Source of the DNA: Chloroflexi bacterium OHK40
GTDB lineage: Bacteria > Chloroflexota > Chloroflexia > Chloroflexales > Chloroflexaceae
Direction: 5' to 3'
Length of the DNA: 57,544 nt
Assembly (NCBI GenBank): GCA_004367505.1
Contig: SFCB01000079.1
Location: 1-57,544, forward strand
Shown: positions 1 through 57,544 of the stretch, piece by piece
How positions within the stretch are numbered: the first letter of the stretch is position 1
Layout of the letters: each line of letters starts with the position of its first letter
Notes under the pieces: model-generated
What the model saw: the letters and a program-made list of their open reading frames with translations, nothing else
Database searches by the model: none
What the model was told of the DNA's origin: nothing
Made by a program: the position numbers and the translations under genes

Positions 1-916
1 CGGCGGCACGTGCCAGGATCTCCTGGTGCAGGCGCGCAACCCCGCTCGGCGCCAGCCCGAAAAGCTCGTACTCGCGGCGGTTCTGCAGCTCGATGATTTG
101 CTGGGGGCCGGGCAGGCCGAGGGTTGGGTTGGGCGGCAACAGCCGAAAGAAATCTGCTGGTCCGTGCTTGATCGAGGCGAGCAGGTTGGGCGAGTCGAAG
201 CCCGCAAAGACCGCCCGGTAGCGCTCGGGAGACCAGATCAAATCGCCCAGTTCGCCGATGCCTACGCTCCAGGTGCGTAGCACCAGGAGGCGTCCGGCGG
301 CCTCGCAGGTGGGCAGAAGCGTTCCGATCAGGCTCCGCAGGGCAGCCACCGTCGTGTAGAGCATGTGGCCGGTATACGTATCGCCCTCATTGTGGGCGCC
401 GCCTGCCTCGCCGACCCGCACCACCAGCCCGCTCACGGCGGGTAGCGCCGCGAAGAGTTCGGCCACCGCGCGGCGGTTCAGCTCGGCCAGGCGTGGATTT
501 GCGGCCCGCAGCGGCCCGGCGGCCTGCCGCAGCTCCTGCGTGCTCCACTGCATGTCGGTGGTAATGAAGACCTCCATGCCGAGCGCGGCCGCCTCGGCGA
601 AGAGCTCGCCGAAGGCCATCCGGTAGGCCAGTGCCCGCAGCCTGGCCGGGCTCTCCGGAGCGTAGATCGGCTCTCCAGGGCCGTCGAAGGCCGTCAGGTG
701 GGCCAGGTTGTCCACGACGATCCCGGTGTAGCCCTGGTCGTGCAGTTCGTGCAGGTGTGCCACCGCCCGCCGTACACCCCAGGCGAGCCGCGCCGTGTCG
801 ACGTAGGGCGGGGCTGGCAGATCGAGCTGCGCAAAGGGGAAGGACGACCAGTTGCGGAAAGGCTGGTTCGGGTCGACGAACGGCCCGCTGATGTCGGCAA
901 GGCGGCGATTGATCAT
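1..916 (-). CDS. GH67-like glycoside hydrolase (3' part beyond window)
   Basis: An open minus-strand frame starts at an ATG (914-916), with an in-frame stop four codons upstream, and runs off the left edge after about 305 codons. The protein begins MINRRLADISGPFVDPNQPF. Near residues 245-290 it has a KHGPADFFRLLPPNP segment followed by a QIIELQNRREYELFG segment. These resemble the conserved K-GP-DFQ and ElQ-EY blocks of GH67 alpha-glucuronidases and related TIM-barrel glycosidases, so I read it as a distant member acting on a plant or microbial glycan. There is no obvious signal peptide. It is divergent from the sensor kinase at 1058. The fold assignment is tentative because the C-terminus is missing and the catalytic acids cannot be placed. 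Confidence 0.6.
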   Translation of the reverse strand, partial: MINRRLADISGPFVDPNQPFRNWSSFPFAQLDLPAPPYVDTARLAWGVRRAVAHLHELHDQGYTGIVVDNLAHLTAFDGPGEPIYAPESPARLRALAYRMAFGELFAEAAALGMEVFITTDMQWSTQELRQAAGPLRAANPRLAELNRRAVAELFAALPAVSGLVVRVGEAGGAHNEGDTYTGHMLYTTVAALRSLIGTLLPTCEAAGRLLVLRTWSVGIGELGDLIWSPERYRAVFAGFDSPNLLASIKHGPADFFRLLPPNPTLGLPGPQQIIELQNRREYELFGLAPSGVARLHQEILARAA

Positions 917-948
917 GACCCCCCATCATAGCACAGGGAGGGAGGGCG

Positions 949-957
949 TGGTACAAT
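949..957 (+). promoter_or_regulatory. Extended -10 promoter for the kinase/regulator pair
   Basis: TGGTACAAT at 949-957 matches an extended -10 element (TGn plus TACAAT) with no clear -35. It lies about 100 nt before the histidine kinase start at 1058. The same 9-mer or a one-base variant recurs upstream of several other genes in this window. Confidence 0.5.
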
Positions 958-1057
958 TTACGGTGTTCCGGTGCCTAGGCCCCGGTGCGCGCTCCAGGCC
1001 CACAAGCGTGTTGCGGCGCCCATTCCGTTGGCGAGCGCCTTCCGTTATCCTTACGCC

Positions 1058-2959
1058 ATGATCCGTCGCCCTCTCGCCATCACGGCCTTTCTGCCACTTA
1101 TGGCGGCGGCTCTGGCTGCCCTGGTGCTCCTCGCCACCCTGCAGTACCACTGGGTTGGCCAGCTGAGCGCCGGCGAGCGCGAGCAGCGCCAGGCCGATCT
1201 CGTGCTGAGCGCCACCCGCCTGGGTGAGGACTTCGACCGCGAGCTCGCGCGGGCCTACCTGGCCCTCCAGATGGACGCGGCGACCCTGCGTGATCAGGAC
1301 TGGGAGCGCTTCGCTCGTCGCCTCGACCGCTGGCACGAGCGCGCGCCTTACCCCGGCCTTGTGCGCACCGTCTATCTGGTACAGGTCAGCCAGATCGGGC
1401 GGGTGGGCCTCTCCCGCTACGATGCCGCGACCCGCAGCTTTAAGCCTGAGATCTGGCCCTTCGAGCTGCTCCCCGTGCGGCGCCGGATCGAGCGCACCTA
1501 CCAGGCGATCTTCTCCCAGGGCAACCAGGTGAACGTGAGCCTGCCCCTGGTGGACCGGGCCGGGCCCTCGCTGCTTGTTCCTGTCTCGCGCCCGTGGCTA
1601 CTTGCCGATCAGGCCGACGGCTTCAGCGCCGATCTGGTCTTCAGCGATCTCGTCTTCCCCGGTACCTTCAGCCGTTGCGTGCGCTGCCCGCCCGAGCTCT
1701 ATGATACCCCACTGCTCGCCCATACGATCGTAGAGCTTGACCGAGCCTATATCGCCACAACGTTTCTGCCCGCCCTGGTGGCGCGCTACTTTCCGCCCGG
1801 CGCCGACTCCGAGTACCATATCGGCGTGGTGGAGGAGGGGAACCCCAGCGAGCTAATCTTTAGCTCTGATGCCACGCTCGATGTGGGGGCCTTCAGCAGC
1901 GGCGACGCCGAAGTGAGTTTCCTCGACATTACCTACGACGAGCTCAATGCCCTGATTCTTGCGAACGATCCGCGCCTGGAAGGGAGCGACCTGCGTGGGC
2001 GGATCGCCCTCGGGGTGCTCGGGCGCTCGGGCGAGCAGGGCGCGGGCGAGCAGGGCACGGCGGGCCAGTGGCGGCTGGTGCTGAAGCATCGCCAGGGATC
2101 GTTGGATGCGGCCATCGCCGCGCTGCGCGCCCGCAATCTGCTGGTGAGCTTCGGCACGCTGATGTTGCTCGGGGTGAGCATCCTGATGCTGCTTGTGGCT
2201 ACCCGGCGGGCCCAGCGCCTCGCGCGCCAGCAGATCGATTTCGCCTCCGCCGTCTCTCACGAGTTGCGCACCCCGCTGGCGGTGATCTGTTCGGCCGGCG
2301 AGAATCTGGCCGATGGGCTCGTCCACGACCCGCAGCGGGCCCGCCGCTACGGCGCTGTGATCTACAACGAGGGTCGCCGCCTCACCGATATGGTCGAGCA
2401 GGTACTCGCCTTCGCCGGCACTCAATCCGGCCGGCAGCGCTATCAGCTCCAGCCCTCGGACGTGAGGCCGATTGTTGAGGGGGCCGTGCAGGGGATGCAG
2501 TTGCAGTTGCGCGAGGGTGGCTACGAGGTCGAGCTCAAGCTCGCCCCCGAGCTGCCACCGATTAGCGCCGACCCGGTCGCGCTGCGGCGCTCGCTCCAGA
2601 ACCTGATCAGCAATGCCATGAAGTATGGGGGCGACGATGGCTGGATCGGTGTGACCGCTCAGTTGGTGAGCACCGAGAGTGGCCCGGAGTTGCAGATCAG
2701 TGTGGATGACCACGGCCCCGGCATCGCCCCGGCCGACCAGCCCCACCTCTTTGAGCCCTTCTACCGTGGTCAGCTGGCTCAGGCGCGCCAGACCCCCGGC
2801 AGCGGCCTCGGCCTGAGCCTGGTGCGCCATACCGTGACCGCCCATGGCGGCCGGGTGAGCCTGGAGAGCTGGCCAGGCCAGGGTAGCCGCTTCACCATGC
2901 ATCTCCCGGTGCGGGCACAGCCCCGCTTTGTCCAGAGCCCGGCAGTGGAGGCGCCCTGA
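1058..2959 (+). CDS. Sensor histidine kinase
   Basis: A 633-aa membrane-bound sensor kinase. A transmembrane helix at about residues 7-28 is followed by a large extracytoplasmic sensor region of about 340 residues, with no recognised fold, and a second helix at about 370-393. The kinase core has the H-box SHELRTPLA with His401, an N-box NLISNAMKYG, a G1 box DDHGPGIAP, an F box LFEPFYRG and a G2 box GSGLGLSL. All residues expected for autophosphorylation and ATP binding are present. The stop overlaps the ATG of the next gene by one base, so it is translated with the OmpR-type regulator and surely signals to it. The ATG at 1058 is preferred over the upstream in-frame codon at 971 because the protein then begins at the first membrane helix. 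The stimulus cannot be told from sequence. Confidence 0.92.
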   Translation: MIRRPLAITAFLPLMAAALAALVLLATLQYHWVGQLSAGEREQRQADLVLSATRLGEDFDRELARAYLALQMDAATLRDQDWERFARRLDRWHERAPYPGLVRTVYLVQVSQIGRVGLSRYDAATRSFKPEIWPFELLPVRRRIERTYQAIFSQGNQVNVSLPLVDRAGPSLLVPVSRPWLLADQADGFSADLVFSDLVFPGTFSRCVRCPPELYDTPLLAHTIVELDRAYIATTFLPALVARYFPPGADSEYHIGVVEEGNPSELIFSSDATLDVGAFSSGDAEVSFLDITYDELNALILANDPRLEGSDLRGRIALGVLGRSGEQGAGEQGTAGQWRLVLKHRQGSLDAAIAALRARNLLVSFGTLMLLGVSILMLLVATRRAQRLARQQIDFASAVSHELRTPLAVICSAGENLADGLVHDPQRARRYGAVIYNEGRRLTDMVEQVLAFAGTQSGRQRYQLQPSDVRPIVEGAVQGMQLQLREGGYEVELKLAPELPPISADPVALRRSLQNLISNAMKYGGDDGWIGVTAQLVSTESGPELQISVDDHGPGIAPADQPHLFEPFYRGQLAQARQTPGSGLGLSLVRHTVTAHGGRVSLESWPGQGSRFTMHLPVRAQPRFVQSPAVEAP

Positions 2960-3648
2960 TGAGCAAGCGGATTCTGCTGGTGGAGGACGAACCGGGCCTG
3001 GTGATGACCCTCACCGACCGGCTGCGTGGCGAGGGCTATCAGGTGGAGACGGCTGGCGATGGTGTCACCGGGCTCGCACGTGCCCTTGGCGAGAGCTACG
3101 ACCTGATCATCCTCGATGTCATGCTCCCCCAGCGCAATGGCTTCGACGTCTGCCGCGACTTGCGCCAGCAGCGTAATCAGACGCCGGTGATGATGCTCAC
3201 CGCCCGGGGCCAGGTGGTCGATAGGGTGATCGGCCTCAAACTCGGCGCCGACGATTACCTCTGCAAGCCCTTCGAGATGCTCGAACTGCTCGCCCGTGTC
3301 GAAGCGCTGCTACGGCGGACCCCCGCCGAGCCTTCCTCGTTGGACGGCGAGATCTTTCGGTTCGGCGCCGTACAAGTCGATTTTCGGCGCGCCAGAGTGC
3401 TGCGCGCTGGCGTCCCTGTTGACCTTTCGGCCCTCGAGTTCCGTTTGCTGCGCTACTTCATCGAGCATCGCGGCGATACCCTCACCCGCGACGAACTGCT
3501 CAACGAGGTGTGGGGCTACAATGCGTTCGTCTCCACACGTACCGTCGATGTGCATGTGGCCTGGCTGCGCCAGAAGCTCGAGACCCACGCCCGGCATCCC
3601 AAGCATATCCTTACGGTCCACGGCCTCGGCTACAAGTTCGTCGGGTGA
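2959..3648 (+). CDS. OmpR/PhoB-family response regulator
   Basis: A 229-aa two-domain regulator. The receiver domain (1-120) has acidic residues D10/E11, phospho-acceptor D53 in LIILDVMLP, T81 in MMLTARG and K103 in DYLCKPFE. The C-terminal winged-helix DNA-binding domain (about 130-229) ends with TRTVDVHVAWLRQKLE and HGLGYKFVG, typical of the OmpR/PhoB family. It starts on the last base of the histidine kinase stop codon, so the two are a coupled two-component pair. Target genes are unknown; the SDR gene downstream is on the other strand. Confidence 0.95.
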   Translation: MSKRILLVEDEPGLVMTLTDRLRGEGYQVETAGDGVTGLARALGESYDLIILDVMLPQRNGFDVCRDLRQQRNQTPVMMLTARGQVVDRVIGLKLGADDYLCKPFEMLELLARVEALLRRTPAEPSSLDGEIFRFGAVQVDFRRARVLRAGVPVDLSALEFRLLRYFIEHRGDTLTRDELLNEVWGYNAFVSTRTVDVHVAWLRQKLETHARHPKHILTVHGLGYKFVG

Positions 3649-3690
3649 CCGTTGCAGCCGGACCGTCGTTGGAGCGGACGCTGGTCTGCC

Positions 3691-4569
3691 CTACACGGTA
3701 GCAAGCCCGGCGGCCACGCTCAGGCCAGTGAGCGCGGCGCTTACCTGCCAGAGCCGTTGCTGAGCCGCCACGTCGTGCGAGCGGGCCGAGGTTGGTTGCT
3801 CACGCTCGTCGTAAAAGGCCTTCCCGCTCACCCCGGCGAGCTCGGGGGCACTCGCGAGCATCACGACGGTTCTGGCCGCATCCTCTGGTGGCCGCCCGAT
3901 TACCCGGAAGATCAACGGGAAGAACTGGTTAAGCCAGCTGCGCCCGCTCCCACCGAAGTTGGTCGCCACGGGGCCGGGCCGCACGGCGTTGACCGTTACC
4001 CCGCTACCTACGAGCCGCCGCGCCAGCTCGTAGGTGAAGAGCATATTCGCGAGCTTGGACTGGGCATAGACGGGGAAGGCCCCGTAGCCGCGAGTGGCCT
4101 GCAGGTCATCGAAGTTGATCCGCCCGCTTGCCTCCGCCTGAGAGCTGATGTTGATGATGCGGGCCGGGGCGCTGGCTTTGAGCGTGTCGAGGAGCAGATT
4201 GGTGAGCAGAAAGTAGGCGAGGTGGTTGAGCGCAAAGGTCAGCTCCAGGCCGTCCACCGTCGTCTCGCGGCGAAAGAAGATCCCGCCGGCATTGTTCACG
4301 AGCACGTGGAGCTGCTGGTAGCGCTGCTGGAACTCGGCGGCCAGCTCGCGGATGGCCTGCTGCGACGACAGATCGGCGACGAGGACATCCACCCGGGGGT
4401 TGCCGCTCTCGGCGCGGATCGCGTCGCGGACGGCGACGCCCTTCTCCTGATTGCGGGCAACAAGCACGACGCTGGCGCCAAGCCGCGCCAGCCCGGCGGC
4501 ACTGGCGCGCCCGATCCCTGAAGTCGCGCCGGTGATCAGCGCGACCTTACCCTGCATTGCTAGTGTCAC
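3691..4569 (-). CDS. Short-chain dehydrogenase/reductase
   Basis: A 292-aa classical SDR. It has the NAD(P)-binding TGATSGIG glycine motif near the N-terminus, the NNAGG motif, a catalytic serine in NISSQAEA and the YAQSK active-site motif (Tyr/Lys). Overall it is closest in style to the retinol dehydrogenase/WW-oxidoreductase-like SDRs that reduce hydrophobic carbonyls, but the substrate is not predictable. The start is taken as GTG at 4569 because AAAGGA lies 7 nt upstream, the spacing seen before other genes here; an ATG four codons in is an alternative. It is divergent from a TetR regulator gene, which is the obvious candidate to control it. Confidence 0.9.
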   Translation of the reverse strand: MTLAMQGKVALITGATSGIGRASAAGLARLGASVVLVARNQEKGVAVRDAIRAESGNPRVDVLVADLSSQQAIRELAAEFQQRYQQLHVLVNNAGGIFFRRETTVDGLELTFALNHLAYFLLTNLLLDTLKASAPARIINISSQAEASGRINFDDLQATRGYGAFPVYAQSKLANMLFTYELARRLVGSGVTVNAVRPGPVATNFGGSGRSWLNQFFPLIFRVIGRPPEDAARTVVMLASAPELAGVSGKAFYDEREQPTSARSHDVAAQQRLWQVSAALTGLSVAAGLATV

Positions 4570-4754
4570 AGCGCGGTCCTTTCAGCACTGCTGATTGTGA
4601 GCAGCGATCCTGTTCTGCTCTGATCCGATCGTTGTCCTCGCTGATTTCGCTGTCTGGTGGCGTCCGGCCGCCTCTCCTGGGGTCCCCTCCCGCAACCTCA
4701 CCCTGGCCGACCCCTGGCTGCTCCTCTGATGATCGGTGTGCGCGTCAGATGCAT

Positions 4755-4780
4755 CTGTACAACGTTCATATTGTGTACAG
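4755..4780. promoter_or_regulatory. Inverted repeat CTGTACA-N12-TGTACAG
   Basis: CTGTACA (4755-4761) and TGTACAG (4774-4780) form a perfect 7-bp inverted repeat in the SDR/TetR intergenic region. Its right arm overlaps the -35 of the TetR promoter. It is probably a binding site for the TetR protein or another repressor. Confidence 0.5.
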
Positions 4781-4810
4781 TGTTAAGATACGCTATAATC
4801 TGAACACTGT
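4771..4810 (+). promoter_or_regulatory. TetR-gene promoter with overlapping operator
   Basis: A -35 TTGTGT (4771-4776) and a consensus -10 TATAAT (4794-4799) are separated by exactly 17 bp. A perfect 8-bp inverted repeat, ACAGTGTT (4777-4784) and AACACTGT (4803-4810), brackets the -10. A protein on this site would block RNA polymerase, which fits autorepression by the TetR protein encoded at 4838. Confidence 0.65.
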
Positions 4811-4837
4811 CAAGACCTGGGGCTGGAGGGGGTGGCG

Positions 4838-5431
4838 ATGGAACGACCCGAGCGCTACCACCATGGGAACTTACGTCAGGCACTCCTGGATGCGGCGGAG
4901 GAGGTGCTGATCGACGGGGGAATTGAGGCGCTGAGCTGGCGCGAGATCGCCCGCCGGGCGGGAGTTTCGCCCGGCGCGCCATACCACCACTTTGCCGACA
5001 AGGCCGCACTGCTCACGGCTCTGGCGCAGCAGCACCTGGCGGAGCTCGATCACCGCTTTCGGGAGGTGTGCACCACCCACCCCGAGCCGCACGAGCAACT
5101 GCGCGCGCTCGGGATGGTCTACGTCGCGTACGCCCTTGAGCACCCCGCCGCCTTCCGGCTCATGTTCCGCCCCGAGATGGGCTCACCCTTCGGCGGTGCC
5201 TCAGCCGAAACGCCCGTCTTCGGGGTGTTGCTCCAGGTGGTTCGGGCATGCCGGGCGGGCGCCACCGGCGACCCGGCTGAGACCGAGCGGGTAGCCTGTG
5301 CCGCGTGGGGCCTCGTTCACGGGCTAGCCGCGCTCTTGCTCGATGGCCCACTTGCCGCGCTGGCCACCGACAGGGAGCGCGTTCGGGCGCTGGTGGCAAC
5401 CAGCACCGACCGCTTCAATGTTGATGCCTGA
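4838..5431 (+). CDS. TetR/AcrR-family transcriptional regulator
   Basis: A 197-aa one-component repressor. The N-terminal helix-turn-helix (about 20-55) reads WREIARRAGVSPGAPYHHFA, followed by the usual D-KAALL helix; the HHGNLRQALLDAAEEVL start is characteristic of the TetR subgroup with a WHG-type C-terminal ligand domain. The ATG at 4838 is chosen because GGAGGG lies 7 nt before it; a GTG two codons upstream is also possible. It is divergent from an SDR gene, and the intergenic region holds two nested inverted repeats over its own promoter. Autoregulation and control of the SDR, lifted by a hydrophobic ligand, is the simplest inference. Confidence 0.93.
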   Translation: MERPERYHHGNLRQALLDAAEEVLIDGGIEALSWREIARRAGVSPGAPYHHFADKAALLTALAQQHLAELDHRFREVCTTHPEPHEQLRALGMVYVAYALEHPAAFRLMFRPEMGSPFGGASAETPVFGVLLQVVRACRAGATGDPAETERVACAAWGLVHGLAALLLDGPLAALATDRERVRALVATSTDRFNVDA

Positions 5432-5611
5432 TGGTCGGTGGTGGAGCTCTGCCAGCGGTGGCTTGACCGCCTGTGAGGGGCCAGGCCCCGCCCGCGCGGG
5501 CACAGGGGGGCAACTCCCAGGCACCGCGCCCCCGTGGCCCGGCCTATACCATTGCCACGGTACAAACATCCGGCACACCCCGGGTGCCACAGGGGTGTTG
5601 CAACGTCCTGA

Positions 5612-5639
5612 CCCTCACCCCCGCTTGCGCGGGGGCAGG
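5612..5639 (+). repeat. Dispersed 28-bp GC hairpin element, copy 1
   Basis: The element contains the hairpin CCCCCGC-TTGC-GCGGGGG. An inverted copy with one mismatch lies at 46958-46985. The sharing of flanks outside the stem shows a dispersed repeat, not just two similar hairpins. Confidence 0.7.
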
Positions 5640-5667
5640 GCCGCCGCTTGCGCGGGGGCAGGGCCGC
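5622..5667 (+). repeat. Tandem duplication, period 23 bp
   Basis: Two adjacent identical 23-bp units (5622-5644 and 5645-5667) carry the CGCTTGCGCGGGGGCAGG core. The first belongs to the dispersed hairpin element. Confidence 0.8.
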
Positions 5668-5668
5668 T

Positions 5669-5708
5669 TTGCCCACCAGTCGGCCTTGCGTTATACTCAG
5701 AGCGCAAG
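5669..5708 (+). promoter_or_regulatory. Promoter of MTA phosphorylase gene
   Basis: TTGCCC (5669-5674) and TATACT (5692-5697) are 17 bp apart. The -10 is bracketed by a 6-bp inverted repeat, CTTGCG (5685-5690) and CGCAAG (5703-5708), which may be an operator. The start codon is at 5734 after AAAGGA. Confidence 0.55.
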
Positions 5709-5733
5709 CAAGCGAGTGGAAAGGACATTGGCG

Positions 5734-6597
5734 ATGACCCAGGCCACGGTCGGCGTGATCGGCGGCAGCGGCCTCTATGCGATGGAGGGCCTGAGCGAGG
5801 TTCAGGAGCTGCGGCTGGACACTCCCTACGGGGCGCCGAGCGACGCCTATGTGATCGGCACCCTCGCGGGGCGCCGGGTGGCTTTCCTCCCACGCCACGG
5901 GCGCGGCCACCGGCTCAACCCGAGCGAGGTTCCCAGCCGGGCCAATATCTATGGCTTCAAACTGCTCGGCGTGCAGTACCTGATCTCTGTGAGCGCAGTG
6001 GGCTCGCTGCGTGAGGATTATGCGCCCGGCCACGTGGTCGTCCCCGACCAGCTCTACGATCGGACGAAGGGCGTGCGGCCGGCCACCTTTTTCGAGGGGG
6101 GGGTGGTGGCTCACGTGGGGTTTGACCGGCCCTTCTGCCCGGAGCTGAGCGCGAGGCTCTACGCGGCTGCCCAGGCGGCGGGCGCTACCGTTCACCAGGG
6201 TGGCACGCTGGTGGTGATGGAGGGGCCGGCCTTTTCCACCAGGGCCGAGAGCGAGGAGAACCGCAGGCGGGGCCACTCACTGATCGGCATGACGGCCCTG
6301 CCTGAAGCCAAGCTGGCCCGCGAGGCGGAGATCGCCTATGGGGCGCTGGCGATGGTGACGGACTACGACGTCTGGCACCCCGACCACGACGCGGTGACGG
6401 TCGAGGCGGTGATCAGGGTGCTCCACGCCAACGCGGCGCTGGCCCAGCGGATCATCCGCGAGGCGGTGCGCGAGATCGGCGAGGGGTTTGTGAGCCCGGC
6501 CCACAGCGCCCTCGCCACTGCCATCACCACCGACCCGGCCTACATCCCCGCCGAGATCCGTGAGCGGCTGCGCGTGATCGCGGGGAAGTATCTCTGA
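5734..6597 (+). CDS. mtnP: S-methyl-5'-thioadenosine phosphorylase
   Basis: A 287-aa purine nucleoside phosphorylase family enzyme that splits methylthioadenosine into adenine and methylthioribose-1-phosphate in methionine salvage. It shows the N-terminal VGVIGGSGLYAM phosphate-binding motif, the PRHGRGH motif, the SVSAVGSL segment, an EGPAFSTRAES ribose/phosphate segment and GMTALPEAKLAREAEI near residue 190, followed by TDYDVWH. Length and motif order fit the MTAP/MtnP family; a 6-oxopurine preference (MtiP-like) cannot be ruled out. The ATG is preceded by AAAGGA at 8 nt. It is transcribed alone, from its own promoter, and convergent with osmC. Confidence 0.92.
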   Translation: MTQATVGVIGGSGLYAMEGLSEVQELRLDTPYGAPSDAYVIGTLAGRRVAFLPRHGRGHRLNPSEVPSRANIYGFKLLGVQYLISVSAVGSLREDYAPGHVVVPDQLYDRTKGVRPATFFEGGVVAHVGFDRPFCPELSARLYAAAQAAGATVHQGGTLVVMEGPAFSTRAESEENRRRGHSLIGMTALPEAKLAREAEIAYGALAMVTDYDVWHPDHDAVTVEAVIRVLHANAALAQRIIREAVREIGEGFVSPAHSALATAITTDPAYIPAEIRERLRVIAGKYL

Positions 6598-6637
6598 GCA
6601 CTGGCGTGGGGCCCTGCGCGGCGATCATGGGCGCGGC

Positions 6638-7081
6638 CTACAGCAGGCGCGCCTCCAGCGTCATCTCGGTGAGGCCGGGGGCGAGCAGCTTGGAGACCGG
6701 GCAGCCGGCCTTGGCGTCGTCGGCGAACTTCTGGAAGGTGGCCTGATCGATCCCCGGCACCTGGCCCTCCGTGACGAGGTGGATTCGCGGGATGACCGGC
6801 CCGCCCTCCCCGCCGGCCACCAGGGTGACGGTGGCCGTGGTAGTGATCGCGTCCGGCACGTGCCCGGCGCCACTCAGAATGGCCGAGAGGTACATGCTGT
6901 AACAGGAGGCGTGGGCCGCCCCGATCAGCTCCTCAGGATTGCTGCCGCCGGCGTTCTCGAAGCGGGAGACGTACGTGACGCTGGTGTCGGTCAGGGCGCC
7001 GCTCTCCGTCGATACGACCCCGGCGCCACCTTTCAGGTCGCCCCGCCACGTCGATGTTGCACTCCGGTGGAACTCTGCCAT
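6638..7081 (-). CDS. osmC: OsmC-family peroxiredoxin
   Basis: A 147-aa OsmC-type thiol peroxidase that reduces organic hydroperoxides in the cytoplasm. The two redox cysteines lie in AAHASCYSMYLSAIL (about residue 60) and AGCPVSKLL (about residue 128), the correct spacing and contexts for OsmC rather than Ohr. The ATG at 7081 follows AAAGGA by 6 nt. A much longer minus-strand frame reading upstream to 8038 is antisense to cofE and is not part of the gene. It is convergent with the MTA phosphorylase gene and divergent from cofE. Confidence 0.92.
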   Translation of the reverse strand: MAEFHRSATSTWRGDLKGGAGVVSTESGALTDTSVTYVSRFENAGGSNPEELIGAAHASCYSMYLSAILSGAGHVPDAITTTATVTLVAGGEGGPVIPRIHLVTEGQVPGIDQATFQKFADDAKAGCPVSKLLAPGLTEMTLEARLL

Positions 7082-7258
7082 GGCCTTTCCTTTCTCAGCG
7101 CACTTCAGTGGGTCGTCGCCATTATAGGCTATTCGAGCCCCCTGCGGTGAGCTGGCCGCCCTCTGGCGCGAGGCGCGCGCCCGAGTTTCGCAATCCGTAG
7201 GGTGGTTCCGGCGCTGTGGCGCCTTTCGCCCGTTGTTCTCTCGCCGAACGGAACGTGA

Positions 7259-8023
7259 GTGTCTATGCAAGCGGAGATCCGCATCATCCCGGTGCGCGGC
7301 GTTGGCGAGGTGGCCCCCGGCGACGATCTGGCCGCGTTGTTGCTCGACGCACTCGCCCGGGCCGCTCAGGCCCTCACCGAGGGTGATGTGCTCGTCGTTA
7401 CCCAGAAGATCGTCTCCAAGGCTGAGGGCCGTCTGGTGGACCCGGCCACCGTCGAGCCATCGGCATTCGCCCGGCAGATCGCGACGCAGGCCCGCAAGGA
7501 CGCGGGGTTCCAGGAGGTGGTGCTGCGCGAGAGCCGCCGCATCGTCAAGATGGCCAACGGCGTGCTGATCACCGAAACCCACCACGGCCTGATCTGCGCC
7601 AACAGCGGTGTGGACGAGTCGAACGTTGCCGGGGGGCGGGTGGTCTGCCTGCTCCCGGAGGACCCCGATGCCAGCGCGGCCAGGCTGCGGCAGACGCTCC
7701 GTGAGCGGACGGGAGTGACTGTGGCGGTGGTCATCTCCGATACCTTCGGGCGGCCCTGGCGCGACGGCCAGGTGAATGTGGCGATCGGCTGCGCCGGGAT
7801 TGCGCCACTGAGTGATTATGCCGGCGTGGACGACCCGTATGGCTATACGATGCACGCCACCCTGATCGCCGTGGCCGACGAGCTGGCGAGCGCCGCCGAG
7901 TTGGTGATGGGCAAGATCGACCGGGTGCCGGCGGCGATTGTGCGCGGCTATGCCTACACGCCTAGCGAAGAGGCGACTGCCCGGGCCCTGATCCGCGACC
8001 CGCGCTTCGACCTGTTTCGATAG
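7259..8023 (+). CDS. cofE: Coenzyme F420-0:L-glutamate ligase
   Basis: A 254-aa CofE/FbiB N-terminal-type ligase that adds gamma-linked glutamates to F420-0 using GTP. Family segments include VVTQKIVSKAEGR, a HHGLICANSGVDESN motif, VVISDTFGRPWRDGQVNVAIG and the ARALIRDPRFDLFR-type end. In actinobacteria this domain is fused to a nitroreductase domain as FbiB; here the gene ends at 8023 and a separate nitroreductase follows after 80 bp. The start may be GTG 7259 or ATG 7265; neither has a strong ribosome binding site. Its neighbours cofD and cofC make the assignment firm. Confidence 0.94.
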   Translation: MSMQAEIRIIPVRGVGEVAPGDDLAALLLDALARAAQALTEGDVLVVTQKIVSKAEGRLVDPATVEPSAFARQIATQARKDAGFQEVVLRESRRIVKMANGVLITETHHGLICANSGVDESNVAGGRVVCLLPEDPDASAARLRQTLRERTGVTVAVVISDTFGRPWRDGQVNVAIGCAGIAPLSDYAGVDDPYGYTMHATLIAVADELASAAELVMGKIDRVPAAIVRGYAYTPSEEATARALIRDPRFDLFR

Positions 8024-8083
8024 CCCGGCATGACGCATGGATCGCGCGTGGCAATGACGTACCGTGAATCCGGGTATGCCGGG
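8024..8083. repeat. 8-bp inverted repeat between cofE and nitroreductase
   Basis: CCCGGCAT (8024-8031) pairs with ATGCCGGG (8076-8083) across 44 nt. It could fold in the intercistronic RNA; its function is unknown. Confidence 0.4.
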
Positions 8084-8103
8084 TTGCGGTGGAACGAACC
8101 TCT

Positions 8104-8706
8104 ATGGAGTTCTTTGAGATCGTGCGTGGCCGGCGCAGCGTGCGCGCATTCCGGTCCGACCCGCTGACGCGGGCGCAGATCGAGGCGGTGTTGGAGGCGG
8201 CTCGCTGGGCGCCCTCGCCCCACGGTCGCCAGCCGTGGCGCTTCGTGGTCGTCACGACGGTGGCCGCCAGAGCCCGCCTGGCCGCCGCGATGGGCGCTGA
8301 GTGGCGTCGTCAATTGGCGCTCGACGGGCAGGACCCTGCGACGATCGAGGCCCGCTTCCGCAAGTCGCATGAGCGCATCGTTGGGGCGCCGGCGCTGATC
8401 ATCCCCTGTCTCTATCTCGCCGACCTCGATACCTATCCCGATGCCGAGCGCCAGGCCGCCGAGACGACGATGGCGGTGCAGAGCCTCGGGTGCGCCGTAC
8501 AGAACATGCTCCTGGCTGCCTATACCCTCGGCTTCGATAGCGGCTGGATGTGTGCGCCCCTGTTCTGCCAGGAGACTGTACGTGAGGCTCTCGGGCTCGG
8601 GGACGATCTCCACCCCCATGCGCTCATCCCCCTCGGCTACGCCGCCCGCGACCCGGTGCGGCGTCCTCGGCGCCCACTCGATGAACTGGTGATCCACTGG
8701 GAGTAA
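8104..8706 (+). CDS. Stand-alone FbiB C-domain-like nitroreductase
   Basis: A 200-aa FMN-dependent nitroreductase-fold protein. It begins with the family RGRRSVRAF motif, then ARWAPSPHGRQPWRFVVV, AEWRRQLALDG, ERIVGAPALIIP, a YPDAERQAAETTMAVQSLG block and ALIPLGYA. This pattern looks more like the C-terminal domain of FbiB, which reduces dehydro-F420-0 to F420-0, than like generic nitroreductases. Its position directly after cofE supports that role and would mean FbiB is split in this organism. This is known biology for the fused enzyme and inference for this gene. The ATG at 8104 is preferred over GTG 8089. Confidence 0.82.
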   Translation: MEFFEIVRGRRSVRAFRSDPLTRAQIEAVLEAARWAPSPHGRQPWRFVVVTTVAARARLAAAMGAEWRRQLALDGQDPATIEARFRKSHERIVGAPALIIPCLYLADLDTYPDAERQAAETTMAVQSLGCAVQNMLLAAYTLGFDSGWMCAPLFCQETVREALGLGDDLHPHALIPLGYAARDPVRRPRRPLDELVIHWE

Positions 8707-9050
8707 CGGCTTCTGCGGGGGCACCGGCAACGCCTGGCCAGCACCATCACCGGGGCCGACTACGAGCAAGGAATCGTGGTAGGATAGACGCAGGCAGGGT
8801 CACCTGGAGATAGGCGCATCCGGCGTCTGTGCCGGGATCGCAGCCGAGGGCGGGCCGCCGATGGTGGATCGCTCCGGGCTGCGTTGCTATGGCGTATGCC
8901 GTGGCGGTGGCGCTAGCTGGTGTTGTGTCGCGTTGCGGGCGGGGTGGTAGGAGCAGCCCTGAGCCTGCATCGTGTTCGCGCCGCGAGTGTACCGTCGTAG
9001 GCGTTGTGTCGCAGGGCCAGCGTGCCCGCGCGGCGTGGAGTAGCCCGCAG
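8707..9050. other. Gene-free stretch before cofD
   Basis: No credible gene. A long in-frame extension upstream of cofD is open but has no homology-like content. TGGTAGGAT at 8777-8785 resembles an extended -10 and may drive cofD. Confidence 0.5.
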
Positions 9051-9992
9051 ATGATCGTCGTGCTCGCCGGCGGCGTGGGTGCTGCCCGTTTTCTTGAGGG
9101 TGTCGTGCAGGTCGCGCCGGCCGATCGGGTGACTGCCATCGTCAATACCGGGGACGACTTCGAGCTCCACGGGCTGTTGATCTCACCCGACCTCGATATC
9201 GTCACCTCGACCCTGGCCGGCGTGATCGATCGCGAGCAAGGCTGGGGTATCGCCGGTGATACCACCGCCTGCATGGAGTGGCTTGGCCGCCTCGGCGGGC
9301 CCACCTGGTTCAAGCTGGGCGACCGGGACCTTGCGCTGCACATCAGGCGCACGGCATTGCTGCGCGGCGGCGCCACCCTGAGCCAGGTGGCCGATTCGTT
9401 CCGGCGCGCCCTGGGGGTGGCCGTTCGGCTCGTCCCCATGAGCGATGACCCGGCGCCCACCCACGTTCTCACGGCCGCTGGCGAGTTCCACTTTGAGGAA
9501 TATTTTGTGCAGCGGCGCGCCCAGGACGAGGTGCGCGGCGTGCGTCTGCACGCGGCTGGTCCGGCGGCGCCCGCGCCCGGTGTGATCGAGTTGATCGCCT
9601 CGGCCGAGGTGGTGCTGGTGGCCCCGAGCAATCCGGTGGTTAGCGTTGGGCCTATCCTTGCCCTGCCCGGTGTGCGTGAGGCTCTGCGCGCCACGGCGGC
9701 GCCCGTGGTGGCCGTGAGCCCGATCGTCGGTGGGGCGGCGATCAAAGGGCCTGCCGTGCCGCTGATGCGCGCCGTGGGGATGGAGGCCTCGGCCCTGGGC
9801 GTAGCGCGGGCCTATGCCGACTTCCTCGACGCGATCGTGATCGACCAGGTGGATGGAGAGCTTACGCCGGCGATCGAGGCCCTCGGGCTCGGCGTCGCCG
9901 TGACCGATACGATTATGCGCGGCCCCGCCGAGAAGGCCGCGCTCGCCCGGGTGGCCCTCGCGATCGCCACTGTCAGCCGGAGCCCTGGCTGA
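9051..9992 (+). CDS. cofD: 2-phospho-L-lactate (or PEP) transferase, F420-0 forming
   Basis: A 313-aa CofD/FbiA enzyme joining the lactyl-2-diphosphoguanosine or enolpyruvyl equivalent to Fo. Hallmarks are the N-terminal GGVGAARFLEG loop, NTGDDFELHGLLISPDLD, STLAGV, GWGIAGDTTACMEWLGRLGG and WFKLGDRDLALHIRRT. The ATG at 9051 begins directly at the VVLAGG strand; the frame is open for another 74 codons upstream but without family sequence. cofC follows 168 bp later, which is the expected pathway partner. Confidence 0.95.
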   Translation: MIVVLAGGVGAARFLEGVVQVAPADRVTAIVNTGDDFELHGLLISPDLDIVTSTLAGVIDREQGWGIAGDTTACMEWLGRLGGPTWFKLGDRDLALHIRRTALLRGGATLSQVADSFRRALGVAVRLVPMSDDPAPTHVLTAAGEFHFEEYFVQRRAQDEVRGVRLHAAGPAAPAPGVIELIASAEVVLVAPSNPVVSVGPILALPGVREALRATAAPVVAVSPIVGGAAIKGPAVPLMRAVGMEASALGVARAYADFLDAIVIDQVDGELTPAIEALGLGVAVTDTIMRGPAEKAALARVALAIATVSRSPG

Positions 9993-10160
9993 AACCAGGA
10001 TCGTTCCTACACTGGGCCAGGGGAACGTGCCGTTGGGGCGGCCCGGTGTTTCGCGCCTACGTGGCCTGTCAGGGTGGAGCCATCCGGAGCGTGCCGCTGA
10101 CGCGCGTGGTCTCAGGTTTCCCGTACCTTTGTCTCAAGCAAGCAACCAGCGAGAGAGCCT

Positions 10161-10835
10161 GTGGAGCTAGCGAGCCGCCAATCGCCGCCCGACAGCCTGG
10201 CAAACCTCCACGCAGTCGTTCCCGTGAAGCGCCTGGAGCGGGCCAAGAGCCGCCTGGCGGCCGTACTGGCCCCGGCTGAACGGCGCCTGCTCGTGCTCGA
10301 GATGCTGGGGCGGGTGCTCGCCACGCTGTGCCGATCACCGCTTGCCGCCATCTGGGTCGTCAGTGGTGACCCACTCGTGCTCGCGCAGGCGTCGCGTTAC
10401 GGCGCCAGGCCCCTGCGTGAGCGGGAGGGGGAGCTCAACTCCGCGCTGGAGCACGCCCGGGCCGTGGCGATCGCCGCCGGCGCCGATGCGTTGCTCATCG
10501 TACCCGCCGACGTGCCGCTGCTGCGCGCCGATGATGTGCGTGGGATGCTCGGGCTGTTGCGCGCTGGCGCCGACGTGGCCCTCGCGCCGGACGACGCAGG
10601 GCTCGGCACGAATGCGCTCGCATTGCGTGCCACCGCCGGGTTGCCATTCAGCTTTGGGGAGGAGAGTGCGCTCCGGCACATGGGCCTGGCAGCCGAGCGG
10701 GGCCTGGTGGCGCGGCGCTTCGCCTCGCCTACCCTGGAGCTCGACGTGGACGATCCGGTGAGCCTCGCCCGCTACCGCGCCCTGGCGCTGCCCCCACCGC
10801 TGGCTCCCTGTGTGCTGTGCCCCCCTGGCCCGTGA
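10161..10835 (+). CDS. cofC: 2-phospho-L-lactate/PEP guanylyltransferase
   Basis: A 224-aa CofC/FbiD-type nucleotidyltransferase that activates 2-phospholactate or phosphoenolpyruvate with GTP before CofD acts. It has the AVVPVKRLERAKSRLA start, the LIVPADVPLL metal-binding aspartate motif and the C-terminal LELDVDDPVSLARY segment. The start is GTG at 10161. If the neighbouring nitroreductase is a dehydro-F420 reductase, phosphoenolpyruvate is the likelier substrate, as in mycobacteria; this is inference. Confidence 0.93.
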   Translation: MELASRQSPPDSLANLHAVVPVKRLERAKSRLAAVLAPAERRLLVLEMLGRVLATLCRSPLAAIWVVSGDPLVLAQASRYGARPLREREGELNSALEHARAVAIAAGADALLIVPADVPLLRADDVRGMLGLLRAGADVALAPDDAGLGTNALALRATAGLPFSFGEESALRHMGLAAERGLVARRFASPTLELDVDDPVSLARYRALALPPPLAPCVLCPPGP

Positions 10836-11210
10836 GCGTGTGGGAGCCCCCCGGCCATGCTCGCCCCTCGGCGCGCGGGCGCCCAATCCCCCGCCTGGCT
10901 AGACTACCAGGCGCGGTGATCGTGCGGGTGTCGTTCCCGCGCACGCGGGCACCCGGCGTGTGCCAGATGGCCCTGTGCCCTGTCCCCTCGCGCGCCGTGA
11001 CGCCCCGGCGTGCAGGACGGGACGTCACCCCCAACAGATCCCCACTGGCGGCATGCTCGTCTGCGCCGGTGTATACTGAATGTGTATCCGCCTTCCGCAC
11101 GCTCTGGCTGCCGGCGATGGGCGCGATCGGTGGAGCCCCCGCGCTGCTTCGGCCCCGCTCCAGACCGGACCACCGCGACAGGACTTGCACGAGCAGAAAG
11201 GACCCGACCT
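10836..11210. other. Gene-free stretch between cofC and LLM gene
   Basis: About 375 bp with only chance frames. It holds a CCCGC-GCAC-GCGGG hairpin near 10940-10953, similar in style to the other GC hairpins of this window, and a TATACT at 11072-11077 that may be the -10 for the LLM oxidoreductase gene. Confidence 0.5.
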
Positions 11211-12191
11211 TTGGCAACGATCGGACTCTCCGCCGCGCTGGAGCAATTTCACCCCAACGAGCTGCTTGAGCATTGCAAGCTGGCTGAGCGCCATGGTTTC
11301 CAGGGCGTGATGGCGGCCGACCATTTCCAGCCCTGGGTGCCAGCCCAGGGCCACAACGCCTACGTCTACAGCTGGATGGGCGCCCTCGGCGCCGTCACCG
11401 GCCACAGCTTCGGCCCTGGTGTCACCTGCCCCACCTTCCGCGTCCACCCCTCCGTGATCGCCCACGCCGCCGCGACCCTCGGCGCCATGTACCCTGGCCG
11501 CTTCTGGCTTGGCCTCGGTAGTGGCGAGGCGCTGAACGAGAACGTTGTTGGTGGCGAGTGGCCCGAACCTCTGGAACGCTTCGAGATGCTCCAGGAAGCC
11601 GTCGAGATCATCCAGCGACTCTTTAGCGGCAAGGATGTGCGGTTCCGTGGCAAGTATTTTAAGATGAATAAAGTGCGCATGTGGACGCTGCCTGAGCGCC
11701 CGGTGCCGATCTACATCGCCGCGACTGGCCCCCAGACCCTCAAGTGGGCCGGCCGCGCCTGCGATGGCCTGATCACCCCCGGCGCCAGCCACGAGAAGCT
11801 ACGCGGCATTCTCGACAACTTTGCCGCAGGCGCCCGCGAGGCCGGCAAGGACCCGGCTACCATGCCCAAGCTGCTGCAGCTCCACGTCTCCTGGGCCGAG
11901 ACCTATGAGGAGGCCCTGCAGAGCGCACTCACCGAGTGGCCCAACGGCGGCATGAACTTCCCCAAGCAGGACGTGCGCTCGCCCGACGACTTTGCGGCGA
12001 TGGCGAAGCTGGTGCGCCCCGAGAATTTCAAGGGCCGCGTGCTGATCTCGCCCGATCTGGAGGAGCACCGGGCCCATCTCCAGGGCTTCCTGGATCTCGG
12101 CTTCGATGCGATCTACGTCCACAATGTGGGCCGCAATCAGGAGCAATGGATCAAGGTCTATGGGGAGCAAGTGTTGCCGCGCCTGGGCTAG
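11211..12191 (+). CDS. F420-dependent LLM oxidoreductase, FGD-like family
   Basis: A 326-aa luciferase-like TIM-barrel enzyme. The sequence MAADHFQPW, YSWMGALGA, FGPGVTCPTFRVHPSVIA, ATLGAMYPGRFWLGLGSGEALNE and WPEPLERFEML is the pattern of the F420-dependent glucose-6-phosphate dehydrogenase-like family (TIGR03557 type). It therefore binds F420 and probably oxidises a sugar phosphate or alcohol to make F420H2; the exact substrate is uncertain. The TTG at 11211 is the start because AAAGGA lies 7 nt before it and the protein then begins MATIGLSAALEQF. It sits next to the F420 biosynthesis genes. Its 3' end overlaps the convergent membrane protein gene by 41 bp. Confidence 0.9.
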   Translation: MATIGLSAALEQFHPNELLEHCKLAERHGFQGVMAADHFQPWVPAQGHNAYVYSWMGALGAVTGHSFGPGVTCPTFRVHPSVIAHAAATLGAMYPGRFWLGLGSGEALNENVVGGEWPEPLERFEMLQEAVEIIQRLFSGKDVRFRGKYFKMNKVRMWTLPERPVPIYIAATGPQTLKWAGRACDGLITPGASHEKLRGILDNFAAGAREAGKDPATMPKLLQLHVSWAETYEEALQSALTEWPNGGMNFPKQDVRSPDDFAAMAKLVRPENFKGRVLISPDLEEHRAHLQGFLDLGFDAIYVHNVGRNQEQWIKVYGEQVLPRLG

Positions 12192-13011
12192 TGGGGCGGG
12201 TCGGCGGGGCGAAGAAGAGCGCGTAGGGGGCCATGATCGTCAGGGCGAAGACGGTGAGTTGCCACGCGCTCGCCAGGCTGTCGCCCATGGTGACGATGAT
12301 TGTCCCGTGAAGCAGCGCGCCGAGCAGCACGGCCATCACCCGCCAGCGTGGCAGCCAGAGGCCCACGGCGATCAGCAACTCTACCGCGATCGAGCCGGTG
12401 GCGAGTATTGCTAGCCAGGTATCCGGCGCACCGGGTAGCCGCTCCACACCTGCCAGGATGCCTGGCTGCGCCGCCAGCACTGCGCCGCTCAGGTAGGTGG
12501 CATTCAGCTTGCTCAGCCCGCCAAAGAGGTAGACCGCCGTGATCTGCAACTGCACGAGCAGGGCTGGCCAGCCGGGTACGGCGACCACCGGGGCCCGCCC
12601 GCGAGCCTCCAGCGACCACGCGGCGCCGCAGGCCCCCAGGGCGGTGAGCAGCACGACCAGCCCGAGCAGGTAGAGGTGGTTGCTGTACACCTGCTGGTCT
12701 GAGAGGAGGAGGTAGCCGATCACCCCGGCCAGGGTGAGCCCGGCGGCCCGGGCCCACAGCCCGATGGTGAAGAGCACTGCGCAGATGAGCCACGTAGTGG
12801 CCAGGGGCGCGATCAGCCCGGGCTCCAGGCGCGGCACCCACGGGAGCACCGGGAGGACGATCAGGCCGGGCCTGCTGATGCGCCAGAGCACGCCATAGGT
12901 TTCCAGGCCGGCCAGCAGCGCCGCGCAGCCCACGATGATCCGCACGAAGGCCAGGTAGCGCGGGTCGCGGGTGGCATGGGTGTAGTGCTGTAGCATGTGG
13001 CTTAGCGACAT
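12151..13011 (-). CDS. HTTM/DoxX-like polytopic membrane protein
   Basis: A 286-aa integral membrane protein with about seven hydrophobic segments. The layout, with YLAFVRIIVGCAALLAGLE at the N-terminus and the central ITAVYLFGGLSKLN motif, resembles the HTTM family related to vitamin K-dependent gamma-carboxylase. In that family the motif follows the fourth helix; function in bacteria is largely unknown. Its start overlaps the end of the small membrane protein gene upstream by 10 bp, so the two are co-translated. Its last 41 bp overlap the 3' end of the LLM oxidoreductase gene on the other strand. Confidence 0.75.
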   Translation of the reverse strand: MSLSHMLQHYTHATRDPRYLAFVRIIVGCAALLAGLETYGVLWRISRPGLIVLPVLPWVPRLEPGLIAPLATTWLICAVLFTIGLWARAAGLTLAGVIGYLLLSDQQVYSNHLYLLGLVVLLTALGACGAAWSLEARGRAPVVAVPGWPALLVQLQITAVYLFGGLSKLNATYLSGAVLAAQPGILAGVERLPGAPDTWLAILATGSIAVELLIAVGLWLPRWRVMAVLLGALLHGTIIVTMGDSLASAWQLTVFALTIMAPYALFFAPPTRPTSPGAATLAPHRP

Positions 13012-13358
13012 CGCTGCTCCTCCACCGGGCGCTCGCCCACCTGCAGGCGTACCGCCGTTGCCTCCGGGTGGCGCTGGCATACGAAGGCCGGCAGAACGCC
13101 CTCCAGCCGTAGATCGCCCCGAGCCGACCCCACGTAGTCGGCCAGTTCCAGGGGTTCCACCGCGCCGCTGGATGTCACCAGGCTCAGGGTGATCTGTGGG
13201 GGGACCGCCGAGTACATCTGCCAGCCAGCCCGCGCGGGCCGTGGGCCAAGCAGGAGCAGCGCCGGCAGGACGAACTGGGTGAGCAGCAGCAGCACGAGCC
13301 AGGTGAGCGGCACCAGGCGCGGGCGGAACCCATCGGTGTTGTGTGGGCGGTGGTGCAT
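13002..13358 (-). CDS. Small membrane-anchored protein (hypothetical)
   Basis: A 118-aa protein with one N-terminal hydrophobic helix (about residues 15-38, LVPLTWLVLLLLTQFVLPAL), then a short extracytoplasmic domain containing GWQMYSAVPP and two cysteines near the C-terminus (VCQRHP and EEQRC). The W-M-x-M/Y-S-like segment recalls small proteins found next to HTTM proteins. Its stop overlaps the HTTM start by 10 bp, which argues for a two-subunit membrane unit. I do not recognise a named family. Confidence 0.7.
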   Translation of the reverse strand: MHHRPHNTDGFRPRLVPLTWLVLLLLTQFVLPALLLLGPRPARAGWQMYSAVPPQITLSLVTSSGAVEPLELADYVGSARGDLRLEGVLPAFVCQRHPEATAVRLQVGERPVEEQRCR

Positions 13359-13550
13359 AGCGCCAGGATCCTGAAGTGGGAGATCGGACCGTGAGGGTGA
13401 GCGTCCAGATGCCTGGCCGATGAGTCTGGAACAGGAGGGGGCGCCGGGCATGCCGTTGCTGGCAATGCTGGGTGGGCCGAGATCGCTTTTCGCATTATAT
13501 GCCCGGGCGCGAACCAGAGCCACCTGGGCGCCCGGCACAGCGAGGTGCAT

Positions 13551-15533
13551 ATGGCCTTTCAGCGCGTGCTGATCGCCAACCGTGGCGAGATCGCGGTACG
13601 GATTATCCGGGCCTGCCGGGAGCTCGGCATCAGCCCGGTGGCCGTATACTCCGAGGCCGACGCCGAGGCCCTCCACGTTCGCCTCGCCGACGTTGCCGTG
13701 TGCGTTGGCCCTGCGCCAGCCACCCGGAGCTATCTGCGCCTGGAGGCGATCGTTGAGGCTGCCCGGGCCACCGGTGCGGAAGCGATCCATCCTGGCTATG
13801 GCTTCCTCTCGGAGAACGCGGCCTTCGCCCGCCGTTGCCGCGACGCCGGGATCATCTTCATTGGTCCGCCGCCCGAGGCGATCGAGGCCATGGGCGGCAA
13901 GATCGGGGCGCGCCGGCTCGCCCAGGAGGCCGGCGTACCTGTGGTTCCCGGCTACGACGGCCCCGATCAGTCAGACGCCCGCCTGCTCGCCGAGGCCACG
14001 GCGATCGGCTACCCCCTGCTGATCAAGGCCAGCGCAGGCGGCGGCGGCAAGGGCATGCGGATTGTCCATGGCCCTGAGGGCTTTCAGGCTGCCCTGGAGG
14101 GCGCTCGCCGCGAGGCACAGGCCGCCTTCGGCGATGACGCCGTCTTCCTTGAGCGCCTCATCCTCCGCCCGCGCCACGTGGAGATTCAGGTGCTCGCCGA
14201 CAGCCATGGAACCGTGCTCCACCTGGGCGAGCGCGAGTGCTCCATCCAGCGCCGCCACCAGAAGATCCTCGAGGAGTCGCCCTCGCCCGCCCTCACCGCC
14301 GAGTTGCGCGCCACCATGGGCGCGGCTGCCGTGCGTGTCGCCCGCGCTGCCGGCTACGTCAACGCCGGCACCGTCGAGTTTGTGCTCGACCCCGAGGGTC
14401 GCTTTTTCTTCCTGGAGATGAATACGCGCTTGCAGGTGGAGCACCCCGTGACGGAGCTCGTCGCCGGGCTCGATCTGGTGCGCTGGCAGATCGCCATCGC
14501 CGCAGGCGCGCGCCTGTCCTTCGGCCAGGAGCAGGTGGCCCTGCGCGGCCATGCGATCGAGGCCCGGCTCTACGCCGAGGACCCGGTGAGCTTCCTGCCG
14601 GCGGTTGGTCGTCTCGCCCTGCTCGACCCGCCCCTCGGCCCTGGTGTGCGCGTCGACTCTGGCCTTACCACCGGCGACGCGGTGACGGTCCACTATGATC
14701 CGATGATCGCCAAGCTGATCGTGTACGCCGAGAGCCGCCTGGCCGCCATTGAGCGCTTGCGCCGCGCCCTGGACGATTTTGCTGTGCTCGGGCTGACCAC
14801 CAATCTGCCCCTGCTGCGGGCGATCGCTGCCCACCCCGCCTACGCCGCAGGCGACACCACCACCGCCTTTCTCGATGAATACCGGCTCGCGGTCGCGCCG
14901 CCCGCCGGGCCGCCCACCGAGGTGCTGGTGGCCGCCGCCATTCTGGAGGCGCAAACTTCCAGCTCCAATGGTGAGGACCCCTTCGCCACCCGCTGGCGCG
15001 CCAACGGCGGCGCGCTGCCGGTGAACCTCGCCGCCGGGCCCTCCACCTACCGCCTGAGCCTCCGCCAGGCGGCCGAGGGCTGGCACGTCGCCCTCGAAGA
15101 GGATGCGCGCGTCGCCCGGGTGATCGCGGCGGACCCCACGGCGCTTACCCTGGAGCTGGGTGGTGGGCAGGAGCGTTTTCGGGTGGCCCGCGATTCCGAG
15201 ACGAACGACCTGCTGATCGCCTGGCGCGGCCATGCCTACCGCCTGAGCCGGCCGGCGCCGCTCAGCGCCGATAGCAGCGCGCGAGCTGGCGGCGGCCACG
15301 ACGCGGCAAGCCTGACGGCGCCCATGCCGGGGACGGTGGTTCGTCTGCTGGTGCGCGAGGGCGAGGAGGTGCACGAAGGCCAGGCGCTGGTGGTGCTTGA
15401 GGCGATGAAGATGGAGCATACCGTCACAGCGCCCTACGCTGGTACGGTGCGTCGCCTGCCCTTTGCCCAGGGGGCCAGTGTAGCGGGCGGGGCCACCCTG
15501 GTCGATCTCGCGCCCGGCGCGGGAGACGTATAA
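13551..15533 (+). CDS. Biotin carboxylase/biotin carboxyl carrier fusion (acyl-CoA carboxylase alpha)
   Basis: A 660-aa alpha chain of an acyl-CoA carboxylase. The biotin carboxylase domain (1-447) starts FQRVLIANRGEIAVRIIRAC and has the ATP-grasp loop KASAGGGGKGMR, the HLGERECSIQRRHQK motif and FLEMNTRLQVEHPVTE. A linker of about 120 residues leads to the C-terminal carrier domain with EAMKMEH, biotinylated at Lys620. The layout fits 3-methylcrotonyl-, propionyl- or geranyl-CoA carboxylase alpha subunits. No carboxyltransferase beta subunit is encoded nearby, so the substrate cannot be fixed. ATG 13551 has GAGG 5 nt upstream and is preferred over GTG 13545. Confidence 0.93.
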   Translation: MAFQRVLIANRGEIAVRIIRACRELGISPVAVYSEADAEALHVRLADVAVCVGPAPATRSYLRLEAIVEAARATGAEAIHPGYGFLSENAAFARRCRDAGIIFIGPPPEAIEAMGGKIGARRLAQEAGVPVVPGYDGPDQSDARLLAEATAIGYPLLIKASAGGGGKGMRIVHGPEGFQAALEGARREAQAAFGDDAVFLERLILRPRHVEIQVLADSHGTVLHLGERECSIQRRHQKILEESPSPALTAELRATMGAAAVRVARAAGYVNAGTVEFVLDPEGRFFFLEMNTRLQVEHPVTELVAGLDLVRWQIAIAAGARLSFGQEQVALRGHAIEARLYAEDPVSFLPAVGRLALLDPPLGPGVRVDSGLTTGDAVTVHYDPMIAKLIVYAESRLAAIERLRRALDDFAVLGLTTNLPLLRAIAAHPAYAAGDTTTAFLDEYRLAVAPPAGPPTEVLVAAAILEAQTSSSNGEDPFATRWRANGGALPVNLAAGPSTYRLSLRQAAEGWHVALEEDARVARVIAADPTALTLELGGGQERFRVARDSETNDLLIAWRGHAYRLSRPAPLSADSSARAGGGHDAASLTAPMPGTVVRLLVREGEEVHEGQALVVLEAMKMEHTVTAPYAGTVRRLPFAQGASVAGGATLVDLAPGAGDV

Positions 15534-15534
15534 T
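15529..15534 (+). promoter_or_regulatory. -10 box placed for a leaderless transcript
   Basis: TATAAT at 15529-15534 contains the stop codon of the carboxylase gene and ends 6 nt before the ATG of the VWA gene at 15541. Transcription would then begin at or next to the start codon. No Shine-Dalgarno sequence is present. Confidence 0.5.
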
Positions 15535-15540
15535 GTCGCT

Positions 15541-16890
15541 ATGAGCCTGTCTCTTTCCCTGCTGCCCGCCGAGGTAGCGCTCGCGGCCAGCCACGCCCCC
15601 CAGATCTGCTACGCCCTGGTGGAGCTCGCGGCCACAGGCGGCGGTGGCGCCGCCCCGGTGAGCTGGGCGGTGGTGGCCGACGCCAGCCGCTCCATGCGCA
15701 TCCCGATCGTTAGTGAAGAGCAGTTCCGCGATCTGGTGCGCAGCGGCGGCGCCCAGGAAGTGCTGGTAGACGGTGTGCCGGTGTGGCAGTTGGCCGGCCC
15801 GGTGCCCGAGGAGGTGCGCGCCAGCGCCCCCAGTGCTCTGGACTACACCGCCCGCGCGCTGCACAGTGTGGTGGAGCGGCTTGACGGCGCCGACCGGCTC
15901 GCGATCGTTGCGTGCGCCGAGCAGGCCCGCCTGCTGGTGGCCGCAGGCGGCGAGCGCCGCGCCGAGCTGGTTGCTGGTGTTGCCCGCCTGCGCTCGGCGC
16001 GCCTGGGCGAGCAGACCGATCTGGCCGCCGGGATGCGCCTGGCCCTGGACGAGTTGCCGGCCGGGGTGGGCGTCCGGCGCCTGATCCTGCTAACGGACGG
16101 GTTCACCCGCGACGCGGCCGCCTGCCTTGCGCTTGCCCGGGAGGCTGCGGCCCGTGGGGTCAGTGTCAGCACGCTGGGGCTCGGCGGTGACTTCCAGGAC
16201 GACCTGCTGACGCGCCTGGCCGACCTCAGTGGGGGGCGCGCGGTATTCCTGCGCCGCCCGGAGCAGATCCCGGCGGCCGTGGCGGCGGAGCTCGACGCGG
16301 CGCGTGGCGTGGTGGCCCAGGCGCTAACCCTCGAGCTCGCCATGCCCCGTGGCGCCGCGTTGCGCCACGCTACCCGCCTGAGCCCGGCCCTGGCGCCCCT
16401 GGAGCTTGTTGGCGAGGGCCAGCGGCTCACCCTGCACCTGGGCGACCTGGAGCGGGGCGCGCCGGTGCGGCTCCTGCTAGAGTTGCTGGCGCCCCCGGCA
16501 CCGCCCCGTCCGCCGCCCGGCGACGCGCGGGTGCGCCTGGCCGCGCTCACTGCGGCCAGCGGGGTGGCCAGCGCCCGCGCCGACCTGCTGGCCCACTACG
16601 CCGTCGCCGCGCCGCCGCCGGCCCCCGTGCTCACGGCTGCTGCCCGGGCAAGCGCAGCGCGCCTGCAGCGCCGCGCCACCGATGCCGCAGCGGCCGGCGA
16701 CCACGGGGCGGCCGCTGCGCACCTGCGAGCTGCAGCCGCTCGTCTCCGCGAGCTTGGCGAGGTGGACCTGGCCGAGGCGGCGCTGCGCGAAGCCGAGGCT
16801 CTCTCCGCCACCGGCCGGGGCACCGGCCTCGGTGCCCGTGAGCTCACCTACGCCACCCGCCGTCTCGGTGAGCACGAGCTTGATTCGTAG
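15541..16890 (+). CDS. VWA-domain protein
   Basis: A 449-aa protein without a signal peptide or membrane helix. A von Willebrand A domain has the metal-site motif D47-A-S-R-S, the threonine in EQTDLAAGM and the aspartate in LLTDGFTRDA, so the metal-dependent adhesion site is intact. It is followed by LGLGGDFQDDLLTRLADLSGG, then a beta-rich region and an alanine-rich helical C-terminus (about 360-440) that may form a coiled coil. The domain usually mediates protein-protein contacts. The gene lies 7 bp after the carboxylase gene, but its own -10 box overlaps that stop. Its partner is unknown. Confidence 0.85.
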   Translation: MSLSLSLLPAEVALAASHAPQICYALVELAATGGGGAAPVSWAVVADASRSMRIPIVSEEQFRDLVRSGGAQEVLVDGVPVWQLAGPVPEEVRASAPSALDYTARALHSVVERLDGADRLAIVACAEQARLLVAAGGERRAELVAGVARLRSARLGEQTDLAAGMRLALDELPAGVGVRRLILLTDGFTRDAAACLALAREAAARGVSVSTLGLGGDFQDDLLTRLADLSGGRAVFLRRPEQIPAAVAAELDAARGVVAQALTLELAMPRGAALRHATRLSPALAPLELVGEGQRLTLHLGDLERGAPVRLLLELLAPPAPPRPPPGDARVRLAALTAASGVASARADLLAHYAVAAPPPAPVLTAAARASAARLQRRATDAAAAGDHGAAAAHLRAAAARLRELGEVDLAEAALREAEALSATGRGTGLGARELTYATRRLGEHELDS

Positions 16891-17099
16891 CCCGCACTCG
16901 GCGGGCAACAGTCACAGACGCCCCGGTGGGCCTCAACCCGGCCAGCCGTCACCAGCGGCCCCTGGCCAGATCAGGAGAGCGTGAAGATGGCATCCAACCC
17001 CGAGCGGCGTGGATCGGCAGGCACCCCCGGCGCCCGCCAGACCCGTAAGATCCCCCCGGCGGCGCCCCCGCGCCCTTCTTGCGCGGTCCTCCCCCGACT

Positions 17100-18113
17100 C
17101 TACCCCACAAACAGATAGTCCTCCCCGGCAGCGTACCCCAGTTCGCTCAGCCAGCCCGCGATCAGGTCCCGGGCGCCGTGGTTCGTCACGTAGACGAGCA
17201 CGAAGGGCCGGGGCGCCCGGGCGAGCCAGCCCCGTGGCCGCACCGGCGCGCCCCACACCGTGTGCCCGATCTTACGCGGGTCGATATCGATCCAGGCGAC
17301 AGGCACGAACCCCTGCGCGATCAGCAGTCGGGCGCGCTGCCGGGTGCTGCGACCTGCTCCCCAGTAGACCAGCGAGCGGCCCTGGTGCAGGCGGGGGTCG
17401 GTCGCCAGAAAGCGCGCCCGTAGGGCATCGAAACGCTCACGGCCGTAGCGCGGATCGAGCCGCGAGGTCCGGCCAGGGCTCTCGCGCCATGCCAGCAGAA
17501 CCCGGGGCAGCCTGGCCATGGGCAGGCCTGCGGCGTGCATGCGTAGCCACAGCTCGTAATCCTCGGGGAAGGGGCCGTCGTGGTAGCCGCCGAGGCCCAC
17601 TACTAGATCACGGCGGAACATCACCGAGGGATGGGCAAAGGGCGCCTCGACGTAGATCTCGTTTGCGATCTGCGCGGGTGTGAGCAGCCGATTCTGCCAG
17701 CGCACATACTCGGCGTAGCCGGCCCGCACCAGTCGGTGGGGGAAGAGGGCCACCCGGCTTGCCACCAGGGCGAGCTCGGGGCGGGCCTCCAGCTCGGCGC
17801 GCTGGAGCGCGAGTCGTGCCGGATGCATCAGGTCGTCGGCGTCCATGCGGGCCACGAGTGGCGCCCGCGCCTCGGCGAGCCCAAGGTTGAGGGTTCCAAC
17901 AAGGCCCACTCGGCCAGGCCGGAGCAGGAGGATGCGCCCGTCGGCGCGGGCCGCCGCCGCCACCAGTTCCGCCGAGCCGTCGTCGGAACCGTCGTCGATG
18001 GCGAGCAGCTCGAAGTCGCCCATGCTCTGGCGGCCGATCGACGCCAGGCAGGCGGGCAGGGTGGCGGCCGCGTTGTGGAAGGGCATAACGATAGAGACTG
18101 CGGGAAGCGTCAC
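17100..18113 (-). CDS. Family 2 glycosyltransferase
   Basis: A 337-aa GT-A fold glycosyltransferase. The N-terminus SIVMPFHNAAATLPACL and the AIDDGSDDGSAE motif bind the nucleotide sugar; RMDADDLMHP carries the metal-binding DxD; PFPEDYELWLRM is the usual acceptor-side ED motif. After about residue 230 there is an extra C-terminal Rossmann-like segment beginning VYWGAGRSTRQRA. It likely makes a cell-surface or secreted polysaccharide or glycolipid. The start is GTG at 18113 with TAGGCT ending 6 nt before it and no Shine-Dalgarno. It is an isolated gene, divergent from the P5C dehydrogenase. Confidence 0.9.
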   Translation of the reverse strand: MTLPAVSIVMPFHNAAATLPACLASIGRQSMGDFELLAIDDGSDDGSAELVAAAARADGRILLLRPGRVGLVGTLNLGLAEARAPLVARMDADDLMHPARLALQRAELEARPELALVASRVALFPHRLVRAGYAEYVRWQNRLLTPAQIANEIYVEAPFAHPSVMFRRDLVVGLGGYHDGPFPEDYELWLRMHAAGLPMARLPRVLLAWRESPGRTSRLDPRYGRERFDALRARFLATDPRLHQGRSLVYWGAGRSTRQRARLLIAQGFVPVAWIDIDPRKIGHTVWGAPVRPRGWLARAPRPFVLVYVTNHGARDLIAGWLSELGYAAGEDYLFVG

Positions 18114-18136
18114 GATGGGAGCCTATTCCATGGGTG

Positions 18137-18145
18137 TGTTATGAT
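18137..18145 (+). promoter_or_regulatory. Extended -10 upstream of P5C dehydrogenase
   Basis: TGTTATGAT (18137-18145) fits an extended -10 about 90 nt before the start at 18236. Confidence 0.35.
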
Positions 18146-18235
18146 GCGCGCATCCGCCGCGCTTCAGCCGCCGGTAGCCGTACCCGGGCGGGTCAAGCGT
18201 ACCTGATCAGCCACCGCATGCAAAGGGGGACGACG

Positions 18236-19801
18236 ATGTTACCCGAGTTTCGTAACGAGCCTTTCGGCGACTTCTCGAGCTCCGAGCGTCGGGCCAGCAT
18301 GCAGCGCGCCCTGCGCCATGTCGCCGGCCAGTTTGGCGCCACCTACCCCCTGGTGATCAACGGCGAGCACATCCTCCGCGAGGAGAAGCTGGCCTCCCTG
18401 AACCCGGCTGAGCCTGCCAGGGTGGTCGGCTATGTCTGCAAGGGCGACCAGGAGCTGGCCAACCAGGCGCTCAGCGCCGCCGAGGCGGCCTTTCAGCGCT
18501 GGCGGCAGGTGCCGGTAGAGGCCCGCGCGCAGCTGCTGCTGCGGGCTGCCGCGATCATGCGGCGGCGCAAGGAGGAGCTCGCCGCCTGGATGGTCTACGA
18601 GGTGAGCAAGACGTGGGTGGAGGCCGACGCCGATGTGGCCGAGGCGATTGACTTCTGCGAGTACTACGCCCGCCAGGCCCTGCGGCTCCAGGGCGCTAGC
18701 CACCCACTCACCCCCAACCCGGGCGAGTACAACGAACTGCGCTACATCCCCCTCGGCCCCGGCCTCGCCATCCCGCCCTGGAACTTTCCGCTGGCGATCG
18801 CCACGACCCTCACTGTCGCCCCGATTGTGACCGGTAACACCGTGGTGCTCAAGCCCTCGCCGCGCGCGCCGGTGATGGCCGCGAAGCTGGTTGAGGTGCT
18901 GGAGCAGGCCGGCCTGCCGCCCGGCGTGGTTAACCTGCTCCCCGGCGACGACGCCGTGATCGGCGATTACCTGGTGGACCACCCGAAGGTGCGTTTCATC
19001 GGCTTCACCGGCTCCAAGGCGGTGGGCCTGCGGGTGCTCGGCCGCGCCGCCGTGCGCCAGGAGGGCCAGCACTGGCTCAAGCGCAGCATTCTCGAGATGG
19101 GCGGGAAGGACGCGACCGTAGTGGACGAAACGGCCGACCTGGAGGCGGCCGCCGAGGGGATCGTGGCCGGTGCCTTTGGCTTCCAGGGTCAGAAGTGCAG
19201 CGCCTGCTCGCGGGCGATCCTGGTGGACGGGGTGTACGATCTGGTGCTGCAGCGGGTGGTGGAGCGCACCCGCGAGCTGCGGCTCGGCAACCCGGCCCGC
19301 CCGGAGACGAACGTGGGCGCGGTGATCGATAAGCGTGCCTTCGATCAGATCAGCGCCTATATCGCGATTGGCCAGGAGGAGGGCCGCCTGGTGGCGGGCG
19401 GCGAGGTGGTGGACCACGAGCTGCTCAAGGACGGCGGCTACTTTATTAATCCCACCATCTTCGCCGACGTAGCGCCCCGCGCGCGGATCGCCCAGGAGGA
19501 GATCTTCGGGCCGGTGCTGGCAGTGATCCGGGCCCGCGATTTTGAGCATGCGCTGGAGATCGCCAATGACACCGAGTACGGCCTCACCGGGGCGCTCTAC
19601 TCACGCAGCGTCGAGCGGCTCCAGCGGGCCCGCGAGGAGTTCCACGTGGGCAACCTCTACCTGAACCGCAAGTGCACCGGGGCACTGGTGGGGGCCCACC
19701 CCTTCGGCGGCTTCAACATGTCGGGTACCGACAGTAAGGCCGGCGGGCCAGACTACCTCCACCTCTTTACCCAGCCCAAGGTGGTGGCCGAGAAGCTGTA
19801 G
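18236..19801 (+). CDS. pruA: L-glutamate gamma-semialdehyde (P5C) dehydrogenase
   Basis: A 521-aa aldehyde dehydrogenase of the RocA/PruA2 monofunctional type, oxidising glutamate semialdehyde to glutamate with NAD in proline and arginine breakdown. Catalytic Glu287 lies in ILEMGGKDA and catalytic Cys321 in FGFQGQKCSACSRAI, the standard 34-residue spacing. GFTGSKAVGLRV is the cofactor-binding segment and PFGGFNMSGTDSKAGG the C-terminal signature of P5C dehydrogenases. ATG 18236 follows AAGGGGGA. No proline dehydrogenase gene is in the window. Confidence 0.92.
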   Translation: MLPEFRNEPFGDFSSSERRASMQRALRHVAGQFGATYPLVINGEHILREEKLASLNPAEPARVVGYVCKGDQELANQALSAAEAAFQRWRQVPVEARAQLLLRAAAIMRRRKEELAAWMVYEVSKTWVEADADVAEAIDFCEYYARQALRLQGASHPLTPNPGEYNELRYIPLGPGLAIPPWNFPLAIATTLTVAPIVTGNTVVLKPSPRAPVMAAKLVEVLEQAGLPPGVVNLLPGDDAVIGDYLVDHPKVRFIGFTGSKAVGLRVLGRAAVRQEGQHWLKRSILEMGGKDATVVDETADLEAAAEGIVAGAFGFQGQKCSACSRAILVDGVYDLVLQRVVERTRELRLGNPARPETNVGAVIDKRAFDQISAYIAIGQEEGRLVAGGEVVDHELLKDGGYFINPTIFADVAPRARIAQEEIFGPVLAVIRARDFEHALEIANDTEYGLTGALYSRSVERLQRAREEFHVGNLYLNRKCTGALVGAHPFGGFNMSGTDSKAGGPDYLHLFTQPKVVAEKL

Positions 19802-19840
19802 TGCGTGCCGTCCAGGGGTGGAGCGCAGGGAGCCCCGCCG

Positions 19841-20485
19841 CTACGCCACCTGGCGGCGGGCCCGCAGGGCCATCACGCGGCGCACCACGAAGAGCGCCAC
19901 GGCCAGGGCGAGCGCGGCGATCACGAGCTTCTGGTAGGAGCTGATGAACTCCACCACGCGCCCCCAGTTCGCGCCGAGGATGTAACCGGCCACGGTGAGC
20001 AGCGTCGTCCAGATCGCCGAGCCGAGCGTGGTGAGGAGCAGGAAGCGCGGGAGCGGCATGCGGTTCATGCCGGCGGGCAGCGAGATCAGGCTGCGAATGA
20101 GCGGGATCACCCGGCCGGTGAAGACCATCACATCGCCGTGGCGCGTGAAGGTGTCCAGGGCCTTGTCGAGATCCTGCTCGGAGAGGAGGAACCACTTCCC
20201 ATAGCGGCGGAAGAAAGGGCGTACCAGAGGCTCACCGGCGATCATGCCGATATAGTAGAGCACCACGGCGCCGAGCACCGAGCCGAGCGTGCCGGCGAAG
20301 ATCGCGCCGGGGAAGCTAAAGATCCCCTCGGCGATCAGGAAGCCGGCCAGGGGCATCACTAGCTCGGAGGGGATCGGCGGGAAGAGGTTCTCCACCAGCA
20401 TGATCAGCGCGATCCCGGGGTAGCCGAGGGCCGTCATAATCTCCTGGATCCAGAACCGCACCTGCTCCATCAGATCTGATACCAT
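19841..20485 (-). CDS. DedA-family membrane protein
   Basis: A 214-aa polytopic protein of the DedA/VTT superfamily. It has the N-terminal ALIMLVENLFPPIPSELVMP motif, a GxLG-x-YxxG-like segment (GTLGSVLGAVVLYYIGMIAG), FTGRVIPLIRSLISLPAGM with the conserved basic residues, and a C-terminal membrane helix. Members act as lipid or polyprenyl-phosphate scramblases or proton-dependent transporters, important for envelope integrity. ATG 20485 follows AAAGGA by 9 nt. It is a single gene with its own promoter. Confidence 0.92.
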   Translation of the reverse strand: MVSDLMEQVRFWIQEIMTALGYPGIALIMLVENLFPPIPSELVMPLAGFLIAEGIFSFPGAIFAGTLGSVLGAVVLYYIGMIAGEPLVRPFFRRYGKWFLLSEQDLDKALDTFTRHGDVMVFTGRVIPLIRSLISLPAGMNRMPLPRFLLLTTLGSAIWTTLLTVAGYILGANWGRVVEFISSYQKLVIAALALAVALFVVRRVMALRARRQVA

Positions 20486-20524
20486 GCAGTCGTGTCCTTT
20501 GGCGTCGTTCTAGTAACGTCGCCG

Positions 20525-20555
20525 GTATCCTATGTCAGGTGCGATACCACGTCAA
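20525..20555 (-). promoter_or_regulatory. Promoter of DedA gene with inverted repeat
   Basis: Reading the minus strand, TTGACG (20550-20555) and TAGGAT (20527-20532) are 17 bp apart. GGTATC (20525-20530) and GATACC (20543-20548) form an inverted repeat overlapping the -10 and the spacer, a possible repressor site. Confidence 0.6.
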
Positions 20556-20622
20556 GCCTTGGCCCCTGACAATCTGCTCAGAATGGGGCTGTGGTCCGCC
20601 CACCGGTACTGTTCCGCAGAGG

Positions 20623-20647
20623 CGGGCGCCCCTACGCGGGGCGCCCG
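20623..20647. terminator. Perfect 10-bp GC hairpin
   Basis: CGGGCGCCCC-TACGC-GGGGCGCCCG forms a perfect 10-bp stem with a 5-nt loop, downstream of the beta-propeller fragment gene on the minus strand. It lacks a T-tract on either side, so it may be a weak terminator or a REP-like element. Confidence 0.5.
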
Positions 20648-20676
20648 TGGCGGAGCGGCGGATGCTAGAGGGCCGG

Positions 20677-21438
20677 TTACTGGCGCAGCAGCGGGAGGTA
20701 GAGCAGTTGCTCCTCGGTCACGTCGCCGCCCGCCGACACCGCGTACAGCGCGCTCGCGCCGGGCGTTTCGCCGCCGCGGAAGATCACCCGGGTGCCGGCG
20801 CCGTTGGAGCGAAAGCCAATCACCGATCCCGACCCCGCGAGCGGGCTGCCCGCCACCACGGCCATATCGTCGCTGAGCCGCTGCAGCTCGCCCGCGCTGC
20901 CAACCGGTACGATAAAGAGCGGGAAGCTGCTCTCACCAACGACCTGGCCACGGAAGATCAGGTACTGCGAGTCGTTTGTGATCCTGTGATTGGTGGCGTA
21001 GGCTGCGCCAGCGCTACTATTGATGTCGTCTGCCACGATCACCTCGCCGCCGCCGCTCATTGGCGCGCTGCGGTACTGGCGGCCCTCGCGGAACACGATC
21101 CGGGCGCTGTCCGGCGTGATGAAGAACGACGCGGTGATTCCCTGGATCGAGGGCTGCGCCGGCGCGAAGCTGGCGTGGCTCCCGCCGCCGATCGGTAGGC
21201 TGTCGAGGCTGGAGTGGAAGGACGAGTCGCTGGCGCGGAAGACCACCCGGGCGCTGTTGTCACTCACCGCGTACTTGGCGATGCCGTCGGTGTCTTTCAG
21301 AAACGTGTCCAGACGCAGGGCCGAGCCGCCGGCGAGCGGGACGCTGTAGAGGTCTTGCAGATCCGGTGTCCCATTCCCTCCGATAAAGACCACGCCGTAG
21401 GCGCTGTCCGGGCTGATCTCTTGTGCGACGCGAAATCA
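20677..21438 (-). pseudogene. N-terminally truncated TolB/WD40-like beta-propeller
   Basis: An open frame encodes about 250 residues of beta-propeller repeats with the pattern D-ARVVFR (for instance NSARVVFRASDS, TPDSARIVFREG, AGTRVIFRGGE), about five blades or fewer. A GTG at 21393 could start a 238-aa product. However, repeat-like sequence (QEISPDSAYGVVF) continues upstream without a start codon until an in-frame TGA at 21436-21438. No signal peptide and no ribosome binding site are visible, whereas full TolB-like propellers are larger and exported. I read this as the 3' remnant of a longer gene whose 5' part was lost next to the zinc-ribbon gene. Confidence 0.6.
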
Positions 21439-21482
21439 GGTCGAACCAGCGGGCGCTATTCTAGCACAATGCCGGAGGCATC

Positions 21483-22589
21483 ATGGCCCAACCACCGCTC
21501 GCCCGACCCCCAGAGTTCTGCCGCCAGTGCGGCGCCGAGCTTCCACCGGGCGCGCCGCGCTTCTGCATCGAGTGCGGCGCGCCCACGAGCCACGGGGAGC
21601 TACTCGTCCCGATGCCCGCTCCGGCGCCCGCCGCCACCGGTGCCACAGTGCGCCTGGCGAACGCGGCTGTGGAGCAGTTGGTGATTGGCGGGACGGTGCG
21701 CCTGCCGGCTTCCGGCGCCGTCCCACCCGGCCTCTGGGATCGCGACGTGCCGCCCGGCCCCGATGACGTGGTGGCGATCTACCCGCCCTTGCGCGCCGTG
21801 AGCCGCGGCTGGAGCGGCCATGTAGGGCGGGGCTGGCGGGCGGTGGAGCGAGTGGCCGAGAGTGGGACGACCGTCTTCCTCTTCCGCGCGCCGGTCGCGT
21901 GGTTTCCCGCCGAGGGCTGTGGCGGCGGGCTGCGCCTGCTCGTGGAGGTGGAGGCCACTGCCCACACCACCGTCGAGGGGCGTGAGCGGCGCGGCTTCCG
22001 CTTCGGGCTGCGCCGCGATGGCCCCATGCGCGTGGTGGCCGCCACATGGCACGACGAGCATGGCCAGCCTGTGGCCGGGCGACCGCTGCCGCAGATCCAG
22101 CTCATGGCGCCGCCCCGGGTGCCGCGCATGCGCGACCTGGACGAAGCCCCGGCCCTGCTCGATGCCCGCGAAGCCGTCCTCTGGGCCGAGGGCAGCCGCG
22201 CGCCCGGCGCCTACCGCTTGCGCTTGCCGATCATGCAGCAGGAGCACACGCCCGCCGGCCGTGGGATCAGCCTGGTGGCGCTGGGTGAGGCCGACGTTGC
22301 GGGGCGACCGTGGTGGCGGCGCCTGCTTGGCACCACTCCTGAGCGCTATCGGGTGCGCCTGGAGCGGCCGCTCAGCTGCCCCTTCGACGAATGGCCTGGC
22401 CGCCTCGGCCGCATCCGTGAGGAGGCCCGGAGCCTGGGGCTCGACCTTGAGCCCGCCCTCGCCGCCGAGTGGTGGCTCGACCGCCACGGCCACGACGGGG
22501 TGATCTTCAGTGGGGCCAGGGCTCGCTTCGGCGCTGAGCAGGTGGTGATCGTCTTCCGCTACCGCCAGCTTGCCCGGATCAAAGACTGA
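21483..22589 (+). CDS. Zinc-ribbon protein of unknown function
   Basis: A 368-aa protein with an N-terminal double CxxC zinc ribbon (FCRQCGAELPPGAPRFCIEC, residues about 12-31), a proline/alanine linker, then a large globular region with many tryptophans and no membrane helix. The last third contains YRVRLERPLSCPFDEWPGRL and an RFGAEQVVIVFRYRQLAR end. I do not recognise this domain. ATG 21483 is preceded by GGAGG at 4-5 nt. The TlpA gene follows 32 bp after the stop but has its own -10 box. Confidence 0.75.
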   Translation: MAQPPLARPPEFCRQCGAELPPGAPRFCIECGAPTSHGELLVPMPAPAPAATGATVRLANAAVEQLVIGGTVRLPASGAVPPGLWDRDVPPGPDDVVAIYPPLRAVSRGWSGHVGRGWRAVERVAESGTTVFLFRAPVAWFPAEGCGGGLRLLVEVEATAHTTVEGRERRGFRFGLRRDGPMRVVAATWHDEHGQPVAGRPLPQIQLMAPPRVPRMRDLDEAPALLDAREAVLWAEGSRAPGAYRLRLPIMQQEHTPAGRGISLVALGEADVAGRPWWRRLLGTTPERYRVRLERPLSCPFDEWPGRLGRIREEARSLGLDLEPALAAEWWLDRHGHDGVIFSGARARFGAEQVVIVFRYRQLARIKD

Positions 22590-22605
22590 TCCCGGCGTAG
22601 CGCCC

Positions 22606-22614
22606 TGGTATAAT
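22606..22614 (+). promoter_or_regulatory. Extended -10 giving a leaderless TlpA transcript
   Basis: TGGTATAAT (22606-22614) is a perfect extended -10. Its last base is 7 nt before the ATG at 22622, so the likely transcription start is the start codon itself. Confidence 0.6.
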
Positions 22615-22621
22615 GCAGGGT

Positions 22622-23182
22622 ATGAGACGCCTGATGCTCCTCGCCGCCGTGGCGATCGCGCTCGCCGCCTGCGGCCCCAGCCGGCCGGTTGCCACCCCTG
22701 CCTCGCTCGATGTTGGCGACGCCGTCATCGCCGCTGAGAGCCGCCTGCTCGACGCCGGCACCGGTAAGCTCGCCGATGGCGATGCCGCCCCGGACTTCAG
22801 CTACACCCTTCCCGATGGTACAGTGCAGAAGCTGAGCGACCTGCGGGGCAAGCAGGTGGTGGTGAACTTCTGGGCCACCTGGTGCCTGCCCTGCATCGAG
22901 GAGATGCCGGAGCTCCAGCGGGTCTATGACAGTAGCTCCGGTGCAGTTGTGGTCCTCGGGGTCAATCGCAATGAGTTGCCCGAGGCGATCGCCCGATTCG
23001 TGCCGACGGTCGGCGTCACCTTTCCGCTCATCGCCGATGCCACCGGTGCGATCGGTGACCGCTACAGCGTGACAAGCCTGCCGACAACGTTCTTCATCAA
23101 CAGCGATGGGACGATCGGCGCCCGCCAGATCGGCGCCCTGTCAGCGTCGGTTCTGGAGGAGCGCCTGAAAGCACTGCGATGA
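22622..23182 (+). CDS. TlpA-like thiol:disulfide oxidoreductase lipoprotein
   Basis: A 186-aa membrane-anchored thioredoxin-like protein. A signal sequence ends in the lipobox IALAAC (about residue 16), so the mature protein is attached to the outer face of the membrane. The AhpC/TSA-TlpA fold begins at DAAPDFSYTLPDG; the redox site is C88-L-P-C91 in FWATWCLPCIEEMPEL, and the cis-proline segment is SLPTTFFINSDG. It probably reduces or isomerises extracytoplasmic thiols, for example in cytochrome maturation. It overlaps the DUF2085 gene by 4 bp (ATGA), so both are one operon. Confidence 0.92.
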   Translation: MRRLMLLAAVAIALAACGPSRPVATPASLDVGDAVIAAESRLLDAGTGKLADGDAAPDFSYTLPDGTVQKLSDLRGKQVVVNFWATWCLPCIEEMPELQRVYDSSSGAVVVLGVNRNELPEAIARFVPTVGVTFPLIADATGAIGDRYSVTSLPTTFFINSDGTIGARQIGALSASVLEERLKALR

Positions 23183-24054
23183 GTGATCCCACTCCCGACG
23201 ACGTGCTCCGCCTGGCTCAGCAGCGCATGGCCGAGCGGCGCATGGCCGAAGCCCCCGGACAGATCATCGCCGATGGCCCCGAGCGCCCCTGGCGGTGGCT
23301 CTTCGCCGGCCTGTTCGCCGTGCTGCTCGCCGCCCTGCTCTTCTGGCCCGGCCAGCCCCTTGAGTGGAAGATGTATGCCGTCGTCCATGGTGTGTGTGCA
23401 CAGCAGCACAACATCTTCCTCGGCGGCCTGCAGTTTCCGCTCTGCGCCCGCAATAGCGGGATCTACCTGAGCTTCCTGCTCACGACGCTCTCCATCTATG
23501 TGATGGGTCGGAGTCGCGCTGGCGGCCTGCCGCCCTGGCCGATCAGCATCACCCTGCTGGCCTTTGTGGGGATTATGGCCGTGGATGGCTTTAACTCCCT
23601 GTTCGTAGATCTCGGACGCCAGCCGCTCTACCAGCCCGACAACTTCCTGCGCACCCTCACCGGGATGGGCATGGGCGTTGCGATCGCGGTGCTCCTGCAC
23701 CTCGTGCTGGTGAAGACGCTGCGCAAGGACGTGGATGACCAGCAGCCGATCCTGCGCAACTGGGGGGAGTTGCTCGGCATCCTGGCAATCGATCTGCTTG
23801 CCCTGGCCGCGATCTACGGCAACCTGGGCCTGCTGTTCTGGCCGCTCGCCTTCCTGGCGTTCTTCGGCATCACTGGCGTGCTCTACCTTGTGAGCCTGCT
23901 GCTCACCGCCCTGGTGATGGGGTTCGAAGGCCGGGTGACGAGTATCCGCCAGCTGGCTCGCCCTGCCACCGTCGCTCTGGTGCCTACGCTGATCATCCTC
24001 GGCGCCATGTCCTGGCTGCGCTTTTGGCTTGAGGGTCAGGGGTTGATGTTGTAG
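23179..24054 (+). CDS. DUF2085 membrane protein
   Basis: A 291-aa protein with about six transmembrane helices. The first loop has VCAQQHNIFLGGLQFPLCAR, the C-x(n)-H and PLCARxxG signature of DUF2085, a family of unknown function with conserved Cys and His facing the outside. The remainder is a hydrophobic bundle with short loops. It starts within the stop of the tlpA-like gene; the shared cysteines suggest a redox partnership with that thioredoxin, which is inference. A longer N-terminal cytoplasmic tail of about 40 residues precedes the first helix. Confidence 0.85.
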   Translation: MSDPTPDDVLRLAQQRMAERRMAEAPGQIIADGPERPWRWLFAGLFAVLLAALLFWPGQPLEWKMYAVVHGVCAQQHNIFLGGLQFPLCARNSGIYLSFLLTTLSIYVMGRSRAGGLPPWPISITLLAFVGIMAVDGFNSLFVDLGRQPLYQPDNFLRTLTGMGMGVAIAVLLHLVLVKTLRKDVDDQQPILRNWGELLGILAIDLLALAAIYGNLGLLFWPLAFLAFFGITGVLYLVSLLLTALVMGFEGRVTSIRQLARPATVALVPTLIILGAMSWLRFWLEGQGLML

Positions 24055-24070
24055 GAGACAGGGGAGCGTA

Positions 24071-24092
24071 GAGACGCAGCACGCTGCATCTC
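24071..24092. repeat. Degenerate GAGACGCAGC palindrome
   Basis: GAGACGCAG-CACG-CTGCATCTC forms a near-perfect hairpin with one mismatch. It resembles the GAGACGC...GCGTCTC palindromic repeats known to be scattered in Chloroflexota and cyanobacteria. A second degenerate copy is at 28953-28970. Confidence 0.5.
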
Positions 24093-24116
24093 GCCAGGAT
24101 GCGCGGGAGTGCCAGC

Positions 24117-24146
24117 GGAACAGGGGACAGGGGTGTTCTCTGTTCC
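24117..24146. terminator. Stem-loop between convergent genes
   Basis: GGAACAG (24117-24123) pairs with CTGTTCC (24140-24146) between the convergent DUF2085 and Rrf2 genes. The right arm is followed by an AT-rich run, so it could terminate plus-strand transcription. Confidence 0.4.
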
Positions 24147-24587
24147 CTAAATATAGTACATCACCCCGCCGGAGCGCTGGCGCTTGCGCTGACAGAGGTC
24201 GTCGAGCGTCACTTCGCTGAGGAACTGCTCGATTCGGGCGCGGAGTGTTGCCCACGTCTCGTCGACGAGCTCATCGTCCTCGGGGACCGTGGGCGTGAGG
24301 TCGTCGCGCGAGGGCTCGGCAGGCAGCAGCGGCCCCTCAAGCGTGGTAAGCACATCGAGCAGGGTGATCGTCTCGGGGGCGCGGGCGAGCATATGGCCGC
24401 CCTGTGGCCCACGCAGGCTCTCGATCAGACCGGCACGGCGCATCGTGATCAGCAGCTGATTGAGGTAGTTGACCGGGATGCCCTGGCGGGTGGCGATGTC
24501 GTCGCTTTGCACCGGGCCCTCGCCATAGCGCTGCGCGAGGTCGAACAGCGCCCGCAGGCCGTAATCCCCCTTGCTGGAGATGCGCAT
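24147..24587 (-). CDS. Rrf2-family transcriptional regulator
   Basis: A 146-aa winged-helix protein starting MRISSKGDYGLRALFDLAQ, with the recognition helix in IPVNYLNQLLITMRRAGLI and the RGPQGGHMLARAPETITLLDVL wing and dimerisation block. The three clustered cysteines that hold the Fe-S cluster in IscR and NsrR are absent; only one cysteine is present, near the C-terminus. It may therefore sense through a protein partner as CymR does, or another signal. It has a consensus-like promoter with a palindrome near the start site, suggesting autoregulation. Confidence 0.92.
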   Translation of the reverse strand: MRISSKGDYGLRALFDLAQRYGEGPVQSDDIATRQGIPVNYLNQLLITMRRAGLIESLRGPQGGHMLARAPETITLLDVLTTLEGPLLPAEPSRDDLTPTVPEDDELVDETWATLRARIEQFLSEVTLDDLCQRKRQRSGGVMYYI

Positions 24588-24598
24588 CGTTGCCCCAC

Positions 24599-24620
24599 GT
24601 TGTGAAGTCTTTCACTCAAC
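24599..24620. promoter_or_regulatory. Imperfect palindrome in Rrf2 leader
   Basis: GTTGTGAA-GTCT-TTCACTCAAC pairs except for a 2-nt bulge and lies just downstream of the predicted Rrf2 transcription start. It is a candidate self-operator. Confidence 0.4.
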
Positions 24621-24630
24621 AATCTGGGTT

Positions 24631-24659
24631 ATCGTAGCACCAGCCCGGCGACATGTCAA
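24631..24659 (-). promoter_or_regulatory. Promoter of Rrf2 gene
   Basis: On the minus strand, a perfect -35 TTGACA (24654-24659) and TACGAT (24631-24636) are separated by 17 bp. This is the best -35 match in the window. Confidence 0.7.
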
Positions 24660-24665
24660 CAGTGG

Positions 24666-25058
24666 CTATGCTATGACCGGCGTGGCGCAGATGGGGCAAC
24701 TGGCGGGATCGGGCATGGTGATGACCCAGAGCTGGCAGGCCGCACAGGCGTGGCTGAGGATCCGGGGGGCCACGAGGGTGTCGGGGAGCGGCGCTTCGCC
24801 AATAGCGCGGCGTAGCTCGACATAACCAGGGGCGCCGAGCAGAGTTGCGCGCTCGACACGCTCGCCAGCGAAGGCGAGCTCGAGCAGCATGCCAGGGGTG
24901 AGGGTATGGCGGTCAGCCACATTGGCCAATGCGCCCTCATCGATCGTGAGCGTGTGCTCATCGGCCCCTTCCTGGCGCCAGGGGCGACCGCTCAGCGTGA
25001 CGGTATCGCCGCCGAAGAAGCCACCGAAGTTGTGAAGCTCGGTGATCAGCAGACGCAT
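24666..25058 (-). CDS. Hypothetical protein with C-terminal zinc ribbon
   Basis: A 130-aa protein, start MRLLITELHNFGGFFGGDTV. Residues 1-95 look beta-rich with no recognised family. The C-terminus has CAAC and CPIC pairs about 15 residues apart (HACAACQLWVITMPDPASCP), which should bind one zinc. The gene lies between the Rrf2 regulator and the MoxR/VWA operon, all on the minus strand, with 192 bp between it and the VWA gene. No clear promoter or ribosome binding site is visible. Function unknown. Confidence 0.6.
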   Translation of the reverse strand: MRLLITELHNFGGFFGGDTVTLSGRPWRQEGADEHTLTIDEGALANVADRHTLTPGMLLELAFAGERVERATLLGAPGYVELRRAIGEAPLPDTLVAPRILSHACAACQLWVITMPDPASCPICATPVIA

Positions 25059-25250
25059 CTGATAGCAAACCCTAATCGTATGGCAAGCAATGTGTGCGAA
25101 GGGGCTTGACGACTCTCCACGCCTTCCCGCCGATGCATGCCATCACGATCGCACAGTGCCAGCGCTACAACCCCCATGCCACAACCCCGGGCGATGCGCA
25201 ACCGAGGCTTGGGGAGCGAGCCGTACCGATCCACCACATCGAGTGTGGCA

Positions 25251-26678
25251 TCAGGCCCGCACAAAGAGCCGATCGATCGCATCGGCGAGCTGGCGCAGGT
25301 TGGTCACCTCGTGCATAGCATCGCACATGGGGGCATAGCGGTAGATATCGCTGCTGAGGGAGCCAGGGTCATAGACACCCCACTTGCAGCGCTCCTCAGT
25401 GGCAAACCAGACCACCCGGCGGGCACGGCGGCGAATCTGCTCGAAGGCGGCAAGGCCAGGGTCATTCTCATTGTTGCGTGCGTCGCCGAGCACAATCACC
25501 GTGGTCCGGTGGTCCACGGTGCCCAGCTGATCGCGCACGAACTCATTGAGCGCGTTACCGAGATCGGTGGAGTAGCTGCGGGTCGGGCGGATCTCCTGGA
25601 TCACCTTCCTGATCGCCACCTCGGGGCGGGCCTCAGCGAAGTACATCGTCATATCGTGCAGATGGTCGATGAAGGCGAAGGAGCGTGTGCGGCTGAGCTG
25701 ATCGTGGAGCGAGTAGATCATCAGCAGCATAAAGCTCATCACGCGCTCAGTGCTTACACTGCGGTCGCAGAAGATCACGAGCCTGGGTTTGAGGTGGCGC
25801 TTGCGGTGGCGCACAATCATGGGCACGCCGCCAAAGCGCTGGTTGGTGCGGATGGTGCTCTTCGCATCGAGCGTGCCGGTCTTGCCACGGCGCTGGCGCA
25901 GGGCCAGGCGGGTGCGCAGGCGCGCGGCGAGTCGGCTCACCAGCCGGCGCATATCGTCGGTGTCGCGCTCGTCGAGCTGCTCGAAGGGCCGGTCGAGGAG
26001 CTCGCTCTCGGCGCGCTGGCGGGGCTGATTCCGTCCGTCGCCGCGCGCCTGCTCGGCCATCTGCCGGGCCACCTCCTGGCCGATCTGCTCGGCGAGGGCC
26101 TGCTGGTTCTCGCGGGCGGCCTGCTCGATCGCGCGCAGGGCCTCCTCCGACATGCCCTCCTGGCGTAGGCGCTCCAGGAGCTCGCGCAGCGCCTGATTAA
26201 GCTTACTGAACTCGAGCTCGCGCAGCGCCTGGCGGGCCATCCACTCCCGGTAGCGCTGGCCAGTCATGCTCGGGGCGGGGATCCCATCGAGCAGGTCGCG
26301 GATCTGCTGGCCCGCCAGAGGCTGGCCGGTCATCATGGCCTGGAAGAGTTGGGCAAGTTGCTGGGGAGTGAGCTGGGCGAGCATCTGCTGAAGCTGGCGC
26401 ATCAGCTGCTGCTGCTCCTCCTCGGAGAGCTGGCCGCCGCCGGGCTGCTGCATGGGGGGCGGGGCATCGGTGCCAAAGTAGAGCGGGAAGAGCTCGCGGA
26501 ACGTCTCGACATCCCTGGCATCTTTGATCAGGCTGGTCTGCATGGCCAGGCGGAAGAGATCCTTGTTCGTGATCCCGGCCTGCTCGATTGCGCGCATCGC
26601 ATCAGCCGTTTCGGCGAGGCTAATGCGCACGCCGGCGGCGCGCAGGCCGGCGATAAACTCAGTAATGCGGCGGTCCAT
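25251..26678 (-). CDS. CoxE-like VWA protein, partner of MoxR ATPase
   Basis: A 475-aa cytoplasmic protein. The N-terminus (MDRRITEFIAGLRAAGVRIS) and the following helices match the CoxE/YeaD-like family, with a glutamine-rich stretch at about residues 85-140. The C-terminal VWA domain has D305-R-S-V-S in VIFCDRSVSTERVM, followed by DLGNALNEF and VIVLGDARNNEND. In known systems, such as CoxD/CoxE or RavA/ViaA, a MoxR ATPase and a VWA protein work together to insert metal cofactors or remodel a complex. The ATPase gene lies 66 bp upstream in the same direction. ATG 26678 has GGAG 5 nt upstream. Confidence 0.9.
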   Translation of the reverse strand: MDRRITEFIAGLRAAGVRISLAETADAMRAIEQAGITNKDLFRLAMQTSLIKDARDVETFRELFPLYFGTDAPPPMQQPGGGQLSEEEQQQLMRQLQQMLAQLTPQQLAQLFQAMMTGQPLAGQQIRDLLDGIPAPSMTGQRYREWMARQALRELEFSKLNQALRELLERLRQEGMSEEALRAIEQAARENQQALAEQIGQEVARQMAEQARGDGRNQPRQRAESELLDRPFEQLDERDTDDMRRLVSRLAARLRTRLALRQRRGKTGTLDAKSTIRTNQRFGGVPMIVRHRKRHLKPRLVIFCDRSVSTERVMSFMLLMIYSLHDQLSRTRSFAFIDHLHDMTMYFAEARPEVAIRKVIQEIRPTRSYSTDLGNALNEFVRDQLGTVDHRTTVIVLGDARNNENDPGLAAFEQIRRRARRVVWFATEERCKWGVYDPGSLSSDIYRYAPMCDAMHEVTNLRQLADAIDRLFVRA

Positions 26679-26744
26679 GAGAACTCCAGATCTATCCCGT
26701 AGGGAGCAAAGCCCCGCAGGGGCAATCCTCCTGGACGGCACGGG

Positions 26745-27746
<1,002 letters not shown>

Positions 27747-28209
27747 GCGGCTGCCTTTCTGTCGTCCTGGCGCGAACGCCGGGGTGGGCGTGGGGGGGTG
27801 GGGGGGGGTTGGTGTGGGGAGCGAGAGCAAGAACCGAGAACCAGAGAACTGCCAGTGGGATGGCGCTTTGACACGCGCTCCAGTTCTCCACGGACGGCTC
27901 AAACGTTCCGGAAAAGGCTCTAGACATAGTATAGCACCATCGCATCGGCGCTGCCGGCATTCGCCCCCGGAAAAATGGGTAGGTTCCCCCGCGCGCAGCG
28001 GCGCGCCCGCGCAGGCGGGCGTCCAGGGGGTGATGGTGATGGCCCCCTTGGGGCAGTGGCGCGGTTGCGGGCCCCTGGCCTTCGTGGTACCCTGGCAAGG
28101 CCCGGGCGCAAGGCCGAAGCGGAGCCACCCCTCCAGGCAGAGCGCTGGAGTTGTGGGAGGCGGGTCCGCAGTGGTGCGCATCCATCACATTATTCTGGGA
28201 TCATAACCT
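27747..28209. other. 463-bp gene-free stretch between MoxR and HAD genes
   Basis: No credible gene. It contains a plus-strand G-run cluster (27780-27820), a CGCGC palindromic GC element near 27988-28026, and AT-rich patches that could hold the divergent promoters; TATTCT at 28191-28196 may serve the HAD gene. Confidence 0.55.
27780..27820 (+). other. G-run cluster, possible G-quadruplex
   Basis: At least five runs of three or more G, including runs of seven and nine, occur within 41 bp of the plus strand upstream of the MoxR start. They could fold as a G-quadruplex in the template strand of the MoxR transcript. Confidence 0.5.
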
Positions 28210-28860
28210 ATGCGCGAGCCCCGCTACCCCGCCGTGCTCTTCGACCTGGACGGTACGTTGACCGACCCGTTTGTCGGTATAGTGCGCTCGGTGGCCTATG
28301 CTCTGGAGCGGGTGGGCCACGCTTTTCCCGGAGAGGAGGCTCTGCGCGCCTGGGTGGGCCCGCCGCTTCAAGCCTCGTTTCGAGCCTACCTGGGCGACCC
28401 GGCCCTGGCCGCGCGGGCCGTGGCCGCCTACCGCGAGCGCTATGGGAGTGTGGGGATGTATGAGAATACCCCCTATCCTGGCATTGCGGGGCTGCTCGGC
28501 GCGCTGCGATCCGCCGGCACTCGGCTCTTCGTGGCCACCTCGAAGCTTCGCGGGCCAGCTGAGGGCATCCTGGCCCACTTTGGCCTCGCGGACTTCTTCG
28601 AGGCTGTGAGCGCGCCGGAGCCAGGCGAAGGCGCCCACAAGGCCGAGGTGATCGCCGCGCTTCTGCCGCGCCTCGGCGCTCACCGTGCCCACGCCGTGAT
28701 GGTGGGCGATACGGTCTACGACGTCGAAGGCGCTCGGGCCAACGAGTTGCCCTGTATCGCCGTCGGCTACGGCTTCGGCACCCACGAGTCGCTGGAGCAG
28801 GCTCGCCCCCTGGCGATCGCGCACTCCGTAGAGGAGCTCTGGCCCATGCTGCTCGCCTGA
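28210..28860 (+). CDS. HAD hydrolase, phosphoglycolate phosphatase-like
   Basis: A 216-aa HAD superfamily phosphatase. Motif I is FDLDGTLTDPF (nucleophile and acid Asp), motif II is in VATSKLRG, motif III Lys in GAHKAEVI and motif IV is MVGDTVYDVEGA. A helical cap lies between motifs I and II. It looks most like the Gph/PGPase group; an IMP or 5'-nucleotide role is also possible. ATG 28210 has a weak ribosome binding site and a TATTCT 13 nt upstream, so its leader is very short. The Nudix gene follows in the same direction after 156 bp. Confidence 0.88.
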   Translation: MREPRYPAVLFDLDGTLTDPFVGIVRSVAYALERVGHAFPGEEALRAWVGPPLQASFRAYLGDPALAARAVAAYRERYGSVGMYENTPYPGIAGLLGALRSAGTRLFVATSKLRGPAEGILAHFGLADFFEAVSAPEPGEGAHKAEVIAALLPRLGAHRAHAVMVGDTVYDVEGARANELPCIAVGYGFGTHESLEQARPLAIAHSVEELWPMLLA

Positions 28861-28952
28861 CGCGCCGGAGCATCTTCCCGGCGCTCCCTGTGCCGCGTAT
28901 GGAAAGAGTTGCGGTTCTGTAGAGTCAGCATACGCTCCTGGCACGGTCTTCA

Positions 28953-28970
28953 GACGCAGCGCGCCGCGTC
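28953..28970. repeat. Degenerate GACGC-GCGTC palindrome, copy 2
   Basis: GACGC (28953-28957) and GCGTC (28966-28970) flank a GC core. With its AGACGCAGC side it matches the element at 24071-24092. Confidence 0.4.
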
Positions 28971-29016
28971 CCGCCCTTTCTGGCAGAGCCAGGTTCGCAA
29001 CACGGACACGCGCCCC

Positions 29017-29553
29017 ATGCCGCTCCCTGATATCGCTCAGTACCCCGAGCGCTACCGTTTCAAGTTCTGCCCGCGCTGTGCCACTCCGCTTGCTGTCGTT
29101 GTGCTGCACGGCATGGCTCGCCAGCGCTGTCCGGCGTGCGGCTGGGTGCACTTCCCGCTGCCCAACCTCGCGGCCACGGTGGTCATTTTCCACGAGGGCG
29201 GCGTCGTGCTCGTGCAGCGCGACATCGACCCGGACCGGGGGATGTGGCACCTGCCGATTGGTCACGTGGAGTATGGCGAGGACCCGGCCGATGCCGCGAT
29301 CCGCGAGGGCGAGGAGGAGACCGGCCTGCGTCTGGCCGAGCCGCGCTTTCTCACCTATACCTTCGGCCCTTCCTACGGCGATCCGCTGCTCTACTACCTG
29401 GTGCTGAGCTTCACGGCCCGCAGCGTGGGCGGCGCGCTCACGGGCAGCGAGGAGGGTCGCGCCACCCGTGTGGTGCCGCTCACCGAACTGCCGCCTCTGA
29501 AGTGGACGAGCCAGCAGGCCGCGATCGACGCGCTGCGGACGGGAGTACGCTGA
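29017..29553 (+). CDS. Nudix hydrolase with N-terminal zinc ribbon
   Basis: A 178-aa protein. The N-terminal zinc ribbon has FCPRC and RCPACGW (about residues 14-42), followed by a Nudix domain with the complete Nudix box GHVEYGEDPADAAIREGEE then ETGL. This arrangement resembles NudC-type and zinc-ribbon ADP-ribose pyrophosphatase-like Nudix enzymes that hydrolyse nucleoside diphosphate derivatives; the substrate is not predictable. The frame is open further upstream, but the ATG at 29017 places the zinc ribbon close to the start as usual. Confidence 0.9.
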   Translation: MPLPDIAQYPERYRFKFCPRCATPLAVVVLHGMARQRCPACGWVHFPLPNLAATVVIFHEGGVVLVQRDIDPDRGMWHLPIGHVEYGEDPADAAIREGEEETGLRLAEPRFLTYTFGPSYGDPLLYYLVLSFTARSVGGALTGSEEGRATRVVPLTELPPLKWTSQQAAIDALRTGVR

Positions 29554-29589
29554 GCTGTATGCTATACTTGGATCAATAACGTATACAGC
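29554..29589. promoter_or_regulatory. Inverted repeat and AT-rich leader before ABC gene
   Basis: GCTGTAT (29554-29560) pairs with ATACAGC (29583-29589). The 90-bp gap before the ABC ATPase gene is unusually AT-rich for this window and includes TATACT at 29563-29568. It probably holds that gene's promoter and an operator. Confidence 0.45.
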
Positions 29590-29647
29590 GGAAATAGTAT
29601 CCTTCGATAAAAAAGCACGACATGAGTGTTGCAAATAAAGGATAGAG

Positions 29648-30691
29648 TTGCTCGCATTAAGCATGCCCTTTCTCGAGCTCGACCATATTAGTAAGTCCTA
29701 CGATGCGGTGCCGGTGCTGCGGGGGGTGAGCCTGGTGGTGGAGCGGGGCGCTGTGGCGGCTCTGCTTGGCCCATCGGGCTGCGGCAAAACGACCCTACTG
29801 CGGGTTGTTGCCGGCCTGGAGCGCGCCGATTCCGGCGTGGTGCGGGTGGAGGGTGCGCCGGTGGACGGGGTGCCCCCCCACCGGCGTGGCTTCGGCCTGA
29901 TGTTTCAGGATTATGCGCTCTTCCCCCACCTGGACGTGGCGGCCAATGTGGCCTTCGGGCTGCGCATGCAGGGGGTTGGCGCTCGTGAGGTCCGCGCTCG
30001 CGTGGCCGAGCTGCTGGCGCTCGTGGGCCTGCCCGGCTACGAGGCTCGCCGGGTCTATGCCCTCTCCGGCGGCGAGCGGCAGCGGGTGGCCCTCGCCCGC
30101 GCGCTCGCTCCCCGCCCGCGCCTGCTGATGCTCGATGAGCCTCTCGCCGCCCTCGATCGCACCCTGCGCGAACGCCTCCAGGACGAGCTGCGCGCGATCA
30201 TTCGCGCCGTGGGTGTGACGGCGCTCTACGTGACCCACGACCAGGCCGAGGCTTTTGCCATGGCCGACCAGGTGGCCCTGCTGAACGCTGGCTGCCTGGA
30301 GCAGCACGGCCCGCCCGAGGCTCTCTATCGACATCCGGTGAGCCTGTGGGCCGCGCGCTTCCTCGGGCTCACGAACCTCGTGTCGGGTGTCTGGCGCGCT
30401 GATGGCCGGGTGGAGACACCCCTCGGCCCGCTGGCGTGTCGCGCTGAGGCTCCCGCGCCGGCCGGCGCTCCGGTGACCCTCGTGATCTACCCCGATGCCG
30501 CCACGCCCGCGCCAGGAGGGTTCGAGGCGTGGGTGGAGGAGTTGCAGTTCCGGGGCCAGGCCTACCGTGTGCGCCTGTGCCACCCCTCGGGTCAGGCCCT
30601 GAGCTTCGATCTGCCCGCCCCTCCCGGACCGGTTGGCGCTACGGTGGCCTTCACCCTAGACCCCGACGGCGTGTACGTGCTGCCGCGCTGA
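29648..30691 (+). CDS. ABC transporter ATP-binding protein (PotA/FbpC-like)
   Basis: A 347-aa nucleotide-binding subunit of a binding-protein-dependent importer. Walker A GPSGCGKTTL, Q-loop MFQDYALFPHL, signature LSGGERQRVALARAL, Walker B LLMLDEPLAALD and the switch VTHDQAEAF are all present. The C-terminal 100 residues form the TOBE-type regulatory domain typical of polyamine, iron or sulfate/sugar importers. No permease or binding protein gene is adjacent, so the substrate is unknown. TTG 29648 is chosen since AAAGGA lies 5 nt before it; ATG 29663 lacks a ribosome binding site. Confidence 0.9.
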   Translation: MLALSMPFLELDHISKSYDAVPVLRGVSLVVERGAVAALLGPSGCGKTTLLRVVAGLERADSGVVRVEGAPVDGVPPHRRGFGLMFQDYALFPHLDVAANVAFGLRMQGVGAREVRARVAELLALVGLPGYEARRVYALSGGERQRVALARALAPRPRLLMLDEPLAALDRTLRERLQDELRAIIRAVGVTALYVTHDQAEAFAMADQVALLNAGCLEQHGPPEALYRHPVSLWAARFLGLTNLVSGVWRADGRVETPLGPLACRAEAPAPAGAPVTLVIYPDAATPAPGGFEAWVEELQFRGQAYRVRLCHPSGQALSFDLPAPPGPVGATVAFTLDPDGVYVLPR

Positions 30692-31042
30692 CCCGGTTGC
30701 CATCCCGTGAACCGCCAGGCGTATGGGCGCCGGGCGTATTTATCGCAGGCTACCCCGTCGCCTTGCCCTGAAGCCCTCCACTCCCGATCAATCTGACGGC
30801 TCGGCAGGGGTTCGCATGCCTCTCCACAGCTCCGCTGCGCTCGAACGCCTGGTGTGGAGGCCGTGGAGTTGCTACTGTGCGATGCGCTGTGGCCACCTTC
30901 ATAGGCTATCACGGGCACCCGCGAGGATCGGCGGGCGCGTAGCAGAATCGGCGTACCATTTCCGCCAGGAATGTGGTAAGATACCCCCATCCATGACGCA
31001 CCGCGTCTAAACCTGGAGACGACACCGGTCAAGGAGGACCCG
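30692..31042. other. 351-bp gene-free stretch before beta-oxidation operon
   Basis: No credible gene. TGGTAAGAT at 30974-30982 is a likely extended -10 for the fadN-like/thiolase operon, giving a leader of about 55 nt that ends in AAGGAGG. Confidence 0.55.
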
Positions 31043-33460
31043 ATGCCCCAGCAGATCAAGCGCGTCGCCGTGATCGGCGCCGGCACCATGGGTGCCGCCA
31101 TCGCCGGCCTGGTGGCTGGCGCGGGCATCCCCGTGCTACTGCTCGACGTTCCGCCCACCACCCTGACGCCGGAGGAGGAGGCGAAGGGGCTCAGCCTGAG
31201 CCACCCTGCGGTGCGCAATCGGCTGGTGCAGCAGGGCTTCGAGCGCATGCGCAAAGCCCGCCCGTCCAACCTCTACAGCGAGCGCACGGCCCGGCTGATC
31301 ACCCTTGGCAACACCGAGGACGACTTCGCGAAGCTCGCCGAGTGCGACTGGATCATCGAGGCGATCGTCGAGCAGTTAGCGCCCAAGCAGGCGCTCCTGG
31401 AGCGCCTGGAGCCCGTACGAAAGCCGGGCGCGATCGTCACGACCAACACGTCGGGCATTCCGATCAGCTTGATCGCCGAAGGCCGCAGCGCGGAGTTCCG
31501 GCGCCACTTCTTCGGGACCCACTTCTTCAACCCGCCCCGCTACCTCAAGCTGCTGGAGATTATCCCCGGCGACGACGCCGATCCGGCTGCCGTGGCGGCG
31601 ATGCGCCGCTTCGCCGAGGATACGCTCGGCAAGGGCGTGGTGATCTGCAAGGATCGCCCCAACTTCATCGGCAACCGGCTCTTCTCCTACGCCGGCCAGG
31701 TGATCCTCAACTACGCCCTCGCCAACGGCTATAGCGTCGAGGAGGTGGATGCCCTGACCGGCCCGCTGATCGGCCGCCCGAACACCGCCAGCTTTCGCCT
31801 GCTGGACCAGGTGGGTGTGGACGTGATGCACTATGTGGCCGGGAATCTCTATAAGGCCATTCCCGATGACGAGAGCCGCGAGGTGTATCGCCAGAACGAC
31901 CTGCTCGCCCGCATGGTGGCCGCCGGCCTGCTGGGCAAGAAGGCTGGCCAGGGCTTCTACAAGGAGGTGCGCCAGGGCGATAGGCGCGAGTTCTGGCCCC
32001 TGGATCTGAACACCCTGGAGTATCGCCCGCCCGCCGGCACCGCCTCGGTGGACCCGCTGATCAAAGAGGCGAGCGCGATCAAGGCCTTGCCCGAGCGGCT
32101 ACGCTTTCTGCTGCGGCGCGCCGCCGAGCAGCCCGACGACCGTGGTGCCGCCCTGGTGGCCGAGGCCATCCTGCCGATGATCGCCTACGCCGCCCGGCGT
32201 CTTCCGGAGATCGCCGATAGCGTCGCCGACGTCGATAACGCCATCCGCTGGGGTTTTGCGCACCAGCTTGGCCCCTTCCAGATCTGGGATGCCCTGGGCC
32301 TGACCGAGGGCGCTGAGCTCATGCGCGCCCGGGGCCTTGCTCTTCCCGGCTGGGTTGATGAGCTGATCGCGAAGGGCGACTCCCGCTTCTACCGTGATGG
32401 CGCCGCCTTCAATGTGGCTACCGGCCGCCACGAGCCGCTCCCTCGCGACGAGCGGGCCATCGACCTGGCCGCCCTCAAGGCCGCCGGTAAAGAGGTAGCC
32501 GGTAACGCCGCGGCAAGCCTGATCGATCTCGGTGATGGCGTGCTCTGCTTCGAGATCCACTCCAAGGCCAATAGCATCGGCGGCCCGGTGGTGGAGATTC
32601 TCCTCCAGGCCCTTGAAGCGCTCAAGCAGGAGCGCTGGGTGGGCCTGGTGGTGGGCAACCAGGGTGCCCGCTTCTCCGCCGGCTTCGACCTGAACGAGCT
32701 CGGCGTGGCCGTGGAGATGGGCGCCTGGGAGGACCTCGGCGAGCTGATTGCCCTCGTCCAGCAAGCCTTCTACGACCTGCGCTACGCGCCCAGGCCGGTG
32801 GTCACCGCGCCCTTCGGTCACACCCTCGGCGGCGGCGCCGAATTGGCCATGCATGGAGCCGCCAGCGTGGCTGCGGCGGAGACCTACATCGGCCTGCCCG
32901 AGTTCGCCGTGGGCCTGGTGCCCGGTTGGGGCGGCTGCACCGAGCTGAACCGCCGGATCATCGCCGAGGCGGCCCGCAGCGGCGGCGATACCCTCAAGGC
33001 CTTCCAGCAGGTCTTTGAGACTCTGGCCTTCGCCAGAGTGGCCACCAGTGCCCATGAAGGCAAGGAGCTCGGCTTCCTCCGCCCCAGCGACCGGATCGTC
33101 TTCAACCAGGATTATCTGATCGGCGAAGCCAAGCGCGAGGTGCTGCGCCTGGCCGCCGAGGGCTACACGCCGCCCCCGGCCGAGCCCCAGTGCTACGCCC
33201 TTGGCCGCGATGGGCTGGCTGCCGCGCGAGTGGCGATCTACCAGTTGCGCCAGGGCGGCTACGCCACCGAGTACGACGCCGTGATCGCCGAGCGGCTGGC
33301 CTACGTGCTCTGTGGCGGCGACTTGAGCAGCCCCCAGTGGGTGGACGAGCAGTACATCATGCGCCTGGAGCGCGAGGCGCTGCTGGCGCTCGGGCAGGAC
33401 CAGCGCACCCTGGCTCGCGCCCGTCATATGCTAGAGACGGGCAAGCCCCTCAGGAACTAA
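31043..33460 (+). CDS. fadN: 3-hydroxyacyl-CoA dehydrogenase/enoyl-CoA hydratase (FadN-type)
   Basis: An 805-aa bifunctional beta-oxidation enzyme. The N-terminal half is a 3-hydroxyacyl-CoA dehydrogenase with VAVIGAGTMGAAIAG for NAD, FFGTHFFNPPRYLKLLEI with the catalytic His, and a C-terminal dehydrogenase domain. The last third is an enoyl-CoA hydratase/isomerase domain with FSAGFDLNELG and LPEFAVGLVPGWGG. Dehydrogenase before hydratase is the order of Bacillus FadN and differs from FadB/FadJ. AAGGAGG lies 5 nt before ATG. The thiolase gene follows after 12 bp, making a complete pair for the last three steps of a cycle. Confidence 0.93.
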   Translation: MPQQIKRVAVIGAGTMGAAIAGLVAGAGIPVLLLDVPPTTLTPEEEAKGLSLSHPAVRNRLVQQGFERMRKARPSNLYSERTARLITLGNTEDDFAKLAECDWIIEAIVEQLAPKQALLERLEPVRKPGAIVTTNTSGIPISLIAEGRSAEFRRHFFGTHFFNPPRYLKLLEIIPGDDADPAAVAAMRRFAEDTLGKGVVICKDRPNFIGNRLFSYAGQVILNYALANGYSVEEVDALTGPLIGRPNTASFRLLDQVGVDVMHYVAGNLYKAIPDDESREVYRQNDLLARMVAAGLLGKKAGQGFYKEVRQGDRREFWPLDLNTLEYRPPAGTASVDPLIKEASAIKALPERLRFLLRRAAEQPDDRGAALVAEAILPMIAYAARRLPEIADSVADVDNAIRWGFAHQLGPFQIWDALGLTEGAELMRARGLALPGWVDELIAKGDSRFYRDGAAFNVATGRHEPLPRDERAIDLAALKAAGKEVAGNAAASLIDLGDGVLCFEIHSKANSIGGPVVEILLQALEALKQERWVGLVVGNQGARFSAGFDLNELGVAVEMGAWEDLGELIALVQQAFYDLRYAPRPVVTAPFGHTLGGGAELAMHGAASVAAAETYIGLPEFAVGLVPGWGGCTELNRRIIAEAARSGGDTLKAFQQVFETLAFARVATSAHEGKELGFLRPSDRIVFNQDYLIGEAKREVLRLAAEGYTPPPAEPQCYALGRDGLAAARVAIYQLRQGGYATEYDAVIAERLAYVLCGGDLSSPQWVDEQYIMRLEREALLALGQDQRTLARARHMLETGKPLRN

Positions 33461-33472
33461 AGGAGCCTTCCA

Positions 33473-34651
33473 ATGCGTGAAGCAGTGATTGTTTCCGGTG
33501 CCCGCACGGCGGTGGGCAAGGCCCCCAAAGGTACCCTGCGTACCACCAGGCCCGACGAACTGGCCGCGCTGGTGGTGCGGGCCGCGATCGAGCGGGCGCC
33601 CGGGCTGGACCCTCGCGAGGTCGAGGATGTGATCATGGGCTGCGCGATGCCCGAGGGTGAGCAGGGCCTGAACCTGGCCCGCGTGGCCGCTCAGCGGGCC
33701 GGCCTGCCCGACAGTGTCTGCGGTGTGACCGTGAACCGCTTCTGCGCCTCGGGCCTGCAGACGATCGCCATGGCCGCACAGCAGATCATGGCCGGTGGCG
33801 CAGAGGTGATCGTGGCCGGCGGCGCGGAGAGTATGAGCATGGTGCCCATGTCGGGCAACAAGTTCGCCCCCAACCCCTACCTCGCCGAGCACGATCCGGC
33901 GGTCTACCTGAGCATGGGCCTCACCGCCGAGAACGTGGCCCGCGAGTATCGCGTGAGCCGCGAAGACCAGGATGCCTTCGCTCTGCGTTCGCACCAGAAC
34001 GCCCTGCGCGCTATCCAGGAGGGCCGCTTCGACGCCGGGATTGTGCCGGTGGACGTGGAACTGGTGGAGCTCGATGCCGAGGGCCGCCGGGTGGTGAAGA
34101 CGGTGCGCTTCGCGCGCGATGAAGGCCCCCGCGCCGACACCTCGGCTGAGGCCCTGGCGAAGCTGAAGCCCGTTTTTGCCCAGCAGGGCACCGTGACGGC
34201 TGGCAATAGCTCGCAGACGAGCGATGGCGCTGCCGCAGTGGTAGTGATGAGCCGCGACAAGGCTACGGCCCTGGGCCTCAAGCCCCGCGCCCGCTTCCTC
34301 AGCTTCGCCGTGGGCGGCGTGGCCCCCGAGGTGATGGGCATCGGCCCGGTGGTGGCCATCCCCAGAGCCCTCAAGCAAGCTGGCCTGAACCTCAGCGACA
34401 TCGACCTGATCGAGCTGAACGAAGCCTTCGCCGCCCAGTCCCTCGCCGTGATCCGCGAACTGGGGATCGATCTGGAGAAGGTGAATGTGAACGGCGGCGC
34501 GATTGCCCTCGGCCACCCGCTGGGCTGCTCGGGCGCAAAGCTCACCGTGCAGATCCTCGATGAGCTGGAGCGCCGTGGCGGCCGCTATGGCCTGGTGACG
34601 ATGTGCATCGGCGGCGGGATGGGCGCGGCGGGGGTGTTTGAGCGGCTATAG
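33473..34651 (+). CDS. fadA: Acetyl-CoA acyltransferase (thiolase)
   Basis: A 392-aa thiolase. Nucleophile Cys91 lies in [12 protein letters not shown], His348 in [14 protein letters not shown] and the second catalytic Cys378 in [14 protein letters not shown], all at standard places. It cleaves 3-ketoacyl-CoA to acetyl-CoA and shortened acyl-CoA, or works in reverse. Position directly after the FadN-type gene, with AAAGGAG before its ATG, favours the beta-oxidation role. A GC hairpin follows. Confidence 0.93.
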
Positions 34652-34714
34652 CCCCCGTTTTCCGCCAGATCCCCACGGCGATGCCGGGTCATGTGAGCGC
34701 AGGGCGTGTGAATG

Positions 34715-34745
34715 GCGCCCCCGAATCAACCTGCTGAGGGGGCGC
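34715..34745. terminator. 8-bp GC stem-loop after thiolase
   Basis: GCGCCCCC (34715-34722) and GGGGGCGC (34738-34745) form an all-GC stem with a 15-nt loop between the convergent thiolase and hypothetical genes. No T-tract follows. Confidence 0.5.
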
Positions 34746-34795
34746 TCAGCTGCACCGGAGCACGAGAGACTGGCAGGCTGGCACGACCCTGAGGC

Positions 34796-35368
34796 TCAGC
34801 TCAGCGTCACGACGATCTGGCCCTGCTCGATGCGCACCTCGTGGAGTTGACGGCTGGTCACATCGAGGGTCCTGTTCAGTTCCTCCTCGATCGGCTGCAC
34901 CAGGGCCTCCGGCGAGATGAGTAGGCCAAGGGGGCCGCTAAGCTGCGGGTCGCGCACGACGAGCCGCCCCTCGGCGACCCCGAGCCTCGAGCTCGCCAAT
35001 GCCTCGTGGCCGAAGGCCGTCAGCGTGACCTGGACAGCGCCGGGTACAAAGCGCACCACAATGCGCTCAATTGGGCCGAGGGGCAGGCGGCTGGCGATCT
35101 TACCGTTGAGCTTCTCATCGGTCACGGTGATCTCGCCCTGTGGCAGATCCTCGACGATCTCGCGGATCGAGCGCTGGTCCGGCGACGCGATCGGGGTTGC
35201 CACGACCGGCGTTGGGTAGACAGGTGAGTTGCCGCCTACCGGTGGGGCGGCGGGGGCGCCCCCATCGGCTGGCGCCTGTGCTTTGCGGGCGCCGGGGTTG
35301 GCGGGCGTGGTGGAAGCCACTGCCGCAGGCGCGGTGGCGGCCATGCCCTCGGCGATGGCCCCGAGCAC
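34796..35368 (-). CDS. Hypothetical protein, possible 5'-truncated exported protein
   Basis: A 190-aa frame from GTG 35368. An Ala/Pro-rich N-terminal stretch of about 60 residues leads into a folded domain (about 65-190) with alternating hydrophobic residues: EITVTDEKLNGKIASRLPL, VRFVPGAVQVTLTAFG and a QIVVTLS end. The domain reminds me of lipid-binding LmeA/DUF2993-type beta-alpha structures, but this is weak. Such proteins normally carry a signal peptide; none is visible, and the frame continues upstream 23 codons to a stop without another good start. The true start or an upstream frameshift is therefore open. It lies downstream of the L,D-transpeptidase on the same strand. Confidence 0.55.
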   Translation of the reverse strand: MLGAIAEGMAATAPAAVASTTPANPGARKAQAPADGGAPAAPPVGGNSPVYPTPVVATPIASPDQRSIREIVEDLPQGEITVTDEKLNGKIASRLPLGPIERIVVRFVPGAVQVTLTAFGHEALASSRLGVAEGRLVVRDPQLSGPLGLLISPEALVQPIEEELNRTLDVTSRQLHEVRIEQGQIVVTLS

Positions 35369-35460
35369 GGCCCGTTGATCATGCGGGCCGGACCTAAATG
35401 CAGCCGAACAGCGAGCACGGGTGTGGTGAACGGACTGTTATTCCATTCTGAGGGCGACTC

Positions 35461-35488
35461 AGCCTGAGGCCCTGGAGGGGCTCAGGCT
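35461..35488. terminator. Stem-loop after L,D-transpeptidase
   Basis: AGCCTGAG (35461-35468) pairs with CTCAGGCT (35481-35488), with three further CCC/GGG pairs inside after one mismatch and a TGGA loop. It lies just past the stop of the L,D-transpeptidase on the minus strand. Confidence 0.5.
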
Positions 35489-35492
35489 CCCC

Positions 35493-36716
35493 TCAATAGG
35501 AGATCACCACTCGGGTGCCAACATCGGCCCACTCGTAGAGCCACTGGGCGTCCTCGATGCGCAGGTTGATGCAGCCGTGGGAGGGGCGCACGCCGGTGCC
35601 GTGGTTGTTGTGCCAGTAGGTGCCGTGGAGCGCAACGCCGCCCACCACATATTGCACCCAGGGAATGTTCGGCACGTCCCAGCATTCGCCGCCCATACAG
35701 CCAGCCATGCGCTGCATGTCGTACTTGCTGTAGATCGCGTAGTCGCCCACGGGGGTGTTAAAGCCGTCGCGGCCAGTGGCCACCGGGGCGCGGAAGACGA
35801 GCAGGTCACCCTCGTAGGCGCTGAGCCACTGCTCGCTGAGGCTCACCACGATCCGGCGCTCCCAGATCGCCGGGTCCCACACGCGTGAGCCGCTGAGCTG
35901 GGCCACGGGCGCGGTGTTGATGCGGCGCTGCTGGGCAAGCTGGCGGCCGAGGTCGCTCAGTTGCACTTCGAAGAGCGAGTTGAGGTTAAAGCCGTTCGCC
36001 GCCTGCATGCTGCGGAAAAAGGGTGGCAGATCCTCGGGGAAGTAGACGAACTTGGCGCGCTCGAAGTACTGCACGCTGCGGCCCTGCTCATCGACCGTCT
36101 CGCTGAGGGGGTAGCCGAAGATGGGCAGGCCGCCGCGCTGCTCCCAGAAGCGGCGAAACTCGCCCCAGAGCGTGTGGCGCGTCTCCTTGAAGTAGTAGCT
36201 GCCATTCTGCGGGTCGTCGATGCCGCCGGGCGCGCCCTGGATCTCGAGCATCTCGCGGCCCACCAGGCCGAGCTGTACCTGGGAGGGGGTACCCGCGTGC
36301 TCGGGGTGGTACTCGAAGCGGGCCCGCTCGAAGTACTGGACGATCCGGCCGTTTTCCACGAACTCCTCGGTGATCGGGTAGCCGAAGATCTGGAGCTGGC
36401 CGTTGGCGCGCCAGAAGTTCAAAAAGCCGCTGCGGTTGCTCAGGTGGTGGCCGGTCGCCGGGAAGTAGATCGTCTGCATCAGCGGCAGCAGCTCGGGGTT
36501 GACGGTGCCGATCTGCTGCGAGGCGCTGGCCCGCAGCGCCGCCTCACGGGCCTGGGCCTCGGCGACGGCGGCGCGCGCCTCGCGGTAGCTCATCGGGGCG
36601 GTGAAGTCGGCGGCGGGGTGGCGAGCCTCGGCGGCGCGCGACCAGATCGCCCCCATGGCGACGAGCAGGGCGATCAGCAACGTGGCCGTAGCGACCTTTG
36701 CACGGCGGGCACTCAT
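35493..36716 (-). CDS. L,D-transpeptidase (YkuD domain) with FGYP repeats
   Basis: A 407-aa exported protein. An N-terminal signal/anchor helix (about 7-28) is followed by two copies of a repeat seen around LNFWRANGQLQIFGYPITEE and FRRFWEQRGGLPIFGYPLSE, each continuing with VQYFERA-F-Y-PE. This repeat type is frequent in Chloroflexota surface proteins. The C-terminal YkuD domain (about 275-407) has HGTYWH and SHGCINLR with catalytic Cys382 and His380. It should form 3-3 peptidoglycan crosslinks or attach proteins to the wall. It is divergent from the B12-subunit gene. Confidence 0.93.
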   Translation of the reverse strand: MSARRAKVATATLLIALLVAMGAIWSRAAEARHPAADFTAPMSYREARAAVAEAQAREAALRASASQQIGTVNPELLPLMQTIYFPATGHHLSNRSGFLNFWRANGQLQIFGYPITEEFVENGRIVQYFERARFEYHPEHAGTPSQVQLGLVGREMLEIQGAPGGIDDPQNGSYYFKETRHTLWGEFRRFWEQRGGLPIFGYPLSETVDEQGRSVQYFERAKFVYFPEDLPPFFRSMQAANGFNLNSLFEVQLSDLGRQLAQQRRINTAPVAQLSGSRVWDPAIWERRIVVSLSEQWLSAYEGDLLVFRAPVATGRDGFNTPVGDYAIYSKYDMQRMAGCMGGECWDVPNIPWVQYVVGGVALHGTYWHNNHGTGVRPSHGCINLRIEDAQWLYEWADVGTRVVISY

Positions 36717-36882
36717 AGACGAACCTCGGTCTCGTAGCGGGGCTTTACAATGTAAGGTGAGCCTTGTGGGGCGCTAACCCCATTATATGCAAGAAGAACC
36801 GCTACGACCAGGGTGAAGTTCCTTGAGATTGTGTAAATAAAGGGCTGATCCGGAAGGGTGGCGGCCTACGTGAGGCTCGCCG

Positions 36883-36891
36883 TGGTATAAT
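36883..36891 (+). promoter_or_regulatory. Extended -10 for mutase subunit/MeaB operon
   Basis: TGGTATAAT (36883-36891) is a perfect extended -10, about 45 nt before the ATG at 36937. No -35 is evident. Confidence 0.6.
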
Positions 36892-36936
36892 TGATCCTAT
36901 CAGGCGCGGCAGGTGCATAGTGCCGAGGAGGGCCTC

Positions 36937-37344
36937 ATGGAGCGGAAAATCCGGGTGCTCGTCGCCAAACCTGGCCTCGACGGTCACGACCGTGGCGCCA
37001 AGGTGATCGCCCGGGCTCTGCGCGATGCTGGCATGGAGGTGATCTACACCGGCCTCCAGCAGACCCCGGAGATGATCGTCGAGGCCGCGCTCCAGGAGGA
37101 CGTGGACGTGATCGGGCTCTCCATTCTCTCCGGCGCCCATATGACCTTGCTCCCCAAAGTGACGCGGCTACTTAAAGAGCAGGGTATGGACGATGTGCTC
37201 GTAGTGGCCGGTGGGATTATCTCCGACGAGGACGCGGCGACGCTGAAGGCGCAGCACGGGATCGCCGCCGTCTTTGGGCCGGGCTCCTCCACCCACGAGA
37301 TCGTCAAGTTCATCCGCGAGAAGGCAGGCGTGGCGCGGGATTAG
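36937..37344 (+). CDS. Methylmalonyl-CoA mutase B12-binding subunit
   Basis: A 135-aa cobalamin-binding domain. The base-off motif D15-G-H17-D-R-G is in [10 protein letters not shown], with His17 the axial cobalt ligand, followed by [10 protein letters not shown] and [11 protein letters not shown], which line the nucleotide tail pocket. It corresponds to the C-terminal domain of methylmalonyl-CoA mutase encoded as a separate small subunit, as in archaea and some bacteria; the catalytic large subunit is not in the window. MeaB follows after 19 bp. GAGGAGG precedes ATG 36937. An acyl-CoA mutase with another substrate is possible. Confidence 0.92.
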
Positions 37345-37363
37345 TTAAGGGTTCGGTTGGCCG

Positions 37364-38299
37364 ATGGATCCCAGCAGCCTCATTCCTCGCCTGCAGGATG
37401 GCGACCGCCGCGCCCTCGCCCGGGCCATCACGATTGTCGAGACCGGGGGGCCGCCCGCGCGGGCACTCCTCGCCGCCGCTTACCCCCACGCCGGCGCCGC
37501 CCACCTGGTGGGGATTACCGGGCCGCCTGGCGCTGGCAAGAGTACCCTTGTTACCGCCCTGGCCCAGGAGTGGCGCCGCCGTGGCGTCCGGGTCGGTATT
37601 ATTGCCGTGGACCCCACCTCGCCCTACAGCGGTGGCGCGGTGCTCGGCGACCGTATCCGCATGCAGGCCCTCGGTGGCGATCCTGGTGTCTTCATCCGCT
37701 CGATGGCCAGCCGTGGGCGCCTCGGTGGCCTGGCCCGCGCCACCGCCGATGCCGCCGTCCTGCTCGATGCTGCCAGATTCCAGGTGGTGTTGATCGAGAC
37801 AGTGGGCGCTGGTCAGGGCGAGGTGGATATCGCGCGCGCCGCCCGGACGACGGTGGTGGTTGAGGTGCCTGGCATGGGCGACGATGTGCAGAGCATTAAG
37901 GCCGGGATGCTCGAGGTCGCCGATCTCTTTGTGGTGAATAAGGCCGACCGCGAGGGCGCCGACAAGACGGTGCGCCAGCTGCGGGCTATGTTGCACCTGG
38001 CACCCCACGCGCCCGGGGCCTGGGAGCCGCCCGTGCTCACCGCCGTCGCTACGGCTGGCCAGGGCGCCGACGCGATCGTCGATGCCGTTGCCCGCCACGC
38101 GGCCCACCTGGAGGCCCGTGGCGTAGCCGGCGCCCATGCCCATGCCGCTGCCGAGCGTGAGTTGGCCGCCGCCGTCCAGGAGCTCGCCCTCGAGCGCGCG
38201 CGCGGGCCCGCCTGGGAGGACCTCGTTGCCCGGGTGGCCGCCCGCGAGCGTGATCCCTACGGCGCCGCCGAGGAGCTCCTGCGCGCCGCCGGCATCTGA
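37364..38299 (+). CDS. meaB: MeaB/ArgK-family G3E GTPase
   Basis: A 311-aa GTPase chaperone of methylmalonyl-CoA mutase that gates cobalamin loading and protects the mutase. The P-loop is GPPGAGKS (53-60); IAVDPTSPYSGGAVLGDRIR and IETVGAGQGEVDIA are family blocks, and VVNKADREGAD is the guanine-specific NKAD motif. It directly follows the mutase B12-binding subunit gene, confirming the role. The C-terminal dimerisation arm is present. Length is typical for the family. Confidence 0.95.
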   Translation: MDPSSLIPRLQDGDRRALARAITIVETGGPPARALLAAAYPHAGAAHLVGITGPPGAGKSTLVTALAQEWRRRGVRVGIIAVDPTSPYSGGAVLGDRIRMQALGGDPGVFIRSMASRGRLGGLARATADAAVLLDAARFQVVLIETVGAGQGEVDIARAARTTVVVEVPGMGDDVQSIKAGMLEVADLFVVNKADREGADKTVRQLRAMLHLAPHAPGAWEPPVLTAVATAGQGADAIVDAVARHAAHLEARGVAGAHAHAAAERELAAAVQELALERARGPAWEDLVARVAARERDPYGAAEELLRAAGI

Positions 38300-38389
38300 G
38301 TGCTGGAACCGCAGGAATCGGGCGGCACCGTGATGAGTGGCGCCACGGGGTGTCTCCCCGAACGTCGATGGCGCCAGAGCGAGCGCATC

Positions 38390-38902
38390 ATGCACCTGAC
38401 CAGAGCGATCGAACGGCTGGAAGCACAGGCCGTGCCGATCACGGCCCTGCTTGCCGACGTGACGGACGAACAGGCTCGCTGGAAGCCCGCGCCAGACCAG
38501 TGGTCGCTGCTGGAGGTTGCCTGCCATTTGCTGGATGAGGAGCGGGAGGATTTTCGCCAGCGGCTGGACCTCATCTTGCGCCAGCCGGACGCGGAATGGC
38601 CGCCGATCGATCCCGAAGGGTGGGTGACGGCCCGCGCCTACAACCAGCAGGATCTGGCCGCTACCCTGGCCGCGTGGCGCGAGGAGCGCCGACGCTCGCT
38701 GGCCTGGCTTCGTGGCCTCGCTAACCCGGACCTCGACGCCTCCCGGCGCCACCCCGCCGGCTTCGAGTTGCGCGCCGGCGACCTGCTGGCCGCTTGGGTG
38801 GCCCACGATCTCCTGCATCTGCGCCAGCTCGTGGAGCTCCACTACGCCTTGACCACCCGTCAGGCGGCGCCGTACGCGGTAGCCTACGCGGGGGATTGGT
38901 AG
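38390..38902 (+). CDS. DinB-like four-helix protein
   Basis: A 170-aa all-helical protein of the DinB/YfiT superfamily. It has WKPAPDQWSLLEVACHLLDEE and, near the end, AAWVAHDLLHLRQL with histidines placed for the usual three-His metal site (H in CHLLDE, and in AHDLLHLRQ). Members are metal-dependent enzymes or thiol transferases of unclear substrate. ATG 38390 is preferred over earlier in-frame codons because family homology begins there. It may be cotranscribed with meaB. Confidence 0.85.
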   Translation: MHLTRAIERLEAQAVPITALLADVTDEQARWKPAPDQWSLLEVACHLLDEEREDFRQRLDLILRQPDAEWPPIDPEGWVTARAYNQQDLAATLAAWREERRRSLAWLRGLANPDLDASRRHPAGFELRAGDLLAAWVAHDLLHLRQLVELHYALTTRQAAPYAVAYAGDW

Positions 38903-39063
38903 GGCCTGCAGTGCCAGACCAGGCTCCGGGATGGCGCGGGCTCTCCTCACCGCGCGAGGACAGGGGGTTGCCGGATGTGCCTGCCCCCCGAAGACAGACT
39001 CGACTTGCATCTCGACTCTGCTCGCGCTACACTCCCTTTAGACGGTGGACCGAACGCACACAC

Positions 39064-39110
39064 GGGAGCGCAATCGCGAAGCGTGATGCGGGCGGGACGC
39101 CCGCGCTCCC
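39064..39110. repeat. Nested GC inverted repeats
   Basis: GGGAGCGC (39064-39071) pairs with GCGCTCCC (39103-39110), and inside it GCGGGCG-GGA-CGCCCGC (39088-39104) forms a 7-bp hairpin. It looks like a dispersed intergenic repeat. Confidence 0.55.
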
Positions 39111-39194
39111 AGGCCGGGCAGCAGACCCGGATGAGATTGTTATAGCAAGCATCAGTGCTCAGTGGGCGCCCCCAGGAGCCATAAAATCAGATCA

Positions 39195-40694
39195 ATGTCA
39201 TTCCGCGCCCGCCTCACCCTCGCCTATACCGGTTTCTTCGCCCTGGCCCTGCTCCTGCTGGGCTGCGGAATCTACTTTTCCGTGCGCCAGTCGCTGTTTG
39301 CCGGGGTCAACCGGGATCTGTGGGCGGCCACGCGCCAGGTGCGGGCGATCTTCAATGCCGGCGGCCTCGAACCGCGCCGCACCTCCAGCGGCGAGCTCGG
39401 GCTCTACCTGCGCAGCGAGTTCATTAAGATCTTTAACAACCCCAACCTCGGCGCGCAGGTCTTTAACGTGCAGGGCGACCTGCTGAACAGCACCCCGAAC
39501 CTTGATGGTCGCGAGATCCCCCTCGCCGATGGGGCACTGGCCCTCGGCCCCGAGGATGTGAGCACGGGCCACCTGACCACCCGTGAGTTCGACGGCCTGC
39601 GCATGGAGTCGCTGGTGACTCCGCTGGTGCTGGACAGCAACAACCGGGTCGTCGGCTTTCTGCAGATCTCGCGCCCACTCAAGGATGTCGAGCAGACCCT
39701 CAGCACGCTCACGTGGATCCTGCTCGGCGGCGGCGCGATTGCCCTGATGCTCAGCGCCGCCGGCGCGGCCCTGCTTTCCAGCCGGGCACTCAAGCCGATC
39801 GACGAGATCACCCGCACCGCCCAGGGGATCGCCCGCGCCGAGGATCTTGGCCAGCGCGTGCCGGTGCCCCCCCACCAGGATGAGCTCCACCGCCTGAGCG
39901 TGACGATCAATGATCTTCTGGCCCGCCTGGAGAACCTCTTCACCACCCAGCGGCGCTTCGTGGCGGATGTGAGCCACGAGCTGCGTACCCCCCTCGCGGC
40001 CATGCAAGGCAATCTCGAGGTGCTCGATCGTGGCGGCCTCAAGAACCCCGATCTGGCCGCGGAGGCCGTCGCCGATATGCGCCGTGAGACCGCCCGGCTG
40101 ATCCGCATGGTCAACGACCTGCTCCTGCTGGCCCAGAGCGACGCCCGGGTGCAGATCCGCAATGAGCCCCTAGAGCTCGATACCCTGATGCTCGAGGTCT
40201 ACCGCGAACTGCGGCCCCTCGCCGGGGAGGTGAGCCTGCGGATCGGCTCGGAGGATCAGGTGACGGTGACCGGCGATCGCGACCGGCTCAAGCAGGCCTT
40301 GCTGAATCTGGGCGTGAATGCGCTCCAGTACACACCAGCCGGTGGGGTGATCACCCTTGGCCTGGAGCAGCGCGACGGGTTTGCGCTCCTCACCGTGGCC
40401 GACACCGGCGTGGGCATCAGCGAGGAGGATCTGCCCCACGTCTTTGAGCGCTTCTACCGGGCCGATCCCTCCCGCTCGCGCTACAGCGGCGGAGCCGGCC
40501 TCGGGCTCTCGATTGTCCGGCGGGTGGCCGAGGCCCATAACGGCTATGCCACCGTTGCCAGCATCCCCGGCCGTGGGAGCACTTTCGCGATCTGGCTGCC
40601 GCTGCCGCCCGGAACATCCCCCGCCGAGCCGGAGCCTATGCCCGCCGAAGCGCCGGAACTGGCACCCGCCACGAGTTGGGCTCGCGAGGCCTAG
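39195..40694 (+). CDS. Orphan sensor histidine kinase
   Basis: A 499-aa membrane kinase. Helix 1 spans about residues 8-28, an extracytoplasmic sensor of about 140 residues follows, helix 2 is about 177-200 (WILLGGGAIALMLSAAGA), then a HAMP linker. The kinase core has SHELRTPLA with His261, NLGVNALQYTP, ADTGVGISEEDL, FERFYRAD and GAGLGLSIV. It ends in a proline/glutamate-rich tail. No response regulator lies next to it; both neighbours are unrelated genes. It must signal to a regulator elsewhere. ATG 39195 begins directly at the first helix. Confidence 0.92.
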   Translation: MSFRARLTLAYTGFFALALLLLGCGIYFSVRQSLFAGVNRDLWAATRQVRAIFNAGGLEPRRTSSGELGLYLRSEFIKIFNNPNLGAQVFNVQGDLLNSTPNLDGREIPLADGALALGPEDVSTGHLTTREFDGLRMESLVTPLVLDSNNRVVGFLQISRPLKDVEQTLSTLTWILLGGGAIALMLSAAGAALLSSRALKPIDEITRTAQGIARAEDLGQRVPVPPHQDELHRLSVTINDLLARLENLFTTQRRFVADVSHELRTPLAAMQGNLEVLDRGGLKNPDLAAEAVADMRRETARLIRMVNDLLLLAQSDARVQIRNEPLELDTLMLEVYRELRPLAGEVSLRIGSEDQVTVTGDRDRLKQALLNLGVNALQYTPAGGVITLGLEQRDGFALLTVADTGVGISEEDLPHVFERFYRADPSRSRYSGGAGLGLSIVRRVAEAHNGYATVASIPGRGSTFAIWLPLPPGTSPAEPEPMPAEAPELAPATSWAREA

Positions 40695-40723
40695 CATCCC
40701 CAGGGGCCACATGGCCCGGCATC

Positions 40724-40732
40724 TGGTACAAT
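40724..40732 (+). promoter_or_regulatory. Extended -10 for phosphoesterase gene
   Basis: TGGTACAAT (40724-40732) lies 32 nt before the ATG at 40765. Confidence 0.55.
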
Positions 40733-40764
40733 GATGCGACTATCCGCATTCAGAACCAGATGCA

Positions 40765-41424
40765 ATGATGCGAATCCTGACGATCAGCGACGAGATCGTA
40801 CCGGCGATCTACAGCCTCAATGTCAAACAGCGCTTCCATGACGTAGACTTCGTGCTCAGTTGCGGCGACCTGCCGTTTTACTATATCGAGTTTGTGGTTA
40901 CGATGCTCGGCGTGCCCGTGTTCTACGTCTTCGGGAACCACGACGGGCCGGAGATCCAGCACGGCGGTGTGGAGATTACCGAGGCGCGTGGCGCGATCAA
41001 CCTGGATGGCCGTGGGGTGCGCCATAGGGGGCTGAGCATCGCCGGGCTCGGTGGCTGCCTGCGCTACAAGCCCGATGCCGTGCATATGTACACCGACCCC
41101 GAGATGATGCGTCGCTGCTGGCGCCTCGTGCCGTGGATGTTGTTCAACAACTATCGCTACGGGCGTTACCTCGATATCCTGATCACCCACGCGCCGCCGC
41201 TGGGCATCCACAATGGTCCCGATTACCCCCACCGGGGCTTCCGCGCCTTTCTCTGGATGATGGACCGGTTCCGCCCGCGCTACCTCATCCACGGCCATAT
41301 TCACCTTTCCTACGGGTATGATAGCGGTGTGGAGAGCCTGTACCACGAGACGATGGTGATCAATACGGCTGGCCATCGTGTGCTGGATGTCGAGCCCGCT
41401 GAGGCACTTGTGAAAAAAGGTTGA
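40765..41424 (+). CDS. Calcineurin-like metallophosphoesterase
   Basis: A 219-aa metallophosphoesterase. Metal-binding blocks are LTISDE near the N-terminus, SCGDLPFYYIEF, FGNHDGPE, ITHAPPLGIHN and HGHIHLSYGYD, in the order of the superfamily; the first block has SDE-I where SD-H is more common. It could act on a nucleotide, phosphoprotein or phospholipid. The start is one of two adjacent ATGs. It is preceded by an extended -10. Confidence 0.85.
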   Translation: MMRILTISDEIVPAIYSLNVKQRFHDVDFVLSCGDLPFYYIEFVVTMLGVPVFYVFGNHDGPEIQHGGVEITEARGAINLDGRGVRHRGLSIAGLGGCLRYKPDAVHMYTDPEMMRRCWRLVPWMLFNNYRYGRYLDILITHAPPLGIHNGPDYPHRGFRAFLWMMDRFRPRYLIHGHIHLSYGYDSGVESLYHETMVINTAGHRVLDVEPAEALVKKG

Positions 41425-41441
41425 ACAGGCAACGGTTGCTC

Positions 41442-41470
41442 TTGAAAAGATCTCCAGGTTGTGCTAGGCT
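41442..41470 (+). promoter_or_regulatory. Promoter before ParB-like gene
   Basis: TTGAAA (41442-41447) and TAGGCT (41465-41470) are 17 bp apart, about 100 nt before the ParB-like start. Confidence 0.5.
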
Positions 41471-41570
41471 GGCGGTGCGTGTGTGACAAGGAGTAGCAGG
41501 CTACGAGCGATCGGTCAAGGAGCGACGGATACCACACGAGGACGTGCGACGTGGCCAGGAGCAGACGGCA

Positions 41571-42497
41571 GTGTCCTGGATCAGCCACATCACCCGTGAA
41601 GATTTCAACCGCGCCCGGCGGAAGGCGTTCCTGTCGCAACTGCTCGCGATCGTTACCCGATCGGCGAACGAGCTCCTGAGCTTCGAAGAGGTGCGGGCGC
41701 GCCTCAACGTCCGGGGCCAACATTACCTTGGCCCCCAGACCGTCCCTCTTGACCATATTGTCGGCAGCGAGGGCCGCTACGCGGACTTCAACCGGCAGTT
41801 TGCCCCCCGCCACGACGCGACGAAGTTTCGCTGGATGTCGATCGACCGCGCTCACCACGAGGCGGTGCCCCTCCCCGCCATCGAGCTCTACAAGCTCGGC
41901 GATATCTACTTCGTTAAGGATGGCAACCACCGCGTCTCCGTGGCCCGCCAGCAGGGCCAGCAGGAGATCGACGCGCTGGTGACCGAGCTGGTGGTGGATG
42001 TGCCCCTCGCCCCTAACCTGAGCATGCGCGACCTGCTGCTCAAGGAGGAGTATAGCGACTTCCTGGCCTGGACAGACCTGGCCGTGCTGCGGCCGGAGCA
42101 ACGGATTGAGTTCAGCGAGCCGGGCGGCTACCTGGATCTGGTGACGCATATCAACGGCCACCGCTACTACATGGGCCTGGAGCGGGGCGCGCCAGTGGAG
42201 CGGGAGGAGGCCGTAGCCGCCTGGTACGACACGGTCTATATGCCGGTTATCCAGGTGATCCGCGATACCGGCACGCTGGCCGCTTTCCCTGGCCGCACCG
42301 AGGCCGATCTTTATCGCTGGATTATGGATCACCGCTGGTATCTGCGTGAGCGTAATGGCGGCGCGGACCCGGGGCCGCTGGTGGCGGTTGAGGACTATGT
42401 GCGCATGTTCGGGCGCAAGAGCCTGACCGAGCACACCGAGCGTTTGTTGCGGGGCCTGTTCGAGGCGGTGGTGCCGACACCCCGTTCGGCGGCCTAG
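41571..42497 (+). CDS. ParB-like nuclease-fold protein (hypothetical)
   Basis: A 308-aa soluble protein. The central segment, with VPLPAIELYKLGDIYFVKDG followed by NHRVSVAR, matches the ParB/sulfiredoxin-like fold motif (xxDGNHR). The rest, including HITREDFNRARRKAFLSQL at the start and a C-terminal helical part, belongs to a family I know only as uncharacterised ParB-like or DUF4032-type proteins in Chloroflexota and Actinobacteria. The start GTG 41571 has AGGAG 10 nt upstream; GTG 41544 is an alternative. It is monocistronic, followed by a hairpin. No plasmid-partition genes are nearby, so a chromosome-segregation role is not implied. Confidence 0.7.
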   Translation: MSWISHITREDFNRARRKAFLSQLLAIVTRSANELLSFEEVRARLNVRGQHYLGPQTVPLDHIVGSEGRYADFNRQFAPRHDATKFRWMSIDRAHHEAVPLPAIELYKLGDIYFVKDGNHRVSVARQQGQQEIDALVTELVVDVPLAPNLSMRDLLLKEEYSDFLAWTDLAVLRPEQRIEFSEPGGYLDLVTHINGHRYYMGLERGAPVEREEAVAAWYDTVYMPVIQVIRDTGTLAAFPGRTEADLYRWIMDHRWYLRERNGGADPGPLVAVEDYVRMFGRKSLTEHTERLLRGLFEAVVPTPRSAA

Positions 42498-42911
42498 CGC
42501 AGCGGTTGTGCCATCAGCGCCGCGATGAGAGGACCGGCACGTGGTGCGATCAGCTCACAGCGGTATCGCGTTGCCCGGGCGTCCTACACGCCCGGCGCGC
42601 ACACCACGGGCGAGCGTCCTGTGACGCTGGCCCGTGCCGGCGCGCTCCGGCCTCGCAGGTCGCCTGGTTTGGCTCCCACGGCGCAAGAATCGGAACACCA
42701 CGCTCGATACCTTGCCGACGCCGCGCGCTACGTCCCTGCATTTGCGACCGAACGATGGTTGTAGTTCGATTGGGTGCGAGGCTCGGTAATCCTGAGCCGT
42801 CTGTGGCACGGTTCCTCACCCGGGTGAGTGGCGGGAATGCGGCGGGGGAGCTGCGCTATAATGGGCGCCGCTGGCCACCCGGGAGCCGCCCGTAAGCAGA
42901 ATGCCACCCGC
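42498..42911. other. 414-bp gene-free stretch
   Basis: Only short chance frames are seen. It holds a hairpin at 42575-42595 and a TATAAT at 42857-42862 that is the likely -10 for the membrane glycosyltransferase gene. Confidence 0.55.
42575..42595. terminator. 8-bp GC hairpin after ParB-like gene
   Basis: CCGGGCGT-CCTAC-ACGCCCGG forms a perfect stem 78 nt after the ParB-like stop. There is no T-tract. Confidence 0.45.
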
Positions 42912-45464
42912 ATGGAACCACTGACCGCGGCCGCTCACCCGGCGCGTAGAGGCACCGCCTGGCCTCCGGCGCTGACTGGCCTTGTTGCCCTCCTCGGGCT
43001 CGCGCTTGCCCTGGCGCTGGCTGGCGCAACCGTGGCGCGCCCCGGTGCTGAGTACGGGGCGGGCGATCCGCTGGCCTCGCGGGCGCTGGTGCGTTTTCAC
43101 GGCGTCGAGCAGAATGCCACCGATACGTACCGCTGGTCGGAGCCGCTTGCCGGCGTCTTTCTCTATGGCTTCGAGGGCCGGCCCGCCGTGGTGGAGTTGC
43201 GCCTGGCGGCGCCGCGTCCTGCGGCAACTCCGCCCGCCGAGCTGACGGCCCGTGTGGGTGGCGAATGGCTCGGTAGCTTCACCGTCTCGGGTGAGTGGCG
43301 GCGCTACCGGCTCCTGGCGCCAACCAGGCCCGCCGGCGAGACGGCGCTGCTGCTGGAGACGCCCGCCTTCGTTCCGGCGGACGATCCGCGTGAGCTTGGT
43401 GTGGCGCTCAGCCGGCTGCGGGTGGCTCCGGCGGGTGATGGGCGCGCTCTGCCTCTGGTGCGGTGGCTCTTTCTGTTCACGCTCCCAGTGATCGGCTGGC
43501 TACTGCTCTGGCGCCTGGGCGCCCGGCTGGGGCTGGCCGCCGCTGCCGCCGGGCTCCTGGCGCTGGTTGCCGTCTGGGCTGCGGCCTTCCCCACCACCGG
43601 GGGCTACTGGCTGCCCACCCTTGGCTGGCCCTGGTGGCCGGTGGTGCCCCTGCTGCTCCTCGCCGCCTGGCCCCGACTGGCGGGCGGGCTGGCCGTGGGC
43701 CGGGCGGCGCTCGATCGCCGTCCGGCCCTGGGGTGGCTCGGGCTGGCCCTGGCGCTTGCCGCGATCGTCGGGATGCGCCTGGGGCTGCCCTGGTTGGCCG
43801 GCATGGCGTTGCTGGTGGCGGGGGTGTGGGCCGGGCTGGGGCTGATCGGGCGCGGTGAGCCAGGCGAGACGCCGGAGTTGCCCCGTGGCACGGTGCCCGC
43901 CGTCTTACTTCTCGTGCTCGGGGTGGCGCTCGCCCTGCGGCTGCTGAACCTGGATGGGCAGCCGGCGGGCCTCTGGCGCGACGAGTCGCGCCATGGCTTG
44001 CAGGCGCTCCAGATCTGGAGTGACCCCGGGTACCGCCCGGTCTATGTGGTCGAGGGGGCTGACCTGCCGGCGCTGCTCTTTTACCTGATGGCACCGCTGG
44101 TGGGGCTGCTCGGCCCGCATGCCTGGAGCGTCCGGCTGGTGAGCGCGCTCGCCGGTGCGCTCACTCCCCTGGCGCTCTACTGGGCGGCTAGCCCGTTGCT
44201 CGGCAAGCGTGCCGCCCTGCTCGCCGCCGCCCTCGCCGCCTGGGCCTCCTGGTCGCTCAGCATGAGCCGCTGGGCCTTCCCCGCCACCCTCGATCATCTT
44301 CTGGTACTTGGCGCCGTCGGGCTGGTGTGGCGCTGCGCCCCAGCAGGGGGCTGGCGCGCCCTTGCCGGCATGGCCCTCGCCGGCCATCTTGGCGGGCTCG
44401 CCCTCTACGCCTACCACACCGGGCGAGTGGCGCCGCTGGCGCTCGCGGCCGTGGCGGCCATCCGGCTTGGCGCCGACCGTGTCGCCTGGCGCCGGGCATT
44501 GCCCGGGTTGGCTGTCGCCGCGCTGGCTGGCGCGCTGACCATCGCTCCCCTCGCCGCCGCCATCATCGGCGACTCGGAAGGCTACAACCGGCGGGTGGGC
44601 AGCGTCTCCATCCTCGACAGCAACGATCCGCAGACCCACACCCCTGTCGGGCTCGTGCTCGGTAATCTGGGCCGCTACCTGCTGATGTTCCACGTGCGTG
44701 GCGATGCCAACGGCCGTCACCATCTGCCCGAGGCGCCAATGCTCGACCCGGTGGCCGGCCTGTTGCTGGCTCTGGGGCTCGGGCTGGCCCTGCGCAGCTG
44801 GCGCGCTCACCCCGGTGTCGCGGTGGCCCTATCCCTCGGCGCGATCTACCTCACCCCCGGAGTCTTCAGCGGCAATGCGCCCCACGCCATGCGCTCGCTT
44901 GGCACCCTGGCGCCAGCGCTCATGCTGGCCGGATTCGCCTGTGCGGCCCTCCTGCGGGCCGTGCCGGGGCGGCCTCGGTGGGCACGCCGCGAGGTGCTGG
45001 CCGCTGGCGCGCTCAGCGTGAGTCTGGCCTTCAACGGCTGGCTCTACTTCGCCGTGATGGCGGTGGAGCCCCGGGTCTACGGCGAGTTCGACCTGCTGGA
45101 GACGGCGATGGGCCGGGTGGCCGCGGCCCCGGCCGCCAGCGCCGACCCGTCGCTTGCAGCCGTGCGTGTGTACGTACCGGACAGGCTGCGGGGGGAGGAC
45201 ACCTTCCGCTTTCTCACCTGGGGGCTGCCCACCTATGGCTACACCGGCGCGGGCCTGCCGCCCGATGGCGCCGTGCTGCTGTTACTCCCCGGCGACGCGC
45301 GCCCGGCGGCTCAGGCTGAGGCGCTCGCAGCCCTCGGCGCGGGCGGCGAACTCCTTGGCCCCGTCGCGCGCTATCCCGGCACCGAGCGACCTGTGGCACT
45401 CGCCTTCGGGCGGGGCGCGGCCGCCACCCGGCTCCTGGCCGAAAGCGGGCTGATCTTGCCCTGA
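42912..45464 (+). CDS. PMT/ArnT-like membrane glycosyltransferase
   Basis: An 850-aa integral membrane protein with roughly 12-13 hydrophobic helices. After the first helix a periplasmic beta domain of about 130 residues is inserted. The GT-C core starts near residue 340 with LDGQPAGLWRDESRHGLQAL, where the DE pair matches the catalytic acid motif of PMT/ArnT/GT39 and GT83 families, followed by the repeated helix-loop units. A soluble C-terminal domain ends the protein. It would move a sugar from a polyprenyl carrier to a protein or lipid outside the membrane. TATAAT at 42857-42862 is the likely -10. A 20-bp hairpin follows the gene. Confidence 0.85.
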   Translation: MEPLTAAAHPARRGTAWPPALTGLVALLGLALALALAGATVARPGAEYGAGDPLASRALVRFHGVEQNATDTYRWSEPLAGVFLYGFEGRPAVVELRLAAPRPAATPPAELTARVGGEWLGSFTVSGEWRRYRLLAPTRPAGETALLLETPAFVPADDPRELGVALSRLRVAPAGDGRALPLVRWLFLFTLPVIGWLLLWRLGARLGLAAAAAGLLALVAVWAAAFPTTGGYWLPTLGWPWWPVVPLLLLAAWPRLAGGLAVGRAALDRRPALGWLGLALALAAIVGMRLGLPWLAGMALLVAGVWAGLGLIGRGEPGETPELPRGTVPAVLLLVLGVALALRLLNLDGQPAGLWRDESRHGLQALQIWSDPGYRPVYVVEGADLPALLFYLMAPLVGLLGPHAWSVRLVSALAGALTPLALYWAASPLLGKRAALLAAALAAWASWSLSMSRWAFPATLDHLLVLGAVGLVWRCAPAGGWRALAGMALAGHLGGLALYAYHTGRVAPLALAAVAAIRLGADRVAWRRALPGLAVAALAGALTIAPLAAAIIGDSEGYNRRVGSVSILDSNDPQTHTPVGLVLGNLGRYLLMFHVRGDANGRHHLPEAPMLDPVAGLLLALGLGLALRSWRAHPGVAVALSLGAIYLTPGVFSGNAPHAMRSLGTLAPALMLAGFACAALLRAVPGRPRWARREVLAAGALSVSLAFNGWLYFAVMAVEPRVYGEFDLLETAMGRVAAAPAASADPSLAAVRVYVPDRLRGEDTFRFLTWGLPTYGYTGAGLPPDGAVLLLLPGDARPAAQAEALAALGAGGELLGPVARYPGTERPVALAFGRGAAATRLLAESGLILP

Positions 45465-45504
45465 TCCCGCGTAGCATGACCAGTAGCGCTTCAGCCCGCG
45501 CCCA

Positions 45505-45547
45505 CAGACTCCCGGTGCGCGATCGCCGATTGCGCACCGGGAGTCTG
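45505..45547. terminator. Very stable 20-bp stem-loop
   Basis: A perfect 16-bp inverted repeat (45505-45520 with 45532-45547) can extend inward by three pairs and a G-T wobble to leave a 3-nt loop. It sits 40 nt after the membrane glycosyltransferase and 38 nt before the next gene. There is no T-tract, so termination may be factor-assisted, or it may protect the RNA. Confidence 0.6.
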
Positions 45548-45585
45548 CGAAGACCAGCCCCTTCCTGATGCGAGAAACACGAGCT

Positions 45586-46692
45586 ATGCAGATGACCGCC
45601 GAGCAGCTCCGCTGGCACCGCCTGGGCCGGAGCGGGCTGCGCACCCCCTTTGCCGGCGTCGAAGAGGCCTGCAGGGCGCTGGTTGGGGTGCAGTCCCAGA
45701 TTCTCCCCGCCGCCGGGATTGCCATCTGGAACCGCACGCCACGCCTCAGTGCTGCCGACCTCACCCGGAAGCTCTATGTCGAGCGCACGCTGCTGAAGCT
45801 CTGGGGGCAGCGCGGTACGCTCCACCTCTACCCAAGCGGCGAGTGGCCGATGATTTATGCCGCTCAGGCCGACTTGAGGACCTACTGGGAACGGCAGGCC
45901 GCCCGCCTGGGGAGTAGCCTGGAGGAGCACGAAGCGCTGGTGAGCGCGGTGGCGGCCATGCTGCGCGAGCGCGAGAGCCTGGGCCGGAGCGACCTGCGGG
46001 CCTCGGGGCTGCCTCTGGACGACCTGCACCTCTCGGGATGGGGCGGGATCTTTGCGGTGCTGGTGCGCCGGGGCCTGGCCTGCCACGCCGAGCCGGTTAA
46101 TGGCGAGGCCCGGGTAGCCCACCGTGAGCGCTGGCTGCCCGGGCTCGTCTGGGCGCCGCCCACGCCTGAGCAGGCCAACATCGAACTGGCCCGCCGCTAC
46201 ATCGCCGCCTACGGCCCGGCCACGGTGCAGGATCTGGCGTACTGGCGGGGCCGCAGCATGGGCGATGTCCGGCGTTGGGTGCGGGCGCTGGGCGATGAAC
46301 TGACAACCGTTGTGGTAGATGGTGTGCCGATGCTGGCGCTGCGGGCGGCTTTGCCCGACCCTGCCGATCTCCCCCCCGCGCGGGATGGCTGGCCCGTGCG
46401 GCTGCTAGGGCGCTTCGACCCGCTCCTCCTGGGGATGCGCGAGAAGTCCTGGCTGCTGGACATGGCGCACTACAACCGGGTATGGCGCCCCGCCGGGCAT
46501 ATCGAGGCCACCGTGCTCGTGGCGGGGCGTATTGCCGGCACCTGGCGCTACGACTGGCGCGGCGGTGGGGTTGCCATCAGCGTCGAGCCCTTCAAGCCGC
46601 TGCCGCGCTATGTGCAGCAGGCTGTTGAACGGCAGGCGGAAGGGGTGGCCAGGTATCTGGACGCGCAGCTCAGCGAGCTGTCGTACCGGTAG
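45586..46692 (+). CDS. Winged-helix DNA-binding protein (HTH_42/AlkX family)
   Basis: A 368-aa protein of the HTH_42 (PF06224) family. The family blocks AACRALVGVQSQILPAAGIA-type N-terminus, LLKLWGQRGTLHLYP, YIAAYGPATVQDLAYWRG and LLGRFDPLLLGMREKSWLLD are present. Relatives include AlkX/YcaQ-type DNA glycosylases that unhook interstrand crosslinks, so a DNA repair role is plausible, but most members are uncharacterised. I take ATG 45586; ATGs at 45568 and 45592 are alternatives and none has a good ribosome binding site. Confidence 0.85.
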   Translation: MQMTAEQLRWHRLGRSGLRTPFAGVEEACRALVGVQSQILPAAGIAIWNRTPRLSAADLTRKLYVERTLLKLWGQRGTLHLYPSGEWPMIYAAQADLRTYWERQAARLGSSLEEHEALVSAVAAMLRERESLGRSDLRASGLPLDDLHLSGWGGIFAVLVRRGLACHAEPVNGEARVAHRERWLPGLVWAPPTPEQANIELARRYIAAYGPATVQDLAYWRGRSMGDVRRWVRALGDELTTVVVDGVPMLALRAALPDPADLPPARDGWPVRLLGRFDPLLLGMREKSWLLDMAHYNRVWRPAGHIEATVLVAGRIAGTWRYDWRGGGVAISVEPFKPLPRYVQQAVERQAEGVARYLDAQLSELSYR

Positions 46693-46730
46693 CTGTGAGT
46701 GAGGGAGGAGGGAGGAGGGCAGTTCAGCGG

Positions 46731-46832
46731 TTTGCCGCATCCTGACGGGCTGCGTCCCCATCTCCTGTTCTGGTTTAAGGGCGGATAGCGCATACGCTCG
46801 TGTTGCGATTTGCCGCATCCTGATGAGCTGCG
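46731..46832. repeat. 24-bp imperfect direct repeat pair
   Basis: 46731-46754 and 46809-46832 match at 22 of 24 positions, starting TTTGCCGCATCCTGA. They flank the GC palindromic elements. Confidence 0.75.
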
Positions 46833-46957
46833 AACCCCCTCTCCCATGCGTGGGAGAGGGGGTCAGGGGGTGAGGGCCTGCGGTGCGTCCCAACGCGGAG
46901 CATCCCGTTTCAGTCCGTCAGTTCGGGCCGCCCCTGAACCCGTTCTGGGAGAGGGGG

Positions 46958-46985
46958 CCTGCCCCCGCGCAAGCGGGGATGAGGG
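46958..46985 (-). repeat. Dispersed 28-bp GC hairpin element, copy 2
   Basis: Its reverse complement equals 5612-5639 at 27 of 28 positions. The core is CCCCGC-TTGC-GCGGGG. Confidence 0.7.
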
Positions 46986-47024
46986 CCAGCAGCGCCGAAC
47001 GCTACCTCTCCAACGAGCCTTAGC

Positions 47025-48299
47025 TTAGTGGAACTGCTCCGCCTCCGTGCTGCCGGCCAGGGCGGTAGTCGAGGAGGTGCCCCCGGAGATCACCATGCTC
47101 ACCTCATCGAAGTAGCCAGTGCCCACCTCGCGCTGATGCTTGACGGCGGTGAAGCCATACGGCTCGGCGGCAAACTCGGCCTGCTGGAGCTCGGAGTAGG
47201 CGGCCATGCCGCGCTCCTTGTAGCCGTGGGCCAGGGTGAACATGCTGTAGTTCAGGCTATGGAAGCCGGCGAGGGTCACGAACTGGAACTTGTAGCCCAT
47301 CTTGCCGAGCTCCCCCTGGAAGCGGGCGATATCCTCATCGCTGAGCTTCTTCTTCCAGTTGAAGGAGGGCGAGCAGTTATAGGCCAGCAGCTTCCCGGGA
47401 AACTTCGCGTGGATGGCGTCGGCGAAGCGCCGGGCCTCCTCAAGGTTGGGCTCGGCCGTCTCACACCAGACCATATCGGCGTACTCGGCGTAGGCCAGAC
47501 CCCGGGCGATGGCCTGCTCCAGACCGGGCTTCACATAATAGAAGCCCTCGGGCGAGCGCTCGCCGGTGAGGAAGGGCCGGTCGCGCTCGTCGATATCGCT
47601 GGTGAGCAGATTGGCGGCGTTGGCATCGGTGCGGGCGATAATCAGCGTGGGTACGCCGAGCACATCGGCGGCGAGGCGGGCGGCGACCAGGTTCCGCACG
47701 GCCTGCTGGGTGGGGAGCAGCACCTTGCCGCCCATGTGGCCACACTTCTTCTCGGATGCGAGCTGATCCTCGAAATGGACCCCGGCGGCGCCAGCCTCGA
47801 TCATGGCCTTGGTGAGCTCGAAAACATTGAGCGGGCCGCCGAAGCCGGCTTCGCCATCGGCGACGATCGGCGCAAACCAGTAGATGTCGCCCTTGCCCTC
47901 GGCGTGCTGGATCTGGTCGGCGCGCTGCAGGGCCTGGTTGATCCGCTTGACGACCATGGGCACGCTATTGGCGGGGTAGAGGCTCTGGTCGGGATACATC
48001 TGGCCGGCCAGATTGGCGTCGGCGGCCACCTGCCAGCCGGAGAGGTAGATCGCCTTCAGGCCGGCCTTGACCTGCTGGATGGCCTGGTTCCCGGTGAGGG
48101 CGCCGAGGGTGTTGACGTAGGGCTCGCTGTGCAGGAGCTGCCAGAGGCGCTCGGCGCCCATGCGGGCCAGGGTGTGCTCCACCACCACCGAGCCGCGCAG
48201 CCGGTAGACATCCTCGGGGGTGTAGGGGCGGGAAATGCCGGCGAAGCGGGGGCCGTTCCAGCTCTCAGCGATACGCGCAATCTCCTGCTCTACCGTCAT
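47025..48299 (-). CDS. aceA: Isocitrate lyase
   Basis: A 424-aa enzyme splitting isocitrate into succinate and glyoxylate. Catalytic Cys186 lies in the signature [43 protein letters not shown] and [13 protein letters not shown] are further family blocks binding metal and substrate. Length and motifs fit the short bacterial isocitrate lyase. It allows growth on acetate and fatty acids, consistent with the beta-oxidation genes, but no malate synthase is in the window. ATG 48299 follows AAAGGA by 8 nt. It has a long upstream leader region. Confidence 0.96.
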
Positions 48300-48668
48300 G
48301 GCTCTGGTCCTTTCGATGGGCGACAGGTGGACGATGAGGCCGTGTGCCCGCTCGCTGCGCCTTCCTGATACCCGGGGTGGCTGTCGCGAAGCGCAAACAC
48401 CGGACGATGGCAGCCCGTCAGGAGCTGTCATGATCGTGTGCCACGGGTGGCACAGGGTGCCCAACAGTGCTTGCAGAGGTGGGGGGCCGGGGGGTACAGA
48501 AGCAGGCCAACCAGGTGTGGACCTGCCAGCCGAGGGTGCGATCACCACTGACCCAGCTTGCCGCAGCGCGTTATGCACATTGTTTGCACAGACCTCTGCT
48601 GACAGTATAGGCAGCAGTAGTTACACGCTGGTTACAGGTTTCACAGATGGGGGCAAAGCGCGTCGGGC
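48300..48668. other. 369-bp leader/promoter region of aceA
   Basis: No gene. On the minus strand TATACT (48604-48609) may be the aceA -10, implying a leader of about 300 nt. Phased GTTACA repeats lie where a -35 would be. Confidence 0.5.
48604..48636 (-). promoter_or_regulatory. Putative activator-dependent aceA promoter
   Basis: The minus-strand TATACT (48604-48609) has no -35 match at the proper distance. Instead GTTACA occurs twice, at 48620-48625 and 48631-48636, exactly 11 bp apart, one helical turn. This is a typical layout for an activator bound in place of the -35. Confidence 0.4.
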
Positions 48669-48968
48669 CTACTCCCAGCTTCGCCCGTAGTTGAGGGCGA
48701 GCTTATCGAGGATGGCCTGCTCGAGATCGATCCCCAGCAGGTAGGCGAGCTGAAAGAGGTAGTTGGCCACATCGGCGAGCTCACCGGCCAGTTCCTCCGG
48801 CCGGCGGGGCTGCTCGGTGAACTGAAAGTGCTCGAGTAGCTCGGCGGCCTCCACGGCCACCGAGATCGCAATGTTGCGCGGAGTCTGTGGAAAGACCGAG
48901 TCGGCGGCGTACCACCCCTTATCGGCCACGAACTGGTTGATCACCTCGGTAAGCGCCTTGATGTCCAT
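48669..48968 (-). CDS. MazG-like nucleotide pyrophosphohydrolase
   Basis: A 99-aa all-alpha NTP pyrophosphatase. VAVEAAELLEHFQF and ELADVANYLFQLAYLLGID provide the E-x-x-E and E-x-x-D metal-binding motifs of the MazG/iMazG single-domain group, which hydrolyse non-canonical or signalling nucleotides to monophosphates. ATG 48968 has AAAGGG upstream. It precedes aceA on the same strand with 369 bp between them, so probably they are separate transcripts. Confidence 0.9.
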   Translation of the reverse strand: MDIKALTEVINQFVADKGWYAADSVFPQTPRNIAISVAVEAAELLEHFQFTEQPRRPEELAGELADVANYLFQLAYLLGIDLEQAILDKLALNYGRSWE

Positions 48969-49089
48969 CTCCACGACCCTTTCCCACACAGGCACGACGC
49001 GGCGACACCACGGAACGGCACGGGCGAGCGGCGGAGTGGCGGCGCGGGAGCGTGGGCCGGCGTCCGCTTCCATCCATCCGTTTTCGCCA

Positions 49090-49098
49090 TGGTACAAT
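49090..49098 (+). promoter_or_regulatory. Extended -10 for the ilvA operon
   Basis: TGGTACAAT (49090-49098) lies about 40 nt before the small gene at 49138. GGGAGG precedes that ATG. Confidence 0.6.
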
Positions 49099-49137
49099 GG
49101 CCAGGCGCATCCTGCTGATGAGAAAGGGAGGGACCAG

Positions 49138-49359
49138 ATGGTCACCGTCGACCAGATCCTGGCCTACTGCGAGCGTGAGATGGCGGCCCGACACCTGTCT
49201 GGCGACCGGGAGGGCCTGCGGCGCATCCAGCTGGCGCTGGCGTTGCTCGCCGAGGCGGCTGAGCGGGAGGCCGACGATAAGGCGACCGCACTGCGCTTCC
49301 GCTCGCTTGCGGCGAAGGCCGCCAACCTGCGCGAGCAGATCGAGGGGGATGAGGCGTGA
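49138..49359 (+). CDS. Small helical protein coupled to ilvA
   Basis: A 73-aa protein, starting MVTVDQILAYCEREMAAR, predicted to be almost entirely helical and charged, with no membrane segment. A strong ribosome binding site (AAAGGGAGG) and a promoter lie before it. Its stop overlaps the GTG start of the threonine deaminase by 4 bp, so the two are translated together. I do not recognise the family; it could be a regulator or stability partner of the enzyme, which is inference from position only. Confidence 0.75.
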   Translation: MVTVDQILAYCEREMAARHLSGDREGLRRIQLALALLAEAAEREADDKATALRFRSLAAKAANLREQIEGDEA

Positions 49360-50594
49360 CACTCGCTGTCAGTATCGCCGACATCCAGGCCGCCCGGCGC
49401 ACCGTCCGCGATGTGATCCTGGCGACGCCCATCCTCCCTGCGGCGCGGCTCTCCGCCGAGTTGGATGCGCAGATCTTCTACAAGGCTGAGAATACGCAGC
49501 ACAGCGGCTCGTTCAAGCTCCGTGGGGCCTACAACACTATCTCCCACCTGAGCCGGGAGGAGCAGGCGCGCGGGGTGATCGCCCCCTCGGCCGGCAACCA
49601 TGCCCAGGGTGTGGCCCAGGCAGCTCAGCTACACGGGGTGCGCGCGACGATCGTGATGCCCGAGCGCGCCCCGCTCACCAAGGTCGTCGCGACCCGTCGC
49701 CTCGGCGCCGAGGTGGTGCTGCACGGCGCCAGCTTTGACGACGCCGTGGCCCATGCGCGCGCTCTGGCCGATGCCCACGGCTATACCTATGTACACGCCT
49801 TCGACCACCCCCGGGTGATCGCTGGCCAGGGTACGATCGGCCTGGAGATCGCCGAGGCGTTGCCCCAGTTGCGCACCCTGGTGGTGCCGATCGGTGGCGG
49901 CGGCCTGATTAGCGGGATCGCGATCGCCCTGCGGGCGCTCTGCCCCGATGTGCGCATCGTCGGGGTGCAGGCGGCGGGCTGTGCCGCCGTACCGCTGTCG
50001 ATCGCCGCCGGCCACCCCGTGGCCGTGCCTGCCGCCCACACCATCGCCGATGGCATCGCTGTCAAGCGGCCTGGCGAGCTGACCCTGCCGATCATCCAGG
50101 CCCTGGTCGATGAGGTGGTGACGGTTGAGGACGAGGAGATTGTGCTCGCGATCGCCCACGTGGTGCAGAATAGCCGGCTGGTGGTGGAGGGAGCCGGCGC
50201 CGCGGGGGTGGCGGCGCTGCTCGCTGGCAAGGTGCGGCTGCGCCCCGGCGAGGTCGCCGCGACGGTGCTCTGCGGCGGCAATATCGACAGTAATCTCCTG
50301 GCCCGTGTGCTGGAGACGGCGATGGTGCGCCAGGGCCGTTATCTCCTGGTGCGCACCAGCGTTGAGGACCGGCCCGGTGGGCTTGCGCGCCTCTGCGATC
50401 GGGTGGCCGAGGCCGGCGCCTCCGTGCTCGATCTCTTCCACCGCCGGGCGATGTGGCGGGTGCCCGTTGATAAGGCCGGCGTGGAGCTGGTGCTCGAGGT
50501 GCGCGACGAGGCCCACGCCCACGATGTACTCGCCTATCTTACCCGGCATGGCTACCACTGCGAGCGCGACGGGGTGGGCGAGTGGCCGGTGTGA
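49356..50594 (+). CDS. ilvA: Threonine ammonia-lyase
   Basis: A 412-aa PLP enzyme that deaminates threonine (and serine) to 2-oxobutanoate. Lys54 in HSGSFKLRGAYN binds PLP; SAGNHAQGVAQAA, GGGGLISGIAIAL and VLCGGNID are the family loops. A C-terminal ACT-like domain (about 330-412) is present, as in the shorter TdcB/IlvA-type enzymes with one regulatory domain. It may feed isoleucine synthesis or threonine breakdown to propionyl-CoA. The GTG start lies inside the previous stop region. Confidence 0.93.
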   Translation: MTLAVSIADIQAARRTVRDVILATPILPAARLSAELDAQIFYKAENTQHSGSFKLRGAYNTISHLSREEQARGVIAPSAGNHAQGVAQAAQLHGVRATIVMPERAPLTKVVATRRLGAEVVLHGASFDDAVAHARALADAHGYTYVHAFDHPRVIAGQGTIGLEIAEALPQLRTLVVPIGGGGLISGIAIALRALCPDVRIVGVQAAGCAAVPLSIAAGHPVAVPAAHTIADGIAVKRPGELTLPIIQALVDEVVTVEDEEIVLAIAHVVQNSRLVVEGAGAAGVAALLAGKVRLRPGEVAATVLCGGNIDSNLLARVLETAMVRQGRYLLVRTSVEDRPGGLARLCDRVAEAGASVLDLFHRRAMWRVPVDKAGVELVLEVRDEAHAHDVLAYLTRHGYHCERDGVGEWPV

Positions 50595-50822
50595 TGGCTG
50601 GCTCACGTCAGCGGAAGGCTCCTCGCTGCGTTCGGGCGAGTGCTCGGCCCGGTGATGGTGCGGGAAGGCCGGGAGGGCGGCCACCAGGGCCGCCCCGACT
50701 CCCCGATCCGGCGCAGGCAGTGCGGTGAGCTACGCGGGGACAAGGGGACACTGAGCCATTGTCATCCTCGTCATCCGCTCACACTTGCACCCGGTAACCA
50801 CCTCAGGAGACGCGCTCGACCT

Positions 50823-52229
50823 ATGGCGACATTCTTCAACCGGCTCAGGCAGTTCAGGGGCGTGGAGTTCCAACTGCTCTTCACGGTGCTGCTCTTCTTT
50901 GCGGCGGGCTACCTGCTGGTCGTGGTCGCGACCCGGCAGCGAGAGTTCGTCGCCACGGTGCCGGGCGTGCTCAGCATCCTCTGGCCATCGACCCTGCCGC
51001 TGCTGCTCTTCCTCGGCGTTTCGTTTGGCCTGAGCGCCAATAGCCCCGGGGCCGACCAGGTGCTGCTGCCACTGGTGGCGCTGCTTGCGGGGCTGAGCCT
51101 GATGTTGACGGCCCGGCTCGAGCCGAGCCTGAACACGCTCTACAAGTGCACGGCCGACGATGGCACGATCTTTAGCTGCTATGAGGGCGTGGCCGCGCGG
51201 CAGTCGCTGTGGGTCACGCTCGGCGTGATCGGTCTGGCGGCGATGCTTTTTGTGCCCTGGGATCGGCTGCTCATCCGCACGCTGCGCCTCTCGCTCTTCG
51301 ACTTCCTCGATCACTACCGCTACGTCTGGCTGGCGATCGGCCTGGCGCTGATCTTCGCCACCTTCCTCTTCGGGGTTGACCCGAACGGCTCGGGCGTGAA
51401 GGTCTGGTTCAACTTCGGGCTCTTCCTCTTCCAGCCCTCAGAGCTGTTGAAGATCATCCTGGTGATCTTCATGGCCTCCTACCTGAACGAGCACCGCGAG
51501 GTGGTGGCTGCGGGCTACCGGCTCGGGCCACTCACACTGCCGCCGCTCCCCTACCTGGTGCCGATCGCGGGCATGTGGGGCCTGGCGATGGCGACGATCG
51601 TCTTCCAGCGCGACCTCGGAGCCGCCCTGCTGCTCTTCGGGGTCTTCCTGGCGATGCTCTACACCGCCACCGGGCGCGGCTGGTATGTGCTGGTGGGGAT
51701 GGCGGCTTTCGGTGTGGGCGCCTATGTGCTCTACCAGTTCCTGCCGGTGGTGGCGCTCCGGGTGCAGGTATGGCTCGACCCGTGGGCTACGGCCCAGGGC
51801 ACGGGCTACCAGATCGTGCAGGCCGTGTACGCGCTGGCGGCGGGGCGGATCTTCGGCGAGGGGCTGGGTCTGGGCGTGCCGGCGATTGTGCCGGCGATCC
51901 ATACTGATTTTATCTTCACGGCAATCGGTGAGGAGATGGGGCTCGCCGGGACGCTGGCGGTGCTGATCGCCTATGTGCTGCTGATCTTTCGCGGCTTCCA
52001 CATCGCCCTGAGTGTGCCGGGCCGCTTCCGTGGCTTCGAGCAACTGCTGGCGGTGGGACTCACGACGATCATCGCCGTGCAGACGCTGATCATTATCGGC
52101 GGTAACCTGCGCCTGATCCCGCTCACCGGGATCACGCTGCCCTTCGTCTCCTACGGCGGCTCCTCAGTGCTGATTAACTTCGTGATCGTCGGCCTGCTGA
52201 TGCGTATCTCGGCGGGGGTGCGGCATTGA
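50823..52229 (+). CDS. FtsW/RodA/SpoVE-family SEDS protein
   Basis: A 468-aa polytopic peptidoglycan glycosyltransferase of the SEDS family with about ten helices. Conserved segments include FQPSELLKIILVIFMASYL, FQRDLGAALLLFGVFL, GLGLGVPAIVPAIHTDFIF and a GITLPFVSYGGSS end. The N-terminus has four extra helices and a loop with a Cys pair (KCTADDGTIFSC) not usual in this family. It polymerises glycan strands at division or elongation with a class B penicillin-binding protein, which is not in the window. ATG 50823 is the start; ilvA lies 228 bp upstream. Confidence 0.92.
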   Translation: MATFFNRLRQFRGVEFQLLFTVLLFFAAGYLLVVVATRQREFVATVPGVLSILWPSTLPLLLFLGVSFGLSANSPGADQVLLPLVALLAGLSLMLTARLEPSLNTLYKCTADDGTIFSCYEGVAARQSLWVTLGVIGLAAMLFVPWDRLLIRTLRLSLFDFLDHYRYVWLAIGLALIFATFLFGVDPNGSGVKVWFNFGLFLFQPSELLKIILVIFMASYLNEHREVVAAGYRLGPLTLPPLPYLVPIAGMWGLAMATIVFQRDLGAALLLFGVFLAMLYTATGRGWYVLVGMAAFGVGAYVLYQFLPVVALRVQVWLDPWATAQGTGYQIVQAVYALAAGRIFGEGLGLGVPAIVPAIHTDFIFTAIGEEMGLAGTLAVLIAYVLLIFRGFHIALSVPGRFRGFEQLLAVGLTTIIAVQTLIIIGGNLRLIPLTGITLPFVSYGGSSVLINFVIVGLLMRISAGVRH

Positions 52230-52367
52230 ACGCCAGCTCGGTGTGTAGGTGCTGATGTTCGAGCGCAGCGGGGACACTAGCGGCAACACGGGCGGCGAAG
52301 CAAATGGGGACGTAAGCGGAAACACAGGTGGTTACGCAGGCCTGTCCCGTTCTGTGGAGACGCGCCA

Positions 52368-53483
52368 ATGTCACTGCTCGATACCCTCGGTGTTCGACGG
52401 GTGATCAACGCCGACGCGCGTCTGACGCGCCTGGGTGGCTCGCTGATGCCGCCCGAGGTACGCGCCGCGATGGAGGATGCCGCCCGGGCCTACGTGGATA
52501 TGTTCGAGTTGCAGGAGGCCGTTGGCCGTCGCCTTGCCGAGCTGACGCGCAACGAGGCCGCCTTTGTCTGCACCGGGGCGGCGGCGGGCCTTTTCCTCGC
52601 CGCCCTCGCATGCATGGCCGGCGCCAGCCCGGAGCGGATCGCGCGCCTGCCGCTTCTCGACGGCTGCCGCGATGAGATCGTGATCCATCGCGCCCACCGC
52701 GTGCCTTACGACCAGGCGGTGCGGCTCGCGGGCGCGCGACTGGTGGAGATTGGCAACCACGGGCCGCCCACGCCCGAGGAGCTAGCGGCGGCGATCGGGT
52801 CGCGTACGGCGGCCGTACTCTATGTGGCCGGTGCACACCTCGCCGGTGGCGCGCTGCCGCTGCCGGAGGTGGTGGCTGTGGCCCGCGCCCATGGCCTGCC
52901 AGTGATCGTTGACGCGGCTGCGCAGCTACCCCCGCCCGAGAACCTCTGGCGCTTCACGCGCGATCTCGGCGCCGATCTGGCGATCTTTAGCGGGGGCAAA
53001 GATCTGGCCGGCCCGCAGGCCAGCGGCCTGATTGTGGGCCAGGCGGGGCTAGTCGCGGCCTGCGCCGCCCACGCCGCGCCCCACCAGCGCCTCGGCCGGC
53101 CGATGAAGGTAGGCAAGGAGGAGTTGGCCGGTCTGCTTGCCGCCGTGGAGCGCTACCTGCGCCTGGATCACGCCGCGCGCATCGCGCGCTTCGAGCAGAT
53201 CGTGGCCGATTGGGTAGCGGCCCTTGACGATGGGGCAGGCGTGCGGGCCCGGCGGGTCTTTCCGAACGAGGCTGGCCAGCCAACCCCCCGGCTGCTCCTC
53301 ACCCTGGATCCGGCCCGCTGCTCGGTGAGCGGGGATGAGCTGCGCCGGCGGCTCTGGGAGGATAGCCCGCGCATCGCTGTGGCGAGCGCCGGTGAGCATG
53401 GCATCTCGCTCACGCCCGATACGCTGGAGCCTGGCGAGGAGCTGCTGGTGGTCGCGGCGATCCAGCGGGTGCTACGAAGGTAG
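52368..53483 (+). CDS. SelA/DgaE-like PLP enzyme
   Basis: A 371-aa fold type I PLP enzyme of the SelA-like group. It begins LGVRRVINADARLTRLGGS, the typical start of D-glucosaminate-6-phosphate ammonia-lyase (DgaE) relatives, has CTGAAAGLFLA for the phosphate cup, IVDAAAQLPP with the PLP aspartate, and FSGGKDLAGPQ with Lys211. It is too short for true selenocysteine synthase and lacks its N-terminal domain. Related enzymes eliminate ammonia from amino sugar acids. It is convergent, 6 bp apart, with an amidohydrolase of the kind often found beside DgaE relatives. Confidence 0.85.
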   Translation: MSLLDTLGVRRVINADARLTRLGGSLMPPEVRAAMEDAARAYVDMFELQEAVGRRLAELTRNEAAFVCTGAAAGLFLAALACMAGASPERIARLPLLDGCRDEIVIHRAHRVPYDQAVRLAGARLVEIGNHGPPTPEELAAAIGSRTAAVLYVAGAHLAGGALPLPEVVAVARAHGLPVIVDAAAQLPPPENLWRFTRDLGADLAIFSGGKDLAGPQASGLIVGQAGLVAACAAHAAPHQRLGRPMKVGKEELAGLLAAVERYLRLDHAARIARFEQIVADWVAALDDGAGVRARRVFPNEAGQPTPRLLLTLDPARCSVSGDELRRRLWEDSPRIAVASAGEHGISLTPDTLEPGEELLVVAAIQRVLRR

Positions 53484-53489
53484 AGGTGT

Positions 53490-54677
53490 TCATCCCTTGC
53501 CCAGGACCCGCCGCTGGTGCTCGGGCAGCGCGGCCCATGGCGCCGGAGGGCGTTCCGCCGCGCGCGGCAGCTCCTGGCCCGCCACCAGGGTTGCCGTGCA
53601 GACGAGGCGCTGGCGGCCTGGCCGGGCCTCCATCGCGACATCGTAGAAGGTGTAGGCGCCCTCCTCGAGCCGGAAGATCGCGATATCAGCTGGCGCGCCG
53701 ATGCCCAGGGTCCCCAGGTCGGGCCGGCCCACAGCCACCGCCGGCCTGCGGGTGGCCCGGTCGATCACCTCGGGCAGGCTCATGCCCAGGTTCAGGAACT
53801 TCGAGAGCGTGGTCGGCAGATCGAACATCGGTCCCTGGACGCTGAGTTGGTGGATGTCGCTGCTGATCACATCGGGGAGCAGGCCCTCGGCCAGGGCCGC
53901 CTCAGCCACGGCATAGCTGAACGACCCACCGCCGTGGCCAGTATCGAGCAGAACACCGCGCTGCCGCAGTTCGTGGGCGAGCGGCGCAAGCCGCCCATCG
54001 GCGGTGAGCAGGCGGTGGTCCCCCCCGGTGAAACAGTGGGTCAGGATGTCGCCTGGCCGCAGGAGCGCCGCGATCGCGGCGATCTCCGGTGGACCGCTGC
54101 CGATATGGACCATCAGCGGCAGCCCGACCCGGTCGGCCAGGGCGCGGGCGAGTTGCAGGGGCCTGATCCCGACGCCACGGGTGGTGTTGCCGTCGATCCG
54201 GGCCTTGATGCCCAGGACGAGGTCGCGGTGCTCCGCGACGATCCGGGCGGCGAGCTCGACATCGCAGTAGTCGAGGTTGCTCAGCTCCCAGGTGGGGGCA
54301 ATCAGGCCGATCGCGGAGAGATTGAGCAACGCGAAGATGCGTACCCGGCTCGGCTCGACGATGTAGCGCCGGAAGCCGGGCAGGCTGTAGGCGCCCGCGC
54401 TCCCGGCGTCGAGCCATGTTGTCACCCCGCTACGCGCGGCGACGGGGTCGGCCTCGATGCCCCAGTAGGTGACGCCCCAGTAGATGTGGGTGTGCAGGTC
54501 GACCAGGCCGGGGGTGACGATCTGGCCATCCGCCTCGATCGTAGCCCGGGCCGTAGACGGATCGATGGCCGGGGCGACAAGAGCGATCCGTCCGTCGCGG
54601 ATCGCGACATCGGCGCGCTCGTCGAGCGCGCTCGCCGGATCGATCACCCGGCCGTGGCGGATGAGCAGGTCGTACAT
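53490..54677 (-). CDS. Amidohydrolase/deacetylase-family metallohydrolase
   Basis: A 395-aa TIM-barrel amidohydrolase (dihydroorotase-like cyclic group). H62-T-H64 in VDLHTHIYWG, Lys in LGIKARID, His in MVHIGSGP, HCFTGGDH and the final metal Asp region around SDIHQLS are present. The sequence style matches the EF_0837/AHA_3915-type family often linked with DgaE-like PLP enzymes, as here across a 6-bp convergent gap. Together they may process an N-acylated amino sugar acid or related compound. ATG 54677 has GAGGAG upstream. Confidence 0.88.
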   Translation of the reverse strand: MYDLLIRHGRVIDPASALDERADVAIRDGRIALVAPAIDPSTARATIEADGQIVTPGLVDLHTHIYWGVTYWGIEADPVAARSGVTTWLDAGSAGAYSLPGFRRYIVEPSRVRIFALLNLSAIGLIAPTWELSNLDYCDVELAARIVAEHRDLVLGIKARIDGNTTRGVGIRPLQLARALADRVGLPLMVHIGSGPPEIAAIAALLRPGDILTHCFTGGDHRLLTADGRLAPLAHELRQRGVLLDTGHGGGSFSYAVAEAALAEGLLPDVISSDIHQLSVQGPMFDLPTTLSKFLNLGMSLPEVIDRATRRPAVAVGRPDLGTLGIGAPADIAIFRLEEGAYTFYDVAMEARPGRQRLVCTATLVAGQELPRAAERPPAPWAALPEHQRRVLGKG

Positions 54678-54780
54678 GGTGCTCCTCGCCGGCGCGATGC
54701 GCGTTGGAAAGGGTTAAACGCGGTATGCGCCTCCGGTCCGGCCAGGGCGATGCCAGGCCGAAGCGGGGGCGCAGTGAGCG

Positions 54781-56775
54781 CTACGCCTCCAGATTGAGCC
54801 AGCGAACCTCTTCGGCCGAGAGGGTCACGGCGAGCCCGCCAAGGGAACTGCGCGTCTCAGCGAGGGTACGTGGGCCGATCAGCGGGAAGGTGGGGAAGGG
54901 CTGGTTGAGCACGTAGGCCAGGGCCACCGCGATCGGCGTCACCCCCCGCTCGGCAGCCATGGCCTTCACCCGCTCCAGCCGGCGGAAGTTATCTTCGCTG
55001 TACCAGCAGCGCACGAGCTCCGGGTCGGAGCGATCATCGGGGTGAGCCCGCCCGGTGAAGAAGCCCCGTGCCTGGCTCGACCAGGGGAAGAGGGGTGTCT
55101 GAGTGCGGGCAAGCCACTCGCGCGAGGCCGGGTCGGAGGCGGCGATGCAGCCGGCCCAGACGGGCTCGACCATGCGGGCGAGGCTGAAGTTGTTGCTCAG
55201 GGCGGCGAAGCCCTGTTGGCCGCTCGCGGCGGCATAGGCATTGGCTGCCGCAAAGCGCTCGATCGACCAGTTGGAGGCGCCGAAGACCCGGATGCGCCCG
55301 GCCCGCTGATGGGCATTCAACTCATCGATGAAGGCCTCTACCGGGATCTCCGGATTGTCGCGGTGGAGCATGTAGATATCGACATAATCGGTTTGTAGCC
55401 GCGCGAGGCTCTCATAGAGCTGGCGCGTCAGGTGGGCGGGGGTACAGAAGGGCGTATGGGCGCCCTTATCGAGGATGACAACCTGCTCGCGCAGGCCACG
55501 GTTGCGCACCCAGTGGCCGAGCATCTGCTCGCAGACCCCGCTGGCATAAATGTAGGCGGTATCGAAGCAGTTACCGCCCCAGGCGAAAAAGTCATCGAAC
55601 ATCGCCGCGGCGTGAGGCATCGTAGTCTGGTTATCCACGCCGAGCACCAGGCGCGAGACAGGCTTCTCCAGGCCGGGGATACGGCCATAGGGCATCGGAG
55701 CGTCAGGCCGGACGGCCAGGGGGTGCCCGCTGATGGGGAGGCGCTGCTCGGGGGCATCGGGCAACTCGGCATCGTAGACGAGGCCGATCGCCGCGCGCCA
55801 GCGGTCGAGCGTGCGCATCGTCCCCAGTGTATCCTCCCAGGTCACAGCGGGGGCCTGGCCGTCGGCCAGGTGCTCGGCGACCGCGAGGGCCTCGAGAGCA
55901 TAGGCATTGGCGGGCTCGGTGAGGAACTCCTCGGGCGGAGTGCCATCGTTACGCTGGACCACAATGCGGGCGGGATGGTCGGCGGCGGGGACGAAGGGTT
56001 CAGGCAGGAAGATACTCCCGGCGCTACCATAGATCCGGGCACCCCTATCCATCTGCAGGCGCACACCGGTGGCCACCTGAGCGATGATACCGCCGGGGAA
56101 ACGCAGGACAGCAGCGGTCCACTCATCGACCCGGCTCTCGGCGCCGACATGGCCCAGGGCGACCACCTCGGTGGGCTCGGCGAAAGGCATCCCACGGGCC
56201 GCGCCGGCCACCAGGCGGGCAAACGAGACGGGGTAGCCACCGACGTCGAGAATGCCCCCGCCGCCGAGGTGCTGGTTAAGCAGGCGACCCGAGAGGTTAT
56301 AGGCGCTATCGAAGCTGAAGGCCACCTGGATCGCGCGCACCTCGCCGATCGCACCGGCGCGGATCAGATCTACAAGCCGGGTGATCTGAGGGTGGTGGCG
56401 ATACATATAGGCCTCCATGAGGAAGACCCCGTGGCGCCTGGCGGCCTCAACGATCGTCATCGCCTCGGCGTGGTTGAGGCCCAGGGGCTTCTCGCAGAGG
56501 ATGTGCTTCCCGGCCTCGGCGGCGCGGATGGCCCAGCGCGCATGCAGCGGGTGCGGCACCGCGATATACACAGCCGCCACCCCGGGGTCGGCCAGGAGCG
56601 CCTCGTAGGAAGCGTGGCGGCGCGGCACGTTAAAGGCATCACCGAACTGATCTGCGGCAGACTGGCTCCGACTTGCGACCGCCTCAAGACGGCCCACGCC
56701 GGATGACTGAAGCGCCCGCGCGAAGGTGCGGGCGATGCGACCGGTCCCGAGAAGTCCCCACGCCAGCTGTTCCAC
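54781..56775 (-). CDS. Fused Gfo/Idh/MocA oxidoreductase and aldo/keto reductase
   Basis: A 664-aa protein joining two different NAD(P) enzymes. Residues 1-350 are a Gfo/Idh/MocA oxidoreductase: GLLGTGRIART for the cofactor, CEKPLG with Lys96, and GGGILDVGGYPVSFAR. Residues about 361-664 are an aldo/keto reductase with the full tetrad D405, Y410, K437 and H471 (FDTAYIY, LDKGAH, MLHRDN). Both active sites look intact, so one polypeptide could oxidise and re-reduce a sugar or polyol in two steps. GTG 56775 is the start because AAAGGA lies 7 nt upstream; an ATG at 56799 is less likely. The substrate is unknown. Confidence 0.9.
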   Translation of the reverse strand: MEQLAWGLLGTGRIARTFARALQSSGVGRLEAVASRSQSAADQFGDAFNVPRRHASYEALLADPGVAAVYIAVPHPLHARWAIRAAEAGKHILCEKPLGLNHAEAMTIVEAARRHGVFLMEAYMYRHHPQITRLVDLIRAGAIGEVRAIQVAFSFDSAYNLSGRLLNQHLGGGGILDVGGYPVSFARLVAGAARGMPFAEPTEVVALGHVGAESRVDEWTAAVLRFPGGIIAQVATGVRLQMDRGARIYGSAGSIFLPEPFVPAADHPARIVVQRNDGTPPEEFLTEPANAYALEALAVAEHLADGQAPAVTWEDTLGTMRTLDRWRAAIGLVYDAELPDAPEQRLPISGHPLAVRPDAPMPYGRIPGLEKPVSRLVLGVDNQTTMPHAAAMFDDFFAWGGNCFDTAYIYASGVCEQMLGHWVRNRGLREQVVILDKGAHTPFCTPAHLTRQLYESLARLQTDYVDIYMLHRDNPEIPVEAFIDELNAHQRAGRIRVFGASNWSIERFAAANAYAAASGQQGFAALSNNFSLARMVEPVWAGCIAASDPASREWLARTQTPLFPWSSQARGFFTGRAHPDDRSDPELVRCWYSEDNFRRLERVKAMAAERGVTPIAVALAYVLNQPFPTFPLIGPRTLAETRSSLGGLAVTLSAEEVRWLNLEA

Positions 56776-57079
56776 GACACGGTCCTTTCGCAAGAGCATG
56801 GTGCGCGGAGCTATGATAGCGCAGCCTGTCAAGGCTTGCGCCCACTTGGGGTGCAGGCCTCAGCACAGAATACGGCCGGGTGCGCCCGCGTCAGAGGGGC
56901 TACTCTCACCCGCAGCGTGAGCCGTTGTGAGCGCGGCGGCCGAATCGCGGCGTCGCACGGAACAGCGGGGTGGCTGTGGCAGCAGCGCCGTCTATTTCAT
57001 GTTGGGCGGCCTCAGAGATGACGCTGTTGAACACTTGTGCTACTATATTAGCTACATCCCCAAAGACAAAAGAGTCCGA
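56776..57079. other. 304-bp transition from GC-rich to AT-rich DNA
   Basis: No gene is seen. Base composition falls sharply from about 57035 onward, marking the edge of a foreign segment. Confidence 0.55.
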
Positions 57080-57463
57080 TTATTTTAATCCCAAAGCATA
57101 CTTAATTTTGTTATCAAGTGTTTCACCGGAGGGCAGATTTTTACCAGCAACGAATTGACCCGAAAAATCACGAAGTAGAAAGCGGAGGGTTCGCGTTAAA
57201 CTTAATTGTCTATGCTGTCCAGAAGGCACCGAAATACCAAGATCATATGTAAAAACAGTCATTGTTTCTTTATCAACACTATTTTGCCCAGGCAAACTCC
57301 CAATAATTCTTTCAAATTCTTGATAAACTCGATCAGGCAACACGAAGTATAGACCTCTTTTTACTAAAGAAGACCGAGAGCAAACCAGACCCTTTCTTAT
57401 CAGTTGTGGAATTAGTCGTTTATGTACATTCGCCCAGTTTAGACCATCACTATCCTTGCACTT
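57080..57463 (-). pseudogene. AT-rich foreign gene, 5'-truncated
   Basis: An open frame of 128 codons on the minus strand, ending in KYALGLK, with AT-rich codons unlike every other gene here. A GTG at 57343 could start an 87-aa product, but plausible protein sequence continues upstream (HKRLIPQLIRKGLVCSRSSL, a basic helix-turn-helix-like stretch) with no ATG or ribosome binding site until an in-frame TAA at 57464. The gene thus appears to have lost its 5' part, possibly by insertion of the element next to it. The product is not recognised; a DNA-binding or defence-related protein is possible but unproven. Confidence 0.6.
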
Positions 57464-57473
57464 TTAACCACCG

Positions 57474-57544
57474 CTATGCGGCAAGCTGTCGAACAATGCT
57501 GGCGAAGGCTTCCTGATGCTGAAACTGCTGGCGCAGCCAAGTGA
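57474..57544 (-). mobile_element. Possible transposase C-terminus at right edge
   Basis: A minus-strand frame reads in from the edge and ends at TAG 57474-57476, giving TWLRQQFQHQEAFASIVRQL then AA. Composition is GC-rich again and the sequence resembles the tail of a DDE transposase. Only about 22 residues are visible, so this is tentative. If correct, the insertion end lies between about 57440 and 57474 and has cut the AT-rich gene. Confidence 0.35.

Follow-up and report, generated by a model that had tools for sequence, protein, structure and literature searches.

Among described enzymes with the Gfo/Idh/MocA (GFO) fold, glucose-fructose oxidoreductase (GFOR), which holds its NADP tightly, and aldose-aldose oxidoreductase (AAOR) use one active site for both half-reactions of a redox conversion, and many aldo/keto reductases (AKRs) are aldose reductases. 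DepB (8hwn, 7utf), a 3-keto-deoxynivalenol reductase of the AKR18 family, is described as the reductive half of a two-step oxidation/reduction epimerisation, with an NADPH preference set by Lys217, Arg290, and Gln294 (PMC9427786). The levoglucosan LgdA/LgdC operons and the O-glycoside eliminase operons are described as containing paired sugar oxidoreductases in one cluster, and the levoglucosan cluster also carries a sugar ABC transporter (PMC7676230, PMC10628242).

The gene examined here lies in the window, i.e., the whole stretch of 57,544 nucleotides that was analyzed, and encodes a GFO enzyme and an AKR in one chain. With KijD10-type NADP-dependent GFO enzymes it shares the EKP lysine, the D-x3-Y motif, and the Ser-Arg after strand 2, whereas those enzymes are only approximately 26–31% identical to it, consist of a single domain, and have no AKR in the chain. 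DepB is its nearest solved AKR by both sequence and fold, but DepB is a stand-alone protein whose oxidizing partner is a PQQ enzyme and not a GFO enzyme, and its Gln294 corresponds to Glu in the window protein. GFOR and AAOR resemble it in their GFO fold and in the notion that NADP is recycled with no net redox change, but they have one site, whereas the window protein has two unrelated active sites. The levoglucosan and O-glycoside eliminase systems resemble the window pairing in that clustered, paired oxidoreductases oxidize and reduce a sugar; they differ, as described, in consisting of separate enzymes, with LgdC being a GFO reductase, with an eliminase and a hydratase, and with neither an AKR nor a fusion. 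Both halves of the window protein come from known superfamilies.

One open frame with two oxidoreductase domains

The minus strand between positions 54781 and 56832 is one uninterrupted open frame, which would give 683 amino acids from its first TTG. The alignment of relatives and an upstream AAAGGA indicate that translation likely starts at the GTG at position 56775, giving 664 amino acids; this position is also the end coordinate in the initial annotation, and all residues are counted from this GTG. The features are listed below; conservation refers to alignment A2, which contains 15 fused proteins from several phyla.

54781..56775, minus strand: fused GFO-AKR oxidoreductase gene; 664 amino acids, GTG start, stop at 54781–54783 (single open frame, Pfam, start region conserved in alignments)
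56783..56788, minus strand: AAAGGA, a putative site for ribosome binding read from the sequence, 7 bases ahead of the GTG
55777..56775, minus strand: N-terminal GFO half, residues 1–333 (PF01408 and PF22725, VIA-align fold match)
55693..55776, minus strand: inter-domain linker, residues 334–361, ordered in the model (mean pLDDT 89–92 in the blocks covering residues 331–360)
54784..55692, minus strand: C-terminal AKR half, residues 362–664 (PF00248, 4e-46; VIA-align to DepB 8hwn and 7utf)
56668..56670, minus strand: Arg36, NADP(H)-type, in the AVASR motif that closes strand 2 (Arg in 14 of the 14 rows covering the position, of 15)
56485..56493, minus strand: EKP motif with catalytic Lys96 (invariant, 15/15)
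56233..56247, minus strand: DVGGY motif with Asp177 and Tyr181, the GFO D-x3-Y/H (Asp and Tyr invariant, 15/15)
55546..55563, minus strand: Asp405 to Tyr410 of the AKR tetrad (Asp 15/15, Tyr 14/15)
55465..55467, minus strand: AKR catalytic Lys437 (15/15)
55363..55365, minus strand: AKR catalytic His471, HRDN signature (15/15)

The initial annotation had described a single polypeptide joining a Gfo/Idh/MocA oxidoreductase to an aldo/keto reductase, with no stop or frameshift between the halves. This was borne out, in that the junction is uninterrupted and both sets of Pfam domains are intact, with matches over the cut-offs for GFO_IDH_MocA (PF01408; 1e-23, 84.7 bits), GFO_IDH_MocA_C3 (PF22725; 8e-18, 65.0 bits), and Aldo_ket_red (PF00248; 4e-46, 157.9 bits). 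The key residues it had named (EKP Lys96, Asp405, Tyr410, Lys437, and His471) are right in the 664-residue numbering, and a lack of cofactor binding in one half, which it had considered, did not occur, since both cofactor-binding folds are present. By its domains, its EKP and D-x3-Y motifs, and its fold, the N-terminal half is a member of the Gfo/Idh/MocA oxidoreductase family, and the C-terminal half, with its PF00248 barrel and Asp-Tyr-Lys-His tetrad, is a member of the aldo/keto reductase superfamily. Degeneration of one half was rejected because the catalytic residues are kept in both. In NCBIfam, no model reached its cut-off for the GFO half or the AKR half, and no equivalog was reached; the GFO half scored under the cut-offs of the levoglucosan dehydrogenase and glycoside 3-dehydrogenase models, and the AKR half matched broad-specificity reductases (YdjG methylglyoxal reductase, Tas, and IolS-like). 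The single exception to Tyr410 among the 15 fused proteins was L059 from Geminisphaera, which has His at this position. The Geminisphaera genome G419 (C117 and C185) carries two fusion copies, which are 59% and 54% identical to the window protein.

The structure predicted with AlphaFold2 on A2 had a mean pLDDT of 91.2 and a pTM of 0.90, with zero residues below 50; because of these values, both domains and their mutual placement can be regarded as predicted with confidence. The best 50 Foldseek matches were all GFO-type structures, with KijD10 first. In VIA-align, model residues 2–337 matched dimeric dihydrodiol dehydrogenase (2o48, Z 43.3) and KijD10 (3rc1, Z 40.5), and GFOR (1rye, Z 38.4) and AAOR (5a03, Z 39.0) were also among the nearest GFO structures; over these residues, KijD10, 2o48, AAOR (5a02/5a03), and 1,5-anhydrofructose reductase (2glx) are alike in fold, with Z of 37–43. 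Model residues 359–663 matched DepB (8hwn, Z 33.6, 286 aligned; 7utf, Z 33.6, 281 aligned), in a list consisting mostly of GFO-half matches with the AKR half at ranks 48 and 49 only, so that other AKR families are possible. An AKR family is named at a threshold of about 40% identity, here to AKR18A1, and membership of AKR18 was rejected for the AKR half, whose identity to DepB in the structural alignment is 28–29%.

The residues expected to bear on cofactor choice were not plainly alike in the two halves. In the GFO half, strand 2 ends in Ser/Ala/Thr-Arg in all 14 A2 rows covering this position, and phmmer alignment placed the window ASR motif on the same motif of NADP-dependent KijD10, and window Tyr181 on the tyrosine of the KijD10 DIGVY motif. 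The AKR half has Arg, Arg, and Glu where DepB has Lys217, Arg290, and Gln294 (phmmer alignment, read by eye), and this Glu is invariant in the 15 fused proteins. The evidence for NADPH use by the AKR half is mixed, with basic residues at two of the three determinants and Glu at the third. A cofactor common to both halves is plausible, and only plausible, because the GFO half has the NADP(H)-type Ser-Arg, whereas the AKR half is basic at two of three positions but has Glu at the other.

Distribution and inheritance of the pair

The fusion was found full-length and in one frame in the window genome and 22 others of the 400 Chloroflexota genomes searched, with 51–67% identity in those others; a further Chloroflexota match (G272) was interrupted by a contig end. 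A sequencing or assembly error was therefore rejected as the origin of the fused frame. Of the 41 genomes from the family to which the window genome belongs, 2 had the fusion, namely, the window genome and a 71%-complete draft (G409), in which it lies in two overlapping pieces with the break inside the GFO half and not at the junction. Among 72,556 plasmid records, 315 matched at E 1e-30 and 195 of these had a single site spanning at least 80% of the query; the full-length matches among those listed were all rhizobial, and the fusion occurs on symbiotic plasmids of Sinorhizobium meliloti. The scan of named genomes yielded at least 80 loci, and the matches listed included single-frame fusions in Armatimonadota, Anaerolineae, Verrucomicrobiota/PVC, Rhizobium, Mesorhizobium, Devosia, Chelativorans, SAR86, and Evansella. 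In the family of Rhizobium hainanense, 12 of 121 sampled genomes contained the fusion, in 13 copies. The initial annotation had proposed searching for the same domain order and its gene neighborhoods and had considered that the fusion might be confined to this assembly; instead, full-length, single-frame relatives recur across several phyla, and gene contexts were found for them. Plasmid records label the fusion just "aldo/keto reductase" or "Gfo/Idh/MocA family oxidoreductase", and a search of open-licence papers found no description of a GFO-AKR fusion.

The two enzymes were also encoded by neighboring genes. Of the 135 collected loci, some of which are redundant, 44 were fused, and the others included three adjacent layouts. 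The GFO gene preceded the AKR gene in Paenibacillus, Gracilibacillus, Aquibacillus, Mesobacillus, one alphaproteobacterium, and three genomes of the window's order (L152–L154), where the AKR frame starts near the GFO stop; the AKR gene came first in L084–L086 and L191, and the genes were convergent in L164, L167, and L168. In Paenibacillaceae, the family of Paenibacillus tyrfis, the AKR was found in 86 of 104 genomes, with a GFO gene directly upstream in all of the best 30 loci. Twenty loci were retrieved with longer flanks, some overlapping these best 30; the pair was found in 17, and the remaining three (L262, L265, and L266) had an additional, more divergent AKR that lacks a neighboring GFO gene. 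In Gracilibacillus oryzae (L103, 8996–9894), the AKR partner was split over two frames, by either a frameshift or a sequencing error, and this locus was not counted as a pair. Single genes occurred as well: 24 of the 88 rows of the AKR tree were AKRs without a GFO neighbor, and within the fused clade L070, L180, and L181 look like truly single GFO genes, with no AKR nearby by tblastn, while the single GFO genes L182 and L183 run into contig ends. The existence of single AKRs and single GFOs means that each half can act alone. Overall, the GFO-AKR pairing is a widespread, conserved partnership, fused in some lineages and encoded by neighboring genes in others.

Phylogenetic trees were constructed for each half. 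The AKR tree contained 88 rows, 44 of them fused, and the GFO tree contained 86 of 131 GFO rows, the other 45 being single GFO genes; both excluded the window-genome paralogues (L002–L020), most of the loci refetched with longer flanks, and the near-duplicates L054, L157, and L158. In the AKR tree, 43 of the 44 fused rows and one adjacent pair formed a supported group, and the fused state changed three times over the 88 rows. The Evansella fusion sits apart, among unfused Bacillota pairs, and on this topology the fusion arose at least twice. It was probably also undone at least once, at L073, which lies on a long branch and is unsure in its place. The GFO tree showed the same main groups, with the fused rows more mixed with single GFO genes and nine changes of state. 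The correlation between GFO and AKR distances was r = 0.90 across 64 loci and r = 0.87 for the 20 adjacent pairs, neither value being reached in 2,000 permutations, although species history contributes to this correlation, which would be weak as sole evidence. Taken together, the layouts, trees, and distances support a pairing that is recurrent and evolutionarily coupled.

Genomic context

On annotated rhizobial plasmids, genes for a solute-binding protein, two sugar permeases, and a UgpC-type ATPase come in this order and are followed by the fusion as the final gene; in two annotated stretches, one permease is unlisted in one and the binding protein in the other. These operons occur in three different surroundings, adjoined by AraC- or ROK-type regulators, and a UgpC-type ATPase lay within 1.5 kb upstream of the fusion in 10 of 13 rhizobial loci. 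The S. meliloti operon presumably corresponds to locus tags SMa2303–SMa2313, which we assigned by position, and no named phenotype was found under these tags in the open-licence literature. One Chloroflexota genome had genes for LacI, a solute-binding protein, two permeases, and the fusion in this order, and 17 of 30 loci in Bacillota had an AraC-family regulator gene divergent from the GFO-AKR pair. Glycoside hydrolases were encoded near some loci (GH4 at L053 and L073, GH3 at L064, and an alpha-amylase at L138), and a GH42 beta-galactosidase and a LacY-like MFS transporter were encoded near the pair at L118. Beside the window's own gene there was no transporter or glycosidase gene, and the flanks in several f24 Chloroflexota look like housekeeping synteny (LON-domain, EF-G-like, and kinase genes, by eye from the first residues) and offer no hint of function; the catabolic context therefore comes from distant relatives. 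One f24 flank gene (L137, 10698–11087) had no Pfam match.

Within the window, a gene for a PRK09237-type amidohydrolase (53490–54677, minus strand; NF006689, over the cut-off) starts approximately 100 bases downstream of the fusion stop on the same strand, and is convergent with a gene for a DgaE/SelA-like PLP enzyme (52368–53483, plus strand; TIGR01437, under the cut-off). The PRK09237-type amidohydrolase was present in 2 of the 41 genomes of the window's family, and neither gene stood out as a recurring fusion neighbor in the relatives examined. At the contig end beyond the fusion, the G+C content is approximately 41% at 57000–57544, against approximately 69% just before, and this drop suggests a foreign or mobile stretch.

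Proposed reaction and competing explanations

The gene order, the co-inheritance, and the transporter and regulator contexts support the idea that the two enzymes act on one sugar in two steps; two oxidoreductases that are repeatedly fused or adjacent, and that are controlled by a regulator of the sugar type or follow the genes of a sugar importer, are most easily explained by a common substrate. We propose, with a probability of about one-half, that the protein is a bifunctional sugar oxidoreductase that works through a keto intermediate with recycling of NADP(H). Specifically, the GFO half would use NADP+ to convert a single hydroxyl of a sugar or sugar glycoside taken up by the cell into a keto group, and the AKR half would reduce this intermediate, either from the opposite face or on a different carbon, using the NAD(P)H produced by the GFO half. 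The net result would be a redox-neutral epimerisation or isomerizing conversion to a usable sugar, and the oxidizing and reducing roles may be either way round. The support for this reading includes the nearest solved relatives, the 3-ketoreductase KijD10 for the GFO half and DepB for the AKR half, which act at C3 of a sugar or at a sugar-like position: the GFO half is akin to sugar dehydrogenases and ketoreductases that work on C3, and the AKR half to a ketone reductase that completes an epimerisation by oxidation and reduction. That C3 is also the carbon attacked here is speculative. What the analysis establishes is the intact folds and catalytic residues, the recurrent fusion and adjacency, the co-inheritance, and, in some lineages, the sugar-transporter and AraC-regulator contexts; we infer the reaction, shared intermediate, substrate, cofactor of the AKR half, cofactor sharing, direction, and channeling. 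The idea in the initial annotation that one site oxidizes and the other reduces is still the reading we prefer, although the Glu at the DepB Gln294 position in the AKR half argues against simple NADPH sharing.

The two halves could instead belong to one pathway but not be redox-coupled, with the GFO half acting on a sugar and the AKR half on a different aldehyde or keto compound, each drawing on the cell's cofactor pool. The resemblance of the AKR half to broad-specificity reductases (YdjG, Tas, and IolS-like), the existence of single AKRs and single GFOs, and cofactor determinants that are not clearly alike in the two halves would all suit this explanation, which we nevertheless consider rather unlikely, as a shared intermediate accounts better for at least two fusions, several layouts, and an adjacency that hardly varies in Paenibacillaceae. 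A two-site dismutase, in which the GFO half would convert an aldose to a lactone and the AKR half a second sugar to a polyol with recycling of NADP(H), for example in osmoprotection, would be in keeping with GFOR and AAOR among the nearest GFO structures and with the frequency of aldose reductases among AKRs. It is improbable, because the known GFOR and AAOR require just one active site and the rhizobial operons import one substrate class, with no polyol gene in the annotated stretches.

Least probable among the alternatives would be a levoglucosan-like 3-keto-glycoside route (oxidation, beta-elimination, hydration, and reduction), with one half catalyzing the first oxidation or the last reduction. 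The levoglucosan dehydrogenase and glycoside 3-dehydrogenase models do score, below their cut-offs, and the split pair at L073 adjoins genes for a xylose-isomerase-like TIM barrel, a second GFO enzyme, GH4, and a sugar ABC transporter; the levoglucosan route also pairs two oxidoreductases with NAD recycling (PMC7676230). However, the window-type loci include an AKR, unlike the levoglucosan-type pathways, and their surroundings also differ: except at L073, no eliminase or hydratase homologue was found among the neighbors of the window gene or the other scanned neighbors, and the rhizobial operons consist of a transporter and the fusion only.

If the bifunctional, redox-neutral reading holds, a further and more tentative step would be that the single chain is a self-contained redox epimerase with its own recycled NADP(H), an undescribed class that might occur as an unfused module in most Paenibacillaceae and serve a sugar route in rhizobia, Bacillota, and Chloroflexota. 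No published function was found for this partnership, despite the presence of the AKR in most of the Paenibacillaceae genomes and of the fusion in several phyla and on S. meliloti plasmids. A redox epimerase of this kind would represent a naturally occurring fusion that recycles its cofactor, of use in making rare sugars, and would bring to light a carbon source for rhizobia and soil bacteria.

The Mesobacillus cluster L118 (686–11895), which contains two genes each for GFO enzymes and AKRs and one of the NAD-dependent epimerase family in addition to the GH42 and LacY-like genes, is a good system for substrate testing. A second adjacent AKR/GFO pair was found in the window's genome (L197, contig C98, 4687–6712), with 31% and 27% identity to the window halves, and nearby are genes for a sugar-type solute-binding protein, a further AKR, two aldolases (HpcH/HpaI and DHDPS-like), and a class-III aminotransferase. 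A Listeria monocytogenes record (L159, 7980–8933) has a single AKR of the window's AKR clade in an operon with genes for a BglG antiterminator, lactose/cellobiose PTS subunits, glucosamine-6-phosphate deaminase, and a sugar phosphate isomerase.
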